Origin: an uncultured Lachnospiraceae bacterium
GTDB lineage: Bacteria; Bacillota; Clostridia; Lachnospirales; Lachnospiraceae
Direction of reading: 5' to 3'
NCBI GenBank assembly: GCA_902766175.1
Contig: CACXCJ010000037.1
Span: forward strand, 1-32,936
DNA: 32,936 bases
The position numbers and the translations under genes were made by a program. Positions 1 to 32,936 of this stretch are shown here, piece after piece. Under the pieces are notes generated by a model. It ran no database searches and was not told the origin of the DNA. It saw only the letters and a program-made list of their open reading frames with translations. Every line of letters begins with the position of its first letter. The stretch's first letter is position 1.

Positions 1-722
1 ACCGCGCCGCAGGGCGGGACGCAGCGCTTCGCGACCTCGATGCTCTCCGTCTCGAAGAGAATCTGCGGGTGAATCTGCGCGTTCGCGAACAGTCTCTCCT
101 GCGTGATGCGCGTGCTGTGGCCGTTCTTCAGACCGATGAAGGCTTCATCGGCCGCTTCCTTAATAGAGATGGGCGTGCCGTCCGGGATCCGGCGCGCGAG
201 ATCCGTGCTCTTTGCTGCGAGAAGCCGCGTCTCCTCGCGGGATGCGAGGATATAGGTCAGGGCATTCGTCTTGGCGGTCGTGGTGACGAGCGCGAGGTCC
301 AGCTGGCGGTTCAGGAGCATGGTCTCGAGGCTGTCGGAGCCGGTCTCCGTGAGCTTCAGCGTGACTTCCGGGTACTTCTCGTGGAGCGCCGGGAAAATCT
401 TCGGCATGAGCTGCAGAGAGCGCTGCAGCGGGACCCCGAGCCGTATGGTTCCGCGGACGCCGGAGCGGATTTCGCTGATTTTCCGGGTCAGATTTTCCTC
501 GATATTCAGGACGGAGCGGGCGGCCTGCATATAGCACTCGCCCGCGGGGGTGAGAACGATCGGGTTTGTGTGGCGCACGAAAAGCTCGGCGTTCAGCTCG
601 GACTCGACCTTCCGCACCATCTGGCTGAGCGACGGCTGCGAGACGTAAAGCACCTCCGCCGCGCGGCTGATGCTGCCCTCCCTGAGAATTGTAAGCATGT
701 ACCTGATCTGACGCTCGTTCAT
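1..722 (-). CDS. LysR-family transcriptional regulator (partial, C-terminus beyond left edge)
   Basis: DNA-binding regulator, likely of the divergent citrate lyase genes. Reading the minus strand from an ATG at 720-722 gives an uninterrupted frame of 240 codons to the window edge. It begins MNERQIRYMLTILREGSISR, and residues 1-60 form a classic LysR winged helix-turn-helix (SISRAAEVLYVSQPSLSQ, then a TPAG wing end near residue 60). A linker helix and the start of a periplasmic-binding-protein-like effector domain (RLGVPLQRSLQLMPKIFPAL; LTETGSDSLETMLL) follow. About 50-60 residues are missing relative to the usual ~300. Frames overlapping it on either strand have no domain sense. Divergent placement 250 bp from citD, with a LysR-type inverted repeat between them, suggests it controls citDEF; that role is inference. 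Confidence 0.9.
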   Translation of the reverse strand, partial: MNERQIRYMLTILREGSISRAAEVLYVSQPSLSQMVRKVESELNAELFVRHTNPIVLTPAGECYMQAARSVLNIEENLTRKISEIRSGVRGTIRLGVPLQRSLQLMPKIFPALHEKYPEVTLKLTETGSDSLETMLLNRQLDLALVTTTAKTNALTYILASREETRLLAAKSTDLARRIPDGTPISIKEAADEAFIGLKNGHSTRITQERLFANAQIHPQILFETESIEVAKRCVPPCGA

Positions 723-761
723 TTCCGCACCTCATCCTCTCATGCTTTCAATACTCCCATC

Positions 762-834
762 ATAACATAGTAAAAAAGTTATAGCACCCATAAAACACAA
801 AACACTTGCCCCTGCAAATGCAGAATACTAGAAT
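762..834 (+). promoter_or_regulatory. Candidate LysR operator and citDEF promoter
   Basis: The 247-bp gap between the regulator and citD holds an inverted repeat ATAAC-N11-GTTAT (762-782), the spacing expected of a LysR-type recognition site. A possible sigma-A promoter follows: TTGCCC (806-811), a 17-nt spacer, TAGAAT (829-834). A second perfect palindrome, CTGCA-AA-TGCAG (812-823), lies inside the spacer. The repeat centre would be about 70 bp upstream of the predicted start, typical for activation by LysR proteins. Promoter hexamers are imperfect, so this is a prediction. Confidence 0.5.
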
Positions 835-969
835 GAAATCAGATATGCCCCGGACAGCGGGAAATGCAGGAAATGCGCAGATCGCCGGAATAGACGCGCC
901 TTCCGCCTGCGGTTTCCCGGGGTGCCGGGGAGCGGGAGAACGTTTAAGCAGCCGGAAGGAGGACGCTTG

Positions 970-1269
970 ATGGAAATCAAAAAGGCCGGAATGGCGGGAA
1001 CGCTGGAATCCAGCGATGCCCAGGTAACCGTGGAACCGGGAGACGGCAGAATTGATTTCGAGCTGGACAGCGCGGTCATCAATCAGTACGGAAATCACAT
1101 CCGCGACGTGGCCATGGAGACGCTGGACCGCCTCGGAATCGATAATGTGAAGCTGAAAATCGTGGATCAGGGGGCGCTCGACTGCACGTTAAAGGCGCGT
1201 ATCGAGGGAGCGGTCTACCGGGCTGTGGATCAGTACGAGAATCTTCCGTGGGGAGGTGCGATTCGATGA
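970..1269 (+). CDS. citD: Citrate lyase acyl carrier protein (gamma subunit)
   Basis: Small 99-residue subunit of citrate lyase, which cleaves citrate to acetate and oxaloacetate. It carries the phosphoribosyl-dephospho-CoA prosthetic arm on which the acetyl and citryl thioesters ride. The N-terminus reads MEIKKAGMAGTLESSDAQV; the GTLES motif puts Ser14 at the position modified in characterised CitD proteins. The central ALDC.LKAR.E segment (near residues 75-85) is also typical. Start chosen at 970 because GGAAGGAGG lies just upstream and the family begins here; in-frame codons further upstream would add an unmatched extension. Its TGA overlaps the ATG of citE (ATGA), indicating translational coupling. 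Confidence 0.95.
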   Translation: MEIKKAGMAGTLESSDAQVTVEPGDGRIDFELDSAVINQYGNHIRDVAMETLDRLGIDNVKLKIVDQGALDCTLKARIEGAVYRAVDQYENLPWGGAIR

Positions 1270-2168
1270 ACAATCCGAACAAGAAGCGCCTTAGAAGAAC
1301 CATGATGTTCCTGAACGCGCAGAAGCCGAGCCTGATCAAGGACCCCTACATCTATAAGCCGGATTCCATCATGCTGGACCTGGAGGATGCCGTCGCGGAG
1401 AATCAGAAGGACGCGGCGAGATTCTCCCTGTACCACGCGCTGAAGGAAATCGATTACCGGGGATGCGAGCGCGTGGTCCGCATCAACGGCCTTGACACGG
1501 ACCTCTGGAAGGAGGACATCCGCGTCTCCGTCGCGGGCGGCTGCGACGTGATCCGCATTCCGAAGACCGAGACCGCGGAGCAGGTCCGCGCCGTCGAGGC
1601 GGAGGTCGCGAAGGCGGAGAAGGAGTTCGAGCGCCCGGAGGGGAGCACCCTCATCATGGCGGCACTCGAGTCCGCGAAGGGCGTCCTGAACGCGCTCGAG
1701 GTCTGTGAGTCCTCCGAGCGGATGATCGGCATTGCGCTCTCCGGCGGCGACTACACGAAGGATCTCCAGACCCACATCACCGGCACCGGCGTGGAGCTCC
1801 AGGGCGCCAGGCAGCACATGATCATCGCGGCGCGCGCGGCGGGCGTGCAGTGCTTTGACACCGTGTTCACGAACCTGAACGATATGGAAGCGTTCCGGAA
1901 GGAAGTCGAGATGATTCATCTCATGGGCTTCGACGGAAAGTCCATCATCAATCCGCGCCAGATCAACATCGTCCACGAGATCTTCACGCCGTCGCAGAAG
2001 GACATCATCTTCGCGGAGAAGGTGGTGCGCGAGATCGATTCCAAGAAGGCACAGGGAATCGGCGTGTTCACGGTGGACGGCAAGATGATCGACATCGCCT
2101 TCTATGACGGAGCGAAGAGAACCATTGAGCTCGCCAAGGCATCCGGCGTGTATAAGGGGGACTTATAA
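1266..2168 (+). CDS. citE: Citrate lyase beta subunit (citryl-ACP lyase)
   Basis: 300-residue CitE, the HpcH/HpaI-type TIM-barrel subunit that cleaves citryl-S-ACP to acetyl-S-ACP and oxaloacetate, with Mg2+. Recognisable segments: RRTMMFLNAQKPSLIKDP near the N-terminus, IMLDLEDAVAENQKDAAR (around residues 40-58, acidic metal-site region), VVRINGLDT, LESAKGVLNA (around 145) and FDGKSIINPRQINIVHEIF near residue 230. Length matches the family. The start overlaps the citD stop by four bases; citF starts one base after its stop, so the three genes form one tightly coupled operon. Confidence 0.95.
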   Translation: MNNPNKKRLRRTMMFLNAQKPSLIKDPYIYKPDSIMLDLEDAVAENQKDAARFSLYHALKEIDYRGCERVVRINGLDTDLWKEDIRVSVAGGCDVIRIPKTETAEQVRAVEAEVAKAEKEFERPEGSTLIMAALESAKGVLNALEVCESSERMIGIALSGGDYTKDLQTHITGTGVELQGARQHMIIAARAAGVQCFDTVFTNLNDMEAFRKEVEMIHLMGFDGKSIINPRQINIVHEIFTPSQKDIIFAEKVVREIDSKKAQGIGVFTVDGKMIDIAFYDGAKRTIELAKASGVYKGDL

Positions 2169-2169
2169 T

Positions 2170-3732
2170 ATGATCAACGCGGTAGGAAGAGATATCCCGG
2201 AGGAGATCCTGAAGCTTACCGGCAAGCAGGTCTTTCAGGGGACCCATCATTTCGACGGAACGGAATTCAGGAAGGACGGCCCGAAGACGAAGGTCGTCAT
2301 TAACTCAGACGGCTCGAAGCTCGTCGGGAGCATCCGGGAGGTGCTCGAGAAGTGCGGAATCAGGGACGGCATGACGCTCGGCTTCCATCACCACTTCAGA
2401 AACGGCGACAAGGTCGTGAACATGGTCATGAAGGAAGTTCATGACATGGGCATAAGGAACATCACGATCTGCGCCTCCTCTCTCGGCTCCCAGAACGACC
2501 CGATCCTTCCCTATATCGAGGACGGGACCATCACGAACATCCAGTCCTCGGGCGTCCGCGGGAAGATCGGCGAGGCGATCTCGAACGGGAAGCTCAAGGG
2601 TCTCGCGATCATGAGAAGCCACGGCGGCAGAGTCCGCGCGGTCGAGAGCGGCGAGACGCACATCGACATCGCGTTCATCGGCGCACCGACGGCGGATGAG
2701 TACGGAAATCTCGCGGCAAATGGCGGCAAGGCGAACTGCGGCGTTCTTTCCTACTCCGCAGTCGATGCGCAGTTTGCGGACCGGGTCGTCGCGGTCACGG
2801 ACTGCCTGGTTCCGTTCCCGAATCTCCCGGCGCAGATCACGCAGACCTACGTCGACTATGTTGTCGTCGTGGACGAGATCGGCGATCCGTCGAAGATCGC
2901 GACCGGCGCGGCGAAGCCCACCACGGACCAGAGAAAGCTCCTCATGGCGCAGTACTGCACCGATTTCGTCGTGCACACACCGTACTTTAAGGAGGGCTTC
3001 TCCTATCAGACGGGTGTCGGCGGCGCGTCCATCGCTTCGACGATCTCTCTCGCAAAGATCATGCGCGAGCGGAACATCCATATGGCCTGGGGCTGCGGCG
3101 GCATCGCAAAGCCGATGTGCGAGCTCCTGGAGGAGGGCCTCATCGGAAAGCTCGTTGACACGCAGGACTTCGACGAGTACGCGATCGGCAGCATCGAGCG
3201 GAACCCGAATCACTTCTACATCACGGCGGGCGAGTACGCGGACCCGTTCAACAAGGGCGCGTACGTGAACAAGCTCGACTTCGTCATCCTGGCGGCGCTC
3301 GAGGTGGACGTCCACTTCAACTGCAACGTCGTCGTCGGCAGTGACGGCGTGATCACCGGCGCACAGGGCGGCCACCCGGATACGGCAGCGGGCGCGAAGT
3401 GCACGATCGTCATCGCGCCGATCATGCAGGGCAGAATCCCGTCCATCTGCACGGACGTGACGACCGTCACGACGCCGGGCGAGGATGTGGATGTCGTCGT
3501 CACCGACTACGGCATCGCGATCAACCCGAAGAGACAGGACCTGATTGACGCGACAAAGGACGCAGGGCTTCCGATCAGGACGATCGAGGAGCTGCGCGAC
3601 ATCGCGTACTCCATTGTCGGCGAGCCGGAGAAGGTTCAGTTCGGGGACCGCGTGGTCGGCATCATCGAGGCGCGCGACGGCACGGTGATGGATGTGGTCC
3701 GTCAGGTGAAGCCGTTTGAATTTAAGAAGTGA
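2170..3732 (+). CDS. citF: Citrate lyase alpha subunit (citrate:acetyl-ACP transferase)
   Basis: 520-residue CitF, the CoA-transferase-like subunit that swaps acetate for citrate on the acyl carrier protein. Starts MINAVGRDIPEE; contains GFHHHFRNGD (around residue 75), SSGVRGKIGEAIS, the GAPTADEYGNLAANGGKANCGVL block around residue 175 and a C-terminal CTDVTTVTTPGEDVDVVVTDYGIA stretch characteristic of the family. The start at 2170 follows the citE stop directly; earlier in-frame codons lie within citE. No citC, citX or citG follows: a terminator and an opposing gene come next, so apo-enzyme maturation must be supplied from elsewhere. Confidence 0.95.
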   Translation: MINAVGRDIPEEILKLTGKQVFQGTHHFDGTEFRKDGPKTKVVINSDGSKLVGSIREVLEKCGIRDGMTLGFHHHFRNGDKVVNMVMKEVHDMGIRNITICASSLGSQNDPILPYIEDGTITNIQSSGVRGKIGEAISNGKLKGLAIMRSHGGRVRAVESGETHIDIAFIGAPTADEYGNLAANGGKANCGVLSYSAVDAQFADRVVAVTDCLVPFPNLPAQITQTYVDYVVVVDEIGDPSKIATGAAKPTTDQRKLLMAQYCTDFVVHTPYFKEGFSYQTGVGGASIASTISLAKIMRERNIHMAWGCGGIAKPMCELLEEGLIGKLVDTQDFDEYAIGSIERNPNHFYITAGEYADPFNKGAYVNKLDFVILAALEVDVHFNCNVVVGSDGVITGAQGGHPDTAAGAKCTIVIAPIMQGRIPSICTDVTTVTTPGEDVDVVVTDYGIAINPKRQDLIDATKDAGLPIRTIEELRDIAYSIVGEPEKVQFGDRVVGIIEARDGTVMDVVRQVKPFEFKK

Positions 3733-3774
3733 GACGCGCTCGAGAGACGTGCGCGGGAACAACAGAGAAGTGAG

Positions 3775-3814
3775 AAAAAAGAGTCCCTGGTCCGCGAGGC
3801 CAGGGGCTCTTTTT
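3775..3814 (+). terminator. Intrinsic terminator after citF, probably bidirectional
   Basis: A-run then GAGTCCCTGG (3781-3790), a 9-nt loop, and CCAGGGGCTC running into six T residues (3800-3814). Arms pair with one G-T wobble. The A-run on the left lets it also end the opposing LysR gene (stop at 3872). Confidence 0.85.
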
Positions 3815-3871
3815 GAGAGTCCCCTGCCGGATGGCTTCCCGGCTTACGGATTAGGGGAAATCCGTCCTGCC

Positions 3872-4768
3872 TCAGACGAAATCCGGCCTGCTGTCCGCCG
3901 TCAGCTCCGAACAGATGCGCCGGTACTCCTGTGAAAAGATGCTTCCCTTCGCCCACACAAAGTCAAAATCATGGGTCATGGAAAAATCCTGAAGCTCGAT
4001 AGCTCGCAACGTTCCTTTCTCAAGCTCCCTGCGGGCGGCGATTTCATAGAGAAAGGAGATGCCGCAGTCCTCCTTCAGAAGCTCGATGATGGAGTGCATG
4101 TTTTCCACTGTGACGCAGTGAGGAAAATCCGTGACAGCCAGATTTTTGACAGCAAGATTTCTCTCCAGGATATTTCTCGTCCCGGATCCCTTCTCCCGCA
4201 GAATCAGCCGCTCCGTCAGCAGATCGCTCAGCTTTTCCGGCGGTCTCGAAAATACGTGGGAGGAAGAGCAGACCGGGATGAATTTTTCGCTCCGGAAGGT
4301 CATGTGCTCATAGTTTTTGTACGGATAGTATCCCTCCACAAGGGCAAAATCGATCTCTCCCGCGTCGATTTCCCGCATAAGCCTCGCAGTGTTGCCGTAA
4401 TGAATATGCATATTGGTTTCGCGGTGTGCCTTCATATACACCGCGGCCGGATGCGGCAGCACGTATTCGCCGATCGTCATGGTGACGCCTATGGAGAGTG
4501 TGTGGACGGGATTCTTCAGCGACTTAAGGCGGAGCGCGATCTTGTGCTCATCATTTTTCATGACCGTCATGGTATCGCGGAGCAGTGCTCCCGCAGGCGT
4601 CAGGCGGATTCTCCGGCCGGTTTTCGTAAAGAGCTGCACGCCGTACTGGCGCTCAAGGTGTCCGATGTGCTGGGAGACCGCCGGCTGTGTGATGCACAGC
4701 TCATCCGCCGCTTTGGTATAATTCATTGTCCTGCAGACACACAGAAATGTCTCGATTCTGAAATCCAT
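3872..4768 (-). CDS. LysR-family transcriptional regulator next to a YeiH-type transporter
   Basis: 298-residue full-length LysR protein. N-terminal helix-turn-helix at residues 1-60 (NYTKAADELCITQPAVSQHI; LTPAG), then a two-lobed effector domain beginning around residue 92 (LSIGVTMTIGEYVLP) and including LREKGSGTRNILE, a segment typical of the CysB/YeiE-like branch. AGAAGG lies 8 nt before the ATG. It diverges from the YeiH-family gene at 4948; LysR/YeiH pairing is common in bacteria, so it probably controls that transporter. The effector is not deducible from the sequence. Confidence 0.9.
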   Translation of the reverse strand: MDFRIETFLCVCRTMNYTKAADELCITQPAVSQHIGHLERQYGVQLFTKTGRRIRLTPAGALLRDTMTVMKNDEHKIALRLKSLKNPVHTLSIGVTMTIGEYVLPHPAAVYMKAHRETNMHIHYGNTARLMREIDAGEIDFALVEGYYPYKNYEHMTFRSEKFIPVCSSSHVFSRPPEKLSDLLTERLILREKGSGTRNILERNLAVKNLAVTDFPHCVTVENMHSIIELLKEDCGISFLYEIAARRELEKGTLRAIELQDFSMTHDFDFVWAKGSIFSQEYRRICSELTADSRPDFV

Positions 4769-4947
4769 GGCACGCCTTCTTTCAAATCATAAGAATTTTT
4801 TATGGAATTATCATAATATATAATTATATCTTTTTTAAAGCCCGCTGTATAGTATGGACGAAAAGAACAGATAGACAACTGGCCTGAGAGCGCGCACACC
4901 GGCAGGGTGCCGCAGAGCAGGCCGGAAAACACAAGGGGGAGCGGAGA
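4769..4947. promoter_or_regulatory. Divergent control region between LysR regulator and yeiH-like gene
   Basis: 179-bp intergenic region, strikingly A+T-rich from 4785 to 4840. Two inverted repeats sit side by side: CATAA-N7-TTATG (4788-4804) and ATTAT-C-ATAAT (4807-4817), plausible LysR contacts. TATAGT at 4848-4853 could be the -10 for the transporter, but no convincing -35 is present, which would suit an activated promoter. Confidence 0.4.
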
Positions 4948-5976
4948 ATGAAGAATTTCAGCAGAAAACTGGCAGGCATTCTGGTGTGTCTGGTCATTGC
5001 AGTCCCGTCCTGGCTGCTCGGCAAAAAATTCCCGGTGATCGGAGGCGCCGTGACCGCAATTCTCGCGGGGATGATCATCGCGATGTTCTGGCAGTCGAGG
5101 GGAAGAGCGGAGGAGGGAATCAAGTGGACCTCCAAGTACATCCTTCAGTCGGCGGTGGTTTTTCTGGGATTCGGAATGAATCTTTCGGTTGTGCTGCAGA
5201 CGGGAAAGCAGTCTCTTCCGATTATCGTCTGTACGATCTCAACCTCGCTCCTGATCGCCTGGGCCCTGCATAAGGCAATGCATATCCCGGGGAATATTTC
5301 CACGCTTGTGGGAGTGGGCTCTTCGATCTGCGGCGGTTCTGCGATTGCTGCCACGGCGCCTGTGATTGGTGCGGATGACAGCGAGGTCGCGCAGGCGATT
5401 TCTGTAATCTTTTTCTTCAATGTGCTGGCTGCCATTTTCTTCCCGATTCTCGGGCACGCCATCGGATTCGACACCACGAGCGGCAACGCCTTCGGAATCT
5501 TTGCGGGCACAGCGATCAATGACACGTCCTCGGTCACGGCAGCTGCATCGACCTGGGACAGCATGTGGAATCTCGGGAGCGAGACGCTGGACAAGGCAGT
5601 GACCGTGAAGCTGACGAGAACGCTTGCCATCATCCCCATTACACTGGTTCTGGCGATGCTCCGCGCGAAAAAAAATACCTCCCAGGACAGCGGATTCAGT
5701 CTCCGGAAGGCCTTTCCTCTGTTCGTCCTGTTTTTCGTCCTGGCGTCTGTATTTACGACGATCGCGCTGAGCCTCGGCGTCAGCGCGTCGGTGTTCGCGC
5801 CGCTGAAGGAGCTGTCCAAGTTCATGATCATCATGGCGATGGCCGCGATCGGGCTGAACAGCAATATCGTCAAGCTGATCAAGTCAGGCGGGAAACCGAT
5901 CCTCCTCGGCGCCTGTTGCTGGGCGGGCATCACTGCGGTCAGTCTTCTCACGCAGCATATCATGGGAATCTGGTAA
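4948..5976 (+). CDS. YeiH/UPF0324-family putative sulfate exporter
   Basis: 342-residue integral membrane protein with about ten hydrophobic segments from residue 8 to the C-terminus. Diagnostic stretches: [15 protein letters not shown] (around residue 70), the [21 protein letters not shown] loop around residue 120, [20 protein letters not shown] around residue 185, and the near-terminal [19 protein letters not shown]. Members of this family are annotated as putative sulfate exporters; direct transport evidence is limited. GGGGGAGCGGAG precedes the ATG. Single-gene unit: it is followed by a strong terminator and divergent from its likely LysR regulator. Confidence 0.88.
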
Positions 5977-6056
5977 TGCGCGGGGAGATCCCTGCGGCGC
6001 GGCACCCGGCGCAAGGAATCCTCCGGTGAACGGGTACGCAGAGTTGTCTGTCATGC

Positions 6057-6109
6057 AAAAGGGCTGGATAAGACAGCAGGCCGGGCGCCTGTCTCTTATC
6101 CAGCCTTTT
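6057..6109 (+). terminator. Strong intrinsic terminator after yeiH-like gene
   Basis: AAAAGGGCTGGATAAGACAG pairs with CTGTCTCTTATCCAGCCTTTT around a roughly 12-nt loop, with one or two small bulges. It isolates the transporter from the EAL gene. The following 169 bp to the EAL start (6110-6278) shows nothing I can name except an AGAAGGA ribosome-binding site. Confidence 0.9.
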
Positions 6110-6278
6110 ATTTCCGGTCTTTCTCCTTCTGCCGGTGCGGCCCGGTTCTCTGCCGCATCTTGTTCAGCGGCGCTTTTTGGTGTATTCTTTGGCTGAAACG
6201 GTTTTCAGACTTTTTTAACAACTTCTGCACTGGCTTCCATACCCGGACCCCTGCCGCCGTATCGAAGAAGGAACATTT

Positions 6279-7418
6279 ATGGATGACGTGACAAGAAGAA
6301 AATCTGACAAGAACCCCAGTGAGGACATCCCGAGTCCGCTTCCGGGCGCCGAACCAGAGGCTGCGGACTACGTTGTTTCCCATCTCGAGGAGGCAATTGA
6401 GAAGGGATGGATCAGAGTCTTTTACCAGCCTCTGATCCGTTCCATATCCGGAGAGCTCTGCGGGATGGAGGCACTGGCGAGATGGGACGATCCCGAGCGG
6501 GGGCTGCTGACCCCGGCAGTCTTCATCCCTCCGCTCGAGAAGAAACAGAAGATCTGGAAACTGGATCTGTGCGTGATCCGGCAGGCGGTGGAAGAACTCG
6601 CCGGGCGGAAGAGCAGCGGGAAGCCGATGATTCCCGTTTCCATCAACCTCTCCCGCTCTGACTTTCTGTGCTGCGATATCTTCCGGGAGATTGAGGACAT
6701 CGTGCGGAGGAACGGCGTCGACTGGAGCCTGATTCATATCGAGATGACGGAGAGCGCCGTGAACCCGGATGCGGAGGCAGAATTCAAGACGCTGGACCGC
6801 TTCAAGGAAGCGGGCTATGAGCTGTGGATGGATGACTTCGGCAGAGGCTGCTCCTCCTTGAATCTGCTGAAGGAGTATGCGTTCGATGTGCTGAAGCTGG
6901 ACATGGAGTTTCTGCGGCGGGAGACAAAGCGCTCCCGGTCCATTGTCCAGTCTATCATCCGCATGAATAAGGGAATCGGACATCAGGTTCTGTCGGAGGG
7001 CGTGGAGAACCGCGAGCAGGTGGAATTCTTGAGGAAGAGCGGATGCGATATGCTGCAGGGCTACTACTTCGGCTGCCCCATGCCGCTTGAAAAAATGCTC
7101 GACTGCTGTGCGGCCAGGGGAATCGCGATTGAAAGCCGGAAGCAGAGGGCCTGCTGGTCTGCCTTGAGGAACATCGATTTTCTGATGGACGTGCCGCTTG
7201 CCCTGCTGGTCTGCGAGAACAAAACGTTCCGCCTTCCGTTTGTGAGTGACAGGGCCATGGATCTGCTCGGGGAGGACACCACCCGGGAAGAACTGGAAAA
7301 GTGGATCAATGATCCGCAGGACACCGCCGGCGCGGAGCTCTTCAGGGCGGTGGAATCCGCCATCCGGACCGGAGACAGCGGGGAAATCTGCTGCTCGAGG
7401 GGGGATCGGCCGCTTTGA
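6279..7418 (+). CDS. EAL-domain cyclic-di-GMP phosphodiesterase
   Basis: 379 residues as read. Residues ~35-290 are an EAL domain expected to hydrolyse c-di-GMP to pGpG. The catalytic set is present: E64-A-L, N123 (SINLS), E155 (HIEMTE), D185-D186 (DDFGRG), K206 and D208 (LKLD), E240 and E243 (SEGVE) and Q247. There is no GGDEF domain, signal peptide or membrane span, so it is probably cytosolic. Residues ~300-379 are an unassigned C-terminal region. The frame stops at 7418 just after a six-G run at about 7399; removing one G would restore a 33-codon tail ending at 7518 with plausible domain-like sequence. Upstream of polysaccharide-modifying genes, so it may adjust c-di-GMP for surface polysaccharide. 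Confidence 0.9.
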   Translation: MDDVTRRKSDKNPSEDIPSPLPGAEPEAADYVVSHLEEAIEKGWIRVFYQPLIRSISGELCGMEALARWDDPERGLLTPAVFIPPLEKKQKIWKLDLCVIRQAVEELAGRKSSGKPMIPVSINLSRSDFLCCDIFREIEDIVRRNGVDWSLIHIEMTESAVNPDAEAEFKTLDRFKEAGYELWMDDFGRGCSSLNLLKEYAFDVLKLDMEFLRRETKRSRSIVQSIIRMNKGIGHQVLSEGVENREQVEFLRKSGCDMLQGYYFGCPMPLEKMLDCCAARGIAIESRKQRACWSALRNIDFLMDVPLALLVCENKTFRLPFVSDRAMDLLGEDTTREELEKWINDPQDTAGAELFRAVESAIRTGDSGEICCSRGDRPL

Positions 7419-7518
7419 TGAGACGTATCTGTTTGCCGTTGAGCTCCGCGACTGCTCCATGCCCGGAAGAGGGAAGTACAGGCGCGGGGGAGATGCAGGA
7501 GAGAGGACAGAAAAATGA
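7399..7518 (+). other. Probable frameshifted 3' end of the EAL gene
   Basis: With one G fewer in the G6 run (7399-7404) the EAL frame continues as SRGIGRFDETYLFAVELRDC and on to a TGA at 7516-7518. The alternating pattern FDETYLFAVELRD looks like a real beta-strand end of a sensory-type domain, unlike the SRGDRPL ending of the frame as given. The restored stop would lie 31 nt before the next gene's start. Could be a sequencing/assembly slip, phase variation or a recent mutation. Confidence 0.55.
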
Positions 7519-7549
7519 GCAGGAGAGAAATACCGGGGGATCGGGACAC

Positions 7550-10500
7550 ATGAGGTTCTCCGGCAGAAAGAGGAAGCCCGGGGGGACCGGGCTCGCCATT
7601 CTCGTGATTTTGGCCGCCGCCGTGGTCCTCGCGCTTGCGTTCTGTGTGCACTACCTCCTGGAGCTCCGCCGGATCAGCACGTACACGGACGTTGAGGTGG
7701 ACGGGACCGTCACAGCGGCCACGTCAGGGGACGCGGAGGAGCTTCTGAACCGCTTCAGGGAGGCAAGCCCTGCGGAGGCCGTCACGGGAGACGGGGCTTC
7801 CGCGGAGAAGACCTCTGTCGCCGTCGTTTTTTCCGGGCTGAACGACGATGTGACGGTAAACGAGGAGATCCTTGAAGCCCTGCAGGAGCAGAGTGCACAG
7901 GCGTCGTTTGCGATCCCCGCAATCGGTGCGCGGGAAAACCAGGGGATGGTGCAGAAGATTCTTCTGAGCGGAAACAGCATCCTGAGCGGAGGCCTCGACG
8001 GGACCGAGAGCGACAGCCAGGAGATTCAGGAGCTTTGCGGCAGCCTCTTGAAATCGCGGGAGCTCCTCAGCGAGGAGACCGGTGAGGACGTGACGGTGTT
8101 ATACTGCCCCGGAATGGGGGCCCGTCTCACGAGCTTCAAGGCTGCGGCAGCCGCCGGGTACCAAAAGGAAGTGGTGGCGGACGATGACGATCTGATCGGC
8201 GCGGACAAGTTTGCGAGCGGGAATGACGCAGAGCAGTACGTGAGAGGCATAAGAGGGCAGCACATTCTCGTCGTGCGCCTGGGAGGAGAGGAGGAGCCTG
8301 TCCACCAGGAGCCGATGGTCGTCGCGGCGAAGCCGGCCATAGACAAGCAGCCGGACCTGGACGATGAAAAGACAGCGGACAGCGGGGAGAAAATCAGCAT
8401 CTCCGAGGTCACGCGCTGGCTGCTCACGGCGCTGCGGGAGCAGAACGTCGAAATTGTCCCTCTGTCCGAGATCCGGACGCAGGAGCCGGAGGCTCTTATC
8501 GACGAAGCGCTCACAGAGGGAACCGGTCAGGCGGTCGTGTATCGCAGCGTCCTGACGGATGAGACGGTGGCAGCGCTCTGTATCCGGAACCTTGAGAGCG
8601 CGGAGCAGTATGAGGCCCTGAAGGCTCTTTTAAAAGAGCACAGCGCCTCTGCTTCCTTCTTCGTGACAGCAGATACGGATCCCGCGCTCCTCGGAGAGAT
8701 TCTGAAGGACGGCTATTCCCTGGAAAATGCGGGCAGAACCGGCCGCTCCTATGCGGATGCGAAGCAGATGTACGAGGAAATTGAATCCGAGAGAAGCCGG
8801 CTTCAGGATCTCGGCACGGAAAGCAGGGCGTATCTCGTCCAGGATGAGAGCTGCCTTCCGGCAATCCGGAGCGCCTGCTTTGTGAATGGGCAGACGCCGG
8901 TGCTTCCGCAGAATCCGGAGCAGCTCTCCGAGGGAGCGTTCTATCTCTTTGACGCCTCTGATCTGCGTGACATCGGGGCGCTTCTGAAGGAGGCGGACCA
9001 GAAGGACTTCCAGATCCTGGACATGCGGGCTGCTCTTTTAAAGCACGGCACCATCCCGGCACTCTCTGCTGAGGAGACGGCCCGGCTGAGAAAAGAAAAC
9101 CGGGGAGAAAAATCCGTCTGCCTGCAGAGCGTGAGGACCACAGAGAGGGCGCTCGGCCTTACCTTCGGCGGACTCGGAAACGAGGCGGTGGATCTCGATG
9201 TCGCCGGCATTCTTCGGAATGCAGGCGGTGCCGGAACCTTTTTCGTGACCTTTGACGAGATGCGGGAGAATGCCTCCGCCATTGAGAAGCTGATCGGCAT
9301 GGGGGAGGAGATCGGACTTCTTTTCCGGCCCTCCGGCTCCTTCACAGCAGATTTTGACGGGACATCCAGCTATCTTCACGCCTGCATGACCTATATGGAG
9401 TGGCGCTATTCCTACACCCCGAAGGTCATCCTGCTGCCCGGTGAGCCGGCGGAGGAAGGGGTGCTTGAGGCTGTCCACGCGTACGGCCTGACAGCAGTCG
9501 GAGCGTCCGTCAGGCTGATGCAGGATGGCACGCAGAATATGACGGAGGAAGAAGTCCCGGCGGTGCTGAGCAGCCTGCATGACGCCCATGTCCGCTTTAC
9601 CCGCGGAGGGCTGGAGTACTTCTCTCTCGACTACTATGAGGGAGATGCCGGCAGGAGAGCGGGCGATCAAACGATCATGGGGAGCATGGTCTCCGGTGCC
9701 ATCCGGGAGTTTGTGGATTCTATCGCCTTTACGTCCGCCCAGACGGGCGCCATCGAGGACGGAAGCCGGTACAGCCTGAAAACGGTCAGTGACCTTCTGG
9801 CATCGGACAAGGTCTACACAATCCGGAGCACCGCGCAGAGCGATGTCACCTCCACAAAGAATGTCCTGACCAGCATGGAAAGCCCGGAGCAGCAGTTTGC
9901 TTATATCAGGGACCGGTACATCGGCAGCAATTTCATTATCAACAAGGCGAAGATGCCTGGCTTTTCCGGCCGGGAGATCCGGCAGCTGGATAAAAAGGGA
10001 AAGCTTACGCGTGACAAGGTGCTGTTCCTTACGTTTGATGACTGGGGGACAGATGAATCCATCAATAAGCTGCTGTATGTGCTGGATAAATATGGCGTCA
10101 AGGCCACCTTTTTCGTCCTCACGGAGCATGTGGAGGCGAACCCGAACCTTCTCCGCTCGATCGCGGAGGCGGGACATGAGATTGCGAGTCACACGAATTC
10201 CCATGAGCCGCTGGCAGACGCCAACGAGAATTTCACGCGCTACTCCTCCCTGACCGCGGAGGAACAGGAGGCAGAGCGCCGGGATCTGGTCACGTCCTAC
10301 GAAAAGCTGAACCAGTACGTCGGGGACATCTCTGTCGACGGGAAAAGAGCACTCTCTCTTGATTTCCGGCCGCCCACACTGGAAGTCAGCAAGGAGGGGC
10401 TGTATCAGGTGTTCGATGTGGGATTTCAGTACTCTGTCTCAGGAGATGTTTCAACGAATGACTACGAAAAAACGGATCTGAATAAATTCATCCAGAGCAT

Positions 10501-10684
10501 GATGCATGGTTCACCGTCCTCCGAGGATGGCTATAAGGTCGGCAGCGGCAGCATCATCGTCATGCACATGACAGAGAGCGCGAAATGTACGGCCCAGATG
10601 CTCGACACGATGATCCCCTACTGGCAGCAACAGGGATACGCGTTTGCGAGAATCGACGACTACATCGACCGCTTTGAACCGTAA
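7550..10684 (+). CDS. Membrane-anchored multi-NodB protein with one active polysaccharide deacetylase domain
   Basis: 1044 residues. A basic start, then a transmembrane helix at ~residues 17-40 (LAILVILAAAVVLALAFCVHYLL), places the rest outside the cell. Four regions share the NodB opening strand and the following (A/T)(S/T)FFV-type strand: ~residues 88, 338, 533 and 823. Only the fourth keeps the deacetylase motifs: TFDDW with D830-D831, SHTNSH with H881 and H885, FRPP with R940, and HM with H1006. The first three lack them (FSGLND; CIRNLE; TFGGLG). Likely substrate is an N-acetylated exopolysaccharide or peptidoglycan. Start taken at 7550, where GGGGGA precedes the ATG and the membrane anchor follows; the frame is open back to 7415. 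Confidence 0.85.
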   Translation: MRFSGRKRKPGGTGLAILVILAAAVVLALAFCVHYLLELRRISTYTDVEVDGTVTAATSGDAEELLNRFREASPAEAVTGDGASAEKTSVAVVFSGLNDDVTVNEEILEALQEQSAQASFAIPAIGARENQGMVQKILLSGNSILSGGLDGTESDSQEIQELCGSLLKSRELLSEETGEDVTVLYCPGMGARLTSFKAAAAAGYQKEVVADDDDLIGADKFASGNDAEQYVRGIRGQHILVVRLGGEEEPVHQEPMVVAAKPAIDKQPDLDDEKTADSGEKISISEVTRWLLTALREQNVEIVPLSEIRTQEPEALIDEALTEGTGQAVVYRSVLTDETVAALCIRNLESAEQYEALKALLKEHSASASFFVTADTDPALLGEILKDGYSLENAGRTGRSYADAKQMYEEIESERSRLQDLGTESRAYLVQDESCLPAIRSACFVNGQTPVLPQNPEQLSEGAFYLFDASDLRDIGALLKEADQKDFQILDMRAALLKHGTIPALSAEETARLRKENRGEKSVCLQSVRTTERALGLTFGGLGNEAVDLDVAGILRNAGGAGTFFVTFDEMRENASAIEKLIGMGEEIGLLFRPSGSFTADFDGTSSYLHACMTYMEWRYSYTPKVILLPGEPAEEGVLEAVHAYGLTAVGASVRLMQDGTQNMTEEEVPAVLSSLHDAHVRFTRGGLEYFSLDYYEGDAGRRAGDQTIMGSMVSGAIREFVDSIAFTSAQTGAIEDGSRYSLKTVSDLLASDKVYTIRSTAQSDVTSTKNVLTSMESPEQQFAYIRDRYIGSNFIINKAKMPGFSGREIRQLDKKGKLTRDKVLFLTFDDWGTDESINKLLYVLDKYGVKATFFVLTEHVEANPNLLRSIAEAGHEIASHTNSHEPLADANENFTRYSSLTAEEQEAERRDLVTSYEKLNQYVGDISVDGKRALSLDFRPPTLEVSKEGLYQVFDVGFQYSVSGDVSTNDYEKTDLNKFIQSMMHGSPSSEDGYKVGSGSIIVMHMTESAKCTAQMLDTMIPYWQQQGYAFARIDDYIDRFEP

Positions 10685-10745
10685 GGGAAACATGCGGCGC
10701 GGATGGCAGAAATGCAGAACAGGAAACAAGGGCAGAGCGAAGTAA

Positions 10746-12692
10746 ATGGCATTCAGAGATAGAAAAAACAGAGAGCGGGAGAACCGGCCGGTAAAGCCCG
10801 GCAGGTTCCTGTTCTATCCGATCCGCACCCGGAAGGATGAGATCAAGGTCCTGCGCACGTGCCTGGAGGTTGTGATTCTCATCGCCGTGGCTTTCCTGAT
10901 TGCGGAGAACCTTCTGGTGACTAAGACCTACAGGCCTTACGATCCGGCAGATTCCGGCGTCGTATCCGGGAAGGATCACGGTTTCATCGCGCTCTCCTAC
11001 TTCGGGGTCGCGCGGACAGGAGACAACTCCCTCATTGCCACAGAGAGGCTGAAGGAGGAGCTCGGCGCCCTCAAGAAGCTCGGGTACGTCACCATCACGC
11101 AGAAGGACGTGGAGGACTACTACAATGAGGGAAAGCCGCTCCCGGACAAGTCCCTGTTCCTCTTCTTCGAGGATGGCCGCACGGACACGGTGCTTTTCAC
11201 TGAAAAGATTCTGGAGAAACTGAACTACAAGGCGTCGATCCTCACCTACGCCGAGAAATTTGAGAACAATGACCAGAAATTCATCTCGCCAGAGCAGCTG
11301 AAGGAGCTTGAGAAGGAGGGGTTCTGGGAGCTCGGCACCAACGGCTACCGGCTCTCCTACATCAATGCGTACGACCGCTATCACCGCTTCCTCGGGGAGC
11401 TGGATTCGCGTGAATTTGTCGAGATCAACCAGTTCATAGACCGGGACTACAACCACTATCTCATGGACTACATCCGCGACAAGGACCGCGTTCCGACCGA
11501 GAGCACGCCGGAGATGGAGCAGAGAATCACAAGGGATTACGACCTGATGGAGAGCATCTACACGGAGAAGGTCGGTTACGTGCCGGATTTCTACTGTCTC
11601 ATGCACTCCAATACGGGGCGCTACGGGGACAATGCACACGTCTCCGAGGCAAACGCGGCGAATCTGGAGGGCCTGTTCCGGCTGAACATGAACCGGGAGG
11701 GGTATTCCTTTGATAAGAAGAGCTCCTCGATCTACGATCTGACCCGCCTGGAGCCGCAGCCGTGGTGGTACACAAATCACCTGCTCATGAGAATACGGGA
11801 CGATCTGCCGAAGGAGTACCGGGGAAACATCGTATTTGTCGACGGGGATCAGGCCGGGTACTCCCGCTGGAATGTCGAAAAGGGAGCCGCCGAGTTCAAG
11901 GGAAACCTCATAGCGCTCACGTCTGAATCGCAGTCCAGGGGGCGCATGACGCTGAAGGACACGGAGGCCGGGGACCTGGCTCTGAGCTGCAGACTTCTCG
12001 GGAACAAGATCGGATACCAGACAATCTATCTCCGCACCGGGGGCGGCTCCGGCAGCGGGGAGAGCTTTGACCGGTACATTTCCGTGTCGCTGGAGAACAA
12101 TGTGCTGTATGTGCGCGAAAAGAGCGGCGGCAGCGAGAAGGTTCTTCTGAAGCAGGACATGTTCAGGCTGCACGATGGACACCCGGTTTCCGTGCCTGAG
12201 GACAGCCGGGATGCCTACGAGGCGGAGCTCAAGGTGCGCGGAAAATTTTCAAAAAATAACACGACAGCGGGACTCTATTTCCTGAAGGCGTTCCGGACCT
12301 CGAGAGAGAAGGTCGAGAGCGTCGCGGACGGAGCGGAGGAATATATCCCGGAGCTCGAGATCAAGGACGCGGGAAATGTGAAGATCGAGCTCACGCTTAA
12401 GGGCAGCAGTCTCTCCCTCCGGGCGGACGGGATTTCGCTCGCGGAGAACCTTGAGGTCTCTGACACGGAGAGCGGCGGCATCGCGCTGGAAAGCTCCTTC
12501 GGCGGCTTTAGGAAGAGCCAGAGAAACATCGCGGACGATGTGTACGACGCGGCGTTTCAGGATTTTTCCGTGAAGACGCCGGATGGCAGAAGCATTCTTT
12601 ACGACTACACCTATCACGGGAGCAGGCTCATGGAACACAGAGTCAGCAGCTTCTGGAACCGGATCGTGAACTGGTTCATCGAGCACACGTGA
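10746..12692 (+). CDS. Degenerate NodB-like membrane-anchored protein with C-terminal beta-rich domain
   Basis: 648 residues. Basic N-terminus, transmembrane helix at ~36-60 (LEVVILIAVAFLIAENLLV), then an extracellular NodB-like region at ~80-380: HGFIALSYFGV, SLFLFFEDGRTDT, NYKASILTYAEKF, GFWELGTNGYRLSY. The usual TFDDG is FFEDG and the metal-binding H-x3-H motif is absent (TNGYR), so deacetylase activity is doubtful. Residues ~395-610 are strand-rich with repeated short turns (GNLIALTSESQSRG; KIELTLKGSSLSLRADGISL), suggesting a carbohydrate-binding beta-sandwich; this is inference. It lies 61 bp after the multi-NodB gene in the same direction, so the pair may work on the same polymer as enzyme and scaffold. 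Confidence 0.75.
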   Translation: MAFRDRKNRERENRPVKPGRFLFYPIRTRKDEIKVLRTCLEVVILIAVAFLIAENLLVTKTYRPYDPADSGVVSGKDHGFIALSYFGVARTGDNSLIATERLKEELGALKKLGYVTITQKDVEDYYNEGKPLPDKSLFLFFEDGRTDTVLFTEKILEKLNYKASILTYAEKFENNDQKFISPEQLKELEKEGFWELGTNGYRLSYINAYDRYHRFLGELDSREFVEINQFIDRDYNHYLMDYIRDKDRVPTESTPEMEQRITRDYDLMESIYTEKVGYVPDFYCLMHSNTGRYGDNAHVSEANAANLEGLFRLNMNREGYSFDKKSSSIYDLTRLEPQPWWYTNHLLMRIRDDLPKEYRGNIVFVDGDQAGYSRWNVEKGAAEFKGNLIALTSESQSRGRMTLKDTEAGDLALSCRLLGNKIGYQTIYLRTGGGSGSGESFDRYISVSLENNVLYVREKSGGSEKVLLKQDMFRLHDGHPVSVPEDSRDAYEAELKVRGKFSKNNTTAGLYFLKAFRTSREKVESVADGAEEYIPELEIKDAGNVKIELTLKGSSLSLRADGISLAENLEVSDTESGGIALESSFGGFRKSQRNIADDVYDAAFQDFSVKTPDGRSILYDYTYHGSRLMEHRVSSFWNRIVNWFIEHT

Positions 12693-12700
12693 GGGAGAGA

Positions 12701-12776
12701 AGCGGAGCAGCGCTGAAATGGAGCGGAGCTGCGCGGAAGAAAAGCGGAGTTACGCGGGAGAGAAGCGGAGCAGCGC
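12701..12776 (+). repeat. 21-bp-period direct repeat, four copies
   Basis: The 13-bp core AGCGGAGYWRCGC occurs at 12701, 12722, 12743 and 12764, exactly 21 bp apart, in the 136-bp gap before the dehydrogenase. Because 21 is a multiple of three, all copies read in the dehydrogenase frame as heptads such as KRSSAEE. It is probably non-coding since a good ribosome-binding site follows it at 12812-12820. Confidence 0.75.
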
Positions 12777-12828
12777 GGAGGAGACAGCCGGACACAGACA
12801 TTTCCACGCAGAAAAGGAGGCATTTTCC

Positions 12829-14151
12829 ATGCAGCTGTACGAGAAATTAATTTCCGGAGAGGAGAGCCTGGCCGTCATCGGCCTGGGATATGTCGGCATG
12901 CCGATCGCGCTGGCCTTTGCCAGAAAGGGCCTGAAGGTGATCGGGTACGACCTGAATGCCTCGAAGGTGGATCAGTACAAAAGGGGAATCGACCCCACCC
13001 GGGAGGTGGGAGGAGAGGCGCTCTCCCGCTCGACGGTTTTCTTCACCTCGGAGGAGCGTCAGATCGGGGCGGCGCGGTTCTATATTGTCGCGGTTCCGAC
13101 GCCGGTCAACACAGACCACACCCCGGACCTCACGCCGGTCATCGGCGCGAGCAGAACCGTGGGGCGCAATCTCAGGAAAGGCGCTATTGTGGTGTTTGAG
13201 TCCACCGTCTATCCGGGCGTCACGGAGCATGTCTGCGTCCCCATCCTGGAAAAGGAATCGGGTCTGAAATGCGGGGCGGATTTCAAAGTCGGCTACTCCC
13301 CGGAGCGCATCAATCCGGGGGACAAGGTGCACCGCCTGGAAAATATCCGGAAAATCGTCTCCGGCATGGATGCAGAGTCCCTGGAAGAAATCAAAAAGGT
13401 CTATGACATTGTGATTGACGCCGGTACCTGTCCGGTTTCCAATATCCGCACGGCGGAGGCAGTCAAGGTCGTCGAGAACAGCCAGAGAGACATCAACATC
13501 GCGTTCATGAACGAGCTGGCCATGGTCTTTGACCGGATGGGAATCGACACGAACGAGGTGGTCGACGGCATGAACACGAAGTGGAACGCGCTGGGCTTCC
13601 GCCCGGGACTGGTCGGCGGCCACTGCATCGGTGTGGACCCGTACTATTTTATCTATGAGGCCGAGCGGCTGGGCTATCACAGCCAGATTATCCTGAACGG
13701 GCGCATCGTGAACGACAGCATGGGCGGCTATATCGCGGACACCGCGATCCGCCACATGATCCGGGCCGGGCAGACGCCGAAGAGGAGCAAGGTCGTGATC
13801 CTCGGCATCACCTTCAAGGAGAACTGCCCTGACATCCGGAACAGCAAGGTGGCGGACATCATCCGGAAATTAAACACCTATGACATTTCTCCTCTGGTGG
13901 TGGACCCGCTCGCCGACAGCGCGGAGACCGAGCGGGAGTACGGCGTGAAGCTCTCCTCCCTTGAGGAGGCGCGGGGGGCGGACTGCGTGATTGCCGCGGT
14001 AGCGCACGATGTGTTCCGGAACATGGCTCTCTCTGAGTTAAAGAAGCTGTACCGGAATGGTCCGGATGACGAGAAGGTGCTGATTGATGTGAAGGGAATC
14101 TACGGGATCGCGGATCTGAAGGAATCAGGTCTGACCTGGTGGAGACTGTAG
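12829..14151 (+). CDS. UDP-sugar 6-dehydrogenase (TviB/WecC-like nucleotide sugar dehydrogenase)
   Basis: 440 residues. Oxidises C6 of a UDP-hexose (UDP-GlcNAc, UDP-ManNAc or UDP-glucose) to the uronate with two NAD+. Residues 15-25 hold the Rossmann motif GLGYVGMP; FESTVYPG is near residue 125; the catalytic cysteine is Cys266 in GGHCIGVDPYY; GITFKENCPDIRNSK is near residue 325. The overall pattern (GYDLNASKVDQYKRGIDPT, NERTAEAVK-type NIRTAEAVKVVENSQRD) is closest to the TviB/WbpA UDP-GlcNAc group, but substrate cannot be settled by eye. AAAAGGAGG lies 9 nt before this ATG, favouring it over an upstream in-frame ATG at 12718. Supplies acidic sugar precursor, consistent with the polysaccharide genes before it. 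Confidence 0.9.
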   Translation: MQLYEKLISGEESLAVIGLGYVGMPIALAFARKGLKVIGYDLNASKVDQYKRGIDPTREVGGEALSRSTVFFTSEERQIGAARFYIVAVPTPVNTDHTPDLTPVIGASRTVGRNLRKGAIVVFESTVYPGVTEHVCVPILEKESGLKCGADFKVGYSPERINPGDKVHRLENIRKIVSGMDAESLEEIKKVYDIVIDAGTCPVSNIRTAEAVKVVENSQRDINIAFMNELAMVFDRMGIDTNEVVDGMNTKWNALGFRPGLVGGHCIGVDPYYFIYEAERLGYHSQIILNGRIVNDSMGGYIADTAIRHMIRAGQTPKRSKVVILGITFKENCPDIRNSKVADIIRKLNTYDISPLVVDPLADSAETEREYGVKLSSLEEARGADCVIAAVAHDVFRNMALSELKKLYRNGPDDEKVLIDVKGIYGIADLKESGLTWWRL

Positions 14152-14154
14152 CTT

Positions 14155-14191
14155 GCTGCCGGAAGGCCGGAGCCTTCTGTCATGAGGCAGC
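14155..14191 (+). other. Nested hairpin between dehydrogenase and surE
   Basis: Outer arms GCTGCC (14155-14160) and GGCAGC (14186-14191) enclose an inner perfect stem GAAGGC-CGGA-GCCTTC (14162-14177). No U-tract follows, so it may be an mRNA stability element or a weak terminator rather than a clear one. Confidence 0.45.
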
Positions 14192-14212
14192 CTGGGAGAG
14201 ACTTGAGCGCGC

Positions 14213-14926
14213 ATGACAAAAATTCTGATTACAAATGATGACGGGATCCGCTCGGACGGCATTCTCCGTCTGGCATCGGCGGCAGCGGAGTTTGGAGAGG
14301 TCTGGGTGGTTGCGCCGGAGGATGAGCGGAGCTCCATGTCGCACAGCATCACCCTGCACAAGAGCTTTGAAGTCTGGGATAGTCCGTTCCCGGTGCCGGG
14401 AGTGCATGCCTTTTCCTGCAGCGGGACGCCGGGGGACTGCGTGCGGATCGGCGTCCTGAACGTGGTTCCGGGGAAGCCGGATTACATTCTCTCCGGAATT
14501 AATTACGGGTACAATGCGGCCACGGACCTGCAGTATTCCGCGACGGCCGGGGCAGCCCTGGAGGGTGCCTTCCAGGGGATTCCCTCTGCGGCGTTCTCGG
14601 AGGACGCGGGGCCGGTGCATGAGGTGACGGATCATTCCCTGCGTGAGATTCTGAGAGCGATCCTGCAAAAGCCTCCGGGCGCGGGAAAAATCTGGAATGT
14701 GAATTTCCCGGGCTGCTCCCTGAACGAGTGGCGGGGAATTCTCTGGGACAGGAAAGTCTCGACGGACTGCTATTTCCGCGACACCTACAGCCAGGAGCTG
14801 CTTCCCTCCGGCCGCTTGAGCTGCCGCGTGATCGGAACCAGGAATTTCAGCGCGGAGGAGGGAACGGACCTCCGCGCGCTCTATGATCACTTCGTCTCGA
14901 TCGGGACTGTGAAGAATCTCTCGTGA
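14213..14926 (+). CDS. surE: 5'/3'-nucleotidase SurE
   Basis: 237-residue SurE, a metal-dependent nucleoside monophosphatase. The family signature MTKILITNDDGIRSDGI opens the protein, with the metal-binding Asp pair D9-D10; SSMSHSITL at ~40-48 supplies the conserved metal-site Ser; SGTPGDCVRIG (~71-80) and SGINYGYNAATDLQYSATAGAALEG (~95-118), with the metal-site Asn, are also present. Length is slightly shorter than typical ~250. It follows the polysaccharide genes by 61 bp across a hairpin, so co-transcription is possible but a functional link is not evident. Confidence 0.95.
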   Translation: MTKILITNDDGIRSDGILRLASAAAEFGEVWVVAPEDERSSMSHSITLHKSFEVWDSPFPVPGVHAFSCSGTPGDCVRIGVLNVVPGKPDYILSGINYGYNAATDLQYSATAGAALEGAFQGIPSAAFSEDAGPVHEVTDHSLREILRAILQKPPGAGKIWNVNFPGCSLNEWRGILWDRKVSTDCYFRDTYSQELLPSGRLSCRVIGTRNFSAEEGTDLRALYDHFVSIGTVKNLS

Positions 14927-14973
14927 AGACATGACGCGGGAAATGCAGGAAGAGAGCAGGGGGCGATTGAAGG

Positions 14974-16365
14974 GTGCGGAGAACCCTGGACGTGGAAGAA
15001 TCAAGACAGAATAAGCTCGGGACATGGCCCGTCGGAAAGCTTCTTTTGAGCATGACCCTTCCGATGATGATTTCCTTCTTTATCCAGGCCATGTACAATG
15101 TTGTGGATTCCATCTTTGTGGCACGGATTTCGGAAAATGCTCTGACGGCGGTCTCCCTCGCATTTCCGATGCAGATGCTGATGCATGCGGCCGCGGTCGG
15201 AATCGGCGTAGGCGTGAACGCGGGCGCCGCGGGCGCGCTCGGGGTGGGAGACCAGAAAAAGGCCGGAAGAGTGGCGGGCACCGCCATTGCCCTCGATTTC
15301 TGCCTCATGCTTCTGTTCATGTTTCTTGGCTTTACGGCGGCGCGCCCGATTTACGCCGCGCAGACGGAGATCCCGGAGATCGTGGACTACGGCGCGAGCT
15401 ACTTGTCGATCATCTGGATTGTCTGTGCCGGGGAGCTTTTCGGGCAGCTCTTTGAAAAAATGCTGGTTTCGGCCGGAAATGCATTCCTCGCGATGGCGGC
15501 GATGGCGAGCGGCGCGGTATTCAACATTGTCTTCGATCCGCTTCTGATCTTCGGCCTCGGGCCGTTTCCGGAGCTCGGAATCGCGGGCGCTGCGCTCGCG
15601 ACGGTTCTGGGACAGATTCTCGGCGCCGCGGTCTCGCTCTTTCTGAATGTCAGAAAGAATCCGCAGCTTCGCGTCACGGTGCCGGATCTCCGTCTCCGCC
15701 GGGAGGAGCTGAAGATCATTCTCTCCGTGGGCTTTCCGAGCATGGTCACGATCGGTTTCGCGGGCTTCTCCAATTTCCTGGTGAACCAGGTCCTTCTCAC
15801 CTACAGCACGACGGCGGCGGCGGTGTACGGCATCTGGGCGAAGCTCCAGAACTTCTGCTACATGCCGCTTTACGGCATGAACAACGGCATGGTGCCCATT
15901 CTCTCCTATAACCTCGCCGCGGGCCGGAAGGACCGCGTGCACCGGACATTCCGCCTCGCCCTGAGCGCGGCGCTCTGCCTGGAGTGCGCGCTGCTCCTGA
16001 TTCTGGAGCAGATCCCGCGGCCGCTTCTCTACCTCTTTGACGCATCGGACTCCATGCTCTCGATCGGCATCCGGGCACTCTGCGTCTGTATTCTTTCTCT
16101 TCCGTTCGGCGGAAGCACGGTGGTCATGACGAGCTCCATGCAGTCGCTCCATCACGAGAGAAATGCGCTTTTTGTCAACGTGCTCCGCCAGTTCGTCCTG
16201 ATTTACGGGGCGTTCCGGATTCTCTCGGAGGCAACCCAGGAGCTGGAGATGGTCTGGTTTGCGGTTCCCGCCTCAGAGGCCGTCTGCTGCATCATCGCCG
16301 CCTGGCTGATGCGGAAACTGTACCGGGATCTCGGACTGAGGAAGGAAGGCAGAAGGAACGGATAG
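14974..16365 (+). CDS. MATE-family multidrug/sodium antiporter
   Basis: 463-residue integral membrane protein with about twelve hydrophobic segments. It begins LGTWPVGKLLLSMTLPMMISFFIQAMYNVVDSIFV (residues ~16-50), the typical MatE opening, and repeats the pattern in its second half (IILSVGFPSMVTIGFAGFSNFLVNQVLL, ~245-272). It would export a cationic compound or metabolite in exchange for Na+ or H+. The start codon is GTG at 14974, with AGAGCAGGGGG upstream. It follows surE by 47 bp and is ended by a perfect terminator hairpin. Substrate unknown. Confidence 0.9.
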   Translation: MRRTLDVEESRQNKLGTWPVGKLLLSMTLPMMISFFIQAMYNVVDSIFVARISENALTAVSLAFPMQMLMHAAAVGIGVGVNAGAAGALGVGDQKKAGRVAGTAIALDFCLMLLFMFLGFTAARPIYAAQTEIPEIVDYGASYLSIIWIVCAGELFGQLFEKMLVSAGNAFLAMAAMASGAVFNIVFDPLLIFGLGPFPELGIAGAALATVLGQILGAAVSLFLNVRKNPQLRVTVPDLRLRREELKIILSVGFPSMVTIGFAGFSNFLVNQVLLTYSTTAAAVYGIWAKLQNFCYMPLYGMNNGMVPILSYNLAAGRKDRVHRTFRLALSAALCLECALLLILEQIPRPLLYLFDASDSMLSIGIRALCVCILSLPFGGSTVVMTSSMQSLHHERNALFVNVLRQFVLIYGAFRILSEATQELEMVWFAVPASEAVCCIIAAWLMRKLYRDLGLRKEGRRNG

Positions 16366-16423
16366 TCTCTTACCATAATTTCGAATTGTCTCTGAGCATA
16401 ATTGGATTGTGAAATCATTTGAG

Positions 16424-16460
16424 TAACGGGCAGGGCTGATAAAAACAGCCCTGCCCGTTA
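16424..16460 (+). terminator. Terminator hairpin after MATE gene
   Basis: Perfect 15-bp stem, TAACGGGCAGGGCTG (16424-16438) and its exact complement (16446-16460), around a 7-nt A-rich loop, followed by TTATTAG. The U-tract is short, but the stem is very stable. Confidence 0.8.
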
Positions 16461-16527
16461 TTATTAGTGATTGATTCATCAGCGGGCGTGTGTGCAGAGC
16501 GTTAAGTGAGCAGAAATAGATCACAAT

Positions 16528-16663
16528 AAAATGATTATATGATAAATAATGCACAATACAACGATGATTTATTTGAAGAAAACAACGAAAATAATCATTT
16601 AATGAGATTGTTAATTGATTATTTAATCAATTTGTGATATTTTCACAGCGGAACAAATGATTA
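16528..16663 (+). promoter_or_regulatory. Promoter with repeated operator-like half-sites for the aldolase operon
   Basis: A+T-rich control region. A candidate promoter is TTGATT (16615-16620), 17-nt spacer, TATTTT (16638-16643). The -35 is embedded in a perfect palindrome AATTGATTA-TT-TAATCAATT (16613-16632), and the -10 in TGTGA-TATTT-TCACA (16633-16647). AAATGATTA-type half-sites recur at 16528-16537 (AAATGATTAT), 16591-16600 (its exact inverse) and 16655-16663, just before the ribosome-binding site AGGAG at 16670-16674. These are likely binding sites of the DeoR-family regulator encoded at the end of the operon; that assignment is inference. Confidence 0.55.
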
Positions 16664-16684
16664 ACAGATAGGAGATGTTGCACA

Positions 16685-17530
16685 ATGCTTACTACGTTAA
16701 AGGATGTCCTCACATTTGCCGAGGAGAAGAATGCCGCTATTCCGCATTTTAACATCGATAATTTGGAGACAATTGAAGCAATTATGGATGGCGTCGAAGC
16801 GGAGCAGTGGCCGGTGATTCTTTCGGTCGGACAGGGGGCAATAAAAGCCGGCCAGGTTGTGTACCTGAGCGACCTGGTAAAAAGGATAGCCTCTGAGACA
16901 GATATTCCCGTAGTGCTGTTTTTGGATCATGGGATCGGCTATGAACAGGCAAAGATGGTTCTGGATCTCGGCTTTACTTCCGTGATGTTCGACGGTTCCC
17001 GCCTTCCGCTCGAAGAGAACATCAGAATCAGCCGCCAGGTAAAGGAGCTGGCGGAAAGCTATGGCGCATCCATAGAATGCGAGCTTGGTTCTATTGGCGG
17101 TGTCGAAGACGGAATGAAGGGAGGACATAACCTCGTGGACCTGAGCCAGGTGGAACCCTTTGTTCAGGCAGTCCATCCGGACGCACTCGCTATTGGAATC
17201 GGAAATGCGCACGGGATGTATAAGGCGGCGCCTTCCTTTGATTTTGACAGAATCCGGGCGTGCCGCCAAATGAAGGATATCCCGCCTCTGGTTCTTCATG
17301 GCGGCTCCGGGACGCCGGATCCGATGATCCGCAAGGCAATTGAACTCGGTATCCGCAAGATTAATGTGGCGACAGAATTGAGAATGGCGTTTATGGAGGG
17401 GCTGGAAGAAACCGTCGGAAAGAGGGATTTCTATCCGATGCTTAAGCACGCGAAAGAGAAGGTCACGGCAGTTGTTGTGCAGAAGATCAGACTGTTTCGG
17501 GGATCGGCTGTCTGGGAAGGAAAAGAATAA
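16685..17530 (+). CDS. Class II (zinc) ketose-bisphosphate aldolase
   Basis: 281-residue class II aldolase of the FbaA/GatY/IolJ family, splitting a ketose (bis)phosphate to dihydroxyacetone phosphate or a related C3 plus an aldehyde. Visible catalytic features: D81-H82 in LDHG (proton donor and zinc ligand), the ECELGSIGG segment (131-139), zinc ligands H176 (NAHG) and H205 (LHGGSG) and N227 (KINVATE). AGGAG lies 10 nt before the ATG. It is the first gene of a six-gene operon with a PfkB kinase starting immediately after its stop, so the substrate is probably the product of that kinase, not glycolytic fructose bisphosphate. Exact substrate undetermined. Confidence 0.92.
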   Translation: MLTTLKDVLTFAEEKNAAIPHFNIDNLETIEAIMDGVEAEQWPVILSVGQGAIKAGQVVYLSDLVKRIASETDIPVVLFLDHGIGYEQAKMVLDLGFTSVMFDGSRLPLEENIRISRQVKELAESYGASIECELGSIGGVEDGMKGGHNLVDLSQVEPFVQAVHPDALAIGIGNAHGMYKAAPSFDFDRIRACRQMKDIPPLVLHGGSGTPDPMIRKAIELGIRKINVATELRMAFMEGLEETVGKRDFYPMLKHAKEKVTAVVVQKIRLFRGSAVWEGKE

Positions 17531-18487
17531 ATGGATCACAGAATTATCTGCGTAGGTGAAACCATCGCTGACTTATATGCATACCCGATCAGCCAGGTTG
17601 CCCTCAATGCGGATTATCACCTTCTTGAGAGCTTTCAGGTAAGAACCGGCGGGGATGCCCATAACAATGCGGTGGATCTTGCCAGCCTCGGCGAAGAAGT
17701 GATTTATGTGGGACCCATAGGGGACGATTTTTTCGCGGAAAACTGCCTGGCGTCAATGAAGGATGTGGGGATCAACACAGATCATGTGATTCGCTGCCCG
17801 GGCAAGGAGCAGACAAAATCACTGATCCTTCTAGGAAAGGACGGAGGCCGGACCTTTTATCAGCTTTTTGAGACAAGCCAGGCGTTCAGGGAAGAGGACA
17901 TTGACCTGTCCGTATTAGATCATGCAGATTTTCTGGAAATAGGCGGAACGTTTCACATGACGCAGTTTGACGGGGAAGGCGCGCGGAAGCTCCTGGAAAT
18001 ATGCAGGAAAAAAGGAATTGTCACAGGCATGGATGTGACAATGGACAGAACGGGAAGGTGGGGAGAGATCATCGAATCCAATTACCCGTATCTGGATTAC
18101 TTTTTCCCCAGCATAGAACAGGCAGTGGAACTCACTCACCGCAGCAGCATTCCGGATATGGCCGCATTTTTCCTGGAGCGCGGGGTCGGGCATGTCGTGA
18201 TTAAGGCAGGTGATCAGGGGTCCTTTTACATGGATCATCAGCAGTCCGTTCAGTGTGGATGCTATAAGGTAGCCGTAAAGGACACTACGGGAGCGGGAGA
18301 TGCTTTTGTGGCCGGGATGATCTATGGAATTGAACATAAATATGATATCCGCAGATGCATGACATTTGCCACAGCCTGCTCCGCCCTGGTGATTCAGGAT
18401 ATAGGTGCAACTGCCGGCATTCGCAGTCTCTCCCAGGTGCAGAGATTCATCGAAGAACATGGGGAGCCTGCTGTATCGGTCTCATAG
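17531..18487 (+). CDS. PfkB-family carbohydrate kinase
   Basis: 318-residue ribokinase-fold kinase that phosphorylates a sugar, keto-sugar or sugar acid with ATP. The N-terminal substrate region has VRTGGDAHNNAVDLASLG (~37-54, the PfkB GG motif), then VGPIGDDFFAE (~60-70). The C-terminal signature TTGAGDAFVAG has catalytic D257. The ATG abuts the aldolase TAA with no gap, implying coupled expression. Kinase plus class II aldolase resembles the IolC/IolJ step for 2-deoxy-5-keto-gluconate or the LacC/GatY step for tagatose; I cannot choose between these from sequence alone. Confidence 0.9.
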   Translation: MDHRIICVGETIADLYAYPISQVALNADYHLLESFQVRTGGDAHNNAVDLASLGEEVIYVGPIGDDFFAENCLASMKDVGINTDHVIRCPGKEQTKSLILLGKDGGRTFYQLFETSQAFREEDIDLSVLDHADFLEIGGTFHMTQFDGEGARKLLEICRKKGIVTGMDVTMDRTGRWGEIIESNYPYLDYFFPSIEQAVELTHRSSIPDMAAFFLERGVGHVVIKAGDQGSFYMDHQQSVQCGCYKVAVKDTTGAGDAFVAGMIYGIEHKYDIRRCMTFATACSALVIQDIGATAGIRSLSQVQRFIEEHGEPAVSVS

Positions 18488-18555
18488 TGGGAAGACTCTG
18501 TGAAGTGATCTGTAAAATGTGGATGCTGTATCAATCCATTTATAAGGAGGAAAAT

Positions 18556-19635
18556 ATGAAGAGAAAGAGTTTGGCAATTCTGACAGTCACTGCATTAACG
18601 TGTGGAATTATTTCCGGATGTGGCGGAAGTACACAGACAGCGACATCGGCAGCTGCCTCTGCGGAGAGCACAGCGGCTGAAACGAGCGCGGCAGAAAGCG
18701 GAGCGTCTGAAACGGCCAAATCTGCGGAAACTTCGGCAGCAGCCTCTTCATCCTGGAAACCCGAGAAGGATCTCAGTGCCATTGTTTACTGGGGAGCAGG
18801 CGGGACAACAGATACATGCGTGAGAGGTGTTATCAATTCCATTCCGGAAGGTGAGTTAGAAAAGAATATTATTGTTTCCAATGTGGCAGGCGGTTCCGGA
18901 CTGGTTGGATTTCAGCAGTTTATGAGTGCGGATGCGGATGGCTATACGATCGGCGTTTATAACTGCGATATGGTTCTGAATTACGTACTGGGAAATACGG
19001 ACATTGATTCGTCAAAGATTGTTCCGCTGGCATGCATTGAGCAGGATCCTTATCTCCTGATTGTCAAGAAGGATGCGCCATACGACACCTTTGAGGAGTT
19101 TGTTGATTACTGCAAGGAACATCCGGGTGAGGTTTCCATCGGGGATACCGGTTCCGGCGCCGTGCCGCATCTGGTTTATACGGCACTGAACAAAGGCCTC
19201 GGGCTTGAAACCTCTACCGTAGCATATGATTCTTCGGGAGATAGTGTCATTGCAGTGGTGAGTGGAGAGTGCACGGCAACGGTTGCCGCACCCGGCGTTG
19301 CAAAAGGACAGCTGGATGCAGGGGAAGTGAAGGCTCTTGCGTGCTCCGGACAAAAGAGGCTGGATGCGTATCCCGATGTTCCGTGTATGAGTGAGCTCTA
19401 TGATGAGATCAGCGACATGAATATTCTGAGCTGGATTACCGTCTGCGTCAAGGAAGGAACCCCGGATGGAGCCGTTTCGTATCTGCAGAAAATCTTCCAG
19501 GACGGCGCTGCATCGGATTCCTATAAGGAAACGCTGCAGGGATTTGGATTCCAGAGCGTACCCGCAATGGATCATGATGAGATGCTGAAGTTTGTGGCGG
19601 ATCAGCAGGCCTACTATGAGAGTGTTGCGAAATAA
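18556..19635 (+). CDS. tctC: Tripartite tricarboxylate transporter substrate-binding lipoprotein (TctC/BugD type)
   Basis: 359-residue extracytoplasmic binding protein. A lipoprotein signal peptide ends in IISGC with lipidated Cys22, followed by a long Ser/Ala/Thr/Glu linker (~25-70), then the Bug fold: DLSAIVYWGAGGTTDTCVRGVINSIP (~75-100), VSNVAGGSGLVGFQQFMSADADGYTIG (~110-137) and IGDTGSGAVPHLVYTAL (~195-212), typical anion-binding loops. Ligands of this family are carboxylates. AAGGAGG sits 5 nt before the ATG. It lies 68 bp after the kinase and is followed by a hairpin that may raise its yield relative to the membrane subunits. Confidence 0.92.
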   Translation: MKRKSLAILTVTALTCGIISGCGGSTQTATSAAASAESTAAETSAAESGASETAKSAETSAAASSSWKPEKDLSAIVYWGAGGTTDTCVRGVINSIPEGELEKNIIVSNVAGGSGLVGFQQFMSADADGYTIGVYNCDMVLNYVLGNTDIDSSKIVPLACIEQDPYLLIVKKDAPYDTFEEFVDYCKEHPGEVSIGDTGSGAVPHLVYTALNKGLGLETSTVAYDSSGDSVIAVVSGECTATVAAPGVAKGQLDAGEVKALACSGQKRLDAYPDVPCMSELYDEISDMNILSWITVCVKEGTPDGAVSYLQKIFQDGAASDSYKETLQGFGFQSVPAMDHDEMLKFVADQQAYYESVAK

Positions 19636-19675
19636 CCCGTATTCAGAAGGCAAAAGAACATAGAGTGATTTGTTT

Positions 19676-19699
19676 TAGGCCGCCATCCCTGGCGGCCTA
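19676..19699 (+). other. Stable intercistronic hairpin between tctC and tctB
   Basis: TAGGCCGCCA-TCCC-TGGCGGCCTA is a perfect 10-bp stem with a tetraloop. On the plus transcript it is followed by A residues, not U, so it is not a normal terminator for this operon. Such hairpins after binding-protein genes commonly protect the upstream mRNA from 3' decay. Confidence 0.7.
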
Positions 19700-19725
19700 A
19701 AAAAGAATGATTTCTGGGTGAGAAC

Positions 19726-20184
19726 GTGAAAAAGTACAATATCTTATGTGCGGTAATTTTCATTATCATAGCGGTGGGAATATTTGCGAGCGCTTCTACC
19801 CTGCCGCCTGGCTCACAGAACAGTATCGGAGCAGGGGACTGGCCAAAGGCTCTGTCAGTGGTTTTGATTCTGCTTTCTGTTGTTTTGATGATTCAGAGTC
19901 TGCGATCAGGTGACGTAAAAGAAAATGCCGCGGATTTTTCGATACATACGGAAAATTTCAAAAAAGTCCTGTCAGCGATTGCGATTCTGGCCGGATTCTG
20001 CCTGCTGCTGTACCTGTGCGGCTTTGTCATTGCCTCCTGTTTTATGCTTCCATGTGTGATGGTTCTTATGGGAGAACACAGGGCTAAGGTATTTATACCG
20101 CTGACGGCATTTGTTGTGATCTTCATTTATGTGGTTTTCTCAATTTTGCTGAAATTAGCGTTACCTAAGGGAATATTATTCTGA
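19726..20184 (+). CDS. tctB: Tripartite tricarboxylate transporter small membrane subunit TctB
   Basis: 152-residue protein with four hydrophobic segments: ~3-24 (ILCAVIFIIIAVGIFASAS), ~43-58, ~82-105 (AIAILAGFCLLLYLCGFVIASC) and ~125-148. The GAGDWPKAL segment (~36-44) after the first helix is the usual TctB pattern (small, PxxP/W-type turn). Start codon is GTG at 19726 with GGGTGAG upstream. It lies between tctC and tctA as expected and partners the large subunit TctA in carboxylate uptake driven by ion gradients. Confidence 0.88.
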   Translation: MKKYNILCAVIFIIIAVGIFASASTLPPGSQNSIGAGDWPKALSVVLILLSVVLMIQSLRSGDVKENAADFSIHTENFKKVLSAIAILAGFCLLLYLCGFVIASCFMLPCVMVLMGEHRAKVFIPLTAFVVIFIYVVFSILLKLALPKGILF

Positions 20185-20203
20185 GTGTTGAGGAGTTATC
20201 AAA

Positions 20204-21703
20204 ATGATGAGTTCGATGATTGCAGCGCTAGGGGTGGTGTTTGCTCCGGGGAATGTGCTTTTGATGATGCTCGGCACGCTTCTTGGCATTTTTATCGGGG
20301 CCATGCCTGGATTATCCTCCGTGATGGGGCTCTCGATCATGATGCCGCTGACCCTTACCATGAAGGGCGCATCCGGGATCCTCATGCTCCTTGGGCTGTG
20401 GTGTGGTGCAATTTACGGCGGTTCCATAACTGCGATATTGATTAAAACGCCAGGCACTGCCAATTCAGCAGCAACTACATTGGACGGCTATCCCATGGCG
20501 ACAAAGCTCGGCCAGCCGGGGCGGGCGCTTGGAATTTCCACGATGGCTTCGACCTTTGGAGGAATTTTTTCCGCCATTATGCTTTTGTGGATTTCCCCTA
20601 TTCTGGGCAGGTTTGCGTTGAAGTTCGGAGCGCCAGAATATTTTGCGCTGGCGGTATTTGGCTTGTCTATGGTTACGAGTATCTCTGCGAAGAACGTGAC
20701 AAAGGGGCTGATCAGCGCCGTGATTGGTCTTATGATGGCGACAGTGGGAATAGATTCCCTGACCGGGCAGCAGCGGTTTACGTTTGGAACGGTTTATTTT
20801 ATGGGCGGGATCGCGATGATTCCAGTATTAATTGCCCTGTATGCGTTTTCCCAGGGACTTCAGAACATTGAAGCTGGAAATGATGGAGGGAATAAGCGTA
20901 CCACACAGAAAATTAAACGCATTCTTCCGACGTGGCAGGATACAAAAACTGTCTTTCCGACGATGCTTCGATCCAGCATTATCGGTACTGTAATTGGCGC
21001 GATTCCCGGTACCGGCGGTGACATAGCATGCTGGGTGGGGTATAATGAGGCTAAACGGGTTTCCAAGCATAAGGATCAGTTTGGAAAAGGCGCTCCGGAA
21101 GGAATTGCGGCACCGGAAGCGGCAAACAATGCCATTTCCGGAGGAGCACTCATTCCGCTGCTCACTCTGGGAATTCCGGGAGATGCAGGCACCGCAATTA
21201 TGCTGAGTGCGCTCATGATGCAGGGCATTGTTCCCGGACCGCTGCTTTTTCAGACACAGGGAGAGACCGTTTATACGGTTATCATGGGGATGTTTCTGGC
21301 GAATATCTGTATGTGTGTCCTCGGCTTTCTGGGCCTCCGGGGGTTCGCAAAGATCGGAGAAATCTCAAACACATATCTCACGCCGATTGTCTTTGCGTTC
21401 TGCGTCGTCGGTACTTATGCGGTGAACAATAACATCGGGGATATCGTCCTGATGATGGTTTTGGGAGTGATCTCGTTCTTTCTGATCAAGCTGGATTTCC
21501 CGATGCCTCCCGTTATACTGGGACTGATTCTTGGAAATCTGGCAGAAAAAAATCTTCAGAGATCGCTTGTTTTGTCTCACGGAGATGTTACGATTTTTTT
21601 CCGCAGACCGATTTCGTGTATTTTGATCGTAATTTCATTGGTTTCGATTTTCTGGCCGCTATTGAGGAAAATGGCAGAAATGCTGGCGATGAAGAAAAAG
21701 TGA
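20204..21703 (+). CDS. tctA: Tripartite tricarboxylate transporter large permease TctA
   Basis: 499-residue permease, full family length, about twelve membrane spans. Typical segments: GIFIGAMPGLSSVMGLSIMMPLT (~29-51), YGGSITAILIKTPGTANSAATTLDGYPM (~70-97), IGAIPGTGGDIACWVGYNEAKR (~265-286) and PEAANNAISGGALIPLLTLGIPGDAGTAIML (~302-333). The two PG-containing inverted motifs are the hallmark of this family. The start follows tctB by 19 bp (ATGATG; the first is used here). Together with TctB and TctC it forms a complete transporter; the DeoR gene starts six bp after its stop. Confidence 0.95.
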   Translation: MMSSMIAALGVVFAPGNVLLMMLGTLLGIFIGAMPGLSSVMGLSIMMPLTLTMKGASGILMLLGLWCGAIYGGSITAILIKTPGTANSAATTLDGYPMATKLGQPGRALGISTMASTFGGIFSAIMLLWISPILGRFALKFGAPEYFALAVFGLSMVTSISAKNVTKGLISAVIGLMMATVGIDSLTGQQRFTFGTVYFMGGIAMIPVLIALYAFSQGLQNIEAGNDGGNKRTTQKIKRILPTWQDTKTVFPTMLRSSIIGTVIGAIPGTGGDIACWVGYNEAKRVSKHKDQFGKGAPEGIAAPEAANNAISGGALIPLLTLGIPGDAGTAIMLSALMMQGIVPGPLLFQTQGETVYTVIMGMFLANICMCVLGFLGLRGFAKIGEISNTYLTPIVFAFCVVGTYAVNNNIGDIVLMMVLGVISFFLIKLDFPMPPVILGLILGNLAEKNLQRSLVLSHGDVTIFFRRPISCILIVISLVSIFWPLLRKMAEMLAMKKK

Positions 21704-21709
21704 TTAATT

Positions 21710-22468
21710 ATGAAAAGTTCTGAGCGTCAAAATCTGATTCTTTCTATTTTGAAAGGGCGTGAATCCATTTCTGTCAGCGAACTGATTGAGATGGTACCTG
21801 CCTCCCCGGCCACAATCCGCCGAGACATTGTTGAGCTCTCTGATACAGGAGTCATCCGCAGGACGCATGGAAAGGTTTTGCGGGGAGATGGTCACAGGGC
21901 GCCGGAATATGAGATGCGTGATACCGTTCAGAACGAAGAGAAACAACTGATAGGAAAATTCGCAGCAAGTCTGGTGAAGGAAAATGACACGATCTTTATT
22001 GATGCCGGAACCACCACACTTGCCATGGCGCAGCACTTGAAACCATTAAAGAAATTGTGTGTTATTACAAATTCCATTCCTATTGCCGAAGAATTAAATG
22101 GTTCAGATCTTAATGTCTTCATGCCCGGCGGCCTTGTAGAGGACATGTGCGTGGCAGATTTCAATACCGTGCAGTACCTGGCAGAACATATCGCAGACAA
22201 GGCATTTATCGGAGCGTCAGGCGTGAGGGGCCTGGAGGGGCTTACGGTTTCTTCGAGCCTGCAGTTTGCAGTAAAGCGCCAGATGGTCGCATCTGCCAGA
22301 GAGGTTTATGCCTTGCTGGATTCTGAAAAATTCCATATCACCGGCGTGAGTCTGTTTGCCAGATTTAAGGAGCTGACTGGAATTGTTACGACGTACCCGA
22401 TCAAAAATCAGGACCTTCTGAAGGTGCTGGAGCAGAACCATGTCAAGGTGTTTTACGCAAATCAATGA
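21710..22468 (+). CDS. DeoR/GlpR-family transcriptional regulator
   Basis: 252 residues. N-terminal DeoR helix-turn-helix (~5-57: QNLILSILKGRESISVSEL; PATIRRDIVELSDTGVIRRTHG) and a DeoR C-terminal sugar-phosphate sensor domain (~75-235), with DTIFIDAGTTTLAMAQHL, NSIPIAEEL, MPGGLV and KAFIGASGV motifs. These proteins typically repress sugar catabolic operons and are released by a phosphorylated intermediate, here perhaps the kinase product. Last gene of the operon; starting six bp after tctA, it would be auto-regulated from the same promoter. The 92 bp after it holds no recognisable terminator. Confidence 0.93.
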   Translation: MKSSERQNLILSILKGRESISVSELIEMVPASPATIRRDIVELSDTGVIRRTHGKVLRGDGHRAPEYEMRDTVQNEEKQLIGKFAASLVKENDTIFIDAGTTTLAMAQHLKPLKKLCVITNSIPIAEELNGSDLNVFMPGGLVEDMCVADFNTVQYLAEHIADKAFIGASGVRGLEGLTVSSSLQFAVKRQMVASAREVYALLDSEKFHITGVSLFARFKELTGIVTTYPIKNQDLLKVLEQNHVKVFYANQ

Positions 22469-22560
22469 CAGCATCTGCGCTTTAAAACGCTGTATTGCTT
22501 CATCGGCAGTCGGGAGTTCCTGAATGAGTGGTCAATGCTATCTGAGATAAGAGGTAAAAA

Positions 22561-23748
22561 ATGGAAAAGCCAATGGATTCTTTTTCAAAGTCACTGATTG
22601 CGGACCGCCGCGAGATTATCTTCAGGCCGGAGGTCTATAAATTTCAGAAATTTTCGGAGATGGCGGAGCAGTTCCGGCTGAACGAGCGGGATCTTGTCAT
22701 GACGAATGCGCACATCTTCGAGGATTACATGAAGGATGCGGGGCTGAAATGCCAGTTCGTCTTCCGGGAGAAGTTCGGGCCGGGCGAGCCGAGTGAGCAG
22801 ATGATCCAGGAAATTTTTGACGCGGTTCCCTACGACAGCTATGACCGCGTCATCGCGGCCGGCGGGGGTGCAATTCTGGACCTCTGCAAGCTGATGGGGT
22901 GCAGACGGCCGGACACGGTGCACAACCTTTTCTTCAAGCGTTTTCCGGTGCTGCATGAGAAGGAGGTCATTGCGGTTCCAACGACCTGCGGCACCGGCTC
23001 GGAGTGCACGAATATTTCCGTCGCGATTGTGCGGGACGAGAAGGACGGCGTGCTGACAGGCGGCGAGACGAAGCTGGGACTGGTGTCCGACGACATGATC
23101 CCGGACAAGGTGTGTCTGATCCCGGAGCTTCTCACGACGCTTCCCTACAAGCCGTTCGCCTGCTCGGCGATCGATGCGCTGGTGCACGCCACGGAGTCGT
23201 TCCTGAGCCCGCACCGGAAGACCATGACATCCGAGCTTTTCAGCGAGAAGGCGATGGAGCTCATTCTCGAGGGGTTCCAGCGGATCGCCGCCGAGGGCTC
23301 GGAGGCGAGATTCGCCTTTCTGGATCCGTTCGTCACGGCGAGCTTTTACGCCGGAATCGCGTTCTTGAAGGCGGGCTGCGGACCGGTGCACGGCATGAGC
23401 TTTCCGCTCGGCGGAACCTATCACGTGCCGCACGGGGAGAGCAACTACATGCTTTTCGGCGCCATCCTGGACTACTATGACGCACATAAGCCGGACGGAG
23501 AGCTGATGCGCTTCAAGGCGCTTGTGGCGCGGAGCCTGAACTGCAGTCCGCAGGATGCGATCCCGGCGCTCGAGGCCCTTCTGCAGAGGATTCTCCCGCT
23601 CAGGGCGCTGCATGAGTGCGGTTTTACCGAGGAGGACTGCAGGACGTTCCCCGTTTCGGTCGAGGCGAACCAGCAGCGGCTCATGACGAACGCCTACTAT
23701 CCGCTGGATCTTTCGAGCGAGGAGGCAATCTACCGGAAGTGCCTGTGA
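22561..23748 (+). CDS. Iron-containing alcohol dehydrogenase, 4-hydroxybutyrate dehydrogenase type
   Basis: 395-residue group III Fe-dependent alcohol dehydrogenase. Dinucleotide motif AAGGGAILDLCKL (~99-111), VPTTCGTGSECTN (~139-151) and metal ligands in SAIDALVHATESF (~202-214, Asp and His) and GPVHGMSFPLGGTYHVPHGESN (~276-297, two His). Many segments match the 4-hydroxybutyrate dehydrogenase of Clostridium kluyveri as I recall it (FQEKYGLGEPS-like FREKFGPGEPS; PLR.CG near the C-terminus), making succinate semialdehyde/4-hydroxybutyrate interconversion the best guess. GAGG lies 8 nt upstream of the start. The genes after it (amidohydrolase, flavin oxidoreductase) run in the same direction. 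Confidence 0.85.
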   Translation: MEKPMDSFSKSLIADRREIIFRPEVYKFQKFSEMAEQFRLNERDLVMTNAHIFEDYMKDAGLKCQFVFREKFGPGEPSEQMIQEIFDAVPYDSYDRVIAAGGGAILDLCKLMGCRRPDTVHNLFFKRFPVLHEKEVIAVPTTCGTGSECTNISVAIVRDEKDGVLTGGETKLGLVSDDMIPDKVCLIPELLTTLPYKPFACSAIDALVHATESFLSPHRKTMTSELFSEKAMELILEGFQRIAAEGSEARFAFLDPFVTASFYAGIAFLKAGCGPVHGMSFPLGGTYHVPHGESNYMLFGAILDYYDAHKPDGELMRFKALVARSLNCSPQDAIPALEALLQRILPLRALHECGFTEEDCRTFPVSVEANQQRLMTNAYYPLDLSSEEAIYRKCL

Positions 23749-23792
23749 GCAGCGGCACGTTCCGGAGGAGGCGCGGAGATTCGGAGGAATTC

Positions 23793-24980
23793 ATGGACAT
23801 TCTGAGAGAGGTGGAAGGTGCAGAGCAGGAGCTGATTGCGCTCCGGCGCAGCTTCCACGAGCATCCGGAGACCGGGTGGCACGAGACCGGAACGCAGAAG
23901 ATGATCGAGGAGGCGCTCTCTGCTGCCGGCATTCCGTACAGAGAGGTGTGCGGGACCGGCGTCATCGCAGAGATTGCCGGAAGGAATTCCGGGGACAAAA
24001 TTCTCGGGATCCGGTCGGATATCGATGCCCTCCCGGTTCAGGAGGAGACAGCGCTTCCGTTTTCGTCGGTAAATGACGGCGTGATGCACGCCTGCGGGCA
24101 CGACGCACACATGGCGGTGCTTCTGGAGACCGGGAAGATCCTGAATGCGCACCGGGAGGACCTGAAGGTCCGCGTCCGCCTCATTTTCCAGCCGGCGGAG
24201 GAATTCATTGAGGACAGCGGTGCGTATCACATGAAGGACCTGAAGGAGGTGACGGAGTGCACGAGGCTCATCGGCCTCCACATCTTCTCGGCGATTCCGG
24301 CAGGAAAAGCCTCCATCGAGGAGGGGCCGATCATGGCCTCTGCAGACACCTTTGATGTGGAGATCCGGGGAAAGGGCGGACACGGCGCGCATCCGGAGCT
24401 GTGCATCGACCCGATCGCGGCGGGCGTCATGTTCCACGAGGGCGTGAGCCGCTTTCTAGCGAGAAGGCATAATCCGATCTCCCCGGCGGTGATCAGCATC
24501 ACCTCCTTTCAGGCGGGCACGACCAGCAACGTCATACCGGATACGGCGCATCTCTCCGGGACCACGAGAGCGTCCGACCCGGAGCTCCGCGACCGCTTCG
24601 CGGAAATTTTAGGGCGGATCGCCTCCGCGGTGGAGGCGGAGACCGGGGCGGGCGTCAAGGTGGACTACCACTGGGGCTGCCCCGTGACGGTGAATGACCC
24701 GGCGGCGGCCAGAACCGGAAGAAGGGCCGCGGAGGAGGTGTTCGGGGCGGAAAATGTGATCCACGTCCCGTTCTCGATGATCGGCGAGGATTTCTCCAAG
24801 TACCGGAACGAGAAGGCGTTTCTGCTTCTCGGCGGCGGGTACCGCGACCCGTCCAGGGTCTTCGCCCAGCACAGCCCGCACTTTGTGATTGATGAATCGG
24901 TGCTGAAATATGGCCCGGCCTATTTTCTTCAATATGTGAGGGACTGGGAGGAGGAGCTCTTCGGAGAGAGCAGACTTTGA
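23793..24980 (+). CDS. M20-family amidohydrolase (hippurate/N-acyl-amino-acid hydrolase type)
   Basis: 395-residue M20D metallopeptidase-like amidohydrolase that cleaves N-acyl amino acids or related amides. Metal ligands in HACGHDAHMA (~98-107), FQPAEEF (~132-138), GLHIFS (~161) and a C-terminal QHSPHFVIDE (~361-370). A dimerisation lid domain starts around residue 185 (DVEIRGKGGHGAHPE). Start taken at 23793, where TCGGAGGA precedes the ATG; an open extension upstream runs into the previous gene. The gap after the dehydrogenase is 44 bp, suggesting one transcript. Natural substrate unknown. Confidence 0.92.
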   Translation: MDILREVEGAEQELIALRRSFHEHPETGWHETGTQKMIEEALSAAGIPYREVCGTGVIAEIAGRNSGDKILGIRSDIDALPVQEETALPFSSVNDGVMHACGHDAHMAVLLETGKILNAHREDLKVRVRLIFQPAEEFIEDSGAYHMKDLKEVTECTRLIGLHIFSAIPAGKASIEEGPIMASADTFDVEIRGKGGHGAHPELCIDPIAAGVMFHEGVSRFLARRHNPISPAVISITSFQAGTTSNVIPDTAHLSGTTRASDPELRDRFAEILGRIASAVEAETGAGVKVDYHWGCPVTVNDPAAARTGRRAAEEVFGAENVIHVPFSMIGEDFSKYRNEKAFLLLGGGYRDPSRVFAQHSPHFVIDESVLKYGPAYFLQYVRDWEEELFGESRL

Positions 24981-25033
24981 TTCCCGGAGTGCCCGCATTC
25001 TCCCGCATCATTCTCCCACACCATTTTTTCAGG

Positions 25034-25068
25034 GAATCGGTCAAAAACCGGTTCCTTGCTGTTATACT
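25034..25068 (+). promoter_or_regulatory. Promoter with inverted repeat before the flavin oxidoreductase
   Basis: An extended -10, TGT-TATACT (25060-25068), predicts transcription from about 25075. Just upstream is an inverted repeat GAATCGGT-CAAAA-ACCGGTTC (25034-25054; 7 of 8 pairs), placed where a -35 would be, so it could be an activator or repressor site. No good -35 is visible. Confidence 0.5.
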
Positions 25069-25127
25069 GGGGGAAAACAGTTTTTATGCAGAGGAAGGCA
25101 GCTTTTCGGGAAAGGCGGGAGAAACAG

Positions 25128-26225
25128 ATGTATCAGAAAATGTATGAGCCGTTCAGGATCGGGAATGTGGAGATAAAGAACCGCCTGGTCTGCAGCGCAA
25201 TCTTTGAGCGCGCTGCGGCGGACGGAAGGATCACAGAGAAAATCGAAGAGCGCTACAGGAAGCTCGCGGAGGGCGGCTCAGGACTGATCTTAACGGGCAT
25301 GCAGGCAGTCTGCGCCTCCGGCCGGAAGGGGCCCGACATGGTGACGACGGACTATGACGGCTACACCGCCGATATGCGTCGGATCGCGGACGAGGCGCAC
25401 CGGTCCGGGGCGAAGATCTTCGTCCAGCTGCAGCACTGCGGGGCCCAGACCTCCCCGGAGGAGGGGTACGATCACTTCGCGGTGTGCGGGACCAGGAAGC
25501 CGGATGGCACCATCTATCACGAGGCGGCGGGAGAGGAACTGAAGAAGCTGGCGGCGGACTTCGGGGCCGCGGCAGGCCGCTGTAAGGCGGCCGGTGCCGA
25601 CGGGGTCCAGATTCACTGCACGCACGGATACCTTCTCAATACCTTTCTGTCTCCGTCGACCAATCACAGGACGGACGCGTACGGCGGTCCGATCGAAAAC
25701 CGCGCGCGGATTCTGTTTGAGGTCTGTGAGGCGGTGCGGGAGAGCGTGGGAGAGGGCTATCCGGTGGCAGTGAAGTTCTCCTTCAGCGATCTGATCGAGA
25801 ACTCCATCACGCCGGAGGAGTCCCTCTTTGTTTTAAAGCGGCTGGAGGAGCTCGGGATGGACATGGAGGAAATTTCCTCCGGAATGGTGCTGGACGGCAG
25901 TCCGCGCTCCTTCTCGCCGTTTGTGAAGGCGGGCGTGAACGAGGCGCCGTTCCTGAGAAGCGCGGAGGCTGTGGCAGAACAGGTCCGGATTCCGGTTGTG
26001 AGCGTGTGCGGCTACCGGAGCCCGGAGCTCGTGGAGCGGGTCCTCGAGACCACGAAAATTGCGGCGGTCGCGTTCGGGCGGCCGCTCATCTGCGAGCCGG
26101 ATCTCCCGAACCGCTGGAAATCGGACCCCGCTCCCTCCCGCTGTCTTTCCTGCAACCAGTGCCGGAAGACGGCGGAGCAGTTCGGAATTGTGACCTGCGC
26201 CGTGAGAGGCGCAGGGGCCGTCTGA
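25128..26225 (+). CDS. NADH:flavin oxidoreductase (old yellow enzyme family) with Fe-S-type Cys motif
   Basis: 365-residue FMN-binding TIM barrel. Opening MYEPFRIGNVEIKNRLV; QLQHCGAQ (~100-107); the catalytic/FMN stretch IHCTHGYLLNTFLSPSTNH (~162-180) and DAYGG; FGRPLICEPDLPNRW near residue 320. The C-terminus carries CLSCNQC followed by a further Cys 12 residues later, resembling the [4Fe-4S] site of 2,4-dienoyl-CoA reductase, yet the protein ends there without the FAD/NAD(P) domains, a known short architecture. Start at 25128 (GCGGGAGA upstream); the next upstream ATG is at 25086, and a TTG at 25056 precedes the predicted promoter start. Likely reduces an enoate. Confidence 0.88.
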   Translation: MYQKMYEPFRIGNVEIKNRLVCSAIFERAAADGRITEKIEERYRKLAEGGSGLILTGMQAVCASGRKGPDMVTTDYDGYTADMRRIADEAHRSGAKIFVQLQHCGAQTSPEEGYDHFAVCGTRKPDGTIYHEAAGEELKKLAADFGAAAGRCKAAGADGVQIHCTHGYLLNTFLSPSTNHRTDAYGGPIENRARILFEVCEAVRESVGEGYPVAVKFSFSDLIENSITPEESLFVLKRLEELGMDMEEISSGMVLDGSPRSFSPFVKAGVNEAPFLRSAEAVAEQVRIPVVSVCGYRSPELVERVLETTKIAAVAFGRPLICEPDLPNRWKSDPAPSRCLSCNQCRKTAEQFGIVTCAVRGAGAV

Positions 26226-26244
26226 CGGGCGGGAGAGAAGTGCG

Positions 26245-26973
26245 ATGCGGAGTTTTGAAGGCAGATCGGGCAGAAGAAAACTGTGGGTCAGAACATTGGC
26301 TGTCTTCGGCGTTCTGGCTGTATTCTGCGCGCTGCATCCTGATCTCACGAGAGCGCTCATAGACGGGAACACAGATCAGATCATACAGGAACTGCGGAGT
26401 GAACCGGGGATCAGAACGGTCGTGTTTCTCTGCGTCCTGCAGGTTCTTCAGGTTTTCACGATCGTCTTTCCGGGGATGCCGGTTCATATCGCATCCGGAA
26501 TTCTCCTGGGACCGGCTGCGGGCTTTGCCGTGTGCTATTTCAGCTTTCTTGCGGCAAATGCCGCTGTTTTTCTGCGCCTCAGATGTGCGGGCGGTACGCC
26601 GGAACCCGCCCTCCCGGATGGCGCAATGAAGAATGAAAAGGTGCGGTCAATCGTGCGGCGCCTCACAGACACCAGCAACGGCATGGTCCGAATCGTGATG
26701 GTCAGTATTCTTCCGTTTTTTCCGAACGGCATCATCCCCTACTATGCCGCATCCACAAAAATGCGCGGCCGCGATTTCATGGCGGGTGTCGCGATCGGCA
26801 GTCCCTTTCCCATCATTTCGGACTGCCTCGCCGGACATCTCTTTGTAAACGGACATCCGGTTCTCGCGATTCTGATCTGCGCCATGCTGTTCGGTGCGGC
26901 CGCGCTGATTGGTTTCAATCAGGAAAAAATAACAGCGCTGCTTCAGAAAAACTGTTCAAATAACAGGATCTGA
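26245..26973 (+). CDS. TVP38/TMEM64-family membrane protein
   Basis: 242-residue multi-spanning protein of the SNARE-associated/VTT group. N-terminal helix ~14-29, then VVFLCVLQVLQVFTIVFPGMPVHIASGILLGPAAGF (~59-94) and the conserved core VSILPFFPNGIIPYYAASTKMRGRDFMAGVAIGSPFPI (~152-190). Family function is not settled; relatives such as DedA act in lipid handling and membrane homeostasis. GGGAGAGAAG lies upstream of the ATG; the gene follows the flavin oxidoreductase by 19 bp, suggesting co-transcription. Its stop lies inside a 14-bp tandem repeat. Confidence 0.85.
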   Translation: MRSFEGRSGRRKLWVRTLAVFGVLAVFCALHPDLTRALIDGNTDQIIQELRSEPGIRTVVFLCVLQVLQVFTIVFPGMPVHIASGILLGPAAGFAVCYFSFLAANAAVFLRLRCAGGTPEPALPDGAMKNEKVRSIVRRLTDTSNGMVRIVMVSILPFFPNGIIPYYAASTKMRGRDFMAGVAIGSPFPIISDCLAGHLFVNGHPVLAILICAMLFGAAALIGFNQEKITALLQKNCSNNRI

Positions 26974-27014
26974 ATTACAGGATCTTAATAACAGGGTCTT
27001 AATAACAGGATTTC
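26959..27014. repeat. 14-bp tandem repeat, four copies, between convergent genes
   Basis: Four contiguous units of AATAACAGGATCTT with one to two changes each start at 26959, 26973, 26987 and 27001. The array spans the TVP38 stop codon (26971-26973) and ends exactly before the ATPase stop (27015). No terminator hairpin is visible here. Confidence 0.9.
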
Positions 27015-27863
27015 TCACCCCACCTCCTGGATCAGCTTCATGCTCTCCGAGCGGATGATGTCGCTGCAGTGCGCGCGGTAGTTCACGAATTTCTCCGTGT
27101 TCCGCACGTGGTAGTCCCGCGGCCGCTCGAGGTCGATGTCGACAATTTCCTTGATGCTGCCCGGCCTTGCGCTCATGACCACCACGCGGTCCGCGAGGAA
27201 AATCGCCTCGTCGATATCGTGCGTGACCATGACGATGGTCTTCGGGGAGCTCTGCCAGACGTTCAGGAGAAGCTCCTGCATCACCCCTCTGGTCTGCATG
27301 TCCAGCGCGCCGAACGGCTCATCCAGGAGAAGCATGCCGGGATCCGTCGCCAGAGCCCGCGCGATTGCGACACGCTGCTTCATGCCGCCGGAGAGGGACT
27401 TCGGATACTGCTTTTCAAAGCCGCGGAGACCGACGAGATCCACGTAGCGGCTCACAATTTCCCGGATCTCTGCGGGCGGATGCTTCTTCATCTGCCGGAG
27501 GCCGAAGGCGATATTTTCCTCGACCGTGAGCCACGGGAAGAGGGTGTAGGACTGGAACACCATGCCGATATCCGCGTTCGGTCTCGTGATTTCCTCGCCG
27601 TGGAAGTAGATGTGTCCGGTCGAGGGGCGGTCGAAGCCGCCCAGCATGCGGAGAAGCGTGGATTTGCCGCAGCCGCTGGTGCCGAGAATCGAGACGAACT
27701 CCTTGTCGCGGATGTGGAGATTGACCGGCTTGAGGGCCTGTACGGTTCTTTCCCTGGTGACGAACTTCTTAGTGACATCAATGATATTCACGCCGTCGGG
27801 CATGCTCTCCTCCGAGAAGCCCTCCGCCGGATCTGTTTTCCTTGCTGCGCTGCTCTCTGTCAT
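27015..27863 (-). CDS. ABC transporter ATPase, nitrate/sulfonate/taurine type
   Basis: 282-residue ATPase of the SsuB/TauB/NrtD group energising uptake through the adjacent permease. Walker A GTSGCGKST (~60-68), Q-loop GMVFQSYTLFPW (~99-110), signature LSGGMKQRVAIARAL (~156-170), Walker B MLLLDEPFGALD (~176-187) and H-loop VTHDID. The start at 27863 is preferred over an ATG at 27878, because AGGAGG lies between the two with ideal spacing to the inner one. It is the last gene of a binding protein-permease-ATPase operon; 28 bp separate it from the permease. Confidence 0.93.
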   Translation of the reverse strand: MTESSAARKTDPAEGFSEESMPDGVNIIDVTKKFVTRERTVQALKPVNLHIRDKEFVSILGTSGCGKSTLLRMLGGFDRPSTGHIYFHGEEITRPNADIGMVFQSYTLFPWLTVEENIAFGLRQMKKHPPAEIREIVSRYVDLVGLRGFEKQYPKSLSGGMKQRVAIARALATDPGMLLLDEPFGALDMQTRGVMQELLLNVWQSSPKTIVMVTHDIDEAIFLADRVVVMSARPGSIKEIVDIDLERPRDYHVRNTEKFVNYRAHCSDIIRSESMKLIQEVG

Positions 27864-27891
27864 TAGGCGCCTCCTCATTCTTCTGTTCTGT

Positions 27892-28818
27892 TTATTCCTC
27901 GTTCCACGGGAACAGGGCTTTCTTCAGGTAGAGCATCATCATATCCAGTCCGAGACCGATGAGGCCGATGGTGATGATTCCGACGAAGATCTTCGAGATC
28001 ATGAACTGACGGCCGGCCTGCGTGATCATGAATCCGACGCCCTGCGAGGCGCCGATCATCTCGGCGACGATGATGTAGGTCCACGCCCATCCGAGAACCA
28101 TGCGGAGCGTGTCCATGATGTCGGGCATTGCCTTCGGGAGGATCACCTTCCAGAATACTCCGCCTCTGGATACGCCGAGCGTGTAGGAGACCTCAATCAG
28201 AGAGACGCTGACGTTCCGGACATTCGTCGCAGTCATGAGGATGATCTGCGCGAGGGATCCGACAATGATGATTGCGATCTTCGAGCTCTCGCCGATTCCG
28301 ATCCAGAGAATGAAGAGCTGGATGAAGGCGGAGGCGGGAAGGTAGCGGGAGAAAGAGAAGAGCGGCTCAAACCACGCCGCGATGGGCGCGTAGGTGCCGA
28401 TCAGAAGACCGAGCGGGATTCCGACGAGCGCGGAGATCGCGAAGCCGATCAGAACACGCTGTACGGACATGCGCACATCCAGCGCAAAGTTGTTTACGGT
28501 GATCAGAGTGACTGCGGACTTCAGAACCCGCGCGGGAGAGGGCAGGAACATCGAATCCACCTTCAGCACGTAGCAGGCGAAGCACCACAGAAGAAAGATG
28601 ACACCGAAGGAAGCAATGGCGAGCGTGACGTAGGAGCGGGTGGAGATGCTTCCCTTCGGGATGAATGCGTCCGCAATCCTGCTTTCCCTTGCTCTTGCTG
28701 CCGGCTTGATCCGCCCGGCAGCGCTGCCGGTTTTTCTGACAGCGCTGTCTGCGGAGCGATCCTGCTTCAGTGTCTGCGATTCTCCAAGATTCATCGATAA
28801 AATACTGTCCTGTGTCAT
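27892..28818 (-). CDS. ABC transporter permease, SsuC/TauC type
   Basis: 308-residue binding-protein-dependent permease. A long hydrophilic Arg/Ala-rich N-terminal stretch (~1-60) precedes six membrane helices starting near residue 65 (LAIASFGVIFLLWCFACYVL). The EAA coupling loop is visible at ~215-235 (IEVSYTLGVSRGGVFWKVILPKAMP). The N-terminal 60 residues are longer than usual for the family. GGGGGA precedes the ATG. Encoded between the binding protein (73 bp upstream) and the ATPase, forming a complete importer. Confidence 0.93.
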   Translation of the reverse strand: MTQDSILSMNLGESQTLKQDRSADSAVRKTGSAAGRIKPAARARESRIADAFIPKGSISTRSYVTLAIASFGVIFLLWCFACYVLKVDSMFLPSPARVLKSAVTLITVNNFALDVRMSVQRVLIGFAISALVGIPLGLLIGTYAPIAAWFEPLFSFSRYLPASAFIQLFILWIGIGESSKIAIIIVGSLAQIILMTATNVRNVSVSLIEVSYTLGVSRGGVFWKVILPKAMPDIMDTLRMVLGWAWTYIIVAEMIGASQGVGFMITQAGRQFMISKIFVGIITIGLIGLGLDMMMLYLKKALFPWNEE

Positions 28819-28891
28819 AAGAATTCCCCCTTACTGACTGGCTGAAACTCTGTTTTCCCTGCGGCCTGGTTCTGTGTCCTCGAAAGAAGGA

Positions 28892-29995
28892 TTACTCGGT
28901 GCCGCCGATGAAGCTGTCGTTGATGAATGTGGACGGGTCCACCTCGTTCTCGATGAGGCCGTACTCAAGCCACAGGTCGTTCGCGGACTTGCAGATATCC
29001 ATGATGTCGTTCTTGTAGTAATCCTCGTTTGCCGCCTTGTCGTAGAACGTGACGCCCGCGAGCTCGCCCTCAAGTGCTTCCGTCGTCTCGTCTCCGGTGT
29101 ACTTCATCATGATCTTGTAGGCGTCCTCCGGGTTCGTCTTGATGTAATCCAGCGCGTCATACCAGCCCTGCACGATCGCCTTCACGGTTCCCGGATACTG
29201 CTTCACAAAGTTACTGTCCATTGCGAGCGCGTCGACAATGATGCCCGGATAGTCAGAGGAATCTACAAGCACGGTGCCGTTCTCCGTCTCTTTCGCTCTC
29301 GACAGCCACGGCTCCCAGGTCGCTGCTGCATCGACCTGGCCCGCGACGAATGCCGCGCCGGCGTCTCCGGAGGACATGTTCTGGACCGTCACATCCTCGA
29401 GCTTCATGTTGTTCTGCTTCATGAGATACAGGGTCCAGAAGTAGGAGGCACCGCCCGTCGTGTCCATTGCGATGGTGTGTCCCTTCAGGGACGGGAAGTC
29501 CGGAATACTCTTCAGGGCGCAGATACCGTCGCCGCCGCTGGAGGTGTCCTCTGCGAGGACGACCTGGATATCCATTCCGGAGGAGACGCTCATGACGTGC
29601 GCGTCGAGCGTTGTGGACATGCCCTGAATTCTGCCGGCCGCGACTGCTGCGCGGGAGTCCGCCTTCGACTCGAAGGCCTGAATATCGACATCCGCCCCGT
29701 GATTGTCAAAGAAGCCCATATCGTCCGCGATGTTCAGCGGCACATATCCGATCCAGGAGGAGTGTCCGAGGATCACCTTGCCGTCGTACATCGCGTCGCC
29801 GGAGGCCCCGCTGCTCTCGGAGGCGCTGCTTCCCGCCGCCGTTGTGGCTGCCGCAGTCGTCTCCGCCGCGGTTGTCTCCGCTGCGGCCGATGCTGCCGCC
29901 GCTGTGGAACCAGAGGAAGAGCCGCCGCAGCCGCTCATTGCCGCGCATACAAGTGCTCCAGCTGTCAGCAGTGCCAGATTCTTTTTCTTTTTCAT
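28892..29995 (-). CDS. ABC transporter substrate-binding lipoprotein, SsuA/NMT1-like
   Basis: 367-residue periplasmic-type binding lipoprotein. Signal peptide with lipobox MSGC and lipidated Cys23, then an Ala/Thr/Ser/Glu linker (~24-65). The ligand-binding core has LGHSSWIGYVPLNIADDMGFF (~75-95), AGRIQGMSTTLDAHVMSV and KGHTIAMDTTGGASYFWTLYLM, the usual NMT1/SsuA pattern. Relatives bind sulfonates, nitrate, taurine, pyrimidine precursors or other small anions; the ligand here is not predictable. AGGAGG lies 8 nt before the ATG. It is the first gene of the operon and is preceded by a structured leader of about 220 nt that contains an intrinsic terminator. Confidence 0.92.
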   Translation of the reverse strand: MKKKKNLALLTAGALVCAAMSGCGGSSSGSTAAAASAAAETTAAETTAAATTAAGSSASESSGASGDAMYDGKVILGHSSWIGYVPLNIADDMGFFDNHGADVDIQAFESKADSRAAVAAGRIQGMSTTLDAHVMSVSSGMDIQVVLAEDTSSGGDGICALKSIPDFPSLKGHTIAMDTTGGASYFWTLYLMKQNNMKLEDVTVQNMSSGDAGAAFVAGQVDAAATWEPWLSRAKETENGTVLVDSSDYPGIIVDALAMDSNFVKQYPGTVKAIVQGWYDALDYIKTNPEDAYKIMMKYTGDETTEALEGELAGVTFYDKAANEDYYKNDIMDICKSANDLWLEYGLIENEVDPSTFINDSFIGGTE

Positions 29996-30230
29996 ATTCT
30001 TCCCTCCTGTCTCTGCATCCGCTTTTGCGGAGTCAGCTTAAGATGGACGATCAGGTCCGTCCTGATGTGTAAAAAAAAGCAGACACCACCCGGGAGTACA
30101 GCGCCCTTGCTGTGTCTTGCCTGATACAGATCTATGGAAGATCTGTTTCCTTTCAGAGGAATTAATATTCGCTTTTTGAATGAAAAATGATAAATAATAC
30201 ATTTCTCTGAAAGCTGATAGCATTAGTATA
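29996..30230 (-). promoter_or_regulatory. Structured leader with attenuator upstream of the ABC binding-protein gene
   Basis: On the minus strand a possible -10, TATACT (plus 30225-30230), precedes about 220 nt of leader. In transcript order: CTTTCAGAG (plus 30205-30213) pairs perfectly with CTCTGAAAG (plus 30150-30158); a perfect 8-bp hairpin ACAGATCT/AGATCTGT (plus 30126-30146); then the terminator hairpin at 30071-30120. ATCAGG occurs both before the terminator (plus 30120-30125) and after it (plus 30061-30066), while its partner CCTGAT occurs once (plus 30050-30055), so two exclusive pairings are possible. This looks like a riboswitch or attenuator. It does not match the TPP or guanidine classes as I know them. 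Confidence 0.55.
30071..30120 (-). terminator. Intrinsic terminator inside the ABC operon leader
   Basis: On the minus strand, GC(A)AGACAC pairs with GTGTCTGC around an internal region that itself can fold (CAGC-AAGGGC-GCTG), followed by eight U residues. It lies ~75 nt before the binding-protein ATG, and no minus-strand gene lies upstream, so its natural role would be premature termination of the ABC operon transcript. Confidence 0.7.
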
Positions 30231-30293
30231 CACTCTTGCCCGATGAAATAAAACGGATAAAATCACGGTTTTTGCGCAAAAAACTTGGAAGTT

Positions 30294-30355
30294 ATATGCA
30301 TAATGATGCGAAAAATGTTTAAATATTAATTTCTGAACGGCAAAAATATGCATAA
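30294..30355. promoter_or_regulatory. Paired ATATGCATAA sites in divergent intergenic region
   Basis: The identical decamer ATATGCATAA, containing the palindrome TATGCATA, occurs at 30294-30303 and 30346-30355, 52 bp (about five helical turns) apart, between the divergent ABC operon and the TIM44-like gene. It may be an operator pair; the cognate protein is unknown. The rest of the intergenic stretch to 30494 is A+T-rich, with GGAGGG at 30480-30485 as ribosome-binding site. Confidence 0.4.
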
Positions 30356-30494
30356 CAATGACTGCATAAACAATCAGGCATTCACCAGGGCTGCCCGGGA
30401 TGCTGTCGTCTGCAGCCGGGAGGTTTGAGGGAAAGAGGAAATGATGGTAGAATAAACGCAGCAAAGTGAGTGAAATACGGAGGGAGATCGCCCG

Positions 30495-31481
30495 ATGAAG
30501 AAAAGGCGGAATCTGCTTCACATTGCCCTGCTCTTTCTGTGCTGTTTCACGCTTCTGTTCAGCTTTGAGGGAAGGGCGGATTTCGGCAGCTATTCCGGAA
30601 ATACGGATTACGGAGGCTCCTCCCTGGACGGGGGCTCATCCTGGGGCGGAGGTTCGTCCTGGGGCGGGGATTCCTCCTGGGATGACCGCGGCGGGGGAGG
30701 CGGAGATCCGGGCGGCATGACCTATTACGGGAGCCCGGGTATTTTCTACGGCGGCGGATACGGAGAGGATGGGTTCAGCATGGTTCCAGCGCTTGCGGCG
30801 GTTCTTGTCATTGCGGTGATAGTGCTCCTCCGGTTCATGAAAATCAGGTCGGAGAGCGGCGGAGGAGAGGGCAGAGCTGTCCGCGTGGAGAGCGCGCCGC
30901 TCCGGGGCCAGCCTGTCTCTACTTATAAAGAAGCTGACCCGGCCTTCGACCAGGCGGCGCTCACGGAGAGGATCAGCAATCTCTATCCGCAGCTTCAGAA
31001 CTGCTGGACCGGAAAGGATCTCTCTCCGCTCCGCCCGTACCTGACGGATGCGTTTTATTCCCAGATGGAGCGGCAGCTGAAACAGCTCACCGACGGACAC
31101 TGCACGAACTATGTGGAGCGCATCGCGGTTCTGAACGTCACGCTGCAGACGTGGTATCAGGAAGGCGGCATGGATCATATCCAGGCGCAGATCAGTGCGA
31201 GAATCGTCGACTACACGCTGAACGATGAGACGGGGGCGCTCGTTTCCGGGAGCAGGACGGCGGAAAAGTTCATGACCTACCGCTGGGATCTGTCGCGGAA
31301 GAGCGGTGTAAAGACGGGAGAAGCCCCGGAGATGCAGACCATCAACTGTCCGAACTGCGGGGCTCCGGTTCAGATCAACGCGACCGCAAAGTGCCCGTAC
31401 TGCGGCTCCGTGATCACGGTGAAGCAGGAGGACTGGGCACTGAACGGAATTCAGGGCCTGAGCCAGCGGACCGGCAGATGA
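30495..31481 (+). CDS. TIM44-like domain protein with signal sequence, membrane helix and zinc ribbon
   Basis: 328 residues. Signal-type N-terminus (~4-24, LLHIALLFLCCFTLLFSF), then a Gly/Ser/Trp/Tyr-rich stretch (~30-92) with near-repeats GGSSWGG, a membrane helix (~97-115, VPALAAVLVIAVIVLLRFM), a TIM44-like fold (~150-255, ALTERISNLYPQLQNCWTGKDLSPLRPYLTDAFY) and a C-terminal zinc ribbon C285-x2-C288...C300-x2-C303. The TIM44-like family occurs widely in bacteria without settled function. If the N-terminal segment is cleaved, the Gly-rich part is outside and the TIM44/zinc part is inside. A terminator-type hairpin overlaps its stop. Neighbours on both sides point away from it. Confidence 0.82.
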   Translation: MKKRRNLLHIALLFLCCFTLLFSFEGRADFGSYSGNTDYGGSSLDGGSSWGGGSSWGGDSSWDDRGGGGGDPGGMTYYGSPGIFYGGGYGEDGFSMVPALAAVLVIAVIVLLRFMKIRSESGGGEGRAVRVESAPLRGQPVSTYKEADPAFDQAALTERISNLYPQLQNCWTGKDLSPLRPYLTDAFYSQMERQLKQLTDGHCTNYVERIAVLNVTLQTWYQEGGMDHIQAQISARIVDYTLNDETGALVSGSRTAEKFMTYRWDLSRKSGVKTGEAPEMQTINCPNCGAPVQINATAKCPYCGSVITVKQEDWALNGIQGLSQRTGR

Positions 31482-31507
31482 CGCATCCGCATTTCTGCGG
31501 GTGCGTC
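31480..31507 (+). terminator. Hairpin at the end of the TIM44-like gene
   Basis: GACGCATCCGCA and TGCGGGTGCGTC (11 of 12 pairs, one G-U) around TTTC, followed by CCTCCTTCT. It begins on the last codon. The U-tract is weak. It lies between convergent genes. Confidence 0.6.
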
Positions 31508-31533
31508 CCTCCTTCTGACGGATCCGGATTTTC

Positions 31534-32936
31534 TCAGAGCTCGCGTCCCAGCTTCTCCTCCACGAGCCGGATCAGCTCGCCGGAGTGGATGAAGTTTCTC
31601 AGGTAGACGATGTACGGATACAGGTACTGATCCTGCTCCAGAATCGGGACGTGCTTTTCGATCTCCTCGATCACGGCCTGCGTGACAGGAGAGCGGGAGA
31701 CACTCGGATCGCGGAACTGCTGGCCCTCATAGGCGGAGAGCAGCTCGATCGCGAGGATGTACTCGAGCTTCTCGGCGACGAGAATGGATTTCTTTGTCGC
31801 GTTGTAGCCCATGGAGACATAGTCCTCCTGGTTTCCGCAGGTCGGCACGTTGTCGATTGTCGCGGAGGTGCTGAGCGTCCGCATGTCGTTTAAGAGGCCG
31901 GCCTGTGCATACTGCGGGATCATGAGGCCGGAGCTCAGGCCCGGATTTTTGATGATGAACCAGGGAAGTCCGGAGAGGGATCCGTCGATCAGACGGTTGT
32001 TCCTGCGCTCGGACATCTTGGCGAGCCCCACGGAAGCAATGCACGCGGAGTCCATCGCCATGCCGACGTAGGAGGCATCCGCGTTGCACGCGGAGATCAC
32101 GTCCTGATGCCCCTCTTCCGGCCAGATGATCGGGTTGTCACAGCAGGAGTTCACCTCGGTCTCGAGAATGTCCAGCGCGTTCTTCAGCATCTGGCAGGCG
32201 GAGCCGTGCAGCTGCGGGATGCAGCGGAGCGAGAGCGCGTCCTGCACGTGGGTTCCCGCGTATTTTTTCATGAGCTCGGAGCCAGCCAGGATGTCGCGGA
32301 CATTTTTCGCGACCTGCGCCTGCTCCGGGTGCGGACGAACCTTCATGACGCGCTCATCGAAGGCGTTCAGGAGACCGCCCGAGACCTCGAGCGTCATGGC
32401 GCCGATCACATCCGCGGAGCGCGCTGCCTTGATCATGTCGTAGAGGCCGAGGCAGGCGAGCGCTGTCGGGGACGTGGTCCCGGAGACGAGCGCCAGCCCC
32501 TCCTTCGCGGCGAGCGTGATGGGCGAAAGCCCCGCGCGGGAGAGCGCCTCCTTTCCTTCCAGAAGCTCCCCCCTGTAGTACGCCTTTCCGCGTCCGATGA
32601 GGACGAGCGCCATGTGGGCCTCGGGACTTAAGTAGCCGACGGAGCCCTCCTTCGGCGCCCACGGTGTGAGGCCGCGGTTTAAGAACTGACGGTACTGCTC
32701 CAGGACCAGCAGGCGGACGCCGCTGTAGCCCTGACCCAGGTTCTGCAGGACCATGACCATGACCGCGCGCGCCTCTTCCTCGGTGAACGGCTCTCCGACA
32801 GAGACGGAGTGCGAGAGAAGAATGTTTTCCTGAAGCTTTGCCGTGTCCTCCCGGCTGATCGCCTTCGAGCAGAGCGCGCCGAATCCGGTCGTGACGCCGT
32901 ACATGACGCGGCCCTCATCCACCCACTTCTCCACAA
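31534..32936 (-). CDS. Histidine/aromatic ammonia-lyase homologue lacking the MIO tripeptide (5' end beyond right edge)
   Basis: About 467 codons visible; perhaps the first ~40 residues are outside. Family landmarks: [13 protein letters not shown] near the start, [41 protein letters not shown], and [17 protein letters not shown] leading into [13 protein letters not shown]. True histidine, phenylalanine and tyrosine ammonia-lyases carry [14 protein letters not shown], where Ala-Ser-Gly cyclises to the MIO electrophile. Here it reads [11 protein letters not shown] (around 32611-32646), missing three residues with no frameshift. Other changes: the Asn of the NGT motif is Ser (SGTT, codon 32482-32484), the Tyr of QDPYSLRC is Leu, and the GNFH loop is CNAD. 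The fold is retained but MIO chemistry is not expected. Function unknown; it is not safely named hutH. Confidence 0.85.
   Translation of the reverse strand, partial: [466 protein letters not shown]

Follow-up and report, generated by a model that had tools for sequence, protein, structure and literature searches.

The window, a stretch of 32,936 nucleotides, covers contig C37 from end to end; the assembly consists of 144 contigs (95.33% complete, 5.98% contaminated). At its right edge, an open reading frame on the reverse strand (32934..31534) reaches a stop after 466 open codons and runs off the window; the gene is therefore cut, and its first codon corresponds to residue 49 of a homologue read in another assembly (L036). 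The window also holds a citrate lyase alpha subunit gene (2104-3732), a TctC and TctA pair of a tripartite tricarboxylate transporter (18355-21703), and, on the reverse strand, an ABC transporter set made up of an NMT1-type binding protein, a permease and an ATPase (27015-29995). The features of the cut gene are given below, with homologous positions numbered according to the histidine ammonia-lyase (HAL) of P. putida, a numbering used throughout, and with counts referring to the 46 group proteins described further on.

31534..32934, reverse strand: MIO-free lyase gene (predicted hercynine trimethylamine-lyase), 466 codons and stop, 5' end missing
32899..32901, reverse strand: Tyr12, HAL Tyr53, kept (from the alignment; catalytic base in HAL)
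32809..32811, reverse strand: His42, HAL His83, kept (from the alignment; at the imidazole in HAL)
32614..32646, reverse strand: loop replacing the MIO segment, with Tyr101 at the ASGD site and Glu105 at HAL Leu149 (from alignments)
32482..32484, reverse strand: Ser151, HAL Asn195 (NGT to SGT); 27 of the 46 proteins have Ser here (from the alignment)
32233..32235, reverse strand: Leu234, HAL Tyr280 (PYS to ALS); 34 of the 46 proteins have Leu here (from the alignment)
32224..32226, reverse strand: Arg237, HAL Arg283, kept (from the alignment; binds the carboxylate in HAL)
32077..32079, reverse strand: Asp286, HAL position 330 (from the alignment)
31921..31923, reverse strand: Met338, HAL Met382, kept (from the alignment)
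31825..31827, reverse strand: Glu370, HAL Glu414, kept (from the alignment)

The encoded protein is a member of the aromatic amino acid lyase superfamily (PF00221), scoring 510.3 bits against a gathering cut-off of 27.3, and lies below the hutH equivalog threshold of TIGR01225 (476.6 bits against 539.15). A sister protein (L028:9435-10967) is above the PRK09367 cut-off (539.6 against 524) and likewise below that of hutH. HAL of the HutH type (TIGR01225, PRK09367; 1b8f) is 37% identical to the window protein, with a TM-score of 0.93 to its model. Tyrosine and phenylalanine ammonia-lyases and aminomutases, which are MIO-dependent, share the superfamily and the fold and gave lower phmmer scores than HAL. 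A structural model built from 51 sequences had a mean pLDDT of 91.8 (an earlier model was weaker, 80.1) and matched P. putida HAL with a TM-score of 0.92-0.94 and ergothionase with 0.89. Three other PF00221 genes in the genome of the window carry the tripeptides Ser-Ser-Gly, Ala-Ser-Gly and Ala-Cys-Gly; the first of them (L001, G000:C38), in which Ser-Ser-Gly replaces Ala-Ser-Gly, also has Asp at the position of HAL His83.

In the window protein, the MIO segment GSVG-ASGD-L reads GSVG-Y-L, a single tyrosine standing in place of ASGD with a net loss of three residues. The earlier note had described a clean, in-frame deletion of the ASG tripeptide within a frame intact over 460 codons, and both statements were borne out. 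As the gene runs to the end of a contig in an assembly of 144, an assembly error or a decayed gene was considered. We rejected both, leaving them next to no weight, since the same loss is common to 46 distinct proteins in 39 loci and the frame is open throughout. Furthermore, the L036 homologue is 77% identical and has the same deletion, and over 464 codons the two genes differ at 83, 57 and 222 sites at codon positions 1, 2 and 3, respectively, a pattern indicating constraint on the protein and not decay.

The best 80 matches listed by a scan of public genomes gave 78 loci, which were aligned with relatives from whole-genome searches. The resulting 106 sequences comprised 46 with Y for ASGD (39 loci), three of the ergothionase type, 55 with the MIO tripeptide and two fragments. 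Because the 46 proteins were chosen by their loop (GSVGY in 41, GSVAY in four and GSLGY in one), the deletion they share reflects this selection, and the real test is whether any MIO sequence falls inside their group in a tree. Trees were computed after removal of the MIO loop and of columns 326-334. In the tree of 90 rows, from which 14 of the 106 rows and the two fragments were omitted, the 43 loop members placed all fell into a single group, which had full support and contained no MIO sequence. A second tree, of 46 of the 106 rows, again recovered its 21 loop members as one fully supported group free of MIO sequences. With midpoint rooting, the group sits among the histidine ammonia-lyases. 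These placements agree with the earlier proposal of a separate lineage, and the close homologues that it had named as a possible refutation, with ASG in place, were not found within the group.

Seven alignment columns mark the group: each is at least 93% fixed within it, and at least 80% of the MIO sequences share a different residue there. Four are those of ASGD. At column 149, Leu (51) or Met (4) of the MIO sequences is replaced by Glu in 46/46 group sequences; at column 330, His, present in 55/55 MIO sequences, gives way to Asp in 45 and Glu in one; and at column 335, Ala (53 MIO sequences) becomes Gly in 45 of the 46. Formation of MIO from a different tripeptide was ruled out for the group, as 46/46 sequences have gaps at both 143 and 144. 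Judged from the alignment, MIO catalysis is impossible in the window protein, as the note had held. The further substitutions that it listed, including SENK to NDMR (LLNDMRTL), are all present in the window; nevertheless, the changes of NGT to SGT and PYS to ALS do not extend across the group, in which Asn195 is retained in 18/46 and Tyr280 in 7/46 sequences.

On the other hand, Tyr53, His83, Gln277, Arg283, Met382 and Glu414, which HutH and the window type both hold, are unchanged in 46/46 group sequences. In P. putida HAL, Tyr53 is the catalytic base, Arg283 holds the carboxylate, and His83, Met382 and Glu414 lie at the imidazole side of the pocket. Compared with HutH, the window type is without MIO, has Asp for His330 and Glu for Leu149, and scores under the equivalog cut-off. 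We read this combination as an enzyme that has lost its cofactor, kept its pocket for an imidazole amino acid, and gained a tyrosine and two acids near the exit of the amine.

MIO makes an amine into a leaving group, and a trimethylammonium group already is one. We propose, with a probability of about 0.58, that the window gene encodes an MIO-free lyase converting hercynine to urocanate and trimethylamine. Hercynine (N-alpha-trimethylhistidine) would be the most likely substrate: Tyr53 would take the beta-proton, and trimethylamine, being already a quaternary ammonium, would depart without an electrophile from a pocket formed by Tyr101, Glu105 and Asp286, while the urocanate would enter the histidine pathway. 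An enzyme acting on a betaine could do without MIO while retaining the base and the pocket for the ring, and could gain charges to accommodate the cation. A precedent is already known in ergothionase, and the group itself is, by its loop, a variant with a different deletion. The earlier suggestion of different chemistry or a binding role is supported in part; given the ergothionase precedent and the kept Tyr53, His83, Arg283, Met382 and Glu414, we favour a lyase whose substrate has a better leaving group over a protein with a binding role.

Gene neighbourhoods were compared between 41 group loci and 41 HAL loci by searching genes within 5 kb with a panel, as simple gene calling had picked some antisense frames in GC-rich loci. 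The window, L054 (on the contig of L030), L053 (on that of L133) and the fragments L064 and L076 were left out of the counts. A betaine/carnitine/choline transporter (BCCT) was found near 14/41 group loci and 0/41 HAL loci (Fisher p 3.2e-5, a value that overstates independence since some of the loci, such as L037, L038 and L099, are close relatives). The panel was built from group loci, with the ordinary gene in L108 for HutH, and may favour them in this and the following comparisons. Sigma-54 activators lay near the lyase in 14/41 group loci and major facilitator (MFS) transporters in 10/41, each against 0/41 HAL loci; in 11/41 group loci, no transporter of the four types in the search was found. 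HutU was rarer in the group than at HAL loci (10/41 and 21/41), and so was HutI (8/41 and 20/41). Together with the new acids, the BCCT genes near 14/41 loci suggest a cationic leaving group.

The same evidence counts against a reading in which another modified histidine is the substrate of an MIO-free lyase with some other leaving group, or of a mutase-like enzyme. The residues kept in the pocket would suit such an enzyme, and in the genus of the window one group locus (L029:9883-14889, G003) has, instead of BCCT, a dicarboxylate-type symporter, a serine-dehydratase-alpha protein and a GntR regulator; we regard this reading as quite improbable.

The nature of the product is suggested by the hydratases. 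All those scored from ten group loci (nine and that of L030, with L137 scored as well and those of L060, L066 and L068 not included) were above the urocanate hydratase cut-off, and 0/10 reached the thiourocanate hydratase cut-off (NF058530). Three of the ten loci (L041, L050 and L108) also carry an ordinary HutH, which may be the owner of the hydratase there. Hydratases near some members suggest urocanate as the product, pointing to hercynine, the histidine betaine that would give it. In a Halobacillus locus (L051), the order is regulator-BCCT-lyase-HutU-HutI-HutG, an operon for histidine use in which the MIO-free lyase occupies the usual slot of hutH; a second PF00221 gene lies elsewhere in that genome. 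In genome G032 (97% complete), each of the three PF00221 genes is MIO-free, and all are clustered together with BCCT and HutU. Loss of the cofactor could also be expected of a non-catalytic protein that binds a ligand or regulates, a reading made very improbable by the catalytic residues present in 46/46 sequences and by the position of the L051 lyase. At L047, the gene next to the group lyase encodes an MttB-type methyltransferase, which could take up the trimethylamine; an MttB gene also lies near one ordinary HAL (L088).

A substrate other than hercynine is suggested at some loci. Two or three group members stand side by side in six (L028, L030, L039, L040, L042 and L046), and sister copies within one locus may use different betaines. 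Furthermore, a homologue of N-methyl-L-tryptophan oxidase lies near 7/41 group loci, all of the Bacillaceae type (L055-L058, L060, L062 and L063) and all with an MFS transporter nearby; the one scored, from L057, passes the cut-off of its model. Other betaines are therefore possible for these loci, and the group might consist of trimethylamine-lyases for aromatic betaines of tyrosine, phenylalanine or tryptophan, with substrates varying by subgroup. Nevertheless, His83, Met382 and Glu414 are present in 46/46 sequences and urocanate hydratase genes lie near some members, and we consider this reading unlikely for the window gene, for which hercynine is preferred.

Ergothionase provides the closest comparison in chemistry. 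According to a 2026 paper, this enzyme works without MIO, releasing trimethylamine from ergothioneine with thiourocanate as the product (PMC13405746). The T. denticola enzyme (6s7j/6s7q) shares the fold of the window protein as modelled (TM 0.89) and, like the window type, has no MIO, an acid at 330 (Glu), Leu at 280 and Ser at 195. The window protein might thus be a divergent ergothionase, and the genomic context offers some further support: in L039, an ergothionase-type lyase adjoins two group members, and in G320 an ergothionase-type lyase (L137; loop GSVGEADIACLSHI, Glu at 330) has as neighbours BCCT, molybdenum-hydroxylase subunits and urocanate hydratase, a gene set much like that of the group locus L030. 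Because of this likeness, the L137 lyase may itself also act on hercynine. However, the window protein is only 25-26% identical to 6s7j, and the loops were shortened differently, to GSVG-Y in the window type and SSIG-EGD in T. denticola (Y across the group against EGD or EAD in the ergothionase type). The group has Met382 and Glu at 149, whereas the T. denticola enzyme has Gly and Leu at these positions; the ergothionase-type sequences aligned have Gly or Ser at 382, with Glu at 330 and Leu at 280 in 3/3. In addition, the ten hydratases of group loci lie under the thiourocanate hydratase cut-off, and G003, of the window's own genus, holds both a group lyase and an ergothionase of the T. denticola type (L034:7545-9059; 6s7j E 6.1e-203). 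We therefore consider a trimethylamine-lyase for ergothioneine improbable, and hercynine remains the preferred substrate. The L034 stretch also encodes a binding-protein-dependent permease and a hydroxylase that binds molybdopterin.

In both trees, the ergothionase type, whose stem is long, stands apart from the loop group, and in the set of 46 sequences the two were joined in 0/200 bootstrap trees. Nevertheless, a single clade of the two MIO-free groups was not rejected by the AU test (p 0.46, log-likelihood difference 1.55). Separate losses of MIO in the two groups are thus favoured on the bootstraps, but the AU test, which allows joining, leaves them unproven.

The operon of the window gene appears to continue on another contig of the same genome. 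On C90, a second group lyase gene, a BCCT gene and the N-terminal piece of another group lyase follow on one strand; this piece, at the very end of the contig, covers 43 residues from the start of the protein and matches L036 residues 3-46. The remaining N-terminal matches in this genome fall in its four other long-open lyase frames, and the absent 5' end of the window gene appears to sit at the end of C90. The window gene and its partner probably form a lyase-BCCT-lyase operon under a sigma-54 activator, an order that we infer across the contig gap, since no overlap of at least 8 bases was found between the ends of C90 and C37. The BCCT gene would accordingly stand beside the probable 5' end of the window gene. 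Upstream of the second lyase gene on C90 are a divergent sigma-54 activator gene and an intergenic site, TGGCATACTATTTGCT, the only match with one mismatch on that contig; a general scan for sigma-54 sites there gave six matches against 6.49 expected, without excess. A urocanase-family gene of this genome is on C139, and the operon as assembled shows no HutU. A sigma-54 gene lies within 5 kb at 14 loci, and regions picked by hand were inspected at 13 of them (all but L047). Sites resembling the -24/-12 element were found upstream with at most two mismatches in 12/13 and at most one in 10/13; L131 was the one without such a site.

The group is scattered. Record names place its members in Bacillota, Pseudomonadota, Actinomycetota, Thermodesulfobacteriota and Bacteroidota. 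Within its own family, the window type is uncommon, occurring in 5/299 sampled genomes (its own included) at E <= 1e-120, a cut that is not clean, as one of two phylum matches (G150) is an ordinary GSLGASGD enzyme. In an NCBIfam scan of eight group proteins (that of the window and seven others), one passed a histidine ammonia-lyase cut-off and none matched a group-specific family, and a plasmid-borne member with the loop GSVGYLAVEGH is annotated as histidine ammonia-lyase. No mention of a hercynine lyase or of hercynine degradation was found in the open-licence literature, and among the papers listed there on hercynine with trimethylamine and on MIO-less enzymes none dealt with this group, though subscription papers may describe it. 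According to the 2026 paper, ergothionase occurs in few bacterial genera, and ergothioneine, on human supplementation data, adds little to trimethylamine N-oxide; the underlying search began from one Burkholderia ergothionase sequence and, by the paper's own words, leaves divergent homologues unaccounted for (PMC13405746). Hercynine, according to a review, is the main metabolite in volunteers who had taken ergothioneine (PMC7653990). If the proposed reaction is true, some proteins annotated as histidine ammonia-lyase would release trimethylamine from trimethylated histidine, a microbial source of trimethylamine that would have gone unrecognised until now. More tentatively, at somewhat less than even odds, we suggest a scattered and undescribed family of hercynine trimethylamine-lyases that lost MIO apart from ergothionase, both having exchanged His330 for an acid, and that is hidden among HAL annotations as an uncounted source of trimethylamine. 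The family also allows one to ask when MIO is needed, as the leaving group would have changed and the cofactor perhaps been dropped, with seven columns marking the change.

A third type of loop lacking MIO, GSVGLSDLGPMSEL, was found in L138, L124 and L125 (G157 and G224), whose proteins are 36-37% identical to the L034 ergothionase. This type keeps His330 in 2/2 sequences checked, so that an acid at 330 is not general among MIO-free relatives.
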